A stretch of DNA of 64,000 nt, taken from the NCBI GenBank assembly GCA_018394295.1, contig CP074573.1, positions 1,054,001-1,118,000 of the forward strand. Direction: 5' to 3'. Shown piece by piece: positions 1 to 64,000 of the stretch. This DNA comes from Mycoplasmatota bacterium. GTDB lineage: Bacteria > Bacillota_I > Bacilli_A > Haloplasmatales > Haloplasmataceae. The notes under the pieces are model-generated. The model did no database searches, was not told the origin of the DNA, and saw only the letters and a program-made list of their open reading frames with translations. A program made the position numbers and the translations under genes. Within the stretch, counting starts at the first letter, position 1. The number at the start of each line of letters is the position of its first letter.

Positions 1-222
1 ATATTAATTGCTGAAAATAAAGTAAAAGAATTTATTAGTGCTAATGGATATGAAATAACTGAGATTCAGACTAAACAAAAAGAGATTAAAGTTAAAGGGA
101 TACATCTGGGAGCTTTAATTAAAGCGTTTGTTATCGATTCTGAAGGTTTAGAACATGAAATAATATTAAATTATAATCCTTTAAAAAATAAAACAAAAGT
201 TATTAGTGATAAACTATTATAA
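1..222 (+). CDS. C-terminal fragment of an unrecognised protein (cut by window edge)
   Basis: An open frame enters from the left edge in frame 1 and ends at TAA 220-222, giving 73 residues with no start codon in the window. The fragment is rich in Lys, Ile and Glu and contains the stretch EIQTKQKEIKVKGIHLGALI. I see no recognisable motif and no membrane segment. It is followed by the shared hairpin at 279-314. The family cannot be called from this piece. Confidence 0.5.
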   Translation: MLIAENKVKEFISANGYEITEIQTKQKEIKVKGIHLGALIKAFVIDSEGLEHEIILNYNPLKNKTKVISDKLL

Positions 223-278
223 AATTTAATTTGATTAAATTGTACATATTTGAATTATGATTAAATCAATGATCAAAA

Positions 279-314
279 AAAAGCCGGATACAGTAAATTC
301 AGTATCCGGCTTTT
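279..314. terminator. Bidirectional terminator hairpin
   Basis: A perfect 13-bp inverted repeat (279-291 and 302-314, core AGCCGGATAC) encloses a 10-nt loop. It is flanked by A on the left and T on the right. It lies between two convergent genes and can terminate both. Confidence 0.85.
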
Positions 315-328
315 AAATAATATATTTT

Positions 329-1210
329 TTAATAAATTCCTTTAGCGTTTTTCAGTAAATTCCTAACATGTGTAAGATATTGAGTCATGTTTTTATCATC
401 ATTCGTTGGATAAGTAAATGTGAAGTAGTTAGAGACATCTTTTGATAAACTACGGAATAGATCACAGGCTTTAAATACTGAATCCCATATATTGTCATAA
501 TTACTATCAGAATAAGTACCTTGATATAAATCCCAATATGATTTAGGAAGATATTTCTTAAAGTATTTCCCCATTTTTCCTGTTGATACCTTATAGTCAT
601 GGTTTATGCCAACCCACCAAGAAACCATTTCATCTAACATTTCTCTCACAACACATTCATACATTTTCTTAACATAAGGTAATTCTTCACGCCATATTCC
701 CTTAGCTACATTTTGCATACACCACCAAAAATTATTACAGTTTCGCATAAATTGTGGCTCTGTAGGTTTATTTACCCAATAATCAACATCTGTAGCTTTA
801 GGAATCTTTGGTAAGCAGTTATCCTTATCTAAAAGTGGTATCGTTAAAGAATCATTTGTATATCCCTCTAACATGGATTCCTTGGTTTCAATATGAAGGT
901 CAATTCTATTCCCATCTTTAAAAAGCATTAAATACCCATAGGAACGATCAAAATCCATCTCCATTCCACAAATTTGATCTAATTTATCAGGTTCCTGTAT
1001 CATAAGTAGTTCACCAAAAACATTAATCCATTTTTCATCTTTCAAAAAAGAGGATGTTTCTTTTACCACATATACAATATCATAATCCTGAAAAATATCT
1101 TTTGGTATATTCGGATTAGTTCTTGAACCATTCATATAGACTGCCCGAATACGTTCATCATCTTTTGCAATACCTAATATTAAATCAAACATTTCTTTTT
1201 CACTTCTCAC
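329..1210 (-). CDS. Aminoglycoside 6-nucleotidyltransferase (ANT(6)/AadK-like)
   Basis: This 293-residue protein should transfer AMP from ATP to streptomycin-type aminoglycosides in the cytoplasm. The N-terminal nucleotidyltransferase signature is clear: NGSRTNP near residue 26, followed by QDYDIVYVV with the metal-binding Asp pair. The length matches chromosomal AadK and AadE enzymes (about 284-302 aa). Translation starts at GTG 1210 behind GAGGTG five bases upstream. The gene is monocistronic and ends against the terminator at 279-314. Nothing mobile flanks it, so it looks like a resident chromosomal gene. The family assignment is secure; the exact drug range is inference. Confidence 0.88.
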   Translation of the reverse strand: MRSEKEMFDLILGIAKDDERIRAVYMNGSRTNPNIPKDIFQDYDIVYVVKETSSFLKDEKWINVFGELLMIQEPDKLDQICGMEMDFDRSYGYLMLFKDGNRIDLHIETKESMLEGYTNDSLTIPLLDKDNCLPKIPKATDVDYWVNKPTEPQFMRNCNNFWWCMQNVAKGIWREELPYVKKMYECVVREMLDEMVSWWVGINHDYKVSTGKMGKYFKKYLPKSYWDLYQGTYSDSNYDNIWDSVFKACDLFRSLSKDVSNYFTFTYPTNDDKNMTQYLTHVRNLLKNAKGIY

Positions 1211-1378
1211 TTTATCACCTCGTATTATTTGAATGCAGTTAAACTGACATTTTTATTCCACATAAGTATATCATGAATCATATAAGGTATAAAGGATGTA
1301 TAATAAAAAAAAATGTGTATAGATATATTATATTTAAGATGTTATAATAACTAGAATGCTTTAGAGGAGTAGTATAGA

Positions 1379-2017
1379 ATGAAGAAAACATTAAGAAAAG
1401 TAATTTATTATTGTACTGGATCAATCATCCTATCTTTTGGAATTACATTATCAATTTTATCTGAATTAGGTGCAGGTGCATTTGATGCATTAAATAGTAA
1501 TTCATCGAAATTATTAAACACTTCAATGGGGAATGCGATGTATTTATCTATTTTTATTGTGTATATTATTACGATGCTCTTAAAACCAAAAAAAATCTAT
1601 GTGATAGGTATGTTACTTACATCACTAATTGGAGTTGGAATCAATATTTGGGCACAAATATTACCAGATGTTGATTATAGTATGTGGGTGAGGGTACTAT
1701 TTTTTTGTGGTTCACTTATCTTTTTACCACTGGGTGTAACTTTTATCATTAGATCGAAGTTGCCATTAGGACCCATGGATAACCTATTATTAATTTTAGT
1801 AGAAAAAACAAATTGGTCAGTTGCGGTAATTAAAACACTAATTGAAGGTTCTTATGCCGTAATCGCATTAATATTTGGGATTTGTGCTAATATTGGAATG
1901 GGGGCAGTTTCTATCGGAACAATCATTATCACATTAACTGTTGGCCCTGTAATTGAGTTCTTTATGAAATTCATTAAAGATATAGAAAATGTAAATATAG
2001 ATGATAAAAGGGTTTAA
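1379..2017 (+). CDS. YczE/YyaS-type integral membrane protein
   Basis: This 212-residue protein has about five hydrophobic segments. The pattern is that of B. subtilis YczE (215 aa): an N-terminal SIILSFGITLSILSELGAG segment, a central LPLGPMDN loop and a C-terminal GPVIEFFMKF. YczE-type proteins are membrane proteins of uncertain biochemical role; in B. subtilis yczE lies beside the surfactin operon and affects secondary-metabolite production. The start ATG follows GAGGAG. A TATAAT at 1343-1348 may be its -10 element. No secondary-metabolite genes are nearby. Confidence 0.75.
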   Translation: MKKTLRKVIYYCTGSIILSFGITLSILSELGAGAFDALNSNSSKLLNTSMGNAMYLSIFIVYIITMLLKPKKIYVIGMLLTSLIGVGINIWAQILPDVDYSMWVRVLFFCGSLIFLPLGVTFIIRSKLPLGPMDNLLLILVEKTNWSVAVIKTLIEGSYAVIALIFGICANIGMGAVSIGTIIITLTVGPVIEFFMKFIKDIENVNIDDKRV

Positions 2018-2067
2018 TTCATGATATTATATAGGTAATTATATTGATAAGATTTGAGGTGTATATC

Positions 2068-3576
2068 ATGAGTATTCACAATGTCTTAACCACAAAAGAG
2101 ATGAAAATATTAGATGTTGATACCTGTTATAAAAAGGGGATTTCTTCTTTAGAGTTAATGGAAGATGCAGGTGAAAAAATCTATGAATGTTTTTTAGACG
2201 AGTGTAAACTAGATAAGAAACAAGCTAATATCACGATTATTTCTGGACTGGGTAATAATGGTGGTGATAGTTTAGTTGTTGGGCGTTACTTAATCGAGAA
2301 TGATTATAATGTTGATGTAGTGATTGTTGGAGATATGAAGTATTTATCTAGTGAAACAAAAACAAATTTGGAACGACTTATTTCCTTAAAAGTAAATATT
2401 TTCAATTTAAACCACCCCTCATCTATAAAACCATTTGAAGATATAATCAGTAAAACGAATGTTATTATAGAGGGGTTATTTGGTATAGGATTAAATAGGG
2501 GAATTGAAGGAATTACTTATCAAGCAATTGAGAAGATTAATGCTATTGACGCCTATGTATTTAGTATTGATATTCCTTCTGGAATTAATGGAAATAATGG
2601 GAATGTTGAAAACATTGCGGTAAAAGCTGATTTTACTGGAATTGTACAAAATTATAAGTTAGGGAATTTACTAAATGATGCCCTAGATTATCATGGAAAA
2701 AGTAAAGTATTAGATGTCGGTATTTTACAAGATAAAATTACTTCTAACAGATATTTACAAACCGATATCCCACAATTAGGTAAACGAAAACACAATACCC
2801 ATAAATATCATTATGGTCATGTATTAACAATTGGTGGAGGTCTTGGGATGACTGGGGCTCCTTTAATGTGTGCTTATGCAGCACTTAGAATAGGCTCTGG
2901 TTTATCATCAGTTGCGATTCATGAAAATTATATTAACTATTTAAATAATATCTATCCTGAAATAATGATTAAACCTTATGTAAATGAAGAATCAATAGTC
3001 AATATGTTAGATAAGAAAAAAGTGATCGCGTTTGGGCCTGGGTTAGGTAGAAGTGATAATCGTTATATTAATATCTTAAATCAATTATTAGAGACTGAAA
3101 TTCCACTTGTAATAGATGCTGATGGAATATATTATTTAAAAGGATTATTAGAAAAACTTAATCATCAACAAGTCATTATTACTCCTCATCTTGGAGAAAT
3201 GGCTATGCTTCTTGGAAAAGAGACCTCTTATATTAAAGAAAATCCAATAGAGGCTGTAAACCTATTAACTAATAAGTATAGGTTAACTGTTGTTTTAAAA
3301 GGTCCTTGTACAATCATTGCTAATCAAGATGAAATGTTTTTCAGTCATATAGGTAATCCAGGGATGGCTACAGCAGGAAGTGGAGATGTATTAACAGGTA
3401 TTATATCAAGTCTTGTTGGACAGGGAATGGATTCTTTAAATGCTTGTCGATTAGGCGTTCACATACATTCATCTGCTGGAAATTATGCGAAAGATGAATT
3501 TGGAGAATATGCGATGGTCGCAACAGATATTATTAAAAATGTTCCAAAAGTATTAAAAGAATTGGTAGATAGATAA
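2068..3576 (+). CDS. nnr: Bifunctional NAD(P)H-hydrate epimerase / ADP-dependent dehydratase
   Basis: The protein repairs hydrated NADH/NADPH (NADHX/NADPHX) in the cytoplasm. It has two domains. The N-terminal YjeF_N epimerase domain (about residues 1-215) carries SGLGNNGGDSLVVGRYL and FGIGLNRGI. The C-terminal ribokinase-like dehydratase domain (about 230-500) carries TPHLGEMAMLLG and NPGMATAGSGDVLTG with the catalytic Asp. At 502 aa it is full length for the fused form. I place the start at ATG 2068, behind GAGGTG, rather than at TTG 2044, which has no ribosome-binding site. It follows the YczE-like gene by 50 bases and may share its transcript. Confidence 0.93.
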   Translation: MSIHNVLTTKEMKILDVDTCYKKGISSLELMEDAGEKIYECFLDECKLDKKQANITIISGLGNNGGDSLVVGRYLIENDYNVDVVIVGDMKYLSSETKTNLERLISLKVNIFNLNHPSSIKPFEDIISKTNVIIEGLFGIGLNRGIEGITYQAIEKINAIDAYVFSIDIPSGINGNNGNVENIAVKADFTGIVQNYKLGNLLNDALDYHGKSKVLDVGILQDKITSNRYLQTDIPQLGKRKHNTHKYHYGHVLTIGGGLGMTGAPLMCAYAALRIGSGLSSVAIHENYINYLNNIYPEIMIKPYVNEESIVNMLDKKKVIAFGPGLGRSDNRYINILNQLLETEIPLVIDADGIYYLKGLLEKLNHQQVIITPHLGEMAMLLGKETSYIKENPIEAVNLLTNKYRLTVVLKGPCTIIANQDEMFFSHIGNPGMATAGSGDVLTGIISSLVGQGMDSLNACRLGVHIHSSAGNYAKDEFGEYAMVATDIIKNVPKVLKELVDR

Positions 3577-3626
3577 ATTTTATTAATGGAGTGAGTTTGT
3601 TATAAGAATTTATTAGGAGGGAAAAG

Positions 3627-4547
3627 ATGAAAATATGTGGTATAGGGAGTACAAAACTTGCATATAAACTATATGCAAATAGTGATAATAAAAATACAAT
3701 TGTCATTGATACATGTCTCGGTTCATGTAGTGCTGAATGGTGGCATATTGCACAAAAACTAAGTAATGACTATCGTGTACTTGTGTATGATAGAGCGGGT
3801 TATGGTAAAAGTAGTAAGTCAAAATTAAAGAGGACACCAAAAAATATTGCTTTAGAATTGAATAAATTAATTGAACATCTAAATATTAACAGTAATATTA
3901 TTTTGATAGGTCATTCTCAAGGTGGTATAAATTTAATTCAGTATGCTCTAGATTATAAAGAAAAGATAAAAGCCTTAGTTTTGTTAGATCCTGCAACGCC
4001 ATTTGATGATGAATTTAAATTAAAATTGAGTAAAGAAGAGTATTGTAGCAGTGGAGTTGATAAAACCTCAAGTCATAAGTTAGGTCTAGTTTTAACATCA
4101 TTAGGTCTAGGGTTTTTATTTAAACCGTTGCTTAAAAAATCTCCACCTTTTTATTATCATAATTATAGTAAAGAAGCGAGTCAATATTTATTAAAGTCAT
4201 TAACTAAGAGAAAAACTTATCAAACAGCGTTAAAAGAATATTTCTTCACACATCATGATAATTCAACTGAAGAAATCGTAGAAGCAATCAAGTCTAGTTC
4301 TTTAGAGAGTATTCATGTTAAATTAATAACCCATTCAAGTAGTTTTTATATTAAAGAATTAAATCAATTTGCCTATTTAGATGAAATAACAGCTACAAAA
4401 GTAGAAAATGTATGGCAAGAGATTATGAAAAGGTATATAGGTTTATCAAAAAATTGTGAATATATTGAAGCATCGAATAGTGGTCATTTTATTCATTTAA
4501 CTGATTTAGATTTAGTAATAAAAACGATTAAAAGCATTGAATCTTGA
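3627..4547 (+). CDS. Alpha/beta-hydrolase fold protein
   Basis: A 306-residue alpha/beta hydrolase of unknown substrate. The nucleophile elbow GHSQGG places the catalytic Ser at residue 97. YDRAGYGKSS (about 54-63) is the usual cap-side motif, and SGHFIHLTD near the C-terminus supplies the expected catalytic His. There is no signal peptide, so it is probably cytoplasmic. The start ATG follows AGGAGGG closely. A strong hairpin at 4614-4662 ends the unit. The fold is certain; esterase, lipase or peptidase activity cannot be told apart from sequence. Confidence 0.82.
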   Translation: MKICGIGSTKLAYKLYANSDNKNTIVIDTCLGSCSAEWWHIAQKLSNDYRVLVYDRAGYGKSSKSKLKRTPKNIALELNKLIEHLNINSNIILIGHSQGGINLIQYALDYKEKIKALVLLDPATPFDDEFKLKLSKEEYCSSGVDKTSSHKLGLVLTSLGLGFLFKPLLKKSPPFYYHNYSKEASQYLLKSLTKRKTYQTALKEYFFTHHDNSTEEIVEAIKSSSLESIHVKLITHSSSFYIKELNQFAYLDEITATKVENVWQEIMKRYIGLSKNCEYIEASNSGHFIHLTDLDLVIKTIKSIES

Positions 4548-4613
4548 AAGAAATGTTTATGATATTAAATATATTAAGGAAATACTAAGGTAAAGTTTAA
4601 ATAAGGGATAAAA

Positions 4614-4662
4614 AAAATCTATTTAATACACATTATTTAATAATGTCTATTAAATAGATTTT
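4614..4662. terminator. Bidirectional terminator hairpin
   Basis: A 14-bp inverted repeat (4614-4627 with 4649-4662, AAAATCTATTTAAT) encloses a second nested stem (CATTA/TAATG). A and T runs lie on both sides. It separates the hydrolase gene (+) from the convergent tRNA gene (-). Confidence 0.8.
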
Positions 4663-4672
4663 ATTGTTTTAA

Positions 4673-4749
4673 TGGCGGGACGTAAGGGACTCGAACCCCT
4701 AACCGACGGCTTAGAAGGCCGTTGCGCTATCCAGTTGTGCTAACGCCCC
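4673..4749 (-). tRNA. tRNA-Arg (anticodon UCU)
   Basis: The reverse complement folds as a complete cloverleaf. The acceptor stem GGGGCGT pairs with ACGTCCC (one G-U), followed by discriminator G and an encoded CCA. The anticodon stem ACGGC/GCCGT holds loop CTTCTAA with anticodon TCT. The T-arm loop GTTCGAGTC is canonical. UCU reads AGA, a very common Arg codon in this AT-rich sequence. It is the only tRNA I found in the window. Confidence 0.96.
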
Positions 4750-4764
4750 GTATTGACAAAAATT

Positions 4765-4793
4765 ATTGTACTATAAATTACGACTAAAAGCAA
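4765..4793 (-). promoter_or_regulatory. Probable promoter of tRNA-Arg
   Basis: On the minus strand, TTGCTT (4788-4793) and TACAAT (4765-4770) are separated by exactly 17 bases. The -10 lies about 15 bases before the tRNA 5' end, as expected for a tRNA promoter. The stretch from here to 5033 holds no gene. Confidence 0.5.
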
Positions 4794-5033
4794 TATCTTT
4801 TTTATATTTTTTTCATACTTCTTTAGGTTTATGCAAATTTTTTAAAATTAATAATGATATATTTGGATAAATTAATTAAAAAAGAAAAAATAAATTTTTA
4901 TATTTTTCTATTTAGTTTTAATATTCTTTTTATTTAGGTCCTTTTTTAACTTTTTTTGTCTAATACCTCATGAAAATAATAAAATTGAATAATAATAATG
5001 ATGGTAAAATCTGTAAATGAGGAGTATTTCTTT

Positions 5034-5951
5034 ATGGAAAGACTGATACTTTTTCCAAAAAATGAATTCAAATATTATAATGAAGGGAAAAAATGTTTTA
5101 AAAATCATCATTATGAAAAAGCGATATTTTTATTTGAAAAAGCAATGAAATTGAAATATCTTAAAAAAGATTGCATAAAATACGTGATTGATTGTCATAT
5201 TGAGTTACATCAATTCGAAGAGGTATATAAGATGATTGAAAATGAATTTATTGATAAAAATGTAGAAGAAACTTATTTAATTAAAAAATATTTATACACA
5301 ATGGTTTTAGAAGAACAATATATTGAGGTAAATGAGTTGATTAAAATTTATAAGGAAAATAAAGATTTTTCAGTTGATTTTAAATCTTATTTAGATGAAT
5401 TACAGATATTAGTAGAAGAAAAACTAAGTCATCAAAATGGGTTTATGATGAAATTCTTTAAAAGCGATGATTTTGAAGATCACATACAAATTATTTTAAA
5501 TTTAGAAAAATTAAATGTTTCTAAATATGAAATTGAAATTAATCAATTTTTAAATAATCCACAAATTGATTCGTTTGTGAAGTTTATTTTTTTAAAATAT
5601 CTAATAACTAATAATATAAAAGATGAATTGAATTATACGAACCATTATGGAAAACAGTTTTTAATCACAAAAGAAAACTTTATTGATGTTTTAAATGATA
5701 ATAGATATATTGAACCAATTGATATTGTTTTAAAGAATGAAAAAATAAATCAACTATTTGAAAAAGCATATATTAGAAATATTTGGTTAGACTTTTGTAT
5801 TAAATATTATCCTCAATTAATAGATGATTTAAACCTAGCGAGTGCTGTTTTGCATACGTTGTTGCTTAAAACAATTAGCCTATCTTTTAATACGGAAGAT
5901 ATAAGTAAATTATATCAAATTGAACTAAAGCGATTATTTTATTATTTTTAG
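5034..5951 (+). CDS. TPR-type helical repeat protein (ysoA-position gene)
   Basis: A 305-residue, Lys/Asn-rich, soluble, all-helical protein. Residues about 12-45 form a clear tetratricopeptide unit (NEGKKCFKNHHYEKAIFLFE), followed by a second weaker one; the rest is helical without a motif I know. I choose ATG 5034 because GAGGAG lies nine bases upstream; the in-frame ATG at 4998 has none. In B. subtilis the gene immediately before tig is ysoA, also a TPR protein, so position and fold agree. Sequence similarity to YsoA is not verified. The function is unknown and a scaffold role is only a family-level expectation. Confidence 0.7.
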   Translation: MERLILFPKNEFKYYNEGKKCFKNHHYEKAIFLFEKAMKLKYLKKDCIKYVIDCHIELHQFEEVYKMIENEFIDKNVEETYLIKKYLYTMVLEEQYIEVNELIKIYKENKDFSVDFKSYLDELQILVEEKLSHQNGFMMKFFKSDDFEDHIQIILNLEKLNVSKYEIEINQFLNNPQIDSFVKFIFLKYLITNNIKDELNYTNHYGKQFLITKENFIDVLNDNRYIEPIDIVLKNEKINQLFEKAYIRNIWLDFCIKYYPQLIDDLNLASAVLHTLLLKTISLSFNTEDISKLYQIELKRLFYYF

Positions 5952-5961
5952 TATGAAATAT

Positions 5962-5989
5962 TTTACAAAATCAAGTTTTATGTTATAAT
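5962..5989 (+). promoter_or_regulatory. Probable sigma-A promoter of tig
   Basis: TTTACA (5962-5967) and a perfect TATAAT (5984-5989) are separated by 16 bases, 37 bases before the tig start. Confidence 0.5.
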
Positions 5990-6025
5990 AATACATTGTA
6001 TGAATATAAATTTGGAGGTTAACAA

Positions 6026-7315
6026 ATGACTGTAAAAGTTGAAAAAATTGAAGAAAATAAAGTGAAACTGACCGTAACAGTTGAAGCAGAAGCATTTAAT
6101 GAGGCATTAGATGTAGCTTTTAAAAAAGTTGTGAAAGAAGTTAGTGTTCCTGGTTTTCGAAAAGGAAAAATACCAAGAAACCTATTTGAAAAAAAATTCG
6201 GTGTTGAATCTTTATATGAAGAAGCAATTAACCATATAATCCCTAAGGTATATCCTGATGCTGTTTTAGAATCTAAAATAGAACCAGTTGCTCAACCAAA
6301 TATCGATGTTGATTTTGAAACTATTGGAAAAGATCAACCATTTACTTTTTATGCAACTGTAACGGTTAAACCTGAAGTTAAATTAGGGGATTACAAAGGT
6401 ATTGAAGTAAAAGAACTTTCTACTGAAGTTACAGATGAAGATGTTGATGCTGAAATTAAAAAATTATTAGATCAACACGCAGAACTTGTTGTAAAAGAAA
6501 GTGAAGCAGAAAATCTTGATACTGTTGTGATTGATTATGAAGGAATTAAAGATGGTGTTGCTTTCGAAGGTGGAACTGCTCAAAATCATTCACTTAAATT
6601 AGGATCAAATAGTTTTATCCCTGGTTTTGAAGAACAATTAATCGGTATTAAAGCGGGTGAAAGTAAAACGATTAATGTTACTTTCCCTGAGGAATATCAT
6701 TCAGAAGATTTAAAAGGTCAAGAAGTACAATTTAATGTAACTTGTCATGAAGTAAAAACACTTGAAGTACCTGCTTTCGATGAAGATTTTGTTAAAGAAT
6801 TAAATCGTGAAAATATTAATACTGTTGATGAATTAAAAGAAGATGTAAAAAATACCTTAACGAATAAAAAGGAAACAGAAGCGAAAAATCATATCGTTGA
6901 TACTGTTGTAGATACAGCCGCAAATAATGCTGAAATTAATGTTCCTGATGAAATGATTAAAGCTGAAACAGATAGAATGATGCATGATGCTACAAAACGA
7001 TTAGAACAACAAGGTATCAATTTAGATTTATATTTACAATATACAGGTGGTACAAAAGAAGGTTTACAAGAACAATTTAAGGGTGAAGCAACAAAACAAA
7101 TCCGTTATAATTTAACGCTTGAAAAAATTGCAGAAGTTGAAAACATTGAAGTAACTGCAGAAGAATTAGATGAAGAATTTGAAAAAATGGCAAAAGCTTA
7201 TAATATGCCAATTGATCAAATTAAAGCAGCTTTCCCTGATACAACAGATTTAGAAGATAATATTAAAATTCGTAAAGCCGTTGACTTTTTAGTAGAAAAT
7301 ACTTCAAGAATATAG
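6026..7315 (+). CDS. tig: Trigger factor, ribosome-associated chaperone and prolyl isomerase
   Basis: This 429-residue protein docks at the ribosome exit tunnel and binds nascent chains. The N-terminal ribosome-binding domain contains the signature VPGFRKGKIPRNLFEKKFG (about residues 40-58). The middle FKBP-type domain (about 150-245) carries GSNSFIPGFEEQLIGIKAGE. The C-terminal half is the long helical chaperone arm. The length is normal for the family. GGAGG sits seven bases before ATG. It heads the tig-clpX-lon-engB block conserved in Bacillus. Confidence 0.97.
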   Translation: MTVKVEKIEENKVKLTVTVEAEAFNEALDVAFKKVVKEVSVPGFRKGKIPRNLFEKKFGVESLYEEAINHIIPKVYPDAVLESKIEPVAQPNIDVDFETIGKDQPFTFYATVTVKPEVKLGDYKGIEVKELSTEVTDEDVDAEIKKLLDQHAELVVKESEAENLDTVVIDYEGIKDGVAFEGGTAQNHSLKLGSNSFIPGFEEQLIGIKAGESKTINVTFPEEYHSEDLKGQEVQFNVTCHEVKTLEVPAFDEDFVKELNRENINTVDELKEDVKNTLTNKKETEAKNHIVDTVVDTAANNAEINVPDEMIKAETDRMMHDATKRLEQQGINLDLYLQYTGGTKEGLQEQFKGEATKQIRYNLTLEKIAEVENIEVTAEELDEEFEKMAKAYNMPIDQIKAAFPDTTDLEDNIKIRKAVDFLVENTSRI

Positions 7316-7319
7316 TAGT

Positions 7320-7360
7320 AAGGTACCTAATGTCTCTTTTAAAGAAGGCATTGGTACCTT
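7320..7360. terminator. Hairpin after tig
   Basis: AAGGTACC-TAATG (7320-7332) pairs with CATTGGTACCTT (7349-7360). It begins five bases after the tig stop and is followed by TTTATTT. It should end or attenuate the tig transcript. The right arm is also the start of the tandem repeat at 7349-7412, so an alternative pairing with the second copy is possible. Confidence 0.65.
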
Positions 7361-7412
7361 TATTTAACCTAATGAGCTACCATTGGTACCTTTATTTAAC
7401 CTAAGAAGCTAC
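7349..7412 (+). repeat. Two tandem 32-bp repeats downstream of tig
   Basis: Two adjacent copies (7349-7380 and 7381-7412) begin CATTGGTACC and end AGCTAC, differing at about one or two positions. Each carries one terminator arm (GGTACCTTTATTT). The duplication therefore offers two alternative right arms for the hairpin whose left arm is at 7320-7332. Confidence 0.8.
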
Positions 7413-7457
7413 TATCTTTATCAGAGTAACAGAGTATTTACATAGAGAGGTGTTATA

Positions 7458-8735
7458 ATGAGTAAAATGAATGAAGAAATAATGTGTTCATTTTGTGGAC
7501 GTTCAACTCATGAAGTGAATCGTATCATTTATGGTGAAGATGTTTATATATGTGACCAATGTGTTTATATGTGCGCAGATATGTTGAAGAAAGAAAAAAT
7601 AGAAGACATATATGGAATTAGTGAAGAAGTTATTGATAAAGAAAAGATATTAAAACCAAAACAAATTTATGATATTTTAAATGATTATGTCATTGGTCAA
7701 GATAAGGTGAAGAAAGTTTTAGCTGTTGCTGTATATAATCACTATAAAAGATTACTAGAAAATGAAGATGATGATACCGATGTAGAAATTGAAAAAAGCA
7801 ATGTTATTCTGATTGGTAAAACAGGAAGTGGAAAAACACTTCTAGCGCAAACATTAGCGAGAATTTTAGATGTTCCCTTCGCAATCAGCGATGCAACGAG
7901 TTTAACAGAAGCAGGTTATGTTGGAGAAGACGTAGAAAATATTTTATTGCGATTAATACAAGCAGCTGATTATGATATTGATAAAGCTGAAAAGGGAATT
8001 ATTTTTATTGATGAGTTAGATAAAATCGCTAGAAAATCGGAAAATCCATCGATTACTCGAGATGTAAGTGGTGAAGGTGTGCAACAAGCACTACTTAAAA
8101 TTTTAGAAGGAACAATCGCAAATGTTCCACCACAAGGCGGAAGAAAACATCCAAATCAGGAGTTTATTCAGTTTGATACTAAAAATGTTTTATTTATTTG
8201 TGGTGGTGCTTTTGATGGTATTGAAGATATTGTTAAGAGACGTTTAGGAAAGAAAGTCATTGGTTTTAATTCTAATCAAATAAAAAATATTGCTGATGAG
8301 AATGAAATATATCAAAAAATAGAACATGAAGATTTACATAAATTTGGACTTATTCCAGAGGTTGTTGGTCGTTTACCAGTTTTAGGTGTTTTAAATCCAT
8401 TAAGTGAAGAAGATTTAATACGAATATTAAGAGAACCTAAAAATGCGATTATTAAACAATATGAAAAGTTATTTAATTATGAAAATGTTAAATTAGTTTT
8501 TGAAGAAGAAGCTTTACAAATTATCGCAAAAGAAGCAATTAAACGTAAAACAGGTGCACGTGGCTTAAGAAGTATTATTGAAAATATCATGAATGCGATT
8601 ATGTTTGAATTACCTTCAAAAGAAAATATAAAAACATGTATTATTACCAAAGAAGTCATCCAAAATAATGAAGAGCCTAAATACGTTTATAATGAAACAA
8701 TCTCTGAAGTTAAAAAAGTTAAAAAAACAAGCTAG
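7458..8735 (+). CDS. clpX: ClpX, ATP-dependent unfoldase subunit of ClpXP
   Basis: A 425-residue AAA+ unfoldase that feeds proteins to the ClpP peptidase. The N-terminal zinc domain has Cys10, Cys13, Cys32 and Cys35. The AAA+ core has Walker A GKTGSGKT, Walker B IFIDELDK, the GYVGED pore loop and an IGF loop (KKVIGFNSN) for ClpP docking. The length is normal. The start ATG follows GAGAGGTG. It lies between tig and lon as in Bacillus. ClpP is not in the window. Confidence 0.97.
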
Positions 8736-8748
8736 ATAGGTATATATC

Positions 8749-8777
8749 TTGCAAAAAGACAGAAATTAGAGTATAAA
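8749..8777 (+). promoter_or_regulatory. Probable sigma-A promoter of lon
   Basis: TTGCAA (8749-8754), a 17-base spacer and TATAAA (8772-8777) lie between clpX and lon, suggesting lon has its own start. I see no clear CtsR or CIRCE operator beside it. Confidence 0.45.
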
Positions 8778-8820
8778 ATAGTTATAAACCCAAAAAATCT
8801 TTTGTTGGAGGGGAATACAA

Positions 8821-11148
8821 ATGATTAAATTCAACGAAGTACAAGAATTAAGTCTTCCAGCAATTGCGATTCGAGGATTAGTTGTTTTACCAAATAATGA
8901 AATGCGGATTGAAGTTGGAAGAGAAACAAGCATTAAAGCTTTAGTTGATTCAGAACGTTTTGACGGTCATATTGTACTGATCAATCAACAAGACCCATTA
9001 ATAGATAATCCGAAACCAGATGATTTAATGAAATTTGGTATCGTATGTAAATTATTAATGAAAATTAAACAACCTAATGGTCATTATAAGGTTAAAGTGA
9101 AAGGACTAATACGTGCTTCAGTTGAAGAGTATTTCCAAGATGATCCTTTCTTCTTTACCCATGTAAAAACCTTACCATCGATCACAAATGATGCGGATAA
9201 AGAGATTGCTTTAATTAGAATGTTAATTAATACGGTTGTAGAAAATGCAGATTTTTTATTTACATCACCTAAAGAAGTAATTGCTAGTATTCAAGGCAAT
9301 ACAACTGCGGATAAGATTTCTGATATAGTCGCATTTCATTTGAAGACTTCAGAAAATGAAAAGCTAAAGTATATTAGTATTATTGATATAAATGACCGTT
9401 TAGAAAAACTATTAGTGGATATAGAAAAAGCAAAACAAGTATCACAAATTGAAGAAAAAATCGCTAGCGAAGTTAAAAAGAATATTGAAGAAAATCAACG
9501 TGAATACATCTTGCGTGAAAAAATGAAGGTCATTCAAGATGAACTAGGTGAGAAAGCAAGCCGTGAGACAGAAGTCTCTAAGTTAAAGGAAGCAATTGAA
9601 AAAGCAGGAATGCCAGAACAAACAAAACGGAAAGCTTTAGATGAATTAAGACGTTTTGAATCCATTCCTAATTATTCAAGTGAATCAAATATCATTAGAA
9701 CTTATCTTGACTGGTTAATTGCACTTCCATGGTCAAAATCAAGTGATGAAAAGAATGATATTAAACATGCAGAAGAAATATTAGAGGCAGAACATTATGG
9801 TTTAGAAAAAGTAAAAGAACGGATTATTGAATATCTTGCGGTTAAGGTTATGACAGGTAAAACACCGCCTACCATTTTATGTTTAGTAGGACCTCCTGGT
9901 GTTGGGAAGACATCTTTAGCTAAATCGGTTGCGAATGCTTTAAATCGGAAATTTGTTAAAGCATCTTTAGGTGGCGTTAAAGATGAGGCTGAAATACGTG
10001 GACATAGAAGAACATATATTGGCGCAATGCCTGGTAGAATTATTCAAGAAATGAAAATTGCTGGAACGAATAATCCAGTTTTCTTATTAGATGAAATTGA
10101 TAAACTATCAAGTGATTATAAAGGGGATCCAGCTAGTGCGATGTTAGAAGTACTAGACCCTGAACAAAATAAATTGTTTAGTGATCACTTTATTGAAGAC
10201 CCATTTGACCTATCCCATGTCCTATTTATTTCAACAGCGAATTATTTAGGTAATATTCCTGAACCACTTCGTGATCGTATGGAAATTGTAGAAGTTAGTA
10301 GTTATACTGAAATTGAAAAATTCCATATTGCACGTAACCATTTAATTCCTAAACAGTTAGGTATGCATGGATTAGAAAAAAAACAATTAGACATTACTGA
10401 TCAGGCGTTAACTAAGGTGATTCGTGCTTATACACGCGAAGCTGGTGTACGTAATTTAGAAAGAAATATTGGTTCTTTGTGCCGTAAAGCTACCAAAGAA
10501 ATATTAACGAAAAAGGTTAAGAAAGTAACTTTTACGCCTGAGAATTTAAAGGAGTATTTAGGTAAAGAGATATTCTTCCATAATAAAGGTGAAGAAGAAA
10601 ATGAAGTGGGTGTTGTTAATGGACTCGCCTATACCCCATATGGTGGAGATACGCTGCCTGTTGAAGTAACTTACTTTAAAGGAAATGGTAAGTTAATGTT
10701 AACTGGTAAATTAGGTGATGTCATGAAAGAATCAGCACAAGCTGCTTTTAGTTATGTTAGAGCGAATGCTGAAAAATATAAAATAGATGTTAATATCTTT
10801 AAAGATAATGATATTCATATTCATGTACCTGAAGGAGCCATCCCTAAAGATGGACCATCTGCAGGGATTACAATGGCAACTGCGATTATGTCTGCTTTAG
10901 CCAATCGTAAAGTTGATCATTTAGTTGGAATGACTGGAGAAATCACTTTGCGAGGTCGTGTGCTTCCAATTGGTGGATTAAAAGAAAAATCAATTGCTGC
11001 TCATCGTTCAGGTTTAAAAACGATTATCATTCCTAAAGATAATGAAAAAGATTTAGAGGATATTCCATTAATTGTACGTAATGAATTAAAATTCATTCCT
11101 GTTTCAGAAGTGAATGAGGTATTTGATATTGCGTTAGTGAATGATTAA
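8821..11148 (+). CDS. lon: Lon ATP-dependent serine protease
   Basis: A 775-residue Lon A-type protease that degrades damaged and regulatory proteins. The N-terminal substrate domain (about 1-200) is followed by a coiled-coil linker rich in Lys/Glu. The AAA+ module has Walker A GPPGVGKTS and Walker B VFLLDEIDK. The C-terminal protease domain has catalytic Ser in KDGPSAGI and Lys in GGLKEKSIAAHR. The length is typical (B. subtilis LonA 774 aa). GGAGGGG precedes the ATG. The lonB copy found between clpX and lonA in Bacillus is absent here. Confidence 0.97.
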   Translation: MIKFNEVQELSLPAIAIRGLVVLPNNEMRIEVGRETSIKALVDSERFDGHIVLINQQDPLIDNPKPDDLMKFGIVCKLLMKIKQPNGHYKVKVKGLIRASVEEYFQDDPFFFTHVKTLPSITNDADKEIALIRMLINTVVENADFLFTSPKEVIASIQGNTTADKISDIVAFHLKTSENEKLKYISIIDINDRLEKLLVDIEKAKQVSQIEEKIASEVKKNIEENQREYILREKMKVIQDELGEKASRETEVSKLKEAIEKAGMPEQTKRKALDELRRFESIPNYSSESNIIRTYLDWLIALPWSKSSDEKNDIKHAEEILEAEHYGLEKVKERIIEYLAVKVMTGKTPPTILCLVGPPGVGKTSLAKSVANALNRKFVKASLGGVKDEAEIRGHRRTYIGAMPGRIIQEMKIAGTNNPVFLLDEIDKLSSDYKGDPASAMLEVLDPEQNKLFSDHFIEDPFDLSHVLFISTANYLGNIPEPLRDRMEIVEVSSYTEIEKFHIARNHLIPKQLGMHGLEKKQLDITDQALTKVIRAYTREAGVRNLERNIGSLCRKATKEILTKKVKKVTFTPENLKEYLGKEIFFHNKGEEENEVGVVNGLAYTPYGGDTLPVEVTYFKGNGKLMLTGKLGDVMKESAQAAFSYVRANAEKYKIDVNIFKDNDIHIHVPEGAIPKDGPSAGITMATAIMSALANRKVDHLVGMTGEITLRGRVLPIGGLKEKSIAAHRSGLKTIIIPKDNEKDLEDIPLIVRNELKFIPVSEVNEVFDIALVND

Positions 11149-11170
11149 ACCTCATTATGGTGGTGAAAAT

Positions 11171-11767
11171 ATGTTAATCACAAAGGCAGAATTAGTCGCT
11201 ATGGGGACAAATGAATCACATTTTCCTCAAGATGGATTAAAAGAAATTGTACTTGCCGGACGATCAAATGTGGGTAAATCGTCATTTATTAATTCAATGG
11301 TTCAAAGAAACAAGTTAGCTTATACATCTAGTAACCCAGGAAAAACGCAAACCTTGAATTTTTACAATATAAATGATCGTATGTATTTTGTTGATGTACC
11401 TGGTTATGGGTATGCACGTGTAAGTAAACATCAGCGGGAAGCATTTGGTCAAATGATTGAAAGTTATTTGAAGACAAGAAAAGAATTGATGTTAGCGATT
11501 CTGTTGATTGACTTTCGTCATAAACCAACTGAAGATGATATTTTAATGTATGAGTTTTTGAAATATTATCACATTAAAACCCTTGTTGTTGCTACGAAAT
11601 GTGATAAAATTGGCAAAACGCATTACATGCGACATGAGAAAATGATTAAACAAGCAATTAATTTCTCAAAAGACGATTATTTTATTCGTTATTCTTCTCA
11701 TACAAACAGCGGAAGAGAAGATACATGGAAATTAATTATGAATACATTAATAGAGAGTGAACAATAA
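11171..11767 (+). CDS. ysxC: EngB/YsxC ribosome-assembly GTPase
   Basis: A 198-residue GTPase needed for 50S subunit assembly. G1 is GRSNVGKS, the G2 Thr lies in PGKTQTLNFY, G3 is VDVPGYGYA, G4 is TKCD and the G5 region is SSHTNSG. I choose ATG 11171 because GGTGGTG lies just upstream. An upstream ATG at 11141 overlaps the end of lon and would add ten residues not typical of the family. Translation is probably coupled to lon. The order lon-ysxC is the Bacillus order. Confidence 0.95.
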   Translation: MLITKAELVAMGTNESHFPQDGLKEIVLAGRSNVGKSSFINSMVQRNKLAYTSSNPGKTQTLNFYNINDRMYFVDVPGYGYARVSKHQREAFGQMIESYLKTRKELMLAILLIDFRHKPTEDDILMYEFLKYYHIKTLVVATKCDKIGKTHYMRHEKMIKQAINFSKDDYFIRYSSHTNSGREDTWKLIMNTLIESEQ

Positions 11768-11780
11768 TAGTTCACTCTCT
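11752..11780 (+). terminator. Terminator of the lon-ysxC unit
   Basis: A perfect 11-bp stem (11752-11762 with 11770-11780, AGAGAGTGAAC) overlaps the ysxC stop codon and is followed by TATTTATT. The T-run is interrupted but the stem is strong. Confidence 0.75.
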
Positions 11781-11855
11781 TATTTATTAAGCAATGATGA
11801 TTTTTAAAATATAATTTGGTATAATAAAAATAATAAATTTAACAGGAAGTTAGTG

Positions 11856-12737
11856 ATGTTTATGGAGAATAATGTCAATATTTTTTCTCATAAGGTAAAT
11901 AAAGATGCTAAATTGTTTGATTATTTAAAAAATGAATTGATTTTATCTTTTAGACAAACAAATGCTTTTATTAAAAATAATCAATTAATGATTAATAAAA
12001 AAATAGTGACCAAAAATAAAAGCATATTAGAAGGAGACATTATTTCTTTACATTTTGAAAATGAAACAAATGATTATGAACCAGAAAATATTCCTTTGAA
12101 TATTTTATATGAAACAGATGATTTATTAATCATTGATAAACCGCCGCATTATTTAGTTCATCCCACTAAAAATCACACAAATCATACAATTGCGAATTCC
12201 GTAAGTTATTATTTTCAAAAACAAAATTTAAAAAGAAAAATTCGTTTTGTCAATCGTTTAGATAGGGATACCAGTGGAATATTAGTGATTGCGAAAAATC
12301 CTTATAGTCATAGTTTTTTAACTAAACAATTTGAACGGAACCAAACAATAAAAAAATACTTAACGATTATAGATGGGCATTTAAACGCAAAAAATGGCGC
12401 GATAGAGACAAGAATTCATAAGGATGTAAATGATATCAAATATCAGGTAAACGACAAAGGAAAGCTTTCTATGACCTTGTACAAGGTGTTAAAAGAAAAT
12501 GAAAAATATTCTTTGGTTGAATGTGAACTAAAAAGTGGTAGAACCCATCAAATAAGATTATCACTAGCTTCAATTGGGGCTTATATATTAGGTGATAGTT
12601 TATATTATGAGACAAGTGATATCATTAATCGACAAGCGCTCCATGCTTATAGACTAAATTTCATAGAACCTCGTACCTTTAAAAAACAAGAAATTATTTG
12701 TGAGTTACCTCAAGATATGAAAAAAATTATTTTATAA
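11856..12737 (+). CDS. RluA/RluD-family RNA pseudouridine synthase
   Basis: An enzyme of about 293 residues that isomerises uridines in rRNA or tRNA. The N-terminal part resembles an S4 RNA-binding fold (residues about 15-70). The catalytic segment is FVNRLDRDTSGILVIAKN, whose RLDRDTSG contains the active-site Asp. SGRTHQIRLSLASIGA is the conserved C-terminal motif. GGAAG six bases upstream favours ATG 11856; GTG 11853 and ATG 11862 are alternatives. The exact target RNA cannot be named from sequence. Confidence 0.9.
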   Translation: MFMENNVNIFSHKVNKDAKLFDYLKNELILSFRQTNAFIKNNQLMINKKIVTKNKSILEGDIISLHFENETNDYEPENIPLNILYETDDLLIIDKPPHYLVHPTKNHTNHTIANSVSYYFQKQNLKRKIRFVNRLDRDTSGILVIAKNPYSHSFLTKQFERNQTIKKYLTIIDGHLNAKNGAIETRIHKDVNDIKYQVNDKGKLSMTLYKVLKENEKYSLVECELKSGRTHQIRLSLASIGAYILGDSLYYETSDIINRQALHAYRLNFIEPRTFKKQEIICELPQDMKKIIL

Positions 12738-12782
12738 AAAAGAATTATTATGATATAATAGTAAAAAATAGAGGTGGTTATA

Positions 12783-13223
12783 GTGGATAATAGAAAATTA
12801 ATTAATCAAATACTTGTAGAATTGTTCAACCATATTTTATTACTTGAAGAAAGAAATTTAAAAACACATGAACTGAAAAATTTATCCATCACAGAGGTTC
12901 ATATTATTGAAGCGGTAAAAAAAGTGGACTCTCCATCGATGGGTGAAGTTGCCTCTAAGCTAATGGTAACCGTTGGGACCTTATCAACATCAGTCAATCG
13001 TTTAGTTCAAAAAGGTTATATTAAAAATCAAAGAAGTGAAAAAGATAGACGTGTTGTTTATTTATCTTTAACTGAAAAGGGAGAAGAGGCTTATAACATT
13101 CACGAAGCATTTCATGATAAAATGATTAGTAAAATTCTTTCTAGAACAAGTGTAAATGATGATGAATTATTGCTTTCCTCTTTAAGAAAGTTATTAGATT
13201 TTTTTGAGTCGTTAAAGATATAA
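12783..13223 (+). CDS. MarR-family regulator, FabT-like
   Basis: A 146-residue winged-helix regulator. The wHTH is visible in PSMGEVASKLMVTVGTLS (recognition helix) and SEKDRRVVYLSLTEKG (wing). The MDNRKLINQ start and the VASKLMVTVGTLSTSVNRL helix resemble FabT, the repressor of fatty-acid synthesis genes. No fab genes follow here, so the target is inferred only from similarity. GTG 12783 is favoured because GAGGTG lies six bases upstream; the GTG at 12774 falls inside that site. A small membrane-protein gene follows. Confidence 0.8.
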   Translation: MDNRKLINQILVELFNHILLLEERNLKTHELKNLSITEVHIIEAVKKVDSPSMGEVASKLMVTVGTLSTSVNRLVQKGYIKNQRSEKDRRVVYLSLTEKGEEAYNIHEAFHDKMISKILSRTSVNDDELLLSSLRKLLDFFESLKI

Positions 13224-13297
13224 TCAAAAATAATATACTTGTATTAAATAAGCCTTGTGAATAGTTAAAAAATTATTTACGAGGAATTAGATTTATT

Positions 13298-13528
13298 ATG
13301 AAAGATAAACAAATTATCCAAATCTATGTAAGAGGTAAAAAGAAGTTTTATATCAATAGTCTTTTAAGTTATTTAATACTTGTAAATTGGTGTTTCTTTT
13401 GGTTAGTACTAATACAGCATTCTTTAGCGTACGAATTCATTATTTGGCAGTGTTTGTTATTTGTTTTAATTTTTTCTTTAATAATTAATTATTTATTATT
13501 ACCTATGAGATGGAAAAACATTGTATGA
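13298..13528 (+). CDS. Small two-helix membrane protein of unknown function
   Basis: A 76-residue frame with two strongly hydrophobic segments (about residues 20-40 and 45-66), a basic N-terminus (KKKFY) and a short basic tail. I recognise no family. The nearest purine-rich site (GAGGAA) is about 13 bases upstream, weaker than in neighbouring genes. The hydropathy pattern and the absence of a competing frame make it a reasonable real gene, but with modest support. Confidence 0.5.
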   Translation: MKDKQIIQIYVRGKKKFYINSLLSYLILVNWCFFWLVLIQHSLAYEFIIWQCLLFVLIFSLIINYLLLPMRWKNIV

Positions 13529-13565
13529 AAATATAGTAAAATTTAATTAGAAAACTCTATATTTT
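13528..13565. terminator. Weak hairpin between convergent genes
   Basis: AAAATATAG (13528-13536) can pair with CTATATTTT (13557-13565) across a 20-base loop, between the small membrane-protein gene and cls. It is AT-only and of modest stability. Confidence 0.35.
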
Positions 13566-13579
13566 ATTGGTTAATATAT

Positions 13580-14926
13580 TCATAATATAGTAGATAATAA
13601 CTTACAAAAACTCCCGATTACTTTTTTTAATGATGATTCTTTTTGAATCATCATTTTTGTATATTCTGTACAATATGTCAATTGTTTATTAAATATTGTT
13701 TTGGTATAGAGCGCTAGGTCTGAATCATTAACAAATGCGTTTATTTCTAAATTGTATTTAAAACTATGGATATCAAAATTTGTTGTTCCAATGGAAACAT
13801 AGTGATCGTCACATATAAACACTTTTGAATGTAAAAAGGACTTTTTATTAAATAAATAGACTTTAATATTTTCATCTACTAAAAGTGAAGCATAAGCTTT
13901 TGTTGCTTGCAAAACAAAGGGATGATCATTTTTGTTTGGAATCATGATTTTGATTTCTACATTTCTTAAACTCGCATATTTTAAAGCTTTAATAAAAGCA
14001 TCATTTAAAATTAAATAAGGAGTTTGTATGTAAATACATTTTTGCGACTGATAAATATGTTGAATAAATTTATTTTCAATATAGTTAATTTCACTAATAT
14101 CTGGACCACTTGAAAGAATTTCTATTAGCTTATTTCCTTTAAATTGATGTGTCATTAAATAAGGTTTTATATCAATTTCTTTTTTTGAACAATACATATA
14201 ATCAGCTAAAAATCGTTTTTCAATAGGCGTTGTCGCATTACCTATTATTTTTAATTGACTATCTACCCATAATCCTAATTTTTTATCTCTTCCTAAATAT
14301 TTATCACCAATGTTAAAGCCACCTATATAAGCGATTTTATTATCAATTATCATGATTTTACGATGGTTTCGATAATTGATATTTAAAAATTTTCGTTTTA
14401 ATTTAATGAAAGGAATGATTTCTCCTCCAAGTTTAATAAAATTATTAAAATATTTCTTTTTCATTTGAAAGGAACCTAATGAATCATATAATATTTTAAC
14501 ATCTACATTTTGTTTTAATTTCTCTTCCAATTTTTTAATTATTGATTTACCTATTTGATCTGTATTAAAAGTATAAAAACTAATATGAATATAATGTTCA
14601 GCTCGTTCAATTTCTTCAAACATATCTTCAAATAATAAATCACCATTATTAAATAACCTAACTTCATTATGTTGAGTTACTGTAATTGATTTAACCGTTT
14701 GAATATGTTTTTCATCAATTTCTCTTTTTTTTATCAATTGACGTCTAATTTGTTCATCAGAAACAATTAACAAATAGATAAACGGTGTGAAAAAAGGAAA
14801 AATAATAATTAATAGAAATGTGTATGTCATATTTGAAAGGTTAATATTTTGCTTGAATAATATTTTTAGCCCGAAAAAAAAATTTAACAAGTAAATTGCG
14901 ATAAGGATATATAATAAGTGATCCAT
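13580..14926 (-). CDS. cls: Cardiolipin synthase (phospholipase D superfamily)
   Basis: A 448-residue membrane enzyme that condenses two phosphatidylglycerols into cardiolipin. Two N-terminal transmembrane segments (residues about 3-22 and 33-53) precede two PLD catalytic motifs: NHRKIMIIDNKIAYIGG in the middle, and LHSKVFICDDHYVSIGTTN near the C-terminus. This is the ClsA-type arrangement, and the length is slightly short of the usual 480. AAGGAAGG precedes the ATG. It is transcribed on its own, away from mrp. Confidence 0.93.
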   Translation of the reverse strand: MDHLLYILIAIYLLNFFFGLKILFKQNINLSNMTYTFLLIIIFPFFTPFIYLLIVSDEQIRRQLIKKREIDEKHIQTVKSITVTQHNEVRLFNNGDLLFEDMFEEIERAEHYIHISFYTFNTDQIGKSIIKKLEEKLKQNVDVKILYDSLGSFQMKKKYFNNFIKLGGEIIPFIKLKRKFLNINYRNHRKIMIIDNKIAYIGGFNIGDKYLGRDKKLGLWVDSQLKIIGNATTPIEKRFLADYMYCSKKEIDIKPYLMTHQFKGNKLIEILSSGPDISEINYIENKFIQHIYQSQKCIYIQTPYLILNDAFIKALKYASLRNVEIKIMIPNKNDHPFVLQATKAYASLLVDENIKVYLFNKKSFLHSKVFICDDHYVSIGTTNFDIHSFKYNLEINAFVNDSDLALYTKTIFNKQLTYCTEYTKMMIQKESSLKKVIGSFCKLLSTIL

Positions 14927-14950
14927 AAACTACCTTCCTTATATAAAAAA

Positions 14951-14984
14951 GTATCTTAATATAGATAATTCTATATTAAGATAC
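14951..14984 (-). terminator. Terminator of mrp
   Basis: A perfect 14-bp stem (14951-14964 with 14971-14984, GTATCTTAATATAG) with a 6-nt loop. On the minus strand it is followed by TTTTTT. It lies downstream of mrp and upstream of cls. Confidence 0.85.
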
Positions 14985-15010
14985 CAAATTTTTTAAAATA
15001 TATGTATTCT

Positions 15011-16027
15011 TTATTTCATTTGTAAGATTTGTTTAGCGATTGATAAGTAGACCAATCCATTAGGTTCATCTAGACCATAGATTGAGTGATGACCGGTCGT
15101 TGGTTGTGCAATTTCTAGTTGTCCTAAAAGAGGAACATCTAATTGTTTTGCGACTACTTCTCCGCCACCTTGACCAAATATGAGCTCATGTTTCTTGTTT
15201 TCAGGATTACTAAAGTATGACATGTTTTCAATGACACCAATAATTTCATGTTTTAATTGTCTTGCTCCAAAACCTGCTTTAACAGCGATTGTAGAAGCAG
15301 TAGGGTGAGGAGTTGTCACAACAATCATTTCACATTGAGGAATTAGTGATTGAATATCTAATGCTACATCGCCTGTTCCTGGAGGTAAGTCTACAAAAAT
15401 ATATTCAATATCATCACTCCAATTGACATCATATAAGAAATGTTCAAGCATTTTGTGAAGCATGGGTCCACGCCACATTAATGGCTTATTATCATCAATA
15501 AAGAAAGCAGTTGATATGACTTCAACATTGAATTTTTCAAAAGGGATAATTTTTTCATCTTCGGTACCTTTAGGATGAATTATATCTAAGTCCATTACAC
15601 TTGGGATGGATGGGCCATAAATATCTGCATCAATAAGACCAACTTTATGACCTAATTTCGCAAAAGTTACCGCTAAATTAGCAGTAATGGTAGATTTACC
15701 AACCCCACCTTTTCCTGATGCAATTCCTATATAACGAACTTTTTTTTCTTTATCTAAGACTGTACCTTTTTCCTTAGAATTCAATTCTTCAATTTCTAAT
15801 TTTAATCCAGAAAAGCCTAAGTCTAATTTAATCAATTTTGTTAATTGTACTTTAAACTGTTTTGCTTCATTGGTATCTTTTTTTTCAAGCGCAATAACCA
15901 TAACTGCTTTATTATTTTCTTCATCAATGCCAACATAGCGAATACCACCGGTTGCTTTTAAGGTTTTATTACATGTTGGATCAATTAATGTTTCAATTTT
16001 TTCTTGTAATAGTTCTTTTGAAACCAT
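15011..16027 (-). CDS. mrp: Mrp/Nbp35-family P-loop ATPase (iron-sulfur cluster carrier)
   Basis: A 338-residue protein of the Mrp/ApbC family, implicated in iron-sulfur cluster transfer. An N-terminal region of about 85 residues resembles the MIP18/DUF59 domain. The deviant Walker A is GIASGKGGVGKSTITANLA. VDLPPGTGD and TTPHPTAS are the other family motifs. I do not see the CxxC pair usual in cluster-carrying Mrp proteins, so direct cluster binding is uncertain. GAAAGGATG precedes the start. It is monocistronic, with its own terminator. Confidence 0.88.
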   Translation of the reverse strand: MVSKELLQEKIETLIDPTCNKTLKATGGIRYVGIDEENNKAVMVIALEKKDTNEAKQFKVQLTKLIKLDLGFSGLKLEIEELNSKEKGTVLDKEKKVRYIGIASGKGGVGKSTITANLAVTFAKLGHKVGLIDADIYGPSIPSVMDLDIIHPKGTEDEKIIPFEKFNVEVISTAFFIDDNKPLMWRGPMLHKMLEHFLYDVNWSDDIEYIFVDLPPGTGDVALDIQSLIPQCEMIVVTTPHPTASTIAVKAGFGARQLKHEIIGVIENMSYFSNPENKKHELIFGQGGGEVVAKQLDVPLLGQLEIAQPTTGHHSIYGLDEPNGLVYLSIAKQILQMK

Positions 16028-16101
16028 ATTATCATCCTTTCAGTTTTCTTCTTTATTATTTTATCACTATCATCTGTAAAAATAAACCAATATACTTTAA
16101 A

Positions 16102-17253
16102 TTAATCAGGATAAATTATAGGTATTTTTCTTTCTCTTTCACAATCAACTAGATGGTATATTTCACTTGCCCGTAAATCTATTTTTAATAAATTATGATT
16201 GTTTCTATTTTTATTCGTTATGATAGGTACTTGACTAGTTTTTTTGAGTTGCTTTATATCATGGGTTTTCTTTTCTTTAAATCCTAAAATACGTACATAT
16301 TGAGGCCCATTCCATATATTCCATTTTTGAACTTCTTCTTTTGTTACATGGTTTAAGACATGGGTTAATAAACGCTGGATTTTCCCTTTTGTATAGCGTT
16401 TAGATACTAATGAGGAAACGAATTGATTATAATTAGTTTCTTTTTTAATATGTTGAATCATCGCATTTTCTATGCCTTCGTTTATATCATGAATTTCCTT
16501 TAGAGCATGTTTTTGACTGGTTATTTGATATTTTAAATAAGGAAAATAATCATTCCAATAGTGGAGTTTTGTCTTGTTCAACATTTGTTTAGTATAATCA
16601 GGTATCACATGATCTACATTTTCTTTTTTCATTAACGCCTTTCGAATACTTGTTGCACTAGCGATTTCCTCATGAAGGATTTCTTGATCGTTATAATTAG
16701 ATTTTCTTCGTTTAATCGTCTTAAATGCGATATTTTTATTGATATGAAGTATATTTCTGATGTATTGAATCCCTAATAAATCATTTGCTAAAAGATCTGT
16801 ATTTTTATTTGTGATTATTTTTAGTGCTTTACTACAAGCTTCAGGATAACTATAACCATCATTCATAATACTTTTTAATAATTCATTAAAATGTGGATGA
16901 TCAATCTTTGTTGCTAGTTCTAATAAAGTACTACTATCATTTGATTCGCTTCCAAAAATTATCTCATCAACACCACAATGATTTAAAATAGAGATAGCAC
17001 CTAAACTAAATAAATCAGCATGAGAAACTGCATATAGATATGGTAATTCAACAACAACATCCACACCAGCTTGTAAAGCAAGTTTCGTACGAATTTCCTT
17101 ACTGATAAGACTAGGTTGTCCACGCTGAACAAAATTACCACTCATAACAGCGATTAATAAATCACATCCACTTATTTTTTTAACTTGATTAAGGTGATAT
17201 ACATGTCCATTATGTAAAGGATTGTATTCAACAATAATACCACAAATTTTCAT
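16102..17253 (-). CDS. tmcAL: tRNA(Met) cytidine acetate ligase TmcAL (YlbM)
   Basis: A 383-residue enzyme that uses acetate and ATP to acetylate the wobble cytidine of elongator tRNA-Met. The N-terminus MKICGIIVEYNPLHNGHVYH contains the nucleotidyltransferase HxGH signature, and SGNFVQRGQPSLISK is also diagnostic of the family. I choose ATG 17253 because GGTGGTGAG lies just upstream; the frame extends 11 codons further without a good site. In B. subtilis ylbM lies just before ylbN-rpmF; here the same neighbours are kept but in divergent orientation. Confidence 0.93.
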   Translation of the reverse strand: MKICGIIVEYNPLHNGHVYHLNQVKKISGCDLLIAVMSGNFVQRGQPSLISKEIRTKLALQAGVDVVVELPYLYAVSHADLFSLGAISILNHCGVDEIIFGSESNDSSTLLELATKIDHPHFNELLKSIMNDGYSYPEACSKALKIITNKNTDLLANDLLGIQYIRNILHINKNIAFKTIKRRKSNYNDQEILHEEIASATSIRKALMKKENVDHVIPDYTKQMLNKTKLHYWNDYFPYLKYQITSQKHALKEIHDINEGIENAMIQHIKKETNYNQFVSSLVSKRYTKGKIQRLLTHVLNHVTKEEVQKWNIWNGPQYVRILGFKEKKTHDIKQLKKTSQVPIITNKNRNNHNLLKIDLRASEIYHLVDCERERKIPIIYPD

Positions 17254-17406
17254 AATCTCACCACACCTGTTAGAATTACTTCTCATTATAATATTATCTT
17301 TACAATTAGTAAATATTTAATACTAAATTAAAAATGATTAAGACTAAATGAATGGAGATGTGTTATAATAAAAAAGTATAAATTTATACGAACTCTATAA
17401 AAAAAG

Positions 17407-17435
17407 TTGACATTTTCGTATAAAAAATATATAAT
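17407..17435 (+). promoter_or_regulatory. Consensus sigma-A promoter of yceD-rpmF
   Basis: TTGACA (17407-17412), a 17-base spacer and TATAAT (17430-17435): both hexamers match consensus perfectly. It sits 27 bases before the yceD start, so a strong constitutive transcript for rpmF is expected. Confidence 0.85.
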
Positions 17436-17461
17436 TTTACTGTTGTATAGAGGTGATTATC

Positions 17462-17968
17462 TTGAAGTATTATATCAATGAATTGATGAAACATGGCACA
17501 ACACCATTTGAAATCAATGAATCAGTAGATTTTTCTTCAATTGCTTCACAACATCACGAGATAAGAAAAATGTCTAAAGTTGTAATTGCAGGTAAAGGAC
17601 AATTATCAGGTGAAGATGTGATATTTGATTTAAATATTAAATGTGATTTAATATTGCCTTGTGCCTTAACATTAGAGGATGTTAAATATCACATGGATTT
17701 TGATACCAAAGAATTCTTTACCTTTAAAGAGCATGCTAAAGAGGAAGATTATGACTATGATATGACAATCGTTAAAGGTCAAACGATTGAAATAGCACCT
17801 GTTATTTGGCAAAATATTATTGTTAATATTCCTCAACGTGTTGTTAGTGAAAATGCATATAACAAGATGCCTAAAGAAGGAGAAAATTGGCAAATAGTTG
17901 ATGAAAATAATCAGGAAAATAAAATCGATCCTCGATTTTCTATATTGAAAGACCTACTAAAAAAATAA
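17462..17968 (+). CDS. yceD: YceD/DUF177 protein (YlbN)
   Basis: A 168-residue member of the DUF177 family, almost always encoded before rpmF. In plants and bacteria the family is linked to 23S rRNA processing and ribosome assembly, though the chemistry is unresolved. The [14 protein letters not shown] segment in the middle and the [11 protein letters not shown] region match the family; the second half of the usual Cys-based motif is weak. The start is TTG 17462, six bases after GAGGTG. It ends 16 bases before rpmF and forms an operon with it. Confidence 0.87.
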
Positions 17969-17984
17969 AGAGGAGGTGCTAACA

Positions 17985-18170
17985 ATGGCTGTACCTTTTA
18001 GACGTACATCAAAAACTGCTAAACGTAAAAGAAGAAGTCATTTCAAAATTTCTATTCCAGGAATGGTAAAATGTCCTAATTGTGGTGAATATGTAAAACC
18101 TCATCATGTTTGTGGTGAATGTGGACACTATAACGGAAAAGAAGTTATATCTGTTGAAACTTCTGAATAA
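17985..18170 (+). CDS. rpmF: 50S ribosomal protein L32
   Basis: A 61-residue ribosomal protein. The start [19 protein letters not shown] is diagnostic. Four cysteines (CPNC and CGEC) form the zinc site, so this is the zinc-binding form rather than the Cys-less paralogue. GAGGAGGTG seven bases upstream fixes ATG 17985. A terminator begins seven bases after the stop. Confidence 0.97.
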
Positions 18171-18176
18171 TGAAGC

Positions 18177-18194
18177 GCGTTGAGTAATCAGCGC
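18177..18194 (+). terminator. Terminator of yceD-rpmF (copy 1)
   Basis: GCGTTGA (18177-18183) pairs with TCAGCGC (18188-18194) around loop GTAA, followed by CTTTTTT. A second version with compensatory changes lies at 18301-18318. Confidence 0.8.
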
Positions 18195-18256
18195 CTTTTT
18201 TATTGTTTTATTTATCTGAAATCATAGACGAAAATATATTCCAAAAATTGACAATA

Positions 18257-18425
18257 TTATTGAAAAATGATGTCATTAGTTATATTTGTTGAATTTAAGT
18301 GTGTTGAGTAATCAGCACATTTTTTATATATAGTTACATTATTTCAATGTGCAACCATTGATTTGTAAAAAAATGTCGAAATTTTTGTATCAATAAAAGT
18401 CAACATTTATTGAAAAATGATGTCA
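18257..18425 (+). repeat. Direct repeat pair in the rpmF-GGDEF intergenic region
   Basis: A 19-base sequence ending in GAAAAATGATGTCA occurs identically at 18257-18275 and 18407-18425. Together with the duplicated hairpins at 18177 and 18301, this shows that the whole 3' region of rpmF was duplicated, with a later size change between the copies. The stretch 18171-18491 contains no gene. Confidence 0.75.
18301..18318 (+). terminator. Terminator hairpin (copy 2)
   Basis: GTGTTGA (18301-18307) pairs with TCAGCAC (18312-18318) around the same GTAA loop, followed by ATTTTTTAT. Relative to copy 1, a C-G pair has become T-A, so the stem has been preserved by compensatory change. Confidence 0.75.
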
Positions 18426-18439
18426 ATATATAATATAAT
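18410..18439 (+). promoter_or_regulatory. Probable promoter of the GGDEF-like gene
   Basis: TTGAAA (18410-18415), an 18-base spacer and TATAAT (18434-18439) lie 52 bases before the start. The -35 falls inside the second copy of the 19-base direct repeat; the first copy lacks a matching -10. Confidence 0.5.
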
Positions 18440-18491
18440 GTAATCAAATTTAACAAATAAAGTATAATTATAAACAATAGAGGTGATACTT

Positions 18492-19559
18492 ATGCCACTT
18501 GATGAAACCATAATCTCAATTACTTATCAATCCTTATTATTATTTGTTTTAATTATGGCTCTTAGCTTTTTATATAAAGGAAAAACCTATACTCAATATT
18601 ATAAAAAAAGTTTAATCATTTTATTACCAGTTAATCTGGTGATATTTTTAATGTACTTTTTAGGTATTTCCCAATTATTATCTGTTTTTATCATCATTTT
18701 TACATTAAATATTATCTATTTAGGATTAAAAAATGCGCTTTTTCTTTACTTATTCTTAGTATTGGAAAATTTATTGTTTGTTTCAAATTATACTCTATTA
18801 ATAGCCTACCTTTTTATGATATTAATTACCCATTTTAACTTAAATTTGATTAAAAATTACCGAAAAAAAATAACTGTTGGCTATTTTTTATCATTTGTCT
18901 TTTTAAATGCAGAACTATTTTTATCTCACCTTACTTATGATTACTATGTTCTGTATAATATTTCATGTTTTATCATTTGGACTTTAATTATTCATCTTGT
19001 TTTATTCTTAAATAAAAGAAATCGGAATATTGTTTTACATAAAGTAAATCTATTTAATGATAAAAAGACAAATATAAGTAATTATTGTTGTTTGCTAAAT
19101 CAGTCCTTACAATTTTTAAAGAATAAGGATACTAATATTTCACTAATTTTAATTAATATTGATCGATTAAAAGCGATTAATAAATTGTATGGAGATTACT
19201 GTGGTGATCAAGTGATAAAAATTGTAGCTAATAGTATAAAAAAGAATGTAGAAGAATATGGAAATGTTTATCGGTTAGATGGAGATACATTTTGTGTTGT
19301 TTCTATAAATGAAAAATTTAAAATGATGCAAACTATTTCTGAAAGAATTAGATTAGAAGTTGCGATAAAAGATTTAATTATTGATAATAATAAGATTAAT
19401 CTCTCTGTTTCTATCGGAGGGTATTATGGTAAGATAGAGAGTAAAAACATCGATGATTATATCGAAGTAGCATATGATTCATTATTAAATTCAAAATACA
19501 ATGGAAGAAATCGTGTCTTCTTAAATAACCACATGGATTATTATCCTAAGGTAATGTAA
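18492..19559 (+). CDS. Membrane protein with a degenerate GGDEF domain
   Basis: 355 residues. About six hydrophobic segments fill residues 5-175, followed by a cytoplasmic GGDEF-fold domain (about 200-350). The fold is recognisable from LILINIDRLKAINKLYGDYCG and the closing LNSKYNGRNRV. The active-site loop reads RLDGDTFCVV, where diguanylate cyclases have GG(D/E)EF, so the second catalytic acid is replaced by Thr. Cyclase activity is therefore doubtful, and a binding or sensory role is more likely. ATG 18492 follows GAGGTG. It is monocistronic. Confidence 0.82.
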   Translation: MPLDETIISITYQSLLLFVLIMALSFLYKGKTYTQYYKKSLIILLPVNLVIFLMYFLGISQLLSVFIIIFTLNIIYLGLKNALFLYLFLVLENLLFVSNYTLLIAYLFMILITHFNLNLIKNYRKKITVGYFLSFVFLNAELFLSHLTYDYYVLYNISCFIIWTLIIHLVLFLNKRNRNIVLHKVNLFNDKKTNISNYCCLLNQSLQFLKNKDTNISLILINIDRLKAINKLYGDYCGDQVIKIVANSIKKNVEEYGNVYRLDGDTFCVVSINEKFKMMQTISERIRLEVAIKDLIIDNNKINLSVSIGGYYGKIESKNIDDYIEVAYDSLLNSKYNGRNRVFLNNHMDYYPKVM

Positions 19560-19604
19560 TTTTTTGAAAGATATGGTATAATATTCCACACGGAGGTAAT
19601 GAAT

Positions 19605-20273
19605 ATGAAATTAAATAAATTTATTGACCACACAGCATTAAAACCACAAACAACGGTACAAGACATTGTTAAATTGTGTGAAGAAGCAAAAAAATATGAT
19701 TTTAAATCAGTTTGTGTAAATCCTACGCATATTCAACATGCGAAAGAATTATTGAAAGGGACTGATGTATTAGTTTGTACAGTCATTGGTTTTCCTTTAG
19801 GGGCAAACACAATTGAAACAAAAGTATTTGAAACCCAAGATGCTATTACTAAAGGTGCAGATGAAATTGATATGGTCATTAATATTGGTAGAGCAAAAAT
19901 TAATGACTTTGAATATATTGAAAAAGAGATTCGTTCTGTAGTAGAAAGTAGCACTGGTAAAACAGTTAAAGTTATTTTAGAGACTTGTCTGTTATCAGAT
20001 GAAGAAATCGTAAGATGTTGTCAAGCAGCCAAAGATGCTAAAGCTCAATTCGTTAAAACCTCAACTGGATTCTCTACTGGTGGAGCAACCGTACATGACA
20101 TTCAATTAATGAGAAAAACTGTAGGCGAGTTAATGGGTGTTAAAGCATCTGGTGGTGTTAGAAGTAAAAAAGATTGTCTTGAAATGATTGAAAATGGGGC
20201 AACAAGAATTGGTGCTTCTAGTGGTGTTAAAATCATGGAAGATGAAACAGTAAGTGATGATACTAATTATTAG
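19605..20273 (+). CDS. deoC: Deoxyribose-phosphate aldolase
   Basis: A 222-residue class I aldolase that cleaves 2-deoxyribose-5-phosphate to acetaldehyde and glyceraldehyde-3-phosphate. The Schiff-base Lys is in [17 protein letters not shown]; the N-terminal [11 protein letters not shown] and the GVKASGGVR phosphate loop are canonical. The start is ATG 19605, eight bases after GGAGG; the ATG two codons earlier overlaps the binding site. It is followed 12 bases later by deoD, so both act in deoxynucleoside salvage. Confidence 0.96.
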
Positions 20274-20285
20274 GAGGAATAAAAG

Positions 20286-20996
20286 ATGACTATACCTACC
20301 CCCCATATTGAAACAAAAGAAGCAAATTTGATTGCTGAAACGGTACTTCTTCCAGGAGATCCGTTACGCGCTAAATTTATCGCAGAAAACTTTTTAGAAG
20401 ATGTGAAGCAATTTAACGCAGTACGAAATATGTTTGGTTTTACAGGAACTTATAAAGGGAAAAAAATATCTGTGATGGGTTCAGGCATGGGGATGCCTTC
20501 TATAGGGATATATAGCTATGAATTAATTCATTTTTATGGAGTGAAAAACTTAATTCGTGTTGGATCTTGTGGAGCAATGCAACCGAATATGAAACTATAT
20601 GATTTAGTATTTGGAATGAGTGCTTCAACAAATTCTAATTATTTACATCAATATCAATTGCCAGGAACATATGCTCCTACTGCTAGTTTTGAACTTTTAC
20701 AAAAAGCAGTCAACCAAGCCGAAAAATTTCAATATCCATATCATGTAGGAAGCATTTTATCTAGTGATGTATTCTATGATGATGATAATGAAAGTTGGAA
20801 AAAATGGGCTAAAATGGGTGTTTTATCTGTTGAAATGGAAGCAGCTGCTTTATATGCAAATGCTGCCAGAGCAGGTGTAAACGCTTTAACAATATTGACT
20901 GTATCAGATTCATTAGTTACACATGAATTAACTTCATCTGCTGAAAGACAAACAGCTTTCACAAAGATGATGGAAGTAGCTTTAGAGTTAGCTTAA
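20286..20996 (+). CDS. deoD: Purine-nucleoside phosphorylase (DeoD type)
   Basis: A 236-residue enzyme that phosphorolyses purine (deoxy)nucleosides to base and (deoxy)ribose-1-phosphate. [42 protein letters not shown] and [10 protein letters not shown] are all present in order, as in the hexameric bacterial enzyme. TAGGAGGAATAAAAG precedes ATG. It forms an operon with deoC and ends at the hairpin at 21011-21035. Confidence 0.96.
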
Positions 20997-21010
20997 TATA
21001 AAAATAACTT

Positions 21011-21035
21011 AAGGTTGGTAACTTCTACCAACCTT
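21011..21035 (+). terminator. Terminator of deoC-deoD
   Basis: A perfect 10-bp stem (21011-21020 with 21026-21035, AAGGTTGGTA) with loop ACTTC. The downstream T-run is short (TATATATT). Confidence 0.7.
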
Positions 21036-21097
21036 TATATATTGTAAAATTTTATTATTTGCGAATAATATGTAGTAGGATTAAACGAGGTGAAATA

Positions 21098-22372
21098 ATG
21101 CAACGGATAAATTATAAGATTAATGGACTAAATGTTATTTTTATTAAAACTGATAAATTTAAAACAACTGATTTTATACTAAATTTTCGTAATTATTTAA
21201 ATGGAGATACGGTTACAAAAAGAGCCTTAATTCCATATGTTTTAAAAGCTGGAACTCAAAATTATTCAACCAAAAAAGAAATTAATGAAAAATTAGAAAC
21301 CCTTTATGGAGCTTCTTTAGGTATTTCAATTAATAAACAAGGGTTAATGCAAATTCTTTCGATGCGAATGTCTATAATAAATGATACTTATTTAATGACT
21401 AATTCAACATTATTAGAGGATGCTTTTCAATTTTTCCATGAGGTAATTTTTAATCCAAAATGTGAAAACAATGTTTTTTCTGAAAAAATTGTTTCAGAAG
21501 AAAAACGTTTATTAAAGGCACAATTTAATGCTTTATATGATGATAAAATTCGTTATGCTTATGATAAATTAATTGAAGAAATGTGTAAGGATGAAAATTA
21601 TCGAATTAAGGCATTAGGACGTATTGAAGATATCGATTCTATTGACCCATCAAATCTTTATTCAGTTTACCAAGATATTTTAAAGAATGATACAGTTGAT
21701 TTACTAGTGATTGGTGATATCGATAAAGAACGACTTAAAGGTTTAATTGAAAAACATTTATCTTTTAATGACCGTCAAGAAATTAAAGAAGTGGTTGATA
21801 CACAAACTAAAGAAATTGATAAAGTGAATAAAATAGTTGAGTCTCAAGAACTTAACCAAGCAAAACTAAATATTGGTTTTAGAACAAATGTTAATGGAAA
21901 AGATAATGATTATTATCATTTACTTTTAATGAATGCGATGTTAGGTGTCTATCCTCATTCATTACTATTTAGAAATGTTAGAGAAAAAGCAAGTTTATGT
22001 TATTACATATCAAGTAATATCGATAAAGCTAAAGGAATTATGATTATCTATGCAGGAATAAATAAAAAAGATTTTGATCAAGCATATAAACTGGTTTTAG
22101 ATCAGATTAATAAATTAATCACCGGTGATTTTGATGAAGCACTTATGAATAATTCTTCAAAAGCATTAGTAAATGATTTACTACAAATGAGTGATAATCC
22201 AATAGCAGTACTTGCAAGTGAATACTCACATTTACTCTATGATGAAATCTTTGATATCAATTCAATTATCGAAAAAATAAAAGCAGTCACAAAAGAAGAT
22301 ATACAAAAAGTTGCACAAAAATTAAAAGAAGACACAATCTTCTTTCTTACTAAAGAAGAGGTGAATGAGTAA
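21098..22372 (+). CDS. M16-family peptidase-like protein lacking the zinc site (YmfF-like)
   Basis: A 424-residue M16 (insulinase-fold) protein. The first half lacks the HxxEH zinc motif, whereas LLLMNAMLGVYPHSLLFRNVREKASLCYYI matches the M16 C-terminal domain. It is therefore the non-catalytic partner of the protein encoded next, as in the YmfF/YmfH pair of Bacillus. ATG 21098 follows GAGGTG; the frame extends upstream without a good site. Its stop overlaps the next start by one base (TAATG), indicating translational coupling. The likely role is peptide processing by the pair; the substrate is unknown. Confidence 0.88.
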   Translation: MQRINYKINGLNVIFIKTDKFKTTDFILNFRNYLNGDTVTKRALIPYVLKAGTQNYSTKKEINEKLETLYGASLGISINKQGLMQILSMRMSIINDTYLMTNSTLLEDAFQFFHEVIFNPKCENNVFSEKIVSEEKRLLKAQFNALYDDKIRYAYDKLIEEMCKDENYRIKALGRIEDIDSIDPSNLYSVYQDILKNDTVDLLVIGDIDKERLKGLIEKHLSFNDRQEIKEVVDTQTKEIDKVNKIVESQELNQAKLNIGFRTNVNGKDNDYYHLLLMNAMLGVYPHSLLFRNVREKASLCYYISSNIDKAKGIMIIYAGINKKDFDQAYKLVLDQINKLITGDFDEALMNNSSKALVNDLLQMSDNPIAVLASEYSHLLYDEIFDINSIIEKIKAVTKEDIQKVAQKLKEDTIFFLTKEEVNE

Positions 22373-23652
22373 TGGAAAAAATGGTTTATGATAATCTAAA
22401 AGAAACGGTTTATTATGAGAAATTAGATAATGGATTAGAAGTATATATGCTACCTAAAAAAGGGTTTAATAAGTTTTATGCTACTTTTACAACGAAGTAT
22501 GGCTCAATTGATAACACCTTTATACCAATTGGGAAAAAGGACTATATAACAGTTCCAGATGGTATCGCTCACTTTTTAGAACATAAAATGTTTGAAAGTG
22601 AATCAGGGGATGCCTTCGAGAAATTTACTGAGTATGCTGCTAATTCAAATGCCTATACTGCTTTTAATAGAACAGCTTATTTATTTTCTTGTACTTCCTA
22701 TTTTGAAGAAAATTTAAATTTATTGCTTGATTTTGTTCAAGATCCGTATTTTACAGATCAAAACGTTGATAAAGAAAAAAATATTATCGCTCAAGAAATC
22801 AGTATGTATGATGATAATCCTGATTGGCAATTATATTTTGGAACCATTGAAAATATGTTTAAAGAAAATGGCGTAAGGGTAGATATAGCTGGAACAGAAG
22901 AATCAATCTATCAAATCACAAAAGAATTATTATATGAGTGTTATAATACTTTCTATCATCCTGCAAATATGTTGTTATTTGTTGTAGGAGATATGGATAT
23001 TGACCAGACCATTGAACTTATAAGAAATAATCAAAGTAAAAAAGATTTCAAACCATTTGAAAAAGTAGAGAAGAAATTTGTTTTTGAATCTAATGAAGTT
23101 AATCAAAAACAAACCCTTACCAAAATGGATGTTTCAACACCAAAAGTGGCTGTTGGAATAAAAAATAATGAATCAAGATTCCAAGGTAAGGAATTAATGA
23201 AATATGAAATAGCTTTAGATATTATTTTTGACTATTTATTTAGTAAAAGTTCAACTAATTATCAGCAATTACTCGATGATGCATTAATAAATAATACCTT
23301 CAGTTATGAGTTAACAATAGAATATTCTTATGGATTTGGTATCATTAGTAGTGATACTGAAAAACCAGATGAGTTAACTAAACGCTTGAAAGATATATTA
23401 ATCAACGCAAGACATATGAAAATGAGTGAAGAAGAGTTTACGAGAAGAAAAAATAAATTATTAGGTGCTTCAATAAAGTCATTCAATTCGCCTGATGCTA
23501 TCGCAAATTCATTTACAAGATATAAATTTAATGGAATGAATATGTTTGATGCGATTAAAGAATATGAAAAATTAACATTGGCTGATATAGAAGAAGTACT
23601 TCCATTCTTTGATGAAAGAGCGATTACTACAAAAGTTATTATGCCTAAATAG
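22372..23652 (+). CDS. M16-family zinc metallopeptidase (YmfH-like)
   Basis: A 426-residue catalytic partner of the preceding protein. The inverted zinc motif HFLEH lies at residues 67-71 (metal ligands His67 and His71, general base Glu70). The distal Glu ligand is probably in the VDKEKNIIAQEISMYDDNP region. The C-terminal M16 domain follows. The one-base overlap with the upstream gene points to a 1:1 complex. The pair is common in Bacillota, and in some species similar pairs process peptide signals. A terminator follows the stop. Confidence 0.92.
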   Translation: MEKMVYDNLKETVYYEKLDNGLEVYMLPKKGFNKFYATFTTKYGSIDNTFIPIGKKDYITVPDGIAHFLEHKMFESESGDAFEKFTEYAANSNAYTAFNRTAYLFSCTSYFEENLNLLLDFVQDPYFTDQNVDKEKNIIAQEISMYDDNPDWQLYFGTIENMFKENGVRVDIAGTEESIYQITKELLYECYNTFYHPANMLLFVVGDMDIDQTIELIRNNQSKKDFKPFEKVEKKFVFESNEVNQKQTLTKMDVSTPKVAVGIKNNESRFQGKELMKYEIALDIIFDYLFSKSSTNYQQLLDDALINNTFSYELTIEYSYGFGIISSDTEKPDELTKRLKDILINARHMKMSEEEFTRRKNKLLGASIKSFNSPDAIANSFTRYKFNGMNMFDAIKEYEKLTLADIEEVLPFFDERAITTKVIMPK

Positions 23653-23661
23653 TATCATTGA

Positions 23662-23689
23662 AAAACTGTGTTAGCGATAATACAGTTTT
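23662..23689 (+). terminator. Terminator of the M16 operon
   Basis: AAAACTGTGTTA (23662-23673) pairs with TAATACAGTTTT (23678-23689), one G-T pair, loop GCGA. The right arm ends in a T-run. Confidence 0.8.
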
Positions 23690-23777
23690 TTATATCTGTT
23701 TCATTTTGTATTTTTTTCTATTCGCTTTAAATCTTAGATGTGTTATAATAGAATAATAACAGTAAATGGAGGATATG

Positions 23778-24572
23778 ATGAAACAATATATAGATTTATG
23801 TCGACATATTTTAGATAAAGGTACCCTAAAAGAAGATAGAACAAGTACGGGAACTATCTCAACATTTGGTTATCAAATGCGATTTGATTTAGCGAAAGGG
23901 TTTCCTCTGTTAACAACAAAAAAATTACATTTAAAATCGATTATCCATGAATTATTGTGGTTTATTTCAGGTGATACAAATATCAAATATTTACAAGAAA
24001 ATGGGGTAAGAATTTGGAATGAATGGGCAGCTGATAATGGAGATTTAGGTCCTGTCTATGGACATCAATGGCGTCATTGGGATTCATCTGATGGATCAGT
24101 GATTGATCAATTATCTGATGTGATTAAGCAAATAAAAACAAATCCTAATTCCAGACGTATGATTGTATCAGCATGGAATGTAGGTGATTTAAATAAAATG
24201 GCACTACCACCATGTCATTTGTTATTTCAATTTTACGTGAATGATAATAAATTGTCCTGCCAATTGTATCAACGTTCTGCTGATGTATTTTTAGGTGTTC
24301 CATTTAATATTGCATCTTATAGTTTATTAACAATGATGATTGCACAGGTTTGTGATTTAGAATTAGGGGAATTTATTCATACCATAGGTGATGCTCATCT
24401 TTATCAAAATCACCTTGAACAAGTCAATATTCAATTATCAAGAGAGCCTCGTGACTTACCACAAATGGAAATTAATTCAGAAATCAAATCAATCTTTGAT
24501 TTTAAATATGAGGATTTCAAATTAAAAAATTATAATCCTCATCCACATATAAAGGGAAAGGTTAGTGTCTAA
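23778..24572 (+). CDS. thyA: Thymidylate synthase (ThyA)
   Basis: A 264-residue enzyme, exactly the E. coli length, that methylates dUMP with methylene-tetrahydrofolate. The nucleophile is Cys146 in [18 protein letters not shown]-like [19 protein letters not shown] and [14 protein letters not shown] are canonical. The start is ATG 23778, five bases after TGGAGGAT; ATGs at 23766 and 23775 overlap that site. The folA gene follows immediately, so dihydrofolate produced here is recycled by its neighbour. Confidence 0.97.
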
Positions 24573-24573
24573 T

Positions 24574-25062
24574 ATGTTGTCCATTATTGTAGCGTTTGAT
24601 AAAAATCAATTGATTGGCAAAGATAATAAAATGCCTTGGCATTATCCTGAGGATTTAAAGTATTTTAAAGAAGTAACGTGGGGGAAAAAGGTAGTGATGG
24701 GTAGTAATACTTATCAATCCATTCTTGATTATTTACATAAACCATTACCTAATAGGCATAATATTGTTATTACTTCTAAAAAAGATAAATATCCTGAGAT
24801 AGAATGCTATGAAAGTATTGAACATTTTTTAAGACAATATCACAAATCTACAGAAGAGATATTTATAATTGGCGGTAAAATGATTTATGAACAATTTATT
24901 AATCTTGTTGATCGTTTATATATAACCCATATAGATAAAACATTTGAAGGAGATACTTATTTTCCTCATTTTGATAAAGAGGATTTTAAAATTATAAACA
25001 AAAAATCAAGAGAAGAACTTAGTTTTATTATTTATGAAAGAAAGGTACAAGATAATGAATAG
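24574..25062 (+). CDS. folA: Dihydrofolate reductase
   Basis: A 162-residue NADPH-dependent enzyme that regenerates tetrahydrofolate after thymidylate synthesis. The N-terminus MLSIIVAFDKNQLIGKDNKM is followed by PWHYPEDLKYFKE, with Glu/Asp in the active-site position; VVMGSNTY and FIIGGKMIYEQF are cofactor motifs. I prefer ATG 24574, one base after the thyA stop, because it gives the normal DHFR N-terminus. An upstream GTG at 24565 sits closer to AAAGG and is possible. It forms an operon with thyA and plsC. Confidence 0.95.
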   Translation: MLSIIVAFDKNQLIGKDNKMPWHYPEDLKYFKEVTWGKKVVMGSNTYQSILDYLHKPLPNRHNIVITSKKDKYPEIECYESIEHFLRQYHKSTEEIFIIGGKMIYEQFINLVDRLYITHIDKTFEGDTYFPHFDKEDFKIINKKSREELSFIIYERKVQDNE

Positions 25063-25858
25063 AGTCTATATAATGCCCAAAATAATTATTGTAACATTTA
25101 TTATACTATATGTTTTTTATCCATTGACTTGGTTAAATCTTCTTATATCAATACTAATCTCAATTGGAATTGTTTTTGTGTATCAAGTATTAGAAATTAC
25201 ACTTCGTGGTAAATATTATATGTATTTAATTAATAAAGGTAAAGCTGTAGCAAACGAAAAAATTTACAAAACGATGCATTTATATGGTAAACTAGTTAAC
25301 ATTATATTAAGAATGAATGTAACTGTTTATAATTATGAACGATTTGACCCAAATAAAGCTTATTTAATTACACCTAATCATCAGAGTAATATTGATGCTA
25401 CAATCATGGCAGAAACTTTTAAAGACCCAATTAGTTTTGTAGCGAAAATAGCCCTTTCTAGAATCATTGTTGTAAGAGATTGGATGAAATTATCAGGGTG
25501 TTTCTTTTTAGATAAAAATGATATGCGGAGTCAAATCAAAGTAATGAAACAAGTAGAAGGTAAGTTAAATCAGAGGAATAGTTTCGTTATTTTCCCAGAA
25601 GGTAAACGCTCATTCACACCAGAGATGAATGAATTTAAATCAGGGACATTTAAAATGGCAACTAAAACGAAGGCGGATATTTTACCTGTAACTATTAATC
25701 ATGCTCACAAACTAAAAAACAACTACCCATGGCGTAAAACAGAAATTCAAGTTTATATTCATGATGCTATTTCTTATGAAACCTATCAAGATATGAGTAC
25801 ACAAGAAATTGCTACAATGGTTCAAAAGATTGTTGCATCTAAGATTGATTGTGACTAA
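25055..25858 (+). CDS. plsC: 1-acyl-sn-glycerol-3-phosphate acyltransferase (PlsC-like)
   Basis: A 267-residue membrane enzyme that acylates lysophosphatidate in phospholipid synthesis. Two hydrophobic segments at the N-terminus (about 5-45) anchor it. The catalytic block I motif is NHQSNID (HX4D). Block III reads FPEGKRS where EGTR is common, with Lys replacing Thr. The start ATG 25055 overlaps the end of folA by eight bases and follows AAAGG. It is the third gene of the thyA-folA operon. Confidence 0.9.
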   Translation: MNRVYIMPKIIIVTFIILYVFYPLTWLNLLISILISIGIVFVYQVLEITLRGKYYMYLINKGKAVANEKIYKTMHLYGKLVNIILRMNVTVYNYERFDPNKAYLITPNHQSNIDATIMAETFKDPISFVAKIALSRIIVVRDWMKLSGCFFLDKNDMRSQIKVMKQVEGKLNQRNSFVIFPEGKRSFTPEMNEFKSGTFKMATKTKADILPVTINHAHKLKNNYPWRKTEIQVYIHDAISYETYQDMSTQEIATMVQKIVASKIDCD

Positions 25859-25906
25859 ATTAAAGATAGAAGTAGAAACAATGAATTAAAAATTTAAGTT
25901 ATTAAG

Positions 25907-25925
25907 GCTCAAAATGAATTTGAGC
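25907..25925 (+). terminator. Terminator of thyA-folA-plsC
   Basis: GCTCAAA (25907-25913) pairs with TTTGAGC (25919-25925) around loop ATGAA, followed by TTTTTTT. Confidence 0.85.
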
Positions 25926-26056
25926 TTTTTTTAATGAAAATGATTATTACCTAGGCAATGAGTTTAGTAAATAATTTCTGAAAAGTTCATTTAAGGAAGA
26001 TTTATATGCACCTTAAAAATATTTGTGTCATAAAATAGATAATGGTTAAACTTTCA

Positions 26057-26085
26057 TCATATTCATGATTTATATATCATAAATT
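26057..26085 (+). promoter_or_regulatory. Putative sporulation sigma-E promoter of spoVID
   Basis: TCATATT (26057-26063), a 14-base spacer and CATAAATT (26078-26085) lie 33 bases before the spoVID start. The B. subtilis sigma-E consensus is about KMATATT, 14-15 bases, CATACAMT. The -35 fits fully and the -10 fits CATAnnnT. B. subtilis spoVID is itself sigma-E dependent, so match and context agree. The rest of 25926-26118 shows nothing else. Confidence 0.6.
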
Positions 26086-26118
26086 ATAATGATAAATAAT
26101 AAATAGGAGATGAATAGA

Positions 26119-27174
26119 ATGAAATATACAATACCATATGACGATAAGATAACTTTACCTCATATTAAAAAAATTGATAGTATTGGTATTAATGCAGATA
26201 ACCTATACTATGATGCTAGAGAATTAACAGGTGAAGTTATCATAACAGGAGATTATTTACTAGATAATAGTAATGATGTCATGGAATTTAAGCATGATAT
26301 TCCTGTATCTTTTTTAATTGATGATGAGTCAATTTCACCACAAATTAATATTTCTAATTTCAAATATGAATTAATTCCTGGAAGAGGGATTGAAGTTGTG
26401 TTTGATTTAGATGTAATTTTAACAGAAGAATTAGAGGAAGAAGAAGAGATTGTTCCTAGAATGAATAATGAAGAAAATGATAATCAAGATCTATTAAAAG
26501 AACAATCAGATGAAGAAGCAATTAAAGAATTTCAAGAAAAAATTGATGAGAATCTAGATACAGTACTTCAAAAGAGAAATAAAAAGAAAAAAAAGCAAAG
26601 TAAAAAAGAAGAACCGATTAAAGAGGAAGTAACCGAAAGAGAAGAAGATGATAAAGAAATTAAACTAGAAGAAGATACATTAGTTAAGGACGTGACAGAA
26701 GATATGGTAAAAGAAGAAGAACATGTAAATAGAGAAGAAGATGTGGAAGAGGAATCTGTAATTCAGGAAGAAGAACCAGCAACTCAAGCAGATGAAGAAT
26801 CAGTAATTCATACAGAAGAAGAGGATGAAACTACTATCGTTCAGGAAGAAGACCCAATAAATAGGGAAGAAGATGTGGAAGAAGCAAAAGATGTTCACAA
26901 GGAAGAGGAAGAAGTTAAACAAGTAGTACAGGAAGAAACGCCTGAGGAGGAAATTTTTCAAACTAATTTACAAGCAACTGTAGCTTCTTTTGATACTGGC
27001 TTTATACCTAGAGATAATGATAAGTATACCACTTATAAAATTTTATTAGTTGAAAAAAATGAAACCATAGATGATTTATTGGATTCAAGAAATTTATCAA
27101 AATCATTAATCTGTAAAGAATATCAATTCGATGACCAAAAAATTGTATTAAAATTAGAAGATGAAAAATTATAG
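26119..27174 (+). CDS. spoVID: SpoVID-like spore coat morphogenetic protein
   Basis: 351 residues in three parts. The N-terminal domain (about 1-115) has the pattern of the SpoVID/SPOCS domain (LTGEVIITGDYLLDN, FDLDVIL). A long, very acidic, low-complexity middle (about 115-280) contains NREEDVEE twice. A degenerate LysM-like segment ends the protein (YKILLVEKNETIDDLLDSRN). SpoVID directs coat assembly on the forespore surface. The gene order spoVID-ysxE-valS matches B. subtilis, which strengthens the call. AGGAG precedes ATG 26119. A sigma-E-like promoter lies upstream. Confidence 0.78.
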   Translation: MKYTIPYDDKITLPHIKKIDSIGINADNLYYDARELTGEVIITGDYLLDNSNDVMEFKHDIPVSFLIDDESISPQINISNFKYELIPGRGIEVVFDLDVILTEELEEEEEIVPRMNNEENDNQDLLKEQSDEEAIKEFQEKIDENLDTVLQKRNKKKKKQSKKEEPIKEEVTEREEDDKEIKLEEDTLVKDVTEDMVKEEEHVNREEDVEEESVIQEEEPATQADEESVIHTEEEDETTIVQEEDPINREEDVEEAKDVHKEEEEVKQVVQEETPEEEIFQTNLQATVASFDTGFIPRDNDKYTTYKILLVEKNETIDDLLDSRNLSKSLICKEYQFDDQKIVLKLEDEKL

Positions 27175-28129
27175 TCAAGCTCTCATTAATCATATAGAGA
27201 GTAATTATAATCTTAAAATTATACAAATCAGCCCAATTAATGAAGTATTAAAGATTAAGACTAACCAAAATCATGTTTATGTATTAAAAAAAGTAAAAAA
27301 AAGAGAAATTATCCAGGTTTATTACTTCTTATTATCTCAGAAGTTCACTCATTTTGTTATGCCTGAAAAAACAGTCTATAATCAAATATTTACCAGTTTT
27401 GAAAATCAACTGTATTATATGATTCCTTATTTTGATGATATCGATTATCCAATTGACAAGAAATTAATTGATTATATAGATTTATTGAATAAATTACACA
27501 AATCTACAACGATTCGGAAACATTTTAATCGACCACAATTTAATAAATTATTTAAAAAAAAGTTAAAACGATTAGATAAGCAGTTTCAACTTTTAGATTT
27601 ATATATTATTGAATGTGAAAATAAAAAGTATAAATCCATATTTGATTGGACTTATTTAGTGAAGTATAATGAAATAATGTATATAAAAAACATCTTATTA
27701 AAACTTCAATCACAGATTGAAAACTTAGTAGATGATATAGATAATTATGATTATTGTATTATTCACAATAATCCATCAATTGATCATTTTATAGTAACAA
27801 ATGAAAAAAATTATTTAATTAGTTTTGATCATAGTACAATTGGTTTTAAGGTACATGATTATATCAAATTATTTATTGATTATAGTGAATATGAAGTTGA
27901 TTGGATGACCTTAATTATTAATGATAAAATAACAAATTTTGAGTTTAATTATTTCATTTTTAATGTCCTTTATTATATTGTAAAGAATATAGAAATCACT
28001 TTTTTAAGTAATAATAAAAATTTAGAGTCAATTAATACATTGATTCATAATTTATTTGTTTGTGCTAAAGCGATTGAATTGTATCAAAAATATGAATCAG
28101 TAAATTCTTCTTCCGAAGAGCAAGAATAA
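27161..28129 (+). CDS. ysxE: YsxE/CotS-type kinase-fold spore protein
   Basis: A 322-residue protein with the pattern of the CotS/YsxE/YutH family, which has an aminoglycoside-phosphotransferase-like fold. In place of the catalytic HGDLHxxN loop it has IIHNNPSIDHFIV, and SFDHSTIG replaces the metal-binding DFD/DWE, so it may be catalytically dead. The ATG at 27161 overlaps the end of spoVID by 14 bases, so the two are translationally linked. B. subtilis ysxE occupies the same place. The role in the coat is inferred from family and neighbours. Confidence 0.78.
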   Translation: MKNYSQALINHIESNYNLKIIQISPINEVLKIKTNQNHVYVLKKVKKREIIQVYYFLLSQKFTHFVMPEKTVYNQIFTSFENQLYYMIPYFDDIDYPIDKKLIDYIDLLNKLHKSTTIRKHFNRPQFNKLFKKKLKRLDKQFQLLDLYIIECENKKYKSIFDWTYLVKYNEIMYIKNILLKLQSQIENLVDDIDNYDYCIIHNNPSIDHFIVTNEKNYLISFDHSTIGFKVHDYIKLFIDYSEYEVDWMTLIINDKITNFEFNYFIFNVLYYIVKNIEITFLSNNKNLESINTLIHNLFVCAKAIELYQKYESVNSSSEEQE

Positions 28130-28341
28130 ACAGACAATAATAATATGAATAATAAATAAAATAAAATTAATATAAGTAAAACAAAATAACATTAATAGAA
28201 ATTGATAACAACTTAAAACTATACAATAATTTATAAGACAACATCTCCTACGAAACATAATAGAATAACCCCTTTCAATAAGTATCTGTTATTATTTTAT
28301 GATTGATGAATAAAAAAGGTCTGATAAAAGAATAATAAATA
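28130..28341. other. Gene-free AT-rich spacer before the valS leader
   Basis: Between ysxE and the valS promoter I see only AT-rich sequence with stops in all frames. There is no convincing terminator for spoVID-ysxE. Confidence 0.5.
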
Positions 28342-28370
28342 TTGTATTTTATCTAAAAATTGTGTATAAT
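28342..28370 (+). promoter_or_regulatory. Sigma-A promoter of the valS leader
   Basis: TTGTAT (28342-28347), a 17-base spacer and TATAAT (28365-28370). Transcription would begin near 28377 and cover the whole T-box leader. Confidence 0.7.
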
Positions 28371-28376
28371 ATAACA

Positions 28377-28611
28377 CATAAATGAAACAACTGTGACCAG
28401 GAGGAGTAAAAATAAGAACTCTAACTAGAGAAGAACTGGTTGGTGAAAAGTTCTAGAGTACTATTTTGAAGGTAGCCTGTTGAGTTGGTATTATGAAATA
28501 AGAGTAGTAATATCCGTTAACCGCGTTAAGGTATGTAAGTTGGAATTATTGATTAATTCAAATAGGATGGTACCGCGATTTAAGTCGTTCCTTTATGGAA
28601 CGATTTTTTTT
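28377..28611 (+). promoter_or_regulatory. T-box riboswitch controlling valS
   Basis: A tRNA-sensing leader. The T-box core AGGATGGTACCGCG is at 28564-28577, and stem I features GGAGGAGTA (28401-28409) and GGTTGGTGAAA lie upstream. The terminator that competes with the antiterminator is TCGTTCC/GGAACGA (28585-28591, 28597-28603) followed by a T-run. A Val codon GTA at 28458-28460, on the 3' side of stem I next to the lower helix, is the best specifier candidate. A second GTA at 28472-28474 is less likely. Uncharged tRNA-Val should permit read-through into valS. Confidence 0.93.
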
Positions 28612-28712
28612 ATTTTATTTCAAGAAATAAAAGGCATTTTGCCATTCTAATATGCTTACCAATTGTTATGTTATTAAAATTATCATTTTATTAAATGAAA
28701 GGAGATTAAAGA

Positions 28713-31349
28713 ATGAGTAAGAAAGACCTGGCTAAAAAATATAATCACCAAGAAGTTGAAAAAGGGAAATATCAATATTGGATTGATAATGGCTTTTTTA
28801 AAGCTGATGTTAAATCAAACAGACCGCAATATACGATTGTGATACCCCCACCTAATGTAACAGGTAAACTTCATTTAGGACATGCTTGGAATACTACCAT
28901 TCAAGATATCATTATTAGACGAAAAAGAATGCAGGGTTATGATGCGTTATGGTTACCAGGAATGGATCATGCAGGAATTGCGACACAAGCTAAAATTGAT
29001 GCTAAACTAGCTGAACAAAATATATCTCGTTATGACTTAGGAAGAGAGAAGTTTTTAGAAGCGGCTTGGGAATGGAAAAAAGAATACGCTGATTTTATTC
29101 GTGAACAGTGGTCAACTGTTGGGTTATCTTTAGATTATTCTCGTGAGCGTTTCACTTTAGATGAAGGCTTAAATCAAGCGGTTAATAAAGTATTTGTTGA
29201 TTTATACAATAAAGGGTTAATCTATCGTGGTGAACGTATCATAAATTGGGATGTTCAGGCGAAAACAGCATTATCAAATATTGAAGTTGAACATAAAGAA
29301 GTAGAAGGAGCTTTTTATTACTTTAAATATATGCTTGAGGATGGTAGTGGTTATTTAGAGGTAGCAACAACAAGACCAGAAACGATGTTTGGTGATGTAG
29401 CCGTTGCTGTTCATCCTAAAGATGACCGTTACAAGCATTTAGTTGGTAAAAAAGTACTAGTACCAGGGAATAAATTACCTGTTCCAATTATTTTTGATGA
29501 ATATGTTGATAGAGAATTCGGTACAGGAGCGGTTAAAATTACACCAGCCCATGATCCAAATGACTTTGAAGTTGGTAATCGTCATAATCTATCTCGTCCA
29601 ATATGTATCAATACTGATGGAACAATGAATGAATTAGCTGGTAAATATGAAGGGTTGGAACGTTTTCAATGCCGTAAGCAATTAGTAAGTGACCTACAAG
29701 CTGAAAATCTTGTGGTAAAAATAGAAAAACATCTTCACTCAGTTGGACATAGTGAAAGAACTGGAGTAATTGTTGAACCTTATTTATCAAAACAATGGTT
29801 TGTTAAGATGAGACCTCTAGCTGATCGTGTATTAGATATTCAACAAGATGAAGATAAAAAAGTCAACTTCTTCCCTGAACGCTTTGAAAAAACTCTAAAC
29901 CAATGGATGGAAAATGCATATGACTGGTGTATTTCACGTCAACTTTGGTGGGGTCATAGAATCCCTGCTTATTATCATAAAGAAACAGGAGAAGTATTAG
30001 TATCAGAAAAACCACCAAAAGACATAGAAAATTACATTCAAGATGAAGATGTATTAGATACTTGGTTTTCTTCTGCATTATGGCCATTTTCAACTTTAGG
30101 ATGGCCGGATACAAGCCGTGAAGATTACAAAAAATTCTTCCCAAATGATGTTTTAGTAACGGCTTATGATATTATCTTCTTTTGGGTTGCAAGAATGATT
30201 TTTCAGTCATTAGAGTTAACGGATACAAGACCATTTAAAACCGTATTGATTCATGGATTAATTAGGGATAGTGAAGGTCGAAAAATGAGTAAATCATTAG
30301 GAAATGGTGTTGACCCAATGGATGTTATCGATAAATATGGATGCGATAGCTTACGTTATTTCTTAACAACAAATTCAGCACCAGGACAGGATTTACGCTT
30401 TGTAGAAGAAAAAATTGAAGCTTCATGGAACTTTATTAATAAAATCTGGAATGCATCTCGTTATGTTTTAATGAATCTAGAAAATACAAGTGATGATCAA
30501 ATAGAAATTGAAAAAAGTGAATTAAATGTAGCAGATAAATGGATTTTAACCCGCTTAAATGAAACAATAAAAATAATTGATCAAAATTATGAAAAATTTG
30601 AATTTGGTGAGGTTAGTCGTCATTTAAATAAATTTGTCTGGGAAGACTATTGTGATTGGTATATTGAAATGTCTAAATTAACCTTATATGGTGATGATGA
30701 AAAAGCTAAACAAACAACAAGAGCTGTCTTAACGACTGTATTAGAAGCAATCTTAAAATTACTTCATCCATTCATGCCATTTGTGACAGAAGAAATTTAT
30801 CAATCAATACCGCATAGTAGCCAGTCAATCACGATAAGTGCTTGGCTAACGGTAAACAAAAGTTATCAATTTGATGAAGAGGTTACCATTATGAACTCTA
30901 TTCAAGAGATTATTAAATCTGTTCGTAATATGAGAAGTGAGGTAAATACACCTTTATCAAAACCAATTGACATGATGCTTAAAACAACAAATAAAGACTT
31001 TGAAGACAAATTAATTCAAAATCAAGCATATATTAATAAATTCTGTAATACATCTAAGTTAACCATCGCTAGTGATTTTAATATTACTGAAAAAGTGATG
31101 ACATCAGTCATCACAAATGGTGAAATATTAGTCCCATTAAAAGGATTAATTGATATTGAAGGAGAAATTGAACGTCTTAAAAATGAACTAGTTAAATTAG
31201 AAAATGAAGTTAGTCGTTGTGAAAAGATGTTAATGAATCCTAATTTTGTAAATAAAGCACCTAAACATAAGGTAGATAGCGAAAAAGAGAAATTAGTTGA
31301 TTATAAAACAAAATATCAAATGGTTAAAGAACGACTTAAAGAACTATAA
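28713..31349 (+). CDS. valS: Valyl-tRNA synthetase
   Basis: An 878-residue class Ia synthetase that charges tRNA-Val. [16 protein letters not shown] contains the HIGH motif and [10 protein letters not shown] the KMSKS motif. The CP1 editing domain lies about residues 190-345 ([12 protein letters not shown]). A C-terminal coiled coil begins near residue 810 ([17 protein letters not shown]), typical of ValRS. AAAGGAG precedes the ATG. A T-box leader regulates it. The folC gene that follows valS in Bacillus is absent. Confidence 0.98.
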
Positions 31350-31355
31350 AAAGGA

Positions 31356-31383
31356 AAAGAGAGTATCAAATGATACTCTCTTT
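31356..31383 (+). terminator. Terminator of valS
   Basis: A perfect 12-bp stem (31356-31367 with 31372-31383, AAAGAGAGTATC) lies seven bases after the valS stop. The T-run is short. Confidence 0.75.
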
Positions 31384-31414
31384 GAAAAGTTTTAATTCCT
31401 AAAGGAGAATAGCG

Positions 31415-31693
31415 ATGTGGTTTATATATATTAGTTTATGTATAGGTATTGGAATTGGTGCATTAAATCTAGTTCCAAAAAAAATAATTAAATACAATGA
31501 CCATTTATCAACAATTAGTGTTTTTTCTTTATTATTTGTGATGGGAATTAGTATTGGATCCAACAAAAAAGTGATTAATGATTTATATAGGATTGGATTA
31601 TCAGGGTTATTATATGCTTTCTTATCTGTTTTATTTAGTATGCTGGTTGTTTATATATTAACAGGTATACTATTTAGGGGGGAAAAGAAATGA
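31415..31693 (+). CDS. lysO: LysO lysine exporter, N-terminal half
   Basis: 92 residues with three hydrophobic segments. GIGIGALNLVPKKI and FVMGISIGSNKKVI match the N-terminal part of the LysO/YbjE (DUF340) family, which exports lysine and toxic analogues. E. coli LysO is a single protein of about 300 aa; here the N-terminal half is a separate protein, a known arrangement in Bacillota. AAAGGAG precedes ATG. Its stop overlaps the start of the next gene (ATGA), so both halves are co-translated. Confidence 0.85.
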   Translation: MWFIYISLCIGIGIGALNLVPKKIIKYNDHLSTISVFSLLFVMGISIGSNKKVINDLYRIGLSGLLYAFLSVLFSMLVVYILTGILFRGEKK

Positions 31694-32292
31694 AAATGAC
31701 ACTTTATATTTTTATCACTGTATTTTTAGGGATAATCATCAGTTATTTCTTTTTACCCTCAAATTATATAAAAGATATCGATTTATTAATTGATATTATA
31801 TTAATCATTACTCTATTTTTTATTGGAATTGGTATTGGACAAAACAAACACATATTTAAAGAATTGAAAAAAGCAGGTATGAAAGTACTAGTATTACCCA
31901 TTGGAACAATTATAGGAAGTTTAATCGGAGGGGCTTTAGCTGGTTATATTTTACAACGTACCCTTACATTAAGTTTAGCCATTGCATCAGGTTTTGGTTG
32001 GTATAGTATTTCTGCCGGATTATTGGAGAACTCTGCAGGATTAGAAGTCGCTACAATTGGTTTCTTATCGAATGTTATTAGAGAAATGATGGCTTTTCTT
32101 CTTATTCCATTTATCGCTAAAAAACTATCGCCTTATGTTGCTATTAGTGTAGGTGGTGCAACATCAATGGATACAACTCTACCACTTGTTTCTCGGTCTG
32201 CAAGCGAAGAATTTGTGCTCATTTCTTTTATTCATGGTTTCTTATTAAGTTTATTAGTCCCAGTTCTAGTGCAATTTTTCGCTAATATATAA
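31690..32292 (+). CDS. lysO: LysO lysine exporter, C-terminal half
   Basis: 200 residues with about six membrane segments. GIGIGQNKHIFKELKKAG, IASGFGWYSISAGL and SVGGATSMDTTLPLV are the conserved LysO/YbjE core. It completes the exporter encoded by the previous short gene, and the ATGA overlap indicates coupled translation. The reaction is export of L-lysine (and thialysine in E. coli) across the cytoplasmic membrane. The pair sits just after the valS terminator and may be transcribed by read-through or from a promoter I cannot see. Confidence 0.88.
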   Translation: MKMTLYIFITVFLGIIISYFFLPSNYIKDIDLLIDIILIITLFFIGIGIGQNKHIFKELKKAGMKVLVLPIGTIIGSLIGGALAGYILQRTLTLSLAIASGFGWYSISAGLLENSAGLEVATIGFLSNVIREMMAFLLIPFIAKKLSPYVAISVGGATSMDTTLPLVSRSASEEFVLISFIHGFLLSLLVPVLVQFFANI

Positions 32293-32326
32293 AGTTTGAT
32301 GAGTATAGTATTTTTTTATGGTAATA

Positions 32327-32368
32327 AAAATGAAATGAGAAGTTTTTTTTAACTTCTCATTTCATTTT
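32327..32368. terminator. Bidirectional terminator between lysO and the DUF255 gene
   Basis: A perfect 18-bp inverted repeat (32327-32344 with 32351-32368) around a T-rich loop. It overlaps the last codons of the convergent DUF255 gene. Confidence 0.85.
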
Positions 32369-34399
32369 ATCTATTTTTTTAATTATTTCTTTTACATTAA
32401 ATATTGGATCAGTACATTGATAATCTTCACAAATATAAGCAGCGATTTCTTCTGTAAATTTATTATATTCAGTGAATATACTCATATTATCTAAAGTTTC
32501 TTTATATAAAATCACATTTGTTGTGAATGGAAGAAATTTTTGATTAAAAATATCGAGTACTTTTTTTAATGCCTTACTGTTTTCATCAGTCACTAAGACA
32601 ATTTTTCTCTTATTTGCTTTATGAAACATATAAGCAGTTAAGAAGTAATTATAGGCATTTGGGGATTCATTGACTTTTGATGCGAAATATTTGATTTGTT
32701 GACGTGCAATTAAATCTAGTCCAGTATCATCTGTTATCTCTGTTAATTTAAATAAATTCATTGTGACAACACTATTTCCTGAAGGAATGGCACCATCATA
32801 AATATTTTTCATTTTCATAATGAGTTCTTCACTATCTTTACCTGTTTGATAAAAGCCAGCATTTAGACTATCTTCAAACAAATCAATCATTCGTACATTA
32901 TAATCCATCGCCAGTTTAATATATTTACATTTTCCTGTAGCTAAAAATAGTTCGTTCAATGCCCAAATAAAATAAGCATAATCATCTAAATAACCAAGAA
33001 ACTTAGCTTCACCATTTCGATAACGGGCTAATATTCTTCTTTGTTTTGTGATTAAATTTTTTAATATAAATTCTAAGGCAGTTTCAGCATGTTGAATGTA
33101 TTCCTCATTATTAAGTATTTTACCAGCAATTGTTAAAGCACTAATCATCATAGAATTTATTGATGTCAGTATTTTATCATCAATATGTGGATGAATTCTT
33201 TTTTCTCGTTTTTTATAAAGTTTGATACGAATGTTTTCAACTTTTTTTGAATCTATCTTATTTAATTCATCATCATCATGATGAATTAAATTTAGTATAT
33301 TTTTACCTTCAAAATTACCATTGTCAGTAATATTAAAATATTGACATATAAAATCAGCTTCAGTTTTTGAAAGGGTATCATATATCTCATCTTTAGTCCA
33401 TACATAGAATTTTCCTTCAACACCTTCTGAATCTGCATCTATTGCTGTATAAAATGCACCATCATCACTTCTCATATCGCTTAATACAAAAGAAATGATT
33501 TTTTCAACAATTTCTTTATATACCTCTTTATGGGTTAGTTGATAGGCTTCTGTATAGACAATGATTAATAAGGAATTATCATAAAGCATCTTTTCAAAAT
33601 GTGGAACTAACCATTTTTTATCTACTGAGTATCTTGAAAAACCAAAGCCTATATGATCAAAAATACCACCTTTATACATTTGGATTAGTGTTTTTTCTAC
33701 CATATCAATCGCTTTTTGATTATTTTGATAAACACCATACCGTAATAAATATAATAGATTATGGGGTGATGGAAATTTTGGTTGAGTTCCAAAACCACCA
33801 TAGACATTATCAAATGACATTTCCAACGTATTAAATGACCTTTCAAGGATGTTTTTATCTAATACACTAGGTTGGAAATCTTCCATAGATTCTCTTATAA
33901 TTCGGGTTATCTTCTCGGCTGAATCTAAAATCTCACTCTTATTATCATTCCATTGACTAACAACTGTATTTAATAATTCCATAAGACCAACCCGGTGTTG
34001 CATTGATCTTTTAGGGAAATAGGTACCAGCGTAAAATGGTTTCATATCAGGTGTCATTAAGATTGTTAATGGCCAGCCACCACTTCCAGTGAGCCCTTGA
34101 CATACTTCCATATAAATATGGTCAATATCAGGACGTTCTTCACGATCAACTTTAATTGAAATAAAGTGTTCATTTAATATATTTGCGACTTCTTCATCTT
34201 CAAAAGATTCGCCTTCCATAACATGACACCAATGGCAGGTACTGTAACCAATAGAAAGAAAGATAGGTTTTCCTTCATCTCTTGCTTTTTTAAAGGCTTC
34301 TTCATTCCATGGATACCAATTTACAGGATTATGTGCATGTTGAAGTAAGTAAGGAGATTTTTCGTTCATTAACTGATTTGTATAGGTTGTTTCGTTCAT
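32357..34399 (-). CDS. Thioredoxin-fold protein of the DUF255/YyaL (SPATA20) family
   Basis: 680 residues. The N-terminal thioredoxin-like domain (about 1-160) carries [17 protein letters not shown] and the redox-type [14 protein letters not shown]; the rest is an (alpha/alpha) barrel like N-acylglucosamine epimerases. The biochemical role of the family is unsettled. ATG 34399 is preferred because GGAAG lies just upstream; a further ATG at 34432 lacks a site. Its 5' end and upstream region recur, decayed, at 36.2, 40.3 and 42.9 kb, so this locus appears to have been an insertion hot spot. Confidence 0.9.
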
Positions 34400-34631
34400 A
34401 TCGTCAACTTCCTTTATTGTAATATCATTCACTTTTTATTTTACCCTTATAGTACGAATATATAAAATGTTTTGCTTAAATCTATTTTAATCTAAAATAA
34501 TAATGGTAATATTCAGTAAGTTATGATAAGATAATATAAAAATATAGGAGATAATCAGGATGATGATGAGGAGATAGTAATTAATTATCAATTAAATCAT
34601 ATGAATACGATTATGTGAAGAGGATTTTAGA

Positions 34632-35357
34632 ATGGAGTATAGACATTGTGATAAAGAAAATTTCGAGGATTTTTCGTGTGGTAGAGTAATATATCATAGG
34701 ACAGGAATGCCTAACTTTCCTGTTAGATTATCACAAGAAATATATTGTCGATGTTTAAACTATTTAGATAATAAAAATAACATAAGCCTTTACGATCCTT
34801 GTTGTGGTGGTGGTTATTTACTAACCGTATTGGGTTTTCTTAATATGAATTCTATTACGCAAATTTATGGTTCGGATATTAGTTTTGGCGCAGTAGAATT
34901 AGCAAATAGTAATTTATCCTTACTATCTGAAAAAGGGATTGAAAAAAGAATTAATCAACTAAATAATTTATATGATAATTATAAAAAGGAATCACATAAA
35001 GAAGCAATTAAAAGTTCAAAAAGGATTTTGAATTTAATTAAAAAATATCCAAATAAACCTACTACTAATATTTTTCAACTTGATATACTTTCTAATTCTT
35101 TTTTTAAAAATGAACCTTTTAAAACTGATATAGTAATAACTGATGTTCCGTATGGTAACTTGGTAACATGGCAAGGTAAAAATGTAGACTTTATTAATAC
35201 AATGCTAAATAATATAATTCCAATCTTAAAGCCAAACTCCATTGTTGCAATTTGTTCAGATAAGAAACAAAAGATTACATCTAACAAATTTAAGCGTTTG
35301 GAAAAACAATTTATTGGAAAACGAAAATTTGAAATTTTAGCTTTAAGCGAAGTTTAA
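34632..35357 (+). CDS. AviRa-like rRNA methyltransferase
   Basis: 241 residues of Rossmann methyltransferase fold. DPCCGGGYLLTVLGFL is the SAM-binding loop, preceded by GRVIYHRTGMPNFPVRLSQE, a feature I associate with AviRa, the 23S rRNA methyltransferase that protects avilamycin producers. The usual NPPY catalytic loop reads TDVPYGN. In Bacillota such genes are candidates for orthosomycin or other ribosome-drug resistance. It is the first gene right of the DUF255 start, with a separate promoter direction. The methyltransferase fold is certain; the AviRa assignment is probable. Confidence 0.72.
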   Translation: MEYRHCDKENFEDFSCGRVIYHRTGMPNFPVRLSQEIYCRCLNYLDNKNNISLYDPCCGGGYLLTVLGFLNMNSITQIYGSDISFGAVELANSNLSLLSEKGIEKRINQLNNLYDNYKKESHKEAIKSSKRILNLIKKYPNKPTTNIFQLDILSNSFFKNEPFKTDIVITDVPYGNLVTWQGKNVDFINTMLNNIIPILKPNSIVAICSDKKQKITSNKFKRLEKQFIGKRKFEILALSEV

Positions 35358-35533
35358 TATAGGTTAGACACTTGTGTAATCTGTGATGGGTAAGTTATTA
35401 TACTGTAAGTGCTTCTATAGGTTTGATACCATCATTATTAGACTGGTTCAGAAAGTTTAAAAATATTTATAATAAAATGGTTTGAAAAAGTAGTATTATA
35501 TATATAAGTTAGATAATTTAAGGTGGTGTATTT
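35358..35533. other. Gene-free spacer before the PIN gene
   Basis: No open frame for a separate antitoxin and no hairpin of note. This matters because PIN toxins usually have a small antitoxin gene directly upstream. Confidence 0.5.
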
Positions 35534-36160
35534 ATGCCATTAAAAAAATTATATTTGGATACTTCAATTATCAGTCATTTAGACGCTCTGGATGCACAAG
35601 ATAAAATGAGAGATACAAAAAAACTTTGGGAATATTTTATTGATAGTAATTATGAAATATTTTTGTCAAATGTAATATTTGATGAAATAATGGAATGTGC
35701 TGACCCTAACAAAACGCTTATGTTAAATCAAATTAAAAAGATTAAGTATTCATTAATCAATGAAAATGAGCAAAGTAAGTTGTTGGTTAAAGAATATTTA
35801 AAATGCGGTGTATTAACAGAAAAAAATATTGATGATTTACGTCATGTATCTCTCGCAGTAATTTTTAATTGCGATTATATTTTAAGTTGGAACTTTAAAC
35901 ATTTAGTTAACATTAGAACTATAGATAAAATAAAAGGTATAAATAAACTACTTGGATATAAGGATATTAACATTATTCCTCCTACTATGTTAATTGAGGA
36001 AGATGATATTGTTTATGATGCTAATATCGAATATATACACCAAATTCGTTATAATCATTATGAAGAAACAAAACATATGTCACTACAAGAAATAATAGAA
36101 CAATCAAATGAACGTGCAAAAAAAATAATTGAGGAATTAGATAAAATAAAAAACGACTAA
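35534..36160 (+). CDS. PIN-domain protein with an antitoxin-like C-terminal tail
   Basis: 208 residues. The N-terminal PIN nuclease fold has LYLDTSIISHL (first catalytic Asp), SNVIFDEIMEC (Glu) and DLRHVSLAVIFNCDYILSWN (acidic pocket). The tail (about 165-208) reads IRYNHYEETKHMSLQEIIEQ, a pattern I associate with the small antitoxins normally encoded beside this kind of PIN toxin. There is no separate antitoxin gene. The protein may therefore be a fused toxin-antitoxin or a self-inhibited nuclease. AAGGTGG precedes ATG. The PIN fold is clear; the fusion interpretation is inference. Confidence 0.75.
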   Translation: MPLKKLYLDTSIISHLDALDAQDKMRDTKKLWEYFIDSNYEIFLSNVIFDEIMECADPNKTLMLNQIKKIKYSLINENEQSKLLVKEYLKCGVLTEKNIDDLRHVSLAVIFNCDYILSWNFKHLVNIRTIDKIKGINKLLGYKDINIIPPTMLIEEDDIVYDANIEYIHQIRYNHYEETKHMSLQEIIEQSNERAKKIIEELDKIKND

Positions 36161-36187
36161 ATTAAAATCACTTAATTGTCGTTTTTT
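36148..36187 (+). terminator. Terminator of the PIN gene
   Basis: AAAAAACGAC (36148-36157) pairs with GTCGTTTTTT (36178-36187), with further AATTA/TAATT pairing inside. It overlaps the stop codon. Confidence 0.8.
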
Positions 36188-36216
36188 CATTTTATACATA
36201 TTTAACACTGATTAAA

Positions 36217-36321
36217 AATGGTAACATACCTGTTTGCTGGATTATGTACATATTGAAGTATGTAAGATGATTACCCATCAAGTACCTTAGAAAAGAAATA
36301 TATAAACCAATATGCTTAAAG
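36217..36321 (-). repeat. Decayed copy B of the DUF255 gene 5' end
   Basis: This segment aligns, in the same orientation, with about 34310-34480. GGATTATGT-CAT-TTGAAGTA is shared with single changes, and GAA-ATATATAAA with GCTTAAA match at the far end. Read on the minus strand it encodes SSYILQYVHNPANRY, against [15 protein letters not shown] in the intact gene. It is a pseudogene fragment bordering the PIN cassette. Confidence 0.7.
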
Positions 36322-36327
36322 GAAAAA

Positions 36328-36347
36328 AGCATCAATTTCTGGATGCT
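36328..36347 (-). terminator. Terminator of the toxin-antitoxin operon
   Basis: AGCATC/GATGCT (36328-36333, 36342-36347), followed on the minus strand by TTTTTT, just after the toxin stop. Confidence 0.65.
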
Positions 36348-36348
36348 A

Positions 36349-36714
36349 CTATTTATTTTTGATTTCAACTTTTTCAAAAATATCTTGAAATACAGAGTCT
36401 CCATATTTCTGATATATTTTATTTGCATATTCATAACAAAAATTATCATCTCGTTTTGAAATAACAAGAATGTTCATTATTTTTGAATCCATTACCAAAG
36501 AGTAAACAACTCTAATTCCAATACCTTTATATTTAATTTTAAAAAATCCTGTTAAATTATTCTCACCTTTATTACCTAAAGGTTTTCCATAACCCACATC
36601 AGGAAGAGGATTTGAACTCACCTTTTGAATACCAGCTAATATTTGAAGTTGTATACTTCTTTCAAATTTAAACAAATTTTTTTTGCTTCTTTTGAAAATC
36701 TTTTTTCCCACATT
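36349..36714 (-). CDS. RelE/ParE-superfamily toxin, probably frameshifted at an A8 run
   Basis: The body (SIQLQILAGIQKVSSNPLP, NNLTGFFKIKYKGIGIRVVY, ISKRDDNF) is a RelE-fold mRNA interferase. The natural start is ATG 36714, overlapping the antitoxin stop as TAATG and encoding MWEKRFSKEAKK, a typical RelE N-terminus. That frame stops after about 25 codons. The RelE body lies in the -1 frame, and the switch point is A8 at 36677-36684. Either one A has been lost, or a -1 slip on A_AAA_AAA restores the toxin. An in-frame TTG (36720) or GTG (36711) could also start the body but with an atypical N-terminus. Confidence 0.78.
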   Translation of the reverse strand, partial: NVGKKIFKRSKKNLFKFERSIQLQILAGIQKVSSNPLPDVGYGKPLGNKGENNLTGFFKIKYKGIGIRVVYSLVMDSKIMNILVISKRDDNFCYEYANKIYQKYGDSVFQDIFEKVEIKNK

Positions 36715-37096
36715 ATTCAATATCCACAGAATCTATGAGTTCATTGATTTCATCTTCGTTAATAACAAGTTCATCTAAAATTGATTTAAAAGATAATGTA
36801 TTGTTAGAATTCATTTTCTTGTTAACTTTTTCAGCTACTTTTGAAAGTCTATATTCCTCAATCGACTCAAGTAATAATTCCATTTTATTGGCTTTAGTTA
36901 TAATTTTCTCATACTCTTCAACAGATAATAACACTGCAGCTGGTTGATTATTTTTCAATATCACGTATTCGTGATTGGTCTTTTTAAGATCATCAAATAT
37001 TTTAGCAGTTTTTCCTTTACTAAAATCTGAAATGGGTATTAATCTTTTCATAAATTCACTTAAATTTTTATTGCTCATAAGGTTTCCTACTTTCAC
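36713..37096 (-). CDS. Type II antitoxin, YefM/Phd-like
   Basis: 127 residues. LIPISDFSKGKTAKIFDDLK followed by HEYVILKNNQPAAVLLSVEEYE is the Phd/YefM DNA-binding fold, and the acidic C-terminal third is the toxin-wrapping tail. It should bind and neutralise the RelE-like toxin and repress the operon. GTG 37096 follows GGAGGG at good spacing; ATG 37078 is an alternative. It overlaps the toxin start, so translation is coupled. It remains intact although the toxin appears broken. Confidence 0.85.
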   Translation of the reverse strand: MKVGNLMSNKNLSEFMKRLIPISDFSKGKTAKIFDDLKKTNHEYVILKNNQPAAVLLSVEEYEKIITKANKMELLLESIEEYRLSKVAEKVNKKMNSNNTLSFKSILDELVINEDEINELIDSVDIE

Positions 37097-37200
37097 TTTA
37101 TCCCTCCATACATATTATTCGATATATATATTATTATACACTTATTTTATGTATTTTTAAATAAATTTACATAAAAATATTTTGGTAAATTTATATAATT

Positions 37201-37234
37201 AAATATCCACCGAATAAGAGTCCGGTGGATATTT
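37201..37234 (-). terminator. Terminator of the GNAT gene
   Basis: A perfect 12-bp stem (37201-37212 with 37223-37234, AAATATCCACCG) with a 10-nt loop. It separates the GNAT gene from the antitoxin operon on the same strand. Confidence 0.8.
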
Positions 37235-37315
37235 ATTAGTACTACTTGAAATTATATTAAATATAATCTGTTTTTAAATGAATACTTACTATATTCTATT
37301 TTTGTACTGCAACAT

Positions 37316-38131
37316 CTAAAATTCAACAATAAGTACTTCATATTCTTCAATTTTGTTAAATCCAACTTTCTCTGCTACTTTTACTGATGGTAAATTTCTT
37401 ATCCAACTATCCCAATGAGGAATTAAGTTTCTTTTAGCACATTCTTTAACAAAATTTGCGGCAACGGCTGTTCCAACACCTTTTTTTTGCTCTTCTTCAA
37501 TAGTCTCAATACCAATACCACAATAATTTTCACTAATAAATTCAGCTGTACACCATGATATTAATTTATTACCATTTACAGCACAATATCCAAATCCATT
37601 TTTGATAAACCCATCAATAGCTCCCCACATTCCTTTTATCTCTTCTTTTAAGAATTTAAGATTTTCTAAGTTACTGTCGTTAAGTAATTCTTGTGTAATA
37701 GGTTTAATTTCACATGAATGATTTTCTGGAAATTTATTATTAATATTTTCTATATCATATCTATATAAAACCCTTTTACCATGATGCACTGTTAAGTCAT
37801 TAAATGTTTCTAACATAATATTTTTCCATATATCTGATGTATAAGAAACTAGAATACAGTCGTCGTACTCTTTTTTTAAATTTTCAGTTAATATATTTTC
37901 TTTTATGTAACTAATACACTTCTTATATTCTTCGTAAGTAGCTGATTCTCCACCAACGTATAATACAAAGTTGCCTCCATCAAAAATAACATATAACTCA
38001 GGATTATCTAAGTTATTTATGTATATTCCTCCTGGTGTATTTCCTTCAATAATTGATTCAAAAACAAATTTCTTACTATTTGAACTAAACACTTTCTTTA
38101 CTTTTTCAAAATTACTATCTAATATATACAT
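37316..38131 (-). CDS. GNAT-family acetyltransferase
   Basis: 271 residues. The C-terminal half is a GNAT fold: the acetyl-CoA loop is EEEQKKGVGTAVAANFVKEC, followed by SVKVAEKVGFNKIEEYEVL. The N-terminal half (about 1-130) resembles the extra domain of two-part GNAT proteins of the PF12746 type (some related to ZmaR, zwittermicin resistance). The substrate is unknown; small-molecule or antibiotic acetylation is a reasonable guess. AAGGGGG precedes the ATG. A TATAAT-like element lies about 55 bases upstream on the minus strand. It sits in the accessory island. Confidence 0.8.
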   Translation of the reverse strand: MYILDSNFEKVKKVFSSNSKKFVFESIIEGNTPGGIYINNLDNPELYVIFDGGNFVLYVGGESATYEEYKKCISYIKENILTENLKKEYDDCILVSYTSDIWKNIMLETFNDLTVHHGKRVLYRYDIENINNKFPENHSCEIKPITQELLNDSNLENLKFLKEEIKGMWGAIDGFIKNGFGYCAVNGNKLISWCTAEFISENYCGIGIETIEEEQKKGVGTAVAANFVKECAKRNLIPHWDSWIRNLPSVKVAEKVGFNKIEEYEVLIVEF

Positions 38132-38365
38132 GATTTTCCCCCTTGATTTAATAACACAATGGTGTGATTATTATCTGTCTTAATTGTATTATACACTATT
38201 TGATAGTTATAAAATAGGCAGAGAATAGTTATAATTGTTTTTTCCTTAATTATGATTACTAAATCAGTGATGAAGTATTTCTATATCAAAAAATAATTAT
38301 GAATATCTATAAAAAATATGTGACTTGAATATGGATTTATGTCATCAACCTAGATACATAACGAT

Positions 38366-38503
38366 TTACTTTATTAACATATATTTTCTTATCTGTAATT
38401 CTATTTTATTAGGAATAATATATCCTATATTACCATGAATTCTATTACAGTCATACCGTCCTTGTATATAATCAAAACATCCTAATTGATCCTCTTCATT
38501 TTC
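38366..38503 (-). pseudogene. Remnant of an IS3-family OrfB C-terminus
   Basis: Read on the minus strand, about 45 codons encode FDYIQGRYDCNRIHGNIGY followed by IPNKIE, the classical C-terminal signature of IS3-family transposases. An in-frame stop lies directly upstream, and neither terminal repeats nor the catalytic core remain. It differs from the intact IS3 at 54.6-56.1 kb. The surrounding stretch 38132-38784 holds no other gene I can support. Confidence 0.75.
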
Positions 38504-38784
38504 TTAAGAGGAAGAAAAGTGATAATTCGTAGACAAAAATTAAGTGATGGTTAAATGGAGAAATTTATACGTGGTTGGTTTTCTTAACTCAGTAATTACT
38601 GTAATCATACCAAATGAAATAAGGAGATTTAATATGCTATTATGTGATCAAATAATATTAATTAACCTTTATAAGAAAACTTTGGTTGAGTTTAGTTATA
38701 ATTTCAAAAAAATCGTTTTATATTTACATAATATTAAATGTAAGTTATAATTATATAAAACTATATCTAAAAGTAGGGGATTCT

Positions 38785-40176
38785 ATGAATAAAAAAATAA
38801 ATATTTTTGTCTTAGATGGTGTGGTACTAATATTTTTATTATCTAACGTATATTTAGGGTGGAGGCTAGTGAATTACTATCGTGTTGTAAATGATCCACA
38901 TCGTTACGATAACTGTGTTAAAAGTGCAGATTTGACTAATGAGAATGAAACGCTATTGCCTGTACAATGTAAAATGAAGACTGGTTATATAAATACTGAG
39001 GGAAAAGTTGTTATTAATATGAAATGGGATCATGGACTCATGTTTAATGAAACAAATTTAGCAATAGTTAATATATCTGATAAATGGGGATTGATTGATA
39101 AGTGGGGAGTAGAAAAAGTTCAATTAGAATACGAAGGAATTACATATATGGGGTACAATAAATATTTATTTGAAGATAAAAATAAAAGTTATCTTGCGAC
39201 TTATAAAGAAAATGAATTTACATTACTTGAATTGCCTCCCTATAGTTATTGTGGGGATTATTCTGAAAACGAAAACTTAGCTTATTGTTACAGAGAAAAT
39301 GGAATTGATTATATCGACTTAAATGGTACAATTGTTTCAAGTTTTGATAATATAAACGAAAATCGCACATTTCCATTTGACTACTATAAAGGGTACGCCA
39401 TAATAGACCATGATGATAAATATATAGTAATTGATCGTAATGGTGAATTTGTAACAGAATTTGATGAAATCTATAAATTAAATATTAGGTTACATTTTGA
39501 AAATTCTGAAGCCATTCCATATAAAGAACAAGGCATGTGGGGATTATTTAAATATGATGGTACGATACTGACAGAACCTATTTTTAAGGATATTAAGGGA
39601 TTCGGAAATAGTCACTTAGCACCATTTACTAAAGATGATGTTAACTGGGGATATATAGATGATACAGGAAAGGTTATATTTGAACCTCAATATTCTAGTG
39701 CATCTATGTTTGATAATGGATATGCTGCTGTAAGTAATCAAAATAAAAAATTTGGTCTTATCGATACTCAAGGTCAAGTTATTATACCATTTGAATATGA
39801 CTATGTAAGAGTTATCGCATCGAAATTTATTATGTATGTAAAAGATTCAAAAACTTATACCTTAGATATAAATTCTAAAGAACTTATTAATATCATTAAT
39901 AATAAAGACATTATCTATCAAGAGGTCAATGAGATGGGATTCTCAGTAATAGACAAAGATGTTAAGCCATGGTTGGAATATGGTACTTATAATTTGTTTT
40001 TACCTAATAAAGGTATATTAAGTACTGATTTCTATGTCGAACACTGGGGTTGGGTAGGGGAAACAAATGGAACAAAATATTACAAGGTTGAAATTCATGA
40101 TGATAACAAACATATGATATATAAAACAATAATTGATGAAAATGGAAATATACTATGGAAACCATATAATAATTAA
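38785..40176 (+). CDS. WG-repeat protein with an N-terminal membrane anchor
   Basis: 463 residues. An N-terminal hydrophobic segment (about 5-27, VLDGVVLIFLLSNVYLGW) anchors or exports the protein. At least four WG (KWG-type) repeats follow, for example KWGLIDKWG, MWGLFKYDG, NWGYIDDTGKVIFEPQY and KFGLIDTQGQVIIPFEYD. Such repeats form beta-rich modules of unknown role. ATG 38785 follows AGGGGA; the open frame upstream has no binding site. It is monocistronic with a clear terminator. No partner gene suggests a function. Confidence 0.82.
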   Translation: MNKKINIFVLDGVVLIFLLSNVYLGWRLVNYYRVVNDPHRYDNCVKSADLTNENETLLPVQCKMKTGYINTEGKVVINMKWDHGLMFNETNLAIVNISDKWGLIDKWGVEKVQLEYEGITYMGYNKYLFEDKNKSYLATYKENEFTLLELPPYSYCGDYSENENLAYCYRENGIDYIDLNGTIVSSFDNINENRTFPFDYYKGYAIIDHDDKYIVIDRNGEFVTEFDEIYKLNIRLHFENSEAIPYKEQGMWGLFKYDGTILTEPIFKDIKGFGNSHLAPFTKDDVNWGYIDDTGKVIFEPQYSSASMFDNGYAAVSNQNKKFGLIDTQGQVIIPFEYDYVRVIASKFIMYVKDSKTYTLDINSKELINIINNKDIIYQEVNEMGFSVIDKDVKPWLEYGTYNLFLPNKGILSTDFYVEHWGWVGETNGTKYYKVEIHDDNKHMIYKTIIDENGNILWKPYNN

Positions 40177-40207
40177 TGTAATTTAACTAAATAATCAAAA
40201 TAAAATT

Positions 40208-40240
40208 AACTGTGAATTAAATCTGTACACAGTTTTTTTT
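40208..40240 (+). terminator. Terminator of the WG-repeat gene
   Basis: AACTGTG (40208-40214) pairs with CACAGTT (40228-40234), followed by a run of eight T. Confidence 0.8.
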
Positions 40241-40300
40241 ATGTTAATTAAAATTCTATAATTGTATACTTTCATTGATAGATATAAGTGATAGATAGAA

Positions 40301-40470
40301 AAGATGGGTTTCCCTTCATACCAGACTTTTTAAATGCTTTATCTCACCAAATCAATCAATCAATTGGATCATATTCATGTTGAAGTAAGTAAGGAGATTC
40401 CTTGATAATTAATTTATTGGTCACTTTTTTAAAAATAATACCTTTATAGTGGAAAAATATAAACTTATAT
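40301..40470 (-). repeat. Decayed copy C of the DUF255 gene 5' end
   Basis: About 170 bases align with 34261-34470 in the same orientation. The shared core includes ATGTTGAAGTAAGTAAGGAG, 20 identical bases, and the upstream CCTTTATAGT. The minus strand reads KESPYLLQHEYDPID, then stops, then DKAFKKSG, against [17 protein letters not shown] and [11 protein letters not shown] in the intact gene. It is clearly a truncated pseudogene copy of the N-terminus, including the start and promoter region. Confidence 0.85.
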
Positions 40471-40487
40471 CCGTTTAACATTTAAAA

Positions 40488-40519
40488 AGCACAGGAGGAT
40501 TTAATGATTCTCTTGTGCT
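40488..40519 (-). terminator. Terminator of the helical-repeat gene
   Basis: AGCACAGGAG (40488-40497) pairs with CTCTTGTGCT (40510-40519), one G-T pair. On the minus strand it is followed by TTTTTAAA. The left arm sequence AAAAAGCACAGGA recurs at about 41985, upstream of the gene. Confidence 0.75.
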
Positions 40520-40534
40520 ACTGTTCATATAGAT

Positions 40535-41932
40535 TTATTCATTATTCAATACAAGTTCACGAATTTCATAATTACAATCATATTGACATTCAGCTTTAAT
40601 ACTCTGAGGTAAGGTATCACTTTCTAACATTAATTTTACAATACGTAATCTACAGTTAGAACAATCATTGTGATAATATAGATAAATTAAAATATCTTTA
40701 AATTGAGGTGATTTGTTGTTTTCAATTACAAACAAAACTTGATATGTTAAGCTATGAAAGTCATATTGATCATTCTTTTTTATTCGTTGATATTCCTGCT
40801 TAAGTGTTTTAAGGACTATATTATAATCATTGTCAAAGTTCAATTTAAGTAATGATAATGCATAAACACTGAATTTTCTTTTATCAATTAATTTTTGAGC
40901 TAACGAGTGTATTCGTTGATCTTTATTATTTTTGAGTGCATTCAAAGTAGTTTTAACTAATTTCATATTTTTACTATTGGTTAGTTTTAATAAAAAATCT
41001 ATATTTAGAGGGTAGGGTGAAAATCTGAATAAATTTAATATAAGATCTTGCTTTTTTTCATCTCCTGTATTCTCAACTAATTTGGCAAACTTAATTAAAT
41101 CTTCTTTCTTAACACGCCTACTGTAGTAAGCTAATTTAGCGAACTTATGAAACTCTTCTTTCTTAGAGTATCTACTATAGAAAATAAATGAACCATAATT
41201 AATCCTTTTATGTGTGAATTCATCTATTATATTCATAATTGATTGGAAGTCAGTTTTTATGATTTTACGGTTTTCAGCATTTATCTCATACTGGTTTTGT
41301 AATCGCTGACTAATATCAAAAAACTTTTTAATATTCTCGTTTTGCTTTGATGTAGTTAATAAAAATTTATGTACTGTTTCATTACCTAAAATATCCTTAG
41401 CTTCACATAGTTCTGTATCAATATAATCGATGTTATATTTAACCAACTTTTCTCCAATTTCATTTACAACAAACTCTAAACCTTTAATTCCATCTATATG
41501 TATAATACATTCAATGCAAGTTCTTAATATAGAATCATATGATGTATTATGCTCATGATTTTTAACAAGTTTCTGTAAATACGTTTTAAACATAACAAAT
41601 ATAGCTTCTCTTGCTATTAAGTTCCCATTTTTATAAAAGTGGGTAGACAATGTTAGTAATTGTCTGGTGCTCCAGTCTTTTTTATTTCTTGATTTTAACA
41701 TTTTTTTTAAACATACATTTTCTAATTCGTATCGTTTGCCAGAAAGAGAAATAATATCATATAAATATTGAATACGATCTGGTTCAGATTGAGGATCGTG
41801 GCTAGTATCGTTACAACAAGCCCAAAGAATGATTTTAAAATACTTAGGTGCTATATCTGGATTCTTTTTTAATAATATAATTATGCTACCAAAACCCATT
41901 GCAATTTGCTTCTTAAATACCTTTTTATTCAA
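40535..41932 (-). CDS. Unrecognised helical-repeat (HEAT-like) protein
   Basis: 465 residues, soluble, almost entirely helical, with regularly spaced Leu/Ile-rich helices in the second half (LLKLTNSKNMKLVKTTLNAL, LIDKRKFSVYALSLLKL). These resemble HEAT/ARM repeats. The N-terminus contains WACCNDTSHDPQSEPDR, and Cys recur near both ends. I know no family name. The start is TTG 41932, six bases after GGAGG. It stands alone between DUF255 copies C and D. A scaffold or protein-interaction role is only a structural expectation. Confidence 0.65.
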   Translation of the reverse strand: MNKKVFKKQIAMGFGSIIILLKKNPDIAPKYFKIILWACCNDTSHDPQSEPDRIQYLYDIISLSGKRYELENVCLKKMLKSRNKKDWSTRQLLTLSTHFYKNGNLIAREAIFVMFKTYLQKLVKNHEHNTSYDSILRTCIECIIHIDGIKGLEFVVNEIGEKLVKYNIDYIDTELCEAKDILGNETVHKFLLTTSKQNENIKKFFDISQRLQNQYEINAENRKIIKTDFQSIMNIIDEFTHKRINYGSFIFYSRYSKKEEFHKFAKLAYYSRRVKKEDLIKFAKLVENTGDEKKQDLILNLFRFSPYPLNIDFLLKLTNSKNMKLVKTTLNALKNNKDQRIHSLAQKLIDKRKFSVYALSLLKLNFDNDYNIVLKTLKQEYQRIKKNDQYDFHSLTYQVLFVIENNKSPQFKDILIYLYYHNDCSNCRLRIVKLMLESDTLPQSIKAECQYDCNYEIRELVLNNE

Positions 41933-42093
41933 TGAAAACCTCCATTTTATAACTATATATTAATTATAATACAAAAGAGAAAAAAAGCACAGGATTTATT
42001 TCAATAGGATTATGAAAAACATATTATCCATATTTACATATTATTAATAGTAGTTTATAATTATATTTAAATAATTTTATAAAGGTGAAGTTT

Positions 42094-42264
42094 GTGAATA
42101 AAGTTTCATTTGAAAGTTATTTTAAGAAAGAGTTTATAAGTGGAAGTGTTTTAAAGATTAATCTTGATATAATGGTTTTATTTTCTTTGAGATTAAGAGA
42201 TGATGAAAAAATAATTGTTGATAGCAATGAATATGACTATGAAAAAACAACTGATGACAAATGA
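42094..42264 (+). CDS. Small hypothetical protein (56 aa)
   Basis: A GTG-started frame with AAAGGTG six bases upstream, encoding a 56-residue protein with an acidic C-terminus (DDEKIIVDSNEYDYEK). No family recognised. A second short frame starting at ATG within its end reads TNEEYIKGIVRTNLELF, echoing its own KKEFISGSVLKINLDI. The region may therefore hold two decayed relatives of one gene. Support rests on the binding site and open frame only. Confidence 0.35.
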   Translation: MNKVSFESYFKKEFISGSVLKINLDIMVLFSLRLRDDEKIIVDSNEYDYEKTTDDK

Positions 42265-42413
42265 AGAATATATTAAAGGAATAGTAAGAACTAATCTTGA
42301 ATTATTTTAGATAGTACTTGTTATTAAAATTAGACTTTTTATGATGGAGATAGGATACAAGTGACCACCGTTGTTATTTGATATTACTATATGAATTGTT
42401 GAGAGGTGTTATA

Positions 42414-42860
42414 ATGGGTTTTGAGTTAGATAAATTAAACAAATTTTCATTAGAGTATGCTAATATGTTATTTCTAGAGTTTCCAATACTTAGAGATTTT
42501 TCAAAAGTTGATAACGATGACGGTGAATATTATTTCTACATAGAATACCCCTGTGCTGACAATAAAAATTATTTATATATTTCAACAGATGATGATGAAA
42601 TCACTATAGGTTTTGGATTTTATCACGATCATTTTTATGATTTCATTGAATCAATTAACTTTATAAATGATATAATTAATGAAAAAATAGTGGTAGTAAA
42701 ATGTGAACAAGATTCAAAATGGACAAAAAGTTATTGTGTTGATGTTAATAATTTGTCATCAGAGACTATTAATGTAGTTAAGTGTGATACAAAATATATT
42801 TTATCTTGGAAGGGAACTTATAATAAAATACTTAAGATAGATGACAAAAAGAATAAATAA
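42414..42860 (+). CDS. Small acidic protein, possibly immunity-like
   Basis: 148 residues, soluble, acidic and aromatic-rich. EITIGFGFYHDHFYDFIESI followed by NFINDIINEKIVV is its most characteristic part and recalls small immunity-type proteins found beside polymorphic toxins. I cannot name the family, and no toxin gene is adjacent. ATG 42414 follows GAGAGGTG. It lies directly left of DUF255 copy D, as the last gene of that cassette. The resemblance is from memory and unverified. Confidence 0.55.
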   Translation: MGFELDKLNKFSLEYANMLFLEFPILRDFSKVDNDDGEYYFYIEYPCADNKNYLYISTDDDEITIGFGFYHDHFYDFIESINFINDIINEKIVVVKCEQDSKWTKSYCVDVNNLSSETINVVKCDTKYILSWKGTYNKILKIDDKKNK

Positions 42861-42865
42861 ACTGT

Positions 42866-43020
42866 TAATTCATTCCATTGATACTAGTTAACTAAGTAAT
42901 TTGCATGTGAAGTAAGTTGGTGATTTCTCTTCAATTAATTAATTTGTAATACTTGGTTCGTCTTATCAACCTCATTTATTACAGTACCTTTATAGTGGGT
43001 AGATATAATGTTTTGTTATT
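42866..43020 (-). repeat. Decayed copy D of the DUF255 gene 5' end
   Basis: About 155 bases align with 34300-34480 in the same orientation. CATTCCAT-GATAC, TGCATGT-GAAGTAAGT, ATTTGTA, TTCGT, CCTTTATAGT and ATATA-AATGTTTTG are shared in order with small gaps. It includes the start region and upstream sequence of the gene. It is the most decayed at coding level but still clear over the non-coding part. Confidence 0.75.
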
Positions 43021-43095
43021 TTTAGATCTAGTATTAATGTAGTAATTAAATAAAGTAAAAATGTATAATTAGTTAAAATTGATGGGAGGAATAAT

Positions 43096-43821
43096 ATGGG
43101 AAGTCCATGGAAACATGAAAAATTCACAAATATCTCACTAGAACATATTGATAGGAAGTTTGCTCCAAACACAACGCAACAAGTATCATTTTTGTTAGAT
43201 AAAATGAAATTAAAAAGAGATGACAGAATACTTGATTTAGGTTGTGGAGCTGGTAGACACGCGATAGAGTTTTCAAAAAATGGTATTGATGTAACTGGTA
43301 TTGATATATCTCCTACAATGATTCAAAACGCAATTATTCGTTCAAAAAAAGAGAATCTTAATATTAAGTACATTGAATGTGATTTAGCAAATTTATCTAA
43401 ATTAAATTTTAAAAACAATTCATTTAATGGTGCAATTTGCTTATGTGAAGCAGGTATAGGTGTTATTGGAGGTTCTCAACAAGATTATAATTTCTTTTCT
43501 ACTGTCTATAATCTCCTAAGTCCTAATTCATTATTTGTGATTAGTAGTTTTAATTCTATTCGTAGATATATTAAGTCAAAAGACACTAATCCAAGATTTG
43601 ATTATATTAATAGTACGATGAATTGGGATGCTAATATTGATGGTGAAAATCTATCTGAAGAACAACGTCAATACACGCCTTCAGAAATAAAAATGCTTCT
43701 ATTATTATGTGGCTTCAAAAACATTAAAATATTATCATGTGCTAATGGTATTTTTTCTGATTCTCCGATGGGGATAGAAGATATAGAAATGCTTGTACTA
43801 GCTGAGAAAGATAACACCTAA
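43096..43821 (+). CDS. Class I SAM-dependent methyltransferase
   Basis: 241 residues. The SAM-binding motif I is ILDLGCGAGRHAIEFS (about residues 45-60), followed by VTGIDISPTMI (motif II acid) and ICLCEAGIGVIG. The C-terminal part contains YTPSEIKMLLLLCGFKNIKI, typical of small-molecule or UbiE-like methyltransferases. The substrate is unknown. GGGAGG precedes ATG. It begins about 75 bases right of DUF255 copy D. Another methyltransferase follows. Confidence 0.85.
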   Translation: MGSPWKHEKFTNISLEHIDRKFAPNTTQQVSFLLDKMKLKRDDRILDLGCGAGRHAIEFSKNGIDVTGIDISPTMIQNAIIRSKKENLNIKYIECDLANLSKLNFKNNSFNGAICLCEAGIGVIGGSQQDYNFFSTVYNLLSPNSLFVISSFNSIRRYIKSKDTNPRFDYINSTMNWDANIDGENLSEEQRQYTPSEIKMLLLLCGFKNIKILSCANGIFSDSPMGIEDIEMLVLAEKDNT

Positions 43822-43896
43822 ATATGGAGTGTGGATTTTAGACAGAGGGTCTAAAGAGATGAACTTAATACTTAAATAAGATAAGGTGGTACTATT

Positions 43897-44514
43897 TTGG
43901 GTAATCTAGTTGAAAGTAAAATTCATTATGATATGTTAATTGATGAGGGAATAGATTTTGTTAAAGATAGTAAAATATTAAAACATTATATGAAAAATTG
44001 GGATGGAGATCTATTTTATAATGCTTTAGAATTAAACTCAAATAAAAATGTTTTTGAAGTTGGTGTTGGAACAGGTAGAGTGGCATTAGAAGTGTTAAAT
44101 AAAGGGGTAAAATCTTTTGTAGGTATAGATAATTCTGATAAATCTATTAAAAAAGCAAAAGAGAATTTAAAGCAGCATGAAAATTTGGTTTCTTTAAAAG
44201 TATGTGATATTAACGAATTACATATTGAAAATACATATGATGTAGTTTATAGTGTTTTAACATTTATTCATATTAAAGATAAAGAAAGAGCGTTAAGAAA
44301 TATGGTAAATTCTCTAAAAAAAGGTGGTATTATTGTTATCTCTTTGACAAACAATCCATCAGATTATTTAGATTATTGTAGTAGAATTGTCAAATTGTAT
44401 CCAGAAAATATAGAATTCTACTTGAAGATTCTAAATGAAATAGGATGCAATATTAAAATGATAAAAGAAACTGAAAACAAATTTGCTACTATTATAAAAG
44501 CTGTTAAAAATTAA
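43897..44514 (+). CDS. Class I SAM-dependent methyltransferase
   Basis: 205 residues. Motif I is VFEVGVGTGRVALEVL, motif II KSFVGIDNSDKSI, and TYDVVYSVLTFIHIKD matches the post-motif II strand. It is not a close copy of the preceding methyltransferase. The start is TTG 43897, seven bases after AAGGTGG. It may be co-transcribed with the gene before it (75-base gap). The substrate is unknown. The left end of the IS66 element begins 144 bases downstream. Confidence 0.83.
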   Translation: MGNLVESKIHYDMLIDEGIDFVKDSKILKHYMKNWDGDLFYNALELNSNKNVFEVGVGTGRVALEVLNKGVKSFVGIDNSDKSIKKAKENLKQHENLVSLKVCDINELHIENTYDVVYSVLTFIHIKDKERALRNMVNSLKKGGIIVISLTNNPSDYLDYCSRIVKLYPENIEFYLKILNEIGCNIKMIKETENKFATIIKAVKN

Positions 44515-44742
44515 TAATACTAATAAACAAAAGAATAGAATTGAGGATAACAATACATTAATTATGAAAAAACTAAAAAATAAAGGAAACAATCGAAATT
44601 AAAGAATATAAAATGAATAAAAATATCCATTTATTATGATATCTACTATATTTATTACGTAAGCGTACAATATAGCACACATTTAATTTATGAAAATAAT
44701 ATGAGATAATCCTCTTAGCTAATATGTTAGGAGGATTTTAAA

Positions 44743-45060
44743 ATGAATTATAATAAGTTAAGATCTGAATGGAAAGAAAGAATTGAAGAATATCAAAAAA
44801 GTGGATTATCAAAATCAAAATGGTGTAGGGAAAATGGGTATAAATTACATCAACTTCTATATTGGATTAAAAAGAATAATCAAAATGAAAAACAAGCACA
44901 AGAAATTAATTGGGTACCCATTCCTATTAATCATGAAATGGTTGAAATGAATGAAGAAAAATGTATTACGATTAAAATAGGAAAATGCAATATAAAGGTT
45001 GAACCAGGGTTCAATGGGAATCATTTAAAAGATGTGGTAAAGGTGTTATCAGAATTATGA
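44743..45060 (+). CDS. tnpA: IS66 accessory protein TnpA
   Basis: 105 residues with an N-terminal helix-turn-helix (IEEYQKSGLSKSKWCRENGY) typical of IS66 TnpA (IS66 Orf1). GGAGG precedes the ATG. It overlaps tnpB by four bases (ATGA) and is intact, unlike the two following genes. Confidence 0.88.
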   Translation: MNYNKLRSEWKERIEEYQKSGLSKSKWCRENGYKLHQLLYWIKKNNQNEKQAQEINWVPIPINHEMVEMNEEKCITIKIGKCNIKVEPGFNGNHLKDVVKVLSEL

Positions 45061-45409
45061 TTAAACTCAAGGATGTAAAAACAGTTTATTTCGCGACAGG
45101 ATATACTGATTTAAGAAAATCAATTGATGGACTATCTCTTATTGTAAAAAAACAGTTTGATTTAGATCCATTTTCAAATAACTTATTTGTTTTCTGTAAT
45201 AAAAGTAGACAAATTTTAAAAATTTTACATTGGGATTATAATGGTTTTTGGATATATAAAAAACGATTAGAAAGTGGTAAATTTAATTACCTAAAAGTGA
45301 ACAGGAGATTACAAGTTCATCTTTAAAAGAATTTTATTGGTTTTTAGATGGTTATGAAATACGTAATGGAAAGGCCTTTAAAGAGGTTAAGCAAAGGGGG
45401 ATTGTATAG
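45057..45409 (+). pseudogene. tnpB: IS66 TnpB, frameshifted
   Basis: The first 80 codons read as TnpB (TVYFATGYTDLRKSIDGL, WDYNGFWIYKKRLESGKF). A one-base loss near the A4 at 45294-45297 then shifts the frame. The -1 frame continues the family sequence KSEQEITSSSLKEFYWFLDG to TAG at 45407-45409. The full protein would be about 117 residues, the usual length. Confidence 0.85.
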
Positions 45410-45486
45410 TTCCCTTTTCTTTATATAATTAGACTTTTTTTTCATTTTATGGTAAAATAAAGTATCAAAAAAAGGTGAGAAAAGCA

Positions 45487-47041
45487 ATGAAAAAAGTAGA
45501 CTTAAATAAACTAACTAAAGAAGAATTAATTGAATATATCTCATCACAAGATTCTAAAATAGTAGAACTTCAAAATAAAGTGAAAAATTATGAAGAGTTC
45601 TTTAAATTATATCAACAAAAGCGTTTTGGATCTTCTAGCGAGAAAATTGATCCTAATCAACAAAGTCTAGAATTATTTAATGAAGCTGAAAAGGAATCAA
45701 ATTTAAATCGCGAAGAACCTAAACTTGAAAAAATTACCTACACCAGAAATAAAAAAGGACGAAAAAAAGTACTGATTATTTAAAAACTCTTCCTGTTGAA
45801 GAAATACATTATTATCCTGAAGAAAAAGATTGTCCACAATGTGGTTTTCTACTTCATGAAATGAGTACTGAAGAAAGAACTGAAATTGTAGTTATTCCGC
45901 CTAAAGTAAAAATCAAGAAACATATCCGTCATATAGTATCCTGTCGATTATGTGAGAAAAGTGAAATTAGAACGCCTATAATAAAAGCTAATATGCCTTA
46001 TCCTGCAATACCAGGAAGCTTAGCTTCATCATCTTTAATTGCGTATATAATGGATCAAAAATATACAAATGGGTTACCTCTTTACAGACAAGAGAAACAA
46101 TTTGAAAGATTGGGAATATTTTTACCACGACAAAATCTTTCTAACTGGGTAATTAAAGGTGCTGCTTGGTTGGAAATCTTATATAATCGTATGCATAAAT
46201 TATTACTTCAAAAAGATATCCTACATGCAGATGAGACAACTACCCAAGTATTGAAGGAAAACGGGAGAGAAGCAAAATCAAAGTCCTACATGTGGCTTTA
46301 TCGAACAGGTTCAGAGGGGAAAGCAATTGTTTTATATGATTATCAGACGACAAGAGCAGGTAAACATCCCGAAGAGTTTCTTGAAGGATTTAAAGGATAT
46401 CTTCAGGTGGATGCATATACTGGATATCATAATATTCCTAATGTAATACTTGTTGGGTGCTGGGCACATGCGAGGAGAGGATTTGCCGAAATAGTAAAAG
46501 CTCTATCGAGTGATGATGTGTCCATTGCGAAAGAGGGATTAACTTTCTGTAATCAGTTATACTCAATTGAGCATAAAATAATGGACTTAACACCTGAAGA
46601 AAAGTATGAAATAAGAAATAATGACAGTCGAGAGATTTTGGATGATTTTTTAGTATGGCTTAAAAATCAAGCAGAAGAAATTTTACCTAATTGTAAACTT
46701 GGTAAAGCTATTAAATATTGTCTCAATCAATGGGATAATCTTGGAAGATACCTACTTGATGGGAGATTAGAAATTGATAATAATAGAGCTGAAAGATCAA
46801 TTAAACCTTTCGTGATTGGAAGAAAAACTGGTTATTCTCTAATACTCCTAAAGGAGCAAAATCAAGTGCCATCATATATAGTGTTATTGAAACCGCGAAG
46901 GAGAATAATATAAAACCAATTGAATATCTAACCTATTTATTTGATAGATTACCAAATGTAGATTTGAATGATGAACAAATTCTAGACACATTATTACCTT
47001 GGTCAGATGAACTCCCTGAAAATTGTAAATTGAACACATAA
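45487..47041 (+). pseudogene. tnpC: IS66 transposase TnpC, two frameshifts
   Basis: The DDE transposase of the element. The first frame (MKKVDLNKLTKEELIEYI...) breaks at A7 (45762-45768) and resumes one base back as STDYLKTLPVEEIHYYPEE, with zinc-type DCPQCG. The catalytic core has HADETTTQVL, LQVDAYTGY and IDNNRAERSIKP. A second break at A5 (46823-46827) hides the C-terminus NWLFSNTPKGAKSSAIIYSV, which runs to TAA 47039-47041. Each break is repaired by one extra A. About 518 aa if restored. Confidence 0.88.
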
Positions 47042-47048
47042 AAAAATC

Positions 47049-47068
47049 CCTCATTTTAGTAAATGAGG
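47049..47068 (+). terminator. Terminator of tnpC
   Basis: CCTCATTT (47049-47056) pairs with AAATGAGG (47061-47068), followed by ATTTTTT and preceded by AAAAAAT. Confidence 0.75.
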
Positions 47069-47093
47069 ATTTTTTATGTGTGTTATATTTGAC

Positions 47094-48984
47094 GGTTCTT
47101 TCCAAAGTTATTGGATTTATAGTAAAAATTAATAGTAGACTTTATTTGCCTACTTTACTTAAATCTATCATTTTAATGATTCCAATAATAATACTTTAGA
47201 CCTCAGTAGATCAAATTTATTTCTGCCATACATAATCCTTTTTATAGATTTTAGTTTATTAACACTTCCTTCTACTAAACCGTTATTATAACTATACTTT
47301 ATGGCATTTTCTACGGCATCTTGGTCATTTTGTATACCATTAATGAAACTATCAATTTCCTGAATTTCAGATTCTCTTGCCCGTTTAATCCATTTACTTA
47401 AACTGTCTTCTGTATCTTCAAGTAACAAAAGTCTGAATTCTTTTAGTCTTTCAAAGAGTACTTTTATGTCTGGATATTTTTTGAAAAATTCATTCAATTG
47501 ATTCTCCGTGATCCCTTTTACCTTTTCAAGTGGTTTATATAATAATTTATTGATCAAACGTTTGTCTAAAAATTCTGTAGGTTCTTTTGTAGACGAGGTG
47601 TCTTTAGCTAAACGCTTTTCTTTTGAGATAAAAAATCTCAATCCATCTACAGTTCCTGTGTATCCTTTTTCCCTTATATGTTCTGTAATCTTCTTATATG
47701 TTATCCCATTAGCACGCATATCAATAACTTCATCTCTAAATGGCATTAGTTTACCATTTCGGCCTGTTCCATATTGTCCGTGCACAGGATTGAATTCACC
47801 TTTGAGATAAGTATCAATGCTTGTAGTGCTATATCCTGTTTTCTTTGATATGTCTCTTTTTGTATACCCTTTATTCCATAATTCTAGCACCTTATTTCTT
47901 TTCTGTTCCACTTTCGAAATGGCGTTGATGTGCTCTTTTCCACGTACAGTTATTTTCTCTTTAGGTATATCTTCTTCCTTCATTTTTATATATTTAGCAA
48001 CTGTTGTTGGTGAAACACCTAACTTATTTCCAATCGTATCATAGCTATTTCCTTCCTTTGCATATAAACGCCTGGCTTCAATAATTTTTTCTCTACGGCT
48101 TAAACCACAAAGATAATCATAACGTTTCTTTCCATCTTGTGATATGAGTGGTATTTCAATGCGACCTGTAATTATTCGTTTCATATACTTTGATATGGAT
48201 TTCACTAAATTTTTAACTAAATGAAAACGATCACTTACCTGAGTGGCTTTAGGATGAGCGTCTGCAATAGCCGAGCGATAAGTTGTTGAGCCGTCACGTG
48301 AGACGAGTTTAATATTTGGAAACGTAGTAAGCCATTCCGTAACTTTCATACTATCTCTTGATTCTAATAAGTCTATAATACATTTAGTTTCAATATCTAC
48401 CATAATTGTTCCATATGATTTTCTCTTTTTTATCGCAAAGTCATCTATACAGACATATTTAACTTCACTCTTGTTTATGACTAGAGTTTTTTTTTAGGTA
48501 ATTACAAATTGAGCTTTTCTTGATTTCAACGGTCGTATCTGAAAGGTATTTTGCCGCCGATATAGAACTTTGAGTCAAAGAAACTCGTATAATTTCATCA
48601 ATTAATCTTTTCGTTTTCTTGCCTTTTTGATCAATAAAACCAAAGCTTTCTGAAAATGTATACTTCTTACAATTTGGATTTGTACAGAACATATTTTTAT
48701 TTTTTAGTGCAATAACAACTTTTTTCCCCTGTAATGGCAAGTCCTGAAAGCTTTTATTGTATCTAGAATGTACTTTTGTACTTTCCTCTCCGCATAGAGG
48801 ACATGGGAGTGACTCCTTATTTGATTTTACATTAATGTATAAAGTATCATCAATTAACTCATGTGATATGTAATCAAGACTTTCGTCAAGCATTTTAATT
48901 ATTTCGTCCATAAGGTACCTCCACTTTTGATACCTTTATTATAACATATTTTTACATAAAATTCCAATAACTTTGGAAAGAACC
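47094..48984 (-). mobile_element. ISL3-family insertion sequence nested in the IS66 right end
   Basis: Perfect 22-bp terminal inverted repeats (47094-47115 and 48963-48984, beginning GGTTCTTTCCAAAG) bound the element. They are flanked by the 8-bp target duplication TATTTGAC (47086-47093 and 48985-48992), which belongs to the IS66 terminal repeat. Both 8-bp duplication and GG-starting repeats fit ISL3. The single transposase gene runs on the minus strand and is split by a frameshift. Confidence 0.95.
47168..48911 (-). pseudogene. ISL3-family transposase, split by a one-base frameshift
   Basis: The upstream piece (48911 to 48465, 148 aa) has the zinc-finger CPLCGEES...CTNPNCK and ends at NYLKK. 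The sequence resumes in another frame as VKYVCIDDFAIKKRKSYGT (first catalytic Asp) and continues into a 411-aa frame (start 48403) with VSRDGSTTYRSAIADAHPKA and the C-terminal GLVEGSVNKLKSIKR (catalytic Glu). The break lies in A9 (48487-48495); A8 would give one open frame of about 580 aa. Transposition would need restoration or slippage. Confidence 0.88.
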
Positions 48985-49019
48985 TATTTGACGCTTACTT
49001 TATTACTAATGATGTAAAA

Positions 49020-49051
49020 AAGTTAGAAACGTAAATTTACGATTCTAACTT
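49020..49051 (-). terminator. Terminator of the 49.2-50.5 kb membrane-protein gene
   Basis: A 16-bp stem with one mismatch (49020-49035 with 49036-49051). On the minus strand it is followed by TTTTTTAC. It lies just outside the IS66 target duplication. Confidence 0.75.
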
Positions 49052-49152
49052 TCTTTCTAAATAATAAAGAATTAGGCTGCTAATTAAGCAACCTCTTAAA
49101 CTTTATAATAATGTATTTTTTCTATCTAACTTAACTTAAAAAGTAATTATTT

Positions 49153-50538
49153 TTAATCTAAGCTAACTTTTTTAATCAATTCATAACTAAAAAAATCGTA
49201 AATATATAATGAATCATCTACTTCAATTATTATAGGAAAAAAATCTATAAGACCACATATATTTTTATCTATATATGAGTTAGTTATATAATTAAGTCGA
49301 TCTATTTTAAAATTATCAATAGATATAATTTCTTGATCAGAAAAATCAATCACTTTACAACCTATTGAGGTTGTATATAAAGTTGAGAAATCACCAGTAG
49401 AAAGATTTATTTTTATTAAAACCTGAGTATCGTCTATTGATTTTTTATAGAGTAGGTATATATTATTTTCAATCACTTTTGTAAGGAGTATTTGATCATT
49501 AAATTTATCAAATTTACTTGATAAGTTTGATACAAGCGTTACATTATTATCAGAATTTATTTTCACCAAATTTCCTTGTATAATAGCATAAACATCTTCA
49601 CCTGAGGCAGCTAATGGTGTAAAATAATCAAAAAAGGGTGATTTATTTCTGTAAATTAGGTTATTATTACTATCTAATACTTGAAAATAAGTCTCGTTTA
49701 TATTAGTTACATCAAATGATACAAGAAATTCATCATCTTTAAACATGCAAACTTCTCGATTTTCTATTTTCGATATTTCACAGTTAAATCGATCAATATT
49801 TTCTTCAGTATTTGCAATTTTAGTATAGGATGAGTGATTAAATAAGTATACCACATCATCTATAGTATGAATATAATTATAACGTTTAGTAGTGATTTTA
49901 GTTATCTGTTTATCTGAGAATGAATATAAATAGATTCCGTCATATCTTGTATAATAAAGTCCATTCTGATTTACAGACATGCTTAAATTTGATTTATACG
50001 TAGTTTTTCCAGTTGTGTAATATAATTGGTCTGCATTAATAATGTCTTTTTTATCACTACTATCTTTATTCATTTCATAAATCTTATCATGATCAAAATA
50101 ATAGATTTTATCATTATAGACGGTAACTAAATTACCTGAATTTGAGGAACCTATATCATACTGAATATGATAAATTGGTGGTCTATTCATTAGATTTTTA
50201 TAATTATATAGTTTCCATAATTTTACACTAAAAATTAGATATATAATAATAAAAATAATTGTGACAATAATATAAGTTTTCTTATTTAATTTCATCGTTC
50301 CAATAATATCAGAAATTACATAAATTAATAAAATGATGGAAAAATGATCCAAATACATAGTATACTTATTTGAAATAACAGTATCATATAATAATAAACT
50401 GATAATTGCTATACCAAATAAAATATCAAGGAAATAAGTAATTCTTTTTTCTTTTTTAGTTTTATCTTTACAATAACATAATTGTTTAATAATGATTATA
50501 AAAAAAATTAGTAACGGGATAAGAAAATAATATACCAT
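49153..50538 (-). CDS. Unrecognised membrane protein with an extracytoplasmic propeller-like domain
   Basis: 461 residues. About four transmembrane segments occupy residues 1-112. A beta-rich domain of about 350 residues follows, made of short repeated units such as VTVYNDKIYYFDHDKIYEMN, NGLYYTRYDGIYLYSF and GEDVYAIIQGNLVKIN, which look like blades of a beta-propeller (DUF5050-like). The signature is only structural; I know no function. The gene is monocistronic, between the IS66 element and the RsmC-like gene. An envelope sensor or ligand-binding role is possible. Confidence 0.7.
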   Translation of the reverse strand: MVYYFLIPLLIFFIIIIKQLCYCKDKTKKEKRITYFLDILFGIAIISLLLYDTVISNKYTMYLDHFSIILLIYVISDIIGTMKLNKKTYIIVTIIFIIIYLIFSVKLWKLYNYKNLMNRPPIYHIQYDIGSSNSGNLVTVYNDKIYYFDHDKIYEMNKDSSDKKDIINADQLYYTTGKTTYKSNLSMSVNQNGLYYTRYDGIYLYSFSDKQITKITTKRYNYIHTIDDVVYLFNHSSYTKIANTEENIDRFNCEISKIENREVCMFKDDEFLVSFDVTNINETYFQVLDSNNNLIYRNKSPFFDYFTPLAASGEDVYAIIQGNLVKINSDNNVTLVSNLSSKFDKFNDQILLTKVIENNIYLLYKKSIDDTQVLIKINLSTGDFSTLYTTSIGCKVIDFSDQEIISIDNFKIDRLNYITNSYIDKNICGLIDFFPIIIEVDDSLYIYDFFSYELIKKVSLD

Positions 50539-50809
50539 ATAACCCCTCCATATTATTTTTCATGTTTTAAAGTCATTGTAACACAAAACTCATTAAATAT
50601 ATAGAGATTTTTAATGATGTGTTCAGAGTTTTATTTTTAATTTTTTTGATTTTATTACCCTCTTCATCCATAGACATTAATTCTATGAATTATTAGCATG
50701 AAAAAGACTCATTAAAAAACTATCAAGTGATTACTATTTATTTTTAGACAGGTTTGTTTTGTAAATAATATGTTATAATTATTATATAAAAATGAAAGCA
50801 GGTTACATC

Positions 50810-51427
50810 ATGTATAATATAACTATTTGGAATAATCAGATTATAATTGAAGGACTTGAAGGTGTTTTCTCGCCTAAAAACATAGATACAGGAACTAAAA
50901 CGATGTTAGATCAAATAGAACTTAGTACTGAAGATAAAGTATTAGATTTAGGGTGTGGAACAGGAGTTGTAGGAATTGCTGTTGCGAAGAAAATAGGTGG
51001 CAATAGGGTAGTTATGACTGATATAGATCAAAAAGCCATAGCTTGTAGTAAAAGAAATATTGAGTTAAATAATCTTTCTAACATAAAGTTAATACTATCA
51101 AGTGGTTTTGAAAATATCAAAGAAACTGATTTTACACTAATATTGAGTAATCCTCCATATCACACTGATTTTTCTGTAGCGAAAGAATTTATTGAGTCAG
51201 GTAAGAAGCACTTACAGATAGGTGGGAAAATGGTATTGGTTGTTAAGCGGTTAGATTGGTATAAAAATAAACTGTCTAGTATATTTGGTGGAGTTAAAGT
51301 TATTGAAGAAAATGGATATTATGTACTGATATCTGAAAAAAGGGATGTAAAAAATAGAACAAAAAAGAAAACAAAACCTATAAAGAAAAAACATCTAAAA
51401 AAGATTAATTCGAGTAAAAAAAAGTAA
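50810..51427 (+). CDS. RsmC-like SAM-dependent methyltransferase
   Basis: 205 residues. VLDLGCGTGVVGIAVAKK is SAM motif I, and LILSNPPYHTDFSVAKEFI contains the NPPY catalytic loop of N2-guanine or N6-adenine methyltransferases. The overall layout is that of the catalytic domain of RsmC (16S rRNA G1207). A Lys-rich tail (about 30 residues, KKKTKPIKKKHLKK) may bind RNA. ATG 50810 is seven bases after AGCAGG; ATG 50792 lacks a site. The MazG-like gene follows by 19 bases. Confidence 0.82.
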   Translation: MYNITIWNNQIIIEGLEGVFSPKNIDTGTKTMLDQIELSTEDKVLDLGCGTGVVGIAVAKKIGGNRVVMTDIDQKAIACSKRNIELNNLSNIKLILSSGFENIKETDFTLILSNPPYHTDFSVAKEFIESGKKHLQIGGKMVLVVKRLDWYKNKLSSIFGGVKVIEENGYYVLISEKRDVKNRTKKKTKPIKKKHLKKINSSKKK

Positions 51428-51446
51428 AATAGTGGGGAGATTGAAA

Positions 51447-51733
51447 ATGGATAATATTCAAAAGGTGATCTATGAGAATAAAGTTACTAAAGGATTTAAT
51501 ACAACAAATATTGAGTTAGAATTTTGTCTTATCCATGGTGAATTAGCAGAAGCTTTTGAAGCATATAAAAAAAAGATGCCTACTGTGAAGAATTAGCAGA
51601 TGTCGCTATATATTTATATGGTCTATCTGAAATATTGGGCTATGACCTTAATGAGGAAATAAGAAAAAAAGTTGAAATAAATAAAAGTCGTGTATATGAG
51701 AATGTAAATGGAGTTACTGTTAGAAAAAAGTAA
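51447..51733 (+). pseudogene. MazG-like nucleotide pyrophosphohydrolase, frameshifted at an A8 run
   Basis: ATG 51447 behind GGGGAG opens a frame reading FCLIHGELAEAFEAYKKK, the first half of the MazG helix-EExxE site, then stops at 51597. In the -1 frame the sequence continues as DAYCEELADVAIYLYGLSE and runs to TAA 51731-51733. The break is A8 followed by G (51567-51574). One missing A, or a -1 slip on A_AAA_AAG, would give a normal 96-aa MazG-like protein. It belongs with the methyltransferase gene upstream and ends at a strong terminator. Confidence 0.82.
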
Positions 51734-51757
51734 GTTATTAGATTTATAGAACTATAA

Positions 51758-51790
51758 AAAAACCAGCATGATGAATTGATGCTGGTTTTT
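51758..51790. terminator. Bidirectional terminator
   Basis: A 12-bp stem (51758-51769 with 51779-51790, AAAAACCAGCAT) with A/T runs on both sides. It lies between the MazG-like gene (+) and the MATE gene (-). Confidence 0.85.
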
Positions 51791-51825
51791 ATCATATTAT
51801 TAAATAGATTTATAAAATAATAGTA

Positions 51826-53196
51826 TTAGATTCCTTCTTCTAAGGTGGTGTTCATATTAGTCATCCATTTTCTTTTTGAGAAAAGAATTAATCCAACGCC
51901 CATTCTAAATAATTCTTCCAATGATACAAAGAAGTACACCCATTGGATAGGAAGATTTGTAAAAGTGTAAATAGCTATACCTACAGGGACACCAATACAC
52001 CACATACCTATCATCTCTAGAACAAGTATAATCTTAGTATTACCTCCGCTTCTTAAGATACCACCAGCGATTATCATATTAGATACTTTAATCCACAGAA
52101 TAATTGCGAATATATTAAGTATTTTTAATGCGAATTCTTTAGATTCAGGAGTTATTTTCATAAGGTCAATATAATAACGACCAAATAGTGCGACTATAAT
52201 TCCAATAATAACTGAAAATATTATTCCAAGTGTAATAAAGTTCTTACCATATGAGTAGGCTTTATCATTCTTTCCTTCTCCAAGTAAATTACCAATCATT
52301 ATACCAGAAGCTGCCCCTATCCCTGACATTAACCCAAAGGATAAGCCCTGAATAGGGAATGTGGCGATCATTGCCGCAGATTGTGCGCCACCTATATGAC
52401 CATATATTCCTGAAAATACTGAATCACCAACTGCCCATAAGGTTTCATTAATAAGAAGGGGGAGCATGGTGATGGTAAATAATGATACTAACTTTTTATT
52501 AAATTTAAAAAAGTCTAGTATTTTTACGTTTAGTAAATTTTTTCGATGGAATATAGCTAATATAAGGATACATTCTATGAATCTACTAATTGTCGTAGCT
52601 ATTGCAGCACCTTGTACACCCATTCCATTTATTCCAGCAAAACCAAAAATCAGAATATAATTTAAAAGGGTGTTCAAAATAACTGAAATAAACCCAGTAA
52701 TCATCGGTGTTTTAGCGTCTCCACAACTTCTAAGAATTGCAGCAAATGAATTAACAATCACTACAGGAATTAGACTAAGAGAAATTATTCTCATGTAATC
52801 AGCGCCTAGGGGGATTGCGGCTGTATCTTTTGTATAAAGACCCATGATAAAATGTGGAAATAGAACTGATAATAGGATTGTTATTAGTGCTAAGATACTA
52901 GCATATGATAGTGTTATTCCTAACACATTCCCGATTTTCTTCTTATTTCCACCACCCCAGAATTGTGAGGCGTAGATAGACGTTGCTGAAGTTATACCTG
53001 CTAAACCCAGCAAAAAGATAAAAGATAATTTACTACCATAACCAATAGCGTTAATTGCAGTATCAGCAGTATCTCCAATTCGACCAACCATAACCTGATC
53101 AATCATACTTAGTGAAGTTTGAATAATACTTTGAATTGTAATCGGGATAGCAATATAGGATAGTTTTTTCATAAAGTGTTTATCTAGGTGTATCAT
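51826..53196 (-). CDS. MATE-family multidrug efflux transporter
   Basis: 456 residues with about twelve membrane segments. SIIQTSLSMIDQVMVGRIGD near the N-terminus and the internal repeat MLPLLINETLWAVGDSVFSG are typical of MATE exporters (DinF/NorM superfamily), driven by Na+ or H+ gradients. GGAG lies about nine bases before ATG 53196, which overlaps the end of the regulator gene by 17 bases. It forms an operon with the TrmB-type regulator, suggesting substrate-responsive control of export. The substrate is unknown. Confidence 0.92.
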   Translation of the reverse strand: MIHLDKHFMKKLSYIAIPITIQSIIQTSLSMIDQVMVGRIGDTADTAINAIGYGSKLSFIFLLGLAGITSATSIYASQFWGGGNKKKIGNVLGITLSYASILALITILLSVLFPHFIMGLYTKDTAAIPLGADYMRIISLSLIPVVIVNSFAAILRSCGDAKTPMITGFISVILNTLLNYILIFGFAGINGMGVQGAAIATTISRFIECILILAIFHRKNLLNVKILDFFKFNKKLVSLFTITMLPLLINETLWAVGDSVFSGIYGHIGGAQSAAMIATFPIQGLSFGLMSGIGAASGIMIGNLLGEGKNDKAYSYGKNFITLGIIFSVIIGIIVALFGRYYIDLMKITPESKEFALKILNIFAIILWIKVSNMIIAGGILRSGGNTKIILVLEMIGMWCIGVPVGIAIYTFTNLPIQWVYFFVSLEELFRMGVGLILFSKRKWMTNMNTTLEEGI

Positions 53197-53983
53197 CAGA
53201 AAAATTCTCCTTTTCCATTAGTGTATTTAATACAATATTTTTATCAAATAGATCTTCACCATATTTTTCTTTCAATTTCATAAGGTAGATATCATGATGG
53301 ATGTGTTCAGAGATTATTTGGACTAATAGTTTGTTGTAACTGAAAGTTCCGATGTAATCCTCATCCATTCCTTTACTAGCAACTAACACCTCCTTATAAT
53401 CAACTACTAACATTAATCTTGTGTTAGCACCACATTCACATACATTAATTCCATGACTATAAAATTCAATAGGAATTCCTGTAAAATCAAGAGCTGAGAA
53501 GGAAAACATGACAATTCTCACACCTCTTTTTAGGGCATCATGAATATCTTCTTTAAATAACTCTACATCAAAGTCAGTGTTCATATAAATCTCTTTAGTA
53601 GAATTTTTTATCATCTCACTCATGTGAGTTATGATGTTTTTCTTTCCTTTTATGTTCTTATATTCATCATTGATATTTTTCATTTGAATATTCTTAAGTT
53701 CATCGATGAGTTCATCTGCAGAATTATTAAAATCATTTTTAATATTCTCGATAAGATTTTTAGGATTTGAAGGGGAGTAAATTTTTGTATTCCCTGGAAC
53801 TAAAGTAATTGCTCCTTTATGATAAAGCGTATCAAGTGCAGCATAGACAGAAGATCTTGAGAGACCTAATATTCTTCCTAACTGATATCCACTCATATCG
53901 CCATGTTTTAATAAAGATAGATATACTTTACTCTCTGTTTTAGTGAAATTCAATTTTTCTAGATTGGTAATTAGATTGTCCAT
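53180..53983 (-). CDS. TrmB-family transcriptional regulator
   Basis: 267 residues. The N-terminal winged helix (about 1-75) reads LNFTKTESKVYLSLLKHGDM then GYQLGRILGLSRSSVYAALD. A coiled segment follows, then an effector domain (about 115-240) of the phospholipase-D-like fold found in TrmB regulators. GAAAGGAGG precedes ATG. It heads the operon with the MATE gene. The long palindrome at 54006-54042 overlapping its promoter is a likely autoregulatory operator. Confidence 0.88.
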   Translation of the reverse strand: MDNLITNLEKLNFTKTESKVYLSLLKHGDMSGYQLGRILGLSRSSVYAALDTLYHKGAITLVPGNTKIYSPSNPKNLIENIKNDFNNSADELIDELKNIQMKNINDEYKNIKGKKNIITHMSEMIKNSTKEIYMNTDFDVELFKEDIHDALKRGVRIVMFSFSALDFTGIPIEFYSHGINVCECGANTRLMLVVDYKEVLVASKGMDEDYIGTFSYNKLLVQIISEHIHHDIYLMKLKEKYGEDLFDKNIVLNTLMEKENFSDDTPR

Positions 53984-54005
53984 TCTGTCCCTCCTTTCAT
54001 CATTT

Positions 54006-54064
54006 GATAATATAGTAGTTCATAATGTACTACTATATTATCATAGGTAATTTTTTATGTCAAC
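54006..54064 (-). promoter_or_regulatory. Promoter and 37-bp palindromic operator of the TrmB-MATE operon
   Basis: The palindrome 54006-54042 has 14-bp perfect outer arms (GATAATATAGTAGT and its complement) and a centre at 54024 with only one non-symmetric pair. On the minus strand TTGACA (54059-54064) lies 16 bases before GATAAT (54037-54042). The operator therefore covers the -10 and the start point, a layout expected for a repressor. Confidence 0.72.
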
Positions 54065-54257
54065 AAACATTTGAACGAATAAAAAACCGCCATGACGGTT
54101 GTCTTTATTACGAGTCATAGTGAAATCACAACGGGTTTTTTCTATAATTTGTACGTCATGGAGAATATATTCAAAAGATTTACTAGAATGATTCATATGA
54201 ATTAATCAAAATAATATGGATAAAATAAAGTTAGATTATAAAAAAGGAGTAAATCAT

Positions 54258-54602
54258 ATGGGAATAATAGGAAATCTTAATAATCAAAATATGCAGGAAT
54301 GTATTAATACATGTATGCAATGTCTTCAAGCTTGTGAGGAATGCTTAACTTTGTGTATATCTGAACCTAATAAAGATGAAAAAGAACAATGTATGACTAT
54401 TCTTCGAGATTGTATTGATATTTGTGATATAGCAATTAAATACATGTCCAGGGGTAGTGTACACTCAAAACATATTTGTAAAGAATGTGCTGAAATCTGT
54501 GAGAAATGTGCCACAGAGTGTGAAAAAATGAGTGTTGATCATTGTCAAAAATGTGCAGATATTTGTAGAGCATGTGCAGAAATGTGTAAAAAAATGTTAT
54601 AG
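54258..54602 (+). CDS. Cysteine-rich four-helix-bundle copper-binding protein (Csp/DUF326-like)
   Basis: 114 residues with about 17 Cys spaced CxxC and CxxxC along helices (CINTCMQCLQACEECLTLC, HICKECAEICEKCATECEK, CQKCADICRACAEMCKK). This is the pattern of the DUF326/Csp copper-storage proteins, four-helix bundles that hold many Cu(I) ions. No signal peptide, so it is cytosolic (Csp3-like). AAAGGAG precedes ATG 54258. A perfect ATTCATATGAAT palindrome at 54191-54202 could be an operator. Its putative terminator is interrupted by the IS3 element. It lies opposite the CueP and two-component cluster. Confidence 0.85.
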   Translation: MGIIGNLNNQNMQECINTCMQCLQACEECLTLCISEPNKDEKEQCMTILRDCIDICDIAIKYMSRGSVHSKHICKECAEICEKCATECEKMSVDHCQKCADICRACAEMCKKML

Positions 54603-54604
54603 GA

Positions 54605-54625
54605 TATATAATAAAAAGAAGCAAA
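54605..54625 (+). repeat. Left arm of a 21-bp inverted repeat flanking the IS3 (former terminator of csp)
   Basis: This 21-base arm, ending AAAAAGAAGCAAA, is the perfect reverse complement of 56089-56109. It starts just after the csp stop. The two arms would make a strong terminator if the 1.4-kb IS3 element between them were removed. Confidence 0.75.
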
Positions 54626-54635
54626 GAGTTAAAAT

Positions 54636-54688
54636 ATACCCTATAGTGTGGACACTTTGAAAAAGAAAGTGTTCCCTCTATAGGGTAT
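54636..54688 (+). terminator. Hairpin in the IS3 left end
   Basis: ATACCCTATAG (54636-54646) pairs with CTATAGGGTAT (54678-54688), with a nested ACACTTT/AAAGTGT stem, then TTTTTG. It should block read-in of outside transcription to the transposase. Confidence 0.7.
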
Positions 54689-54734
54689 TTTTGTATGTTA
54701 TAATAATTTTAGTGTGTATTAAGGAGAAGAGGAT

Positions 54735-55298
54735 ATGAGCATTAATGTATTTAATGAAACAGAAATTGAACTAATAAAAAATAATCCAAATGTTAAGCGT
54801 GTGTCAAGTAAATCTATTACTTATACCCTTGAATTCAAGATTGACTTTATGCATGAATATAGAGGCGGAAAATTACCACGTCAAATATTTATTGAACATG
54901 GTTTTGATGTTGATATTATAGGGATGAAACGAATAGAACAATGTGCAACTAGATGGAAGAGACTTTATAATGACGGAGGCGTTGTTTCACTTGATGATTC
55001 CCGTAAAGATAATCGAGGAAGATATAAGCATGAAATTCAAACCGAAGAACAAGAGATTGAGAAATTAAAGGCTAAAATTGCTTTAATAGAAATGGAAAAT
55101 GATATGTTAAAAAAGCTCGACGAAAGCGAAAGGAGGAATGGGAAAGAAATAAGAAAAAGTGATAAATTTGAGATGATCAAAAAGTCATCCATAAATCTAG
55201 AAGACCAGGAATACAAGATTATTTATGTAGTGTGGCAGAAGTATCAAGAAGTGGTTACTATAACTACCATTCAGAAAAATCAAAGAAGAATAGAATGA
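54735..55298 (+). CDS. IS3-family OrfA (helix-turn-helix and leucine-zipper part)
   Basis: 187 residues. KSITYTLEFKIDFMHEYRGG and the following basic helices form the DNA-binding part. EEQEIEKLKAKIALIEMEND then MLKKLDES is the leucine-zipper coiled coil typical of IS3 OrfA. AAGGAG precedes ATG. It overlaps orfB in the -1 frame. The orfB frame is open from about 55171, and C_AAA_AAG at 55178-55184 is a plausible slip site for making OrfAB. Confidence 0.85.
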   Translation: MSINVFNETEIELIKNNPNVKRVSSKSITYTLEFKIDFMHEYRGGKLPRQIFIEHGFDVDIIGMKRIEQCATRWKRLYNDGGVVSLDDSRKDNRGRYKHEIQTEEQEIEKLKAKIALIEMENDMLKKLDESERRNGKEIRKSDKFEMIKKSSINLEDQEYKIIYVVWQKYQEVVTITTIQKNQRRIE

Positions 55299-56035
55299 AA
55301 AAGGAACAAAATGATAAGAAAAGATTTAAACTCATCAAGGAAGTATTTGAGGTTGGAAAGAAAAAGTATGGTGCTAAACAAATTAAGATGCATTTAAAGG
55401 AAAACATGAATTTGAAGTCCATTAGAAGAATTATGAGTAAATATGGTCTAGTATGTAAAATACGTAGACAGGATCCTTATAAGCAGATGTTAAAAGCAGA
55501 TCAAAACCATAGAGTACACAAGAATCATTTAAATAGAAACTTTGATCAGCAGTCTCCATATAAGGTGTTACTGACTGATATTACGTATATAAGGTATAAT
55601 AATAGATTCGCATATTTATCTACCATATTAGATGGTAGTACGAAAGAATTAGTTGCTTATAAGGTATCAAATAATCTTAAAATTGACTTTGTATTGGATA
55701 CAGTTAAAGAATTAGACAATATAAACTTACCCGAAAATGCCATTATACATTCGGACCAAGGAAGTCATTATACAAGTCCTAAATTCTCAAAAGAAGTGAG
55801 GTCAAGAAACTTACTTCAATCAATGTCTCGTAGAGGTAACTGTTGGGATAATGCACCTATAGAATCGTTCTTTGGCCATATGAAAGACTATATAGACTTT
55901 TCAGAATGTAAAACATTAAAAGATGTAGAACTAAAAATAGATGATTATATGTACTATTACAATCACCAAAGATATCAGTGGAAACTAAATAAGCTGACTC
56001 CTATTGAATTCAGGAATCAGCTTAAAGCAGCATAA
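55232..56035 (+). CDS. IS3-family OrfB (DDE integrase domain)
   Basis: 267 residues from the first usable start; as part of an OrfAB fusion it would begin near 55171 (VIHKSRRPGIQDYLCSVAEV). The catalytic residues are in LLTDITYIR, IIHSDQGSHYTS and APIESFFGHMK. YNHQRYQWKLNKLTPIEFR is the normal C-terminus. No breaks are seen. This copy is probably active, unlike the IS66 and ISL3 elements. Confidence 0.9.
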   Translation: MAEVSRSGYYNYHSEKSKKNRMKKEQNDKKRFKLIKEVFEVGKKKYGAKQIKMHLKENMNLKSIRRIMSKYGLVCKIRRQDPYKQMLKADQNHRVHKNHLNRNFDQQSPYKVLLTDITYIRYNNRFAYLSTILDGSTKELVAYKVSNNLKIDFVLDTVKELDNINLPENAIIHSDQGSHYTSPKFSKEVRSRNLLQSMSRRGNCWDNAPIESFFGHMKDYIDFSECKTLKDVELKIDDYMYYYNHQRYQWKLNKLTPIEFRNQLKAA

Positions 56036-56088
56036 TATAATATATTCTTTTTTTCAATATGTCCTTGACATAGGGTACAGTTTAAGTT

Positions 56089-56109
56089 TTTGCTTCTTTT
56101 TATTATATA
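56089..56109 (+). repeat. Right arm of the 21-bp inverted repeat flanking the IS3
   Basis: Perfect reverse complement of 54605-54625, beginning TTTGCTTCTTTTTATTA; see that entry. From here to 56240 the sequence is AT-rich with no gene. Confidence 0.75.
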
Positions 56110-56240
56110 CATTATATTAGTAATTCAATTTCTATGAACATCAAATATATTTTACATTTATACATAATTACTAAAAATTTATCCATATATTTCAATTATA
56201 AATTCACTTTTGTTCATTCATTACCTTTAATAAACATATA

Positions 56241-56780
56241 TTAAATCAATCTCATGGTAGTTTCACAAGTGGGTTCTCCGCTATAAGTAGAGATTGTTTT
56301 TGTACTACTGAGTTCTCCATAGGTGATTGTTATAGTTCCCTTGATGTTTCTAGGCAGCCATAAATCTATAAATCCGTTATCTAAACTTTGATAGTCTTCA
56401 TTCAAAATTATATTTCCATCATCATTTATGAATTCAATGTGAAATATCTCGTTTGCTAGTTCACCTTTACAACTTGTTGCACTGTGATATAAACATTTAT
56501 GTGTAGAATTAATGTATGGTGCTACAGAAAGGTAAAATTCATCCTTAGGCATATCAACTGATATTTTGTCTTTACCAGATATCACTATTAACTCATCATC
56601 ATACACCGATAAATTAAATCTGCTTGAATCAATACTTTTATCCGCAACAGACATCAGTATTTCTTTTCCGCTCATTCCAGCTAATCCTAATTCTTTTAGA
56701 GTGTATTCTTGTAAATTATTAGTACAACCTACTAATATTAGTAAACTTGGGAATAGCATAATTAATAATAATTTTTTCAT
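56241..56780 (-). CDS. CueP-like copper-binding lipoprotein
   Basis: 179 residues. The N-terminal signal ends in a lipobox, LLILVGC, so the mature protein is anchored outside the membrane by lipid on Cys19. The body matches the CueP family in PKDEFYLSVAPYINSTHKCL, SATSCKGELANEIFH, LDNGFIDLWLPRNIKGTITI and the terminal EPTCETTMRL; the three conserved Cys and His are the expected metal ligands. CueP is a periplasmic copper protein in Salmonella. GGAGG precedes ATG. It is the last gene of the six-gene minus-strand cluster. Confidence 0.85.
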   Translation of the reverse strand: MKKLLLIMLFPSLLILVGCTNNLQEYTLKELGLAGMSGKEILMSVADKSIDSSRFNLSVYDDELIVISGKDKISVDMPKDEFYLSVAPYINSTHKCLYHSATSCKGELANEIFHIEFINDDGNIILNEDYQSLDNGFIDLWLPRNIKGTITITYGELSSTKTISTYSGEPTCETTMRLI

Positions 56781-56811
56781 AAGTTACCTCCAAATTAATT
56801 ATGACAATATT

Positions 56812-57219
56812 TTAGCACATATGTCCATTCGAAAAATAATGATGATCTATTTCTTCCTTTTGGAAAAATCCCATCATGTTGTCCAAAAAATTAAACATTA
56901 CCTCATCATTTTTAGATATTTCTTCAAGCGTTATTTGATATTCTGTTAATAATTCATCAATTTTTGCTTCTACAAGTAGTCTTTCTTCTATGGATAAGTT
57001 ATCTAACATATGCTCTATAAATTGATCAAAATCTCTATCCATCATAGATAAGTTACTCATGTGAGAGGAATAATCACCTGACTCATTATTCCAGTTGTGA
57101 TGGTTCGTGTGATAAGCGTTATAACCATTGTTAAATAACGCTTTTGCATCTAGATAACTTAGTCCAAAACCAAATCCAACACTTAGTAATAAAATTAAAC
57201 CTAACTTATATAAATTCAT
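56812..57219 (-). CDS. Secreted His/Met-rich small protein, probably metal-binding
   Basis: 135 residues. An N-terminal hydrophobic signal or anchor (about 5-22) is followed by YHTNHHNWNN, SSHMSNLSMMD and a C-terminal DHHYFSNGHMC, rich in His, Met and one Cys, all copper-friendly ligands. The middle (about 60-115) is helical and acidic. I know no family name; the layout resembles extracytoplasmic metal-sensing helical proteins. ATG overlaps the stop of the SHOCT gene before it by one base. It lies between that gene and cueP. Confidence 0.7.
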   Translation of the reverse strand: MNLYKLGLILLLSVGFGFGLSYLDAKALFNNGYNAYHTNHHNWNNESGDYSSHMSNLSMMDRDFDQFIEHMLDNLSIEERLLVEAKIDELLTEYQITLEEISKNDEVMFNFLDNMMGFFQKEEIDHHYFSNGHMC

Positions 57220-57398
57220 TACTTTTCCTCCTTTAGGGCTGATTTTATATTTCTATACTCTTCAATAGATATTTCTCCAGAGGCTAATCTTTCATCAAGA
57301 GTAGAATATGAATTTCTTATTTTATTTGTATTAAATTCAAAATTACCAAATATAAGATAATAAACTAAAGCTACAAATATCACAAACCATATAATCAT
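57219..57398 (-). CDS. Small SHOCT-domain membrane protein
   Basis: 59 residues. One transmembrane segment (about 2-18) and the SHOCT motif TLDERLASGEISIEEYRNIK. This short C-terminal motif is common in small membrane proteins of Bacillota and is thought to mediate oligomerisation. The gene ends in TAATG, sharing one base with the following start. It is a short paralogue of the next upstream gene. Confidence 0.8.
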   Translation of the reverse strand: MIIWFVIFVALVYYLIFGNFEFNTNKIRNSYSTLDERLASGEISIEEYRNIKSALKEEK

Positions 57399-57428
57399 AA
57401 AATCACCTTCCTTTCATACATTTACCAA

Positions 57429-57743
57429 TTATTTTTTAAGTTCTTTAGAGATTTCTTTGAACTCTTCAATACTAATCTCACCAGTTGATAGTCTTTTTTC
57501 CAAGATTTCAAGGGCTTTTCTTTCTTTTTTACTATAAGAACTTAATATTAACAAAATTATAATAGAAACTAATCCTAGCCAAATAAAGATATTATTTGGT
57601 AGATACCAATAATTAAATGTTTTTCTGTAATAATGATGATACATTATAGGCATTGTATTGAATCCACAAATAATGAATGATCCAATTAAATAACTCACTG
57701 AAACAAGTAAGATACAAAAGAATATAATTTTTTTTCCTTTCAT
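57429..57743 (-). CDS. SHOCT-domain membrane protein
   Basis: 104 residues with two transmembrane segments (about 5-27 and 50-68) and a C-terminal SHOCT motif ILEKRLSTGEISIEEFKEIS. The loop between the helices contains MPIMYHHYYRK, with Met and His that could bind metal. ATG 57743 follows GGGTGAT; the TTG four codons earlier is an unlikely start. It lies between the histidine kinase and the 59-aa paralogue, in the same direction. Confidence 0.78.
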   Translation of the reverse strand: MKGKKIIFFCILLVSVSYLIGSFIICGFNTMPIMYHHYYRKTFNYWYLPNNIFIWLGLVSIIILLILSSYSKKERKALEILEKRLSTGEISIEEFKEISKELKK

Positions 57744-57792
57744 TTTATCACCCAACTATATAATAAAATAAAAATATGTCAGAAATATGAAC

Positions 57793-59037
57793 TTATATTA
57801 TAATTTCAAACTTATTTTTATTACCAATAGATTCTGCTTTAATATCACCAGAAATAGAGTTTAAAATTAGTCTTGAAATATACAATCCTAATCCTTTACC
57901 ATTTCTATTTGAAGCAGAAGTCCGTTTATTTCTAAATCCCTTGTCAAAAATTTTGATAAGGTTTGAACTAGAAATATGATTACCCTCATTTATAAATTCT
58001 ATATGAATATTCTCGTCTTTATAGGTATTTATCTCGAGGATTGTATTAGGATAGGAATAGTAATAAGCATTAGATAAAATATTTTCGATTACTCTTGTAA
58101 AATCTCTTTTACTCCAATTTACTAAAAGATCAACTTCATTCTTATAGTTTATTTTTATCCCTTTCGAAGCAAATATAGAATCATACCTCTGTATTATTTC
58201 TTCTAATATATATGCGAGATTAATTTCTCTGAAGGATCGATTATAATTCTCATCTATTAAATCATTTATTAGATTACTAATATCATTTATAGCTTCAAGT
58301 ACAGTTTGATGGTTTTTCTCGTAACTTTTTATATCTTCTACATTTTCAAGATAATTTAAAACGATTGTGAGAGGTGTCTTTATATCATGAGCAAGTCCCT
58401 TTATATTGATTTCTTTCTGTTCTTTTAGTAAATCTATTTTTTGTAAGTAGATTGATATGTCGTTGTATATTTCTTTAAACTCAGAATAGTGAAAGGAGAT
58501 TTTTCGTGGAGATTCATTGTCAATAAGTGTCATGACTTTTTTTATGTCATGGTTAATATCTTCACTTGATTTATTACTATTTTTAATAAATAGAAATATC
58601 GCAAATATATAGATAATAAATAATGATAAATTCACATAAAGAAAGTTTCTATCGGCAAGGTTAACAGTTACACTATCTGTGTTATCGATGAATATATAAT
58701 AAATTCCTTTATCAGAGGAAATTGAATACTTGTTTAAAAATTGATTGTTAATATCAGAGGAAAACAACATCACCATATCTTCATTATAGAATTCAACTTC
58801 AACTGCATGCGTATGAGAATAATGTTTCATGAACTCGATAACGACAGATGTTTCATTTTCATTAATTAAGTGAGTTGATAAAACGAGAAAAGCAGAATTC
58901 TCTTCCTTTATTTTATTAGTAATAAAGTTATGATTAATGATATAAAGAGAAATATTAATTACTATAAAAACAACAGTTAATAGAATTGATAAAATAGTAA
59001 TATTTTTTCTTTTTGTTGTTTCTGAAAAACTAACCAT
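57793..59037 (-). CDS. Sensor histidine kinase
   Basis: 414 residues. Two transmembrane segments (about 12-35 and 132-150) enclose an extracytoplasmic sensor of about 95 residues. The phospho-accepting His is in INIKGLAHDIKTPLTIVLNY. The N-box is VIENILSNAYYYS, and the G-boxes are KIFDKGF and GKGLGLYISRLI. It overlaps the response regulator by eight bases. Given the CueP-like and His-rich genes directly downstream, copper or another metal is the probable signal. Confidence 0.92.
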   Translation of the reverse strand: MVSFSETTKRKNITILSILLTVVFIVINISLYIINHNFITNKIKEENSAFLVLSTHLINENETSVVIEFMKHYSHTHAVEVEFYNEDMVMLFSSDINNQFLNKYSISSDKGIYYIFIDNTDSVTVNLADRNFLYVNLSLFIIYIFAIFLFIKNSNKSSEDINHDIKKVMTLIDNESPRKISFHYSEFKEIYNDISIYLQKIDLLKEQKEINIKGLAHDIKTPLTIVLNYLENVEDIKSYEKNHQTVLEAINDISNLINDLIDENYNRSFREINLAYILEEIIQRYDSIFASKGIKINYKNEVDLLVNWSKRDFTRVIENILSNAYYYSYPNTILEINTYKDENIHIEFINEGNHISSSNLIKIFDKGFRNKRTSASNRNGKGLGLYISRLILNSISGDIKAESIGNKNKFEIII

Positions 59038-59710
59038 CTAAATCACCTACTAGCATATAACCTAGACCGTAAACAGTTTTTATTAGTGTTTTATCATATA
59101 CTTTCTTCACTTTTTGTCTTATATTTTTTATATGAGTGTCTACTACTCTGTCATACACATAAAGTTCGTTATTATACAAATAATCAAGAAATTGTTCTCT
59201 AGTAAGAACTTTATTCACTTCTTCAAAAAGAAGATTAACCATTAGGTATTCTACAGATGTGAGTTCAATATCAATTGAGTTAATGACTAATTTATTTTTA
59301 CCAACTTCAAATTTAACTTCACCATTATTTAAAGATTTTACAGAATCCAGTGACCTTTTTTTATTAAAATAGTTTTCTAGTTTTATTAAAACTTCTTCTG
59401 AACTAAAGGGTTTAATTAAATAATCATCTGCTCCTATTCTTAATCCTTCAAGTTTTTCTTCTAATGATACTTTTGCTGAAATAATAATTATGTGAACATT
59501 TGACGTTTTCCTTACTTCAGTTATAAACTCTTCACCTGATTTAATAGGTAGCATTAAATCGGTTAAAATACAATCAATCGAGTTATTTTTAAAATCTTGT
59601 AACGCATCAAATGCATTAAAAGATGGGAAAACAGTATATCCTTTTTTTAAAAGTAATTCTGTTAATATATTATTAATTTCTTTGTTATCCTCTAGAACTA
59701 AAATATTCAT
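59030..59710 (-). CDS. OmpR/PhoB-family response regulator
   Basis: 226 residues. The receiver domain has the acidic pair LEDN, phospho-acceptor Asp51 in CILTDLMLPIKSG and the conserved Lys in YLIKPFSSEEV. The C-terminal winged helix (about 130-225) ends RVVDTHIKNIRQKVKK and VYGLGYMLVGD. It is the first gene of the minus-strand cluster and is translationally coupled to the kinase. It probably controls the downstream metal-handling genes and perhaps the divergent csp gene. Confidence 0.93.
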   Translation of the reverse strand: MNILVLEDNKEINNILTELLLKKGYTVFPSFNAFDALQDFKNNSIDCILTDLMLPIKSGEEFITEVRKTSNVHIIIISAKVSLEEKLEGLRIGADDYLIKPFSSEEVLIKLENYFNKKRSLDSVKSLNNGEVKFEVGKNKLVINSIDIELTSVEYLMVNLLFEEVNKVLTREQFLDYLYNNELYVYDRVVDTHIKNIRQKVKKVYDKTLIKTVYGLGYMLVGDLDG

Positions 59711-60257
59711 AGTATCACCTTTTATTTTTTAGATATTATTTATTGCTTAAACAACTAAAATTTCAATTTAAGCGTTCATTTATAGCATTTGCGGTTTAAT
59801 TGTTACTACTATGGTTATGTACTTTTTGTCATACAATGGTATTTCTATATCTTCTGTTTAAATAGGATATATTAAAATTGTGTAATAAATATGTTGATGA
59901 TTTATTATTTACATACCGCTATAAGGAAAATGATTAAAATGTTAGCAAAATTTAAATTAGTTTCTTTAAAGATATGAAGGTTTATTTAGGACTTTCTAAA
60001 ATAAGCCACAAAAAAATCGTCATAAAAATGACGATTTATCTTTATATATTTGCTTGGTTCATATTTTTTTAATTAATTCGTACTTATTATTTCAATTAAA
60101 ATGTTGTTACTATCTAGAATCCCAACACTCTCTCCCAAAATATATTTTGTCTATCCACCAGTTACGATTGCGGCGAAATATTTGAAATAAATCATATTTT
60201 GATACTTCATTGTATTGAGTGGATCAAAACCTATAAGTTGGTCTACTGTGTATTTAT
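59711..60257. other. Decayed intergenic stretch without an intact gene
   Basis: No intact gene. On the minus strand about 60090-60180 reads YILGESVGILDSNNILIEII and, beyond a stop, about 60180-60250 reads VDQLIGFDPLNTMKYQ followed by NMIYFKYFAAIVTGG. These protein-like fragments suggest a decayed gene I cannot identify. A hairpin lies at 60014-60037. The 59711-60013 part is AT-rich and carries the response regulator promoter, which I cannot place exactly. Confidence 0.35.
60014..60037. terminator. Isolated terminator-like hairpin
   Basis: AAATCGTCAT (60014-60023) pairs with ATGACGATTT (60028-60037) around AAAA. On the minus strand TTTTTTGTGG follows. It may have ended the decayed gene at 60.1-60.25 kb. 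Confidence 0.6.
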
Positions 60258-60536
60258 TTAGTCCTTATGGTTAGTAACTCGTTTTATATTTGATGATATT
60301 TCATTTAAATAATTACTAATTATTTTAATGTCTATATTTTTTTCTTTCATTTTTAGTTCACTTGAAAATTTTACTTGGCTTGTGATTATTTCATAAATTG
60401 TTTTCTCTTCATTTCTGATATTATGAGTAAATGTTAGTTTGAGTTTTTCAGCTACTAGAATAGTTAACGCGCCAATACTATAAGAAACATGTCTGATTGG
60501 CAAATAATTTTCTAGAATACTTAAGTTCGTAATCAT
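60258..60536 (-). CDS. Unrecognised small protein, second gene of a pair
   Basis: 92 residues, soluble, mixed helical, with a Lys/Glu-rich centre (HNIRNEEKTIYEIITSQVKF) and a basic C-terminus. No family recognised. Its ATG directly follows the stop of the previous gene (TAAATG), so the two are translated together. It starts MITNLSILENYLPIRHVSY. Downstream is the decayed stretch. Confidence 0.55.
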   Translation of the reverse strand: MITNLSILENYLPIRHVSYSIGALTILVAEKLKLTFTHNIRNEEKTIYEIITSQVKFSSELKMKEKNIDIKIISNYLNEISSNIKRVTNHKD

Positions 60537-60758
60537 TTAATTTATAGAATCACTAAACTTTTCTTTAGAAAACTGTTCTAAGGATTTTAGTTCTATATAG
60601 TTTGCCATTCCCTCAACTGTCTCTATTTTTGTTTCATAAGTAAGCTCAAAAGCATATGATTTTGATCTATTCTTTCTACCAGTCATTTCTATAACTTCTT
60701 TTAAATTATAAATAATATCACCTCTAATTATTTTAATATAAGTTAAAGTAAACAACAA
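60537..60758 (-). CDS. Unrecognised small protein, first gene of a pair
   Basis: Up to 73 residues. The best-supported part begins around EVIEMTGRKNRSKSYAFELT and ends in EQFSKEKFSDSIN. The start is uncertain. A good GAGGTG site is followed only by ATT codons at the right distance; TTG 60758 has no site; ATG 60686 would leave 49 residues. No family recognised. It is coupled to the next gene by TAAATG. Confidence 0.45.
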   Translation of the reverse strand: MLFTLTYIKIIRGDIIYNLKEVIEMTGRKNRSKSYAFELTYETKIETVEGMANYIELKSLEQFSKEKFSDSIN

Positions 60759-60839
60759 TTAATATATGTCATGTTTGTTTTAGAATATTTTTATTAGGAT
60801 GATTTCCATATTTTTTTGTGATTTTTTTAACAAAATAAC

Positions 60840-60868
60840 TTGACTGATAAAATTTCTAAGGGTAGAAT
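60840..60868 (+). promoter_or_regulatory. Promoter of the acyl-CoA dehydrogenase-etf operon
   Basis: TTGACT (60840-60845), a 17-base spacer and TAGAAT (60863-60868), leaving a leader of about 140 bases. I see no structured riboswitch in that leader. Confidence 0.6.
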
Positions 60869-61015
60869 ATAGTTGAATTAATATTGTGAAATATTTAACA
60901 AAGTAAATTATTATTTTAATTCAGTTTTATTATTTATGTACTACATACAATAAAGATAAGTTAGAAATTAATTGAAGCATTTGTCAATCTATTACATAAT
61001 TGAAGGAGGAGTAGA

Positions 61016-62155
61016 ATGGATTTTCGATTATCAGAGAAACATCTATTGATGCAAAAATTATTTAGGGAATTTGCGTTAAATGAAGTTAAACCATTAGCTA
61101 GTGAAGTAGATGAAAAAGAATATTTTCCTGTAGAAACAGTAAAAAAAATGATTAAAACTGGGATGCTAGGGATTCCATTTCCTAAAGAATATGGTGGAAG
61201 TGGCGGAGACAATTTATCCTATATTTTAGCTGTAGAAGAATTAAGTAAAGTTTGTGCTACGACAGGTGTTATTTTATCTGCTCATACTTCATTATGTTGT
61301 AGTCCCATCTATGAATTTGGGAATGAGGAACAAAAAGATAAGTTTTTAGTTCCACTTCTTAAAGGGGATAAATTAGGTGCATTTGGATTAACTGAACCGA
61401 ATGCTGGTACTGATGCAGCTGAACAACAAACAATAGCTACCCTTGATGGGGATGATTATATATTAAATGGATCAAAAATATTTATCACAAACGCTGGTTA
61501 TGCTGATATATATATCATCTTTGCGATGACTGATAAATCACAAGGAACACGTGGGATTTCAGCGTTTATCGTTGAGAAAGAACGTGATGGTTTTTCAATT
61601 GGTAAAAAAGAATTAAAACTTGGAATTAGAGGATCATCAACCTGTGAATTGATATTAAAAAATGTTAGAATTCCTATAGCTAACTTATTAGGAAAAGTTG
61701 GACAAGGATTTAAAATAGCGATGAAGACACTTGATGGAGGACGTATTGGAATTGCAGCACAAGCTCTTGGAATTGCACAAGGAGCAATTGATGAAACCAT
61801 TCAATATGTAAAACAAAGAAAACAATTTGGAAGAGCACTTGCTAAATTTCAAAATACACAGTTTCAATTAGCCAATATGCAAACAGCAACTGATGCTGCT
61901 AGATTACTCGTTTATCGTGCTGCTTATTATAAAGACCAAAAACTACCCTTTAGTAAAGAAGCCGCTATGGCAAAACTATTTGCTTCTGAAACAGCGATGG
62001 AAGTTACCACAAAAGCAGTTCAATTACATGGTGGTTATGGTTATACACGAGAATATCCAGTAGAACGTATGATGAGAGATGCAAAAATAACAGAGATATA
62101 TGAAGGTACATCTGAAGTTCAACGGATGGTCATCTCTGCTAATATGTTGAAATAA
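61016..62155 (+). CDS. Acyl-CoA dehydrogenase (short-chain/butyryl-CoA type)
   Basis: A 379-residue FAD enzyme interconverting short-chain acyl-CoA and enoyl-CoA. GAFGLTEPNAGTDA and FITNAGYADIYIIF are flavin-site motifs. QLHGGYGYTREYPVERMMRD and EIYEGTSEVQRMVI, with the catalytic Glu, close the protein. The length is that of clostridial Bcd (379 aa). GGAGGAG precedes ATG. etfB and etfA follow within 15 bases each, so electrons pass to their product; an electron-bifurcating Bcd-Etf complex is possible. The exact chain length is inferred. Confidence 0.92.
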   Translation: MDFRLSEKHLLMQKLFREFALNEVKPLASEVDEKEYFPVETVKKMIKTGMLGIPFPKEYGGSGGDNLSYILAVEELSKVCATTGVILSAHTSLCCSPIYEFGNEEQKDKFLVPLLKGDKLGAFGLTEPNAGTDAAEQQTIATLDGDDYILNGSKIFITNAGYADIYIIFAMTDKSQGTRGISAFIVEKERDGFSIGKKELKLGIRGSSTCELILKNVRIPIANLLGKVGQGFKIAMKTLDGGRIGIAAQALGIAQGAIDETIQYVKQRKQFGRALAKFQNTQFQLANMQTATDAARLLVYRAAYYKDQKLPFSKEAAMAKLFASETAMEVTTKAVQLHGGYGYTREYPVERMMRDAKITEIYEGTSEVQRMVISANMLK

Positions 62156-62169
62156 AGGGGGAATAAAGT

Positions 62170-62955
62170 ATGCGTATAGTGGTATTAGTTAAACAAGTTC
62201 CGGATACAACAGAAATGAATGTTGATAAAGAAACAGGGACGTTAATACGTTCTGGTGTACCGAGTATTATAAATCCTGATGATTTAGCAGGTGTTGAAGA
62301 AGCACTTAAAATAAAAAATCATTATGGAGCTCATGTCACCGTTATGACAATGGGACCAAGTCAGTCTGAAGGGATGTTAAGAGAATTATTAGCTCGTGGG
62401 GTTGATGAAGTCATTTTAGTAAGTGATCGTAAATTTGCTGGTGCTGATACTTGGGCAACATCAAATACTTTATCAAAAGCATTAAAAACAATTGATTATG
62501 ATTTAATTATTGCTGGTAGACAAGCAATTGATGGTGATACAGCTCAGGTAGGACCACAAACAGCTGAAAGATTACAACTACCTCAAGTAACCTATGTTAG
62601 TGAAATCTTAGAAGTAAGAGAAAATCATATTGTGGTCAAAAAAGCATTAGAAGATTGTTATCAAATACTAAAGGTTCAATTACCATGTCTAATTACGACA
62701 TTAAGTGGAATGAATAAACCACGTTATATGACTTGTCAAGGGATATGGGATTGCTTCAATCAGGAAATTAAGACTTTAACATTTGATGATTTAAGTTTAT
62801 CTATAGGAGAAGTTGGGTTAAAAGGATCACCAACTAAAGTGAAAAAAACTTTCACAAAAGATGTAACTAATGTGACTGAGAAACACAATTTATCTTCAGA
62901 TGATGCCGCAAAGTTTATAACGAACATATTAAAAGAAAAACAAATTGTAGGTTAG
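62170..62955 (+). CDS. etfB: Electron transfer flavoprotein beta subunit
   Basis: 261 residues. MRIVVLVKQVPDTTEMNVD is the diagnostic N-terminus, and DLIIAGRQAIDGDTAQVGPQ the nucleotide-binding loop. It forms a heterodimer with EtfA and carries electrons from the preceding dehydrogenase. AAGGGGG precedes ATG by several bases. The spacing of 14 and 12 bases to its neighbours indicates one operon. Confidence 0.96.
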   Translation: MRIVVLVKQVPDTTEMNVDKETGTLIRSGVPSIINPDDLAGVEEALKIKNHYGAHVTVMTMGPSQSEGMLRELLARGVDEVILVSDRKFAGADTWATSNTLSKALKTIDYDLIIAGRQAIDGDTAQVGPQTAERLQLPQVTYVSEILEVRENHIVVKKALEDCYQILKVQLPCLITTLSGMNKPRYMTCQGIWDCFNQEIKTLTFDDLSLSIGEVGLKGSPTKVKKTFTKDVTNVTEKHNLSSDDAAKFITNILKEKQIVG

Positions 62956-62967
62956 GAGATAAAAGGT

Positions 62968-63978
62968 ATGAATTTTGATGAATATAAAGATATTTATGTA
63001 TTTGTTGAACAAAGAGATGGTAAAATATGGGATGTTAGCTATGAATTAATTGGAGAAGCAAGAAAGTTAGTCAATCAAATACATCATGTAGATTATAAAG
63101 TTGTTGCGATTTTAATGGGTAATGAAATAAAAGATAAAGCACAGGAATTAATCTATTATGGTGCTGATAAAGTGATTGTTACTGAATCATATGAATTAAT
63201 AGAGTACCACACAGAAAATTTTGCCCTTGTTTTAGAACATATTATCAAACAGTTTAAACCAGATGCATTATTAATTGGTGCAACTGTTATGGGAAGAGAC
63301 TTAGCACCACGTGTTGCTGCTCGTGTCAATACAGGATTAACAGCTGACGCTACAATTTTAGAGATTGATAAAGAACAAGAGAATTCTACATTATTATGGG
63401 TAACAAGACCTGCTTTTGGAGGAAACTTATTCGGTACGATTATTTGCCCTAATCATCGTCCGCAAATGGCAACGATTAGACCAAATGTATTCGATATTCC
63501 TAAAAGAGATAAATCAAGAACCGGTGAAATTATAGAATTTCCAGTAGAGGTTCCAAGTGATTCAAAAGTAAAAATAATGAAAGTTATTGAAAAAGTTGAA
63601 GAAGGTATTGACATTTCTAAGGCAGATATTATTATTTCTGATGGACGTGGCGTTGGTAATCGATTTGATATTCTAAAAGAAGTAGCTAATGAAATCGGTG
63701 GAGTTGTTGGTGCCTCACGGGCAGCTGTTGATGAAGGATATGCTACAAAAGACATGCAAGTCGGTCAAACAGGTAAAACAGTAAAACCACGCTTATACAT
63801 TGCTTGTGGTATATCAGGAGCAGTACAACATGTAGCGGGAATGGACAAATCTGACTTTATTATAGCGATTAATAAAGACCCTGAGGCAGCTATCTTTAAT
63901 TGTGCTAATGTCGGTATTGTAGGAGATGCTTTGGCTATCTTACCATTGTTAAAAGATGAAATAAAAAATTTAAGATAA
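62968..63978 (+). CDS. etfA: Electron transfer flavoprotein alpha subunit
   Basis: 336 residues. The N-terminal domain (DIYVFVEQRDGKIWDVSYEL) resembles EtfB. The C-terminal FAD domain has GRGVGNRFDILKEVANEIGG, GQTGKTVKPRLYIACGISGA and DPEAAIFNCANVGIVGDAL. TTAGGAG precedes ATG. The stop lies 22 bases before the window end; further beta-oxidation or butyrate genes may follow outside. Confidence 0.96.
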   Translation: MNFDEYKDIYVFVEQRDGKIWDVSYELIGEARKLVNQIHHVDYKVVAILMGNEIKDKAQELIYYGADKVIVTESYELIEYHTENFALVLEHIIKQFKPDALLIGATVMGRDLAPRVAARVNTGLTADATILEIDKEQENSTLLWVTRPAFGGNLFGTIICPNHRPQMATIRPNVFDIPKRDKSRTGEIIEFPVEVPSDSKVKIMKVIEKVEEGIDISKADIIISDGRGVGNRFDILKEVANEIGGVVGASRAAVDEGYATKDMQVGQTGKTVKPRLYIACGISGAVQHVAGMDKSDFIIAINKDPEAAIFNCANVGIVGDALAILPLLKDEIKNLR

Positions 63979-64000
63979 AACTAATAAAAGGCATATCTAA

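Follow-up and report, generated by a model that had tools for sequence, protein, structure and literature searches.

Why does a genome of the Haloplasmataceae, a family noted for cells without a wall and placed by NCBI in the Mollicutes, carry a gene pair resembling the spore coat operon spoVID–ysxE? In the titles, abstracts and passages that our literature search covered, we found no report of spore formation by members of this family and no description of sporulation genes or of SpoVID in Haloplasma or its relatives. Here we analyse the pair in its 64-kb context (the window, that is, the whole 64,000-nucleotide stretch), which belongs to a two-contig genome of 3,293,660 bases with about 28% G+C. 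We conclude, with good though not full confidence, that the pair is a mother-cell spore coat operon of an intact endospore programme.

The operon occupies 26119–28129 of the forward strand, with the spoVID-like gene first, the ysxE-like gene second, and a T-box leader and valS downstream (Table 1). We placed the spoVID start at 26119 because six relatives align from MKYT, MRYT or MNYT and because the earlier ATG, at 26110, is itself part of the ribosome-binding sequence AGGAGATGA. The pairing recurs in all seven family loci that have the gene, and valS is downstream in each of the five further family loci long enough for testing. In several loci from other families, lon or engB adjoins the pair; lon–engB lies about 14 kb upstream of the operon in the window. 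The initial annotation had likened the order spoVID–ysxE–valS to that of Bacillus subtilis, in which valS is the next gene after the pair. Here valS does come next in sequence, but a T-box leader stands between it and ysxE. The pair itself forms a single sigma-E-controlled operon in B. subtilis, as passages of PMC2860764 describe. Elsewhere in the window, transposase-like open reading frames (ORFs), some of them apparently in pieces when judged by eye, are found at 44743–46913, 47168–48911 and 54735–56035.

Table 1. Features of the spoVID–ysxE-like operon and its surroundings, in window coordinates.
Feature	Position	Strand	Basis or remark
Terminator-like hairpin	25904..25928	+	Ends the upstream acyltransferase gene and sets the operon apart from it
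−35 box TCATATT of the sigma-E-type promoter	26057..26063	+	Invariant across 7 loci at 4 of its 7 columns
−10 box CATAAATT of the sigma-E-type promoter	26078..26085	+	Invariant across 7 loci at 7 of its 8 columns
Conserved stretch ATAATGATAAA directly 3′ of the −10 box	26086..26096	+	Invariant across 7 loci at 7 of its 11 columns
spoVID-like gene, 351 aa	26119..27174	+	Start moved from 26110
Probable SPOCS domain, N-terminal, SpoVID-like protein	26119..26421	+	Profile match, E 4.9e-15; model all-beta
LysM-derived C-terminal domain, SpoVID-like protein, without second loop	27025..27171	+	Alignment, model
ysxE-like pseudokinase gene, 322 aa	27161..28129	+	TIGR02904, E 9.1e-20; 14-base overlap with spoVID
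HNNPSIDH at the site of the kinase catalytic loop HGDxxxxN, ysxE-like	27764..27787	+	Alignment
T-box leader of valS (RF00230)	28384..28595	+	Outside the spore operon
Terminator stem of the valS T-box leader	28582..28606	+	Belongs to the leader in front of valS
valS, conserved neighbour	28713..31349	+	Follows the T-box leader

Pfam and NCBIfam scans with the window SpoVID-like protein by itself gave no match, so its assignment required relatives and profile comparison. A single-sequence search recovered the protein in 7 of 60 genomes, all of them among the eight from Haloplasmataceae; G005, which is 85% complete, was the sole family genome in which this search found no match. PF20918 (SPOCS_spoVID-N) left the window protein unmatched and detected two of the seven family members (best E 0.002). 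Comparison of profiles linked the family's N-terminal 100 residues to 19 SpoVID-like proteins from other families (probability 98.4, E 4.9e-15), of which 16 match PF20918 and 10 match LysM (E ≤ 0.1). These proteins come from twenty loci taken because they carry ysxE (98 of the 296 class genomes match TIGR02904), 19 of which have an ORF of at least 150 aa in the spoVID position before ysxE. The SpoVID model TIGR02907 matched none of the seven family members, and its two weak matches in the window genome are other LysM proteins; across 295 genomes of the phylum it mostly found other LysM proteins and none above its cut-off, which left no Bacillales SpoVID for direct comparison. At the C terminus, five columns of the second LysM loop are absent from the alignment in all seven family members and in none of the 19 others, and the first half of the domain is kept. 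The conserved LysM threonine position holds T in five family members, and N and S in the remaining two. The modelled C terminus has a beta-alpha-alpha-beta topology at a pLDDT of about 65–78; a fold search with the model of the protein, whose mean pLDDT of 53 is too poor for the result to mean anything, returned no match at E 0.001.

The YsxE-like protein matches TIGR02904 at 71.1 bits, under the cut-off of 263.55, which B. subtilis passes and none of the 296 class genomes does. Its named relatives, which make the family assignment clear, come from Inordinaticella fortuita, an uncultured Haloplasmataceae bacterium, two Bacilli MAGs and a MAG labelled Haloplasma contractile B5_bin.1. Foldseek and VIA-align matched its model (pLDDT 69) to spectinomycin phosphotransferase, YtaA and phosphotransferases, matches that support the fold class only, given an rmsd of 15–16 Å and differently placed lobes. 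HNN replaces HGD at the catalytic loop in all seven family members, and HGDxxxxN is also lost in all 14 other ysxE loci outside family f11. The exception among these proteins is f11 itself (L112–L117; perhaps Turicibacteraceae), in which all six YsxE-like proteins keep HGDVNVAN whereas the other 21 lack HGDxxxxN; f11 may thus preserve a YsxE kinase that is ancestral and still active. Inactive members of the bacterial spore kinase family are known according to passages of PMC2860764, and ysxE insertions caused a strong sporulation defect in Bacillus anthracis in the part of PMC12700454 that deals with them. As neither protein reaches a curated cut-off, we refer to them as divergent SpoVID-type and YsxE-type proteins.

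The initial annotation had recognized a sigma-E pattern just ahead of the SpoVID-like gene, and TCATATT, 14 bases and CATAAATT are found exactly as it claimed. The site fits the sigma-E consensus at 14 of 15 positions. Because dinucleotide shuffling of the 260-base intergenic region produces this score 25 times in 2000, and five sites in the window (both strands) score 14, the score by itself is only suggestive. Conservation in 7/7 Haloplasmataceae loci, amid variable sequence, makes the site more than a chance match: the consensus scores, our own locus included, are 14, 14, 14, 13, 13, 13 and 12, and 11 of the 15 promoter columns are invariant. Among the 104 other upstream columns only 15 are so (Fisher p = 5.8e-6), and among the 14 spacer columns only 1 (p = 3.8e-4), p values that are optimistic because the sequences are related. 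Nor can shared coding sequence explain the footprint, since the upstream neighbour varies, being by eye an acyltransferase (L011, L015), a divergent methyltransferase-like gene (L010, L013, L014) or another gene (L012). Between the terminator-like stem and the spoVID-like gene, no sigma-70-like site was seen on the forward strand. We interpret TCATATT-N14-CATAAATT as a sigma-E-type promoter, from which sigma-E would transcribe the pair.

The rival that survives best, though we judge it unlikely, is that the conserved element is a promoter or operator of a factor other than sigma-E. Its motif is A+T-rich in a genome of low G+C content, the shuffles reach its score, and so does one of 54 control regions upstream of other gene copies, a set in which scanning with the same consensus singled out no further sigma-E candidates by score; a second conserved block also lies upstream in four loci. 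Such a reading has to contend with an intact sigE, with two conserved boxes that flank a freely varying 14-base spacer, and with an alike two-box footprint ahead of spoIVA (GAATA, 14–16 bases, AATATAAT; 7/7 loci read), although the CATA cytosine is missing from the spoIVA boxes, GAATAT and AATATAAT, a point against our main reading. The second block, CATAAAATAGATAATGGTTAAACTTTCATCATA at 26029–26061, lies just 5′ of the promoter in our locus, L010, L011 and L012 out of the seven; given its resemblance to the −10 region, it may represent an operator or a further promoter.

If sigma-E drives the operon, the rest of the programme should be at hand, and the initial annotation had named spo0A, sigE, sigG, sigK and spoIVA as the genes to look for and the absence of sigE or other essential sporulation genes as the finding that would count against it. 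All five are present. The genome encodes spoIIGA–sigE–sigG, spoIIAA–spoIIAB–sigF with spoVAC, spoVAD and spoVAE, and also sigK, a sigH-like gene, spo0A, spoIVB, spoIVA, spoVD and a spoVK-like gene. SigE, SigG and SigK each score above one curated cut-off, as do SpoIVA, SpoIVB, Spo0A, SpoVD, SpoVAC, SpoVAD and SpoVAE above theirs; SigF and the sigH-like protein fall below equivalog cut-offs, and we assigned their names from rank and neighbouring genes. Four alpha/beta-type SASP genes of typical sequence stand in tandem (C1:1565964–1567206, L168). SpoIVA, Spo0A and SASPs occur in all eight family genomes, as does a SpoVK-like protein (one a fragment, all under the equivalog cut-off), and a SpoIID domain occurs in seven, being missing in G004. 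The only SpoIID-domain match of the window genome is a LysM fusion, a 595-aa frame with four LysM domains (C1:602246–603184; L001, L187). On this searched set, the endospore programme appears intact. The SASPs do not fit a 2024 ancestral reconstruction covering the order, which infers, in the passages of PMC10868615 that concern it, that all SASPs were lost towards this part of the tree; they thus call into question a loss before this branch. Elsewhere in the genome (L026, C1:1473904–1477107), a gene for an ECF-type sigma factor lies between two long, nearly repeated acidic-protein genes that share a stretch with SHAFSTIAIDVNPSLVLELDEDDKVI or similar; the arrangement resembles that of a sigma factor whose membrane anti-sigma-like partner has been duplicated.

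A gene set can outlast its use, and the initial annotation had called both the LysM-like end and the kinase partner degenerate. Residues and a loop are indeed missing, but this looks like conserved divergence and not like decay: the changes are common to all seven family members, and ysxE and the SPOCS and C-terminal parts of spoVID are under purifying selection, with pairwise dN of 0.06–0.17 against dS of 0.75–2.4, the dS being near saturation and one of 12 values undefined. The low dN/dS fits present or recent function of the pair and, with the gene set, supports the earlier suggestion that active or recent spore formation is implied. That the operon is vestigial, its genes decaying after a recent loss of sporulation, therefore seems to us very improbable: both proteins do lack residues that define their relatives, and spores have gone unreported in the literature that we searched for this family, but the same changes recur in 7/7 members, dN/dS is low in ysxE and in each of the two conserved spoVID parts, and all eight genomes have intact regulators, SpoIVA, Spo0A and SASPs. 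Slightly less probable still is that the genes are kept for growing cells, for instance to control the envelope or shape of contractile cells without a wall, for although the family has many MreB genes (six strong matches in the window genome, seven in G006) and the YsxE fold class has other roles too, the promoter is of the sigma-E type with no sigma-70-like site seen, and a complete spore programme is present.

For the spore coat operon that we favour, the following course of events can be proposed. Spo0A and sigma-F would start sporulation, after which sigma-E would transcribe the operon from the promoter at 26057–26085. Through its LysM-derived end, the SpoVID-like protein would dock on polymerised SpoIVA around the forespore, and its SPOCS domain and acidic linker would bring in other coat proteins, including the YsxE-like pseudokinase in the role of a scaffold. 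Because the second LysM ligand loop is gone, we propose that the SpoVID-like protein no longer sequesters lipid II; any coat-to-cortex checkpoint would run through SpoIVA and the SpoVK-like ATPase. In B. subtilis the LysM domain of SpoVID binds SpoIVA, lipid II and SpoVK, and the T532G substitution disrupts binding of the peptidoglycan precursor without mislocalizing SpoVK, as described in passages of PMC10659427. In SipL of Clostridioides difficile, it is the first half of the LysM domain that determines function with SpoIVA, and the second half is exchangeable, according to passages of PMC6436350. A report cited there found no peptidoglycan binding by the SpoVID LysM domain, which leaves the other group's work as the basis of the lipid II role. 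For the protein described here, we infer that SpoIVA docking is retained and lipid II binding lost. With the SpoIVA, SpoVK and lipid II roles all placed on one LysM domain in B. subtilis, a natural SpoVID-type protein without the second loop should be useful for separating them.

A spore programme in this family also bears on a puzzle about its walls. No wall was seen in H. contractile by electron microscopy (passages of PMC7761423), and peptidoglycan genes have been reported for this wall-less species, with murEF absent and aminosugars possibly serving carbon and nitrogen storage (passages of PMC7301438). The division cluster of the window genome comprises murE, mraY, murD, a SpoVE-like SEDS gene, murG, murB, ftsA, ftsZ and SpoVD (murB, murD, ftsA and ftsZ identified by eye). 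SpoVD, the only PBP in this cluster, scores 715.9 bits against a cut-off of 688; the SEDS protein scores 443.8 bits against 448.8 and passes the FtsW cut-off too. Three transpeptidases were found in the genome, SpoVD plus a pair of class A PBPs. A single class B-like match, the sporulation-type SpoVD, turned up in seven of the eight family genomes, and a second class B PBP was found only in G006, the classes being assigned by domain scan for these two genomes and by length and similarity for the others.

G006 is probably the H. contractile type species: it has seven strong MreB matches and 32.2% G+C over 53.5 kb, and the published genome is described, in the passages that give its statistics, as having 32.29% G+C, 3,404,505 bases, 34 scaffolds and seven MreBs. 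We had considered the window genome as the H. contractile type strain and dropped the idea, given its 28% G+C and six strong MreBs. Upstream of spoVD in G006 (C3:224000–242000, L190), an FtsL-sized ORF of 113 aa and a MraW-like gene precede the second class B PBP, which has 703 aa with PASTA and is 32% identical to SpoVD; the clusters L174, L191 and L192 begin with spoVD. FtsI was either lost in the other family genomes or gained in G006, and gene order argues for loss; its loss throughout Haloplasmataceae was dropped as a reading, as G006 retains the second class B PBP. The murE of G006 (L190:6729–8243) is intact and scores 518 bits (cut-off 373), although passages of PMC7301438 report the absence of murEF for H. 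contractile.

These observations allow a more tentative proposal, which we think possible but rather less than even: growth is wall-less, and the mur genes, SpoVD, the SpoVE-like SEDS protein and the class A PBPs build the spore cortex. In the course of giving up its vegetative wall, the lineage would have lost FtsI (PbpB), the transpeptidase of division, and kept SpoVD, and the SpoVID-like checkpoint protein would have lost its lipid II-binding loop alongside. The FtsI kept in G006 is evidence against peptidoglycan being confined to spores in that species, and where SpoVD stands alone it might function in growth too, beside its part in sporulation. Peptidoglycan kept for spores in Haloplasmataceae is a live hypothesis. 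A spore programme in the same family offers a different, testable answer to why H. contractile has peptidoglycan genes, and makes it testable whether wall-less bacteria keep wall-building genes for spore formation.

Operons of the kind described here are known; the novelty lies in the host and in a SpoVID-type protein whose LysM domain lacks the second loop. We know of no operon that joins the SipL of C. difficile to ysxE. By published description, SipL resembles our protein in combining SPOCS, probable in our protein, with a C-terminal LysM-type domain, and the half of that domain relevant to SpoIVA in SipL is the half kept here (passages of PMC6436350). With B. subtilis SpoVID the window protein shares a probable SPOCS-type N terminus, an acidic middle, a LysM-derived end, a ysxE partner and a sigma-E-type promoter, but it has 351 aa rather than 575 (from residue numbers in passages of PMC10659427), lacks the second LysM loop and matches neither TIGR02907 nor PF20918. 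Its partner, although 71 bits compare poorly with the YsxE cut-off of 263.55, is like YsxE of the bacterial spore kinase family in following spoVID, in its kinase-like fold and in having YtaA among its best matches, and in the loss of the catalytic Asp it is like the pseudokinases of that family, as passages of PMC2860764 describe them.
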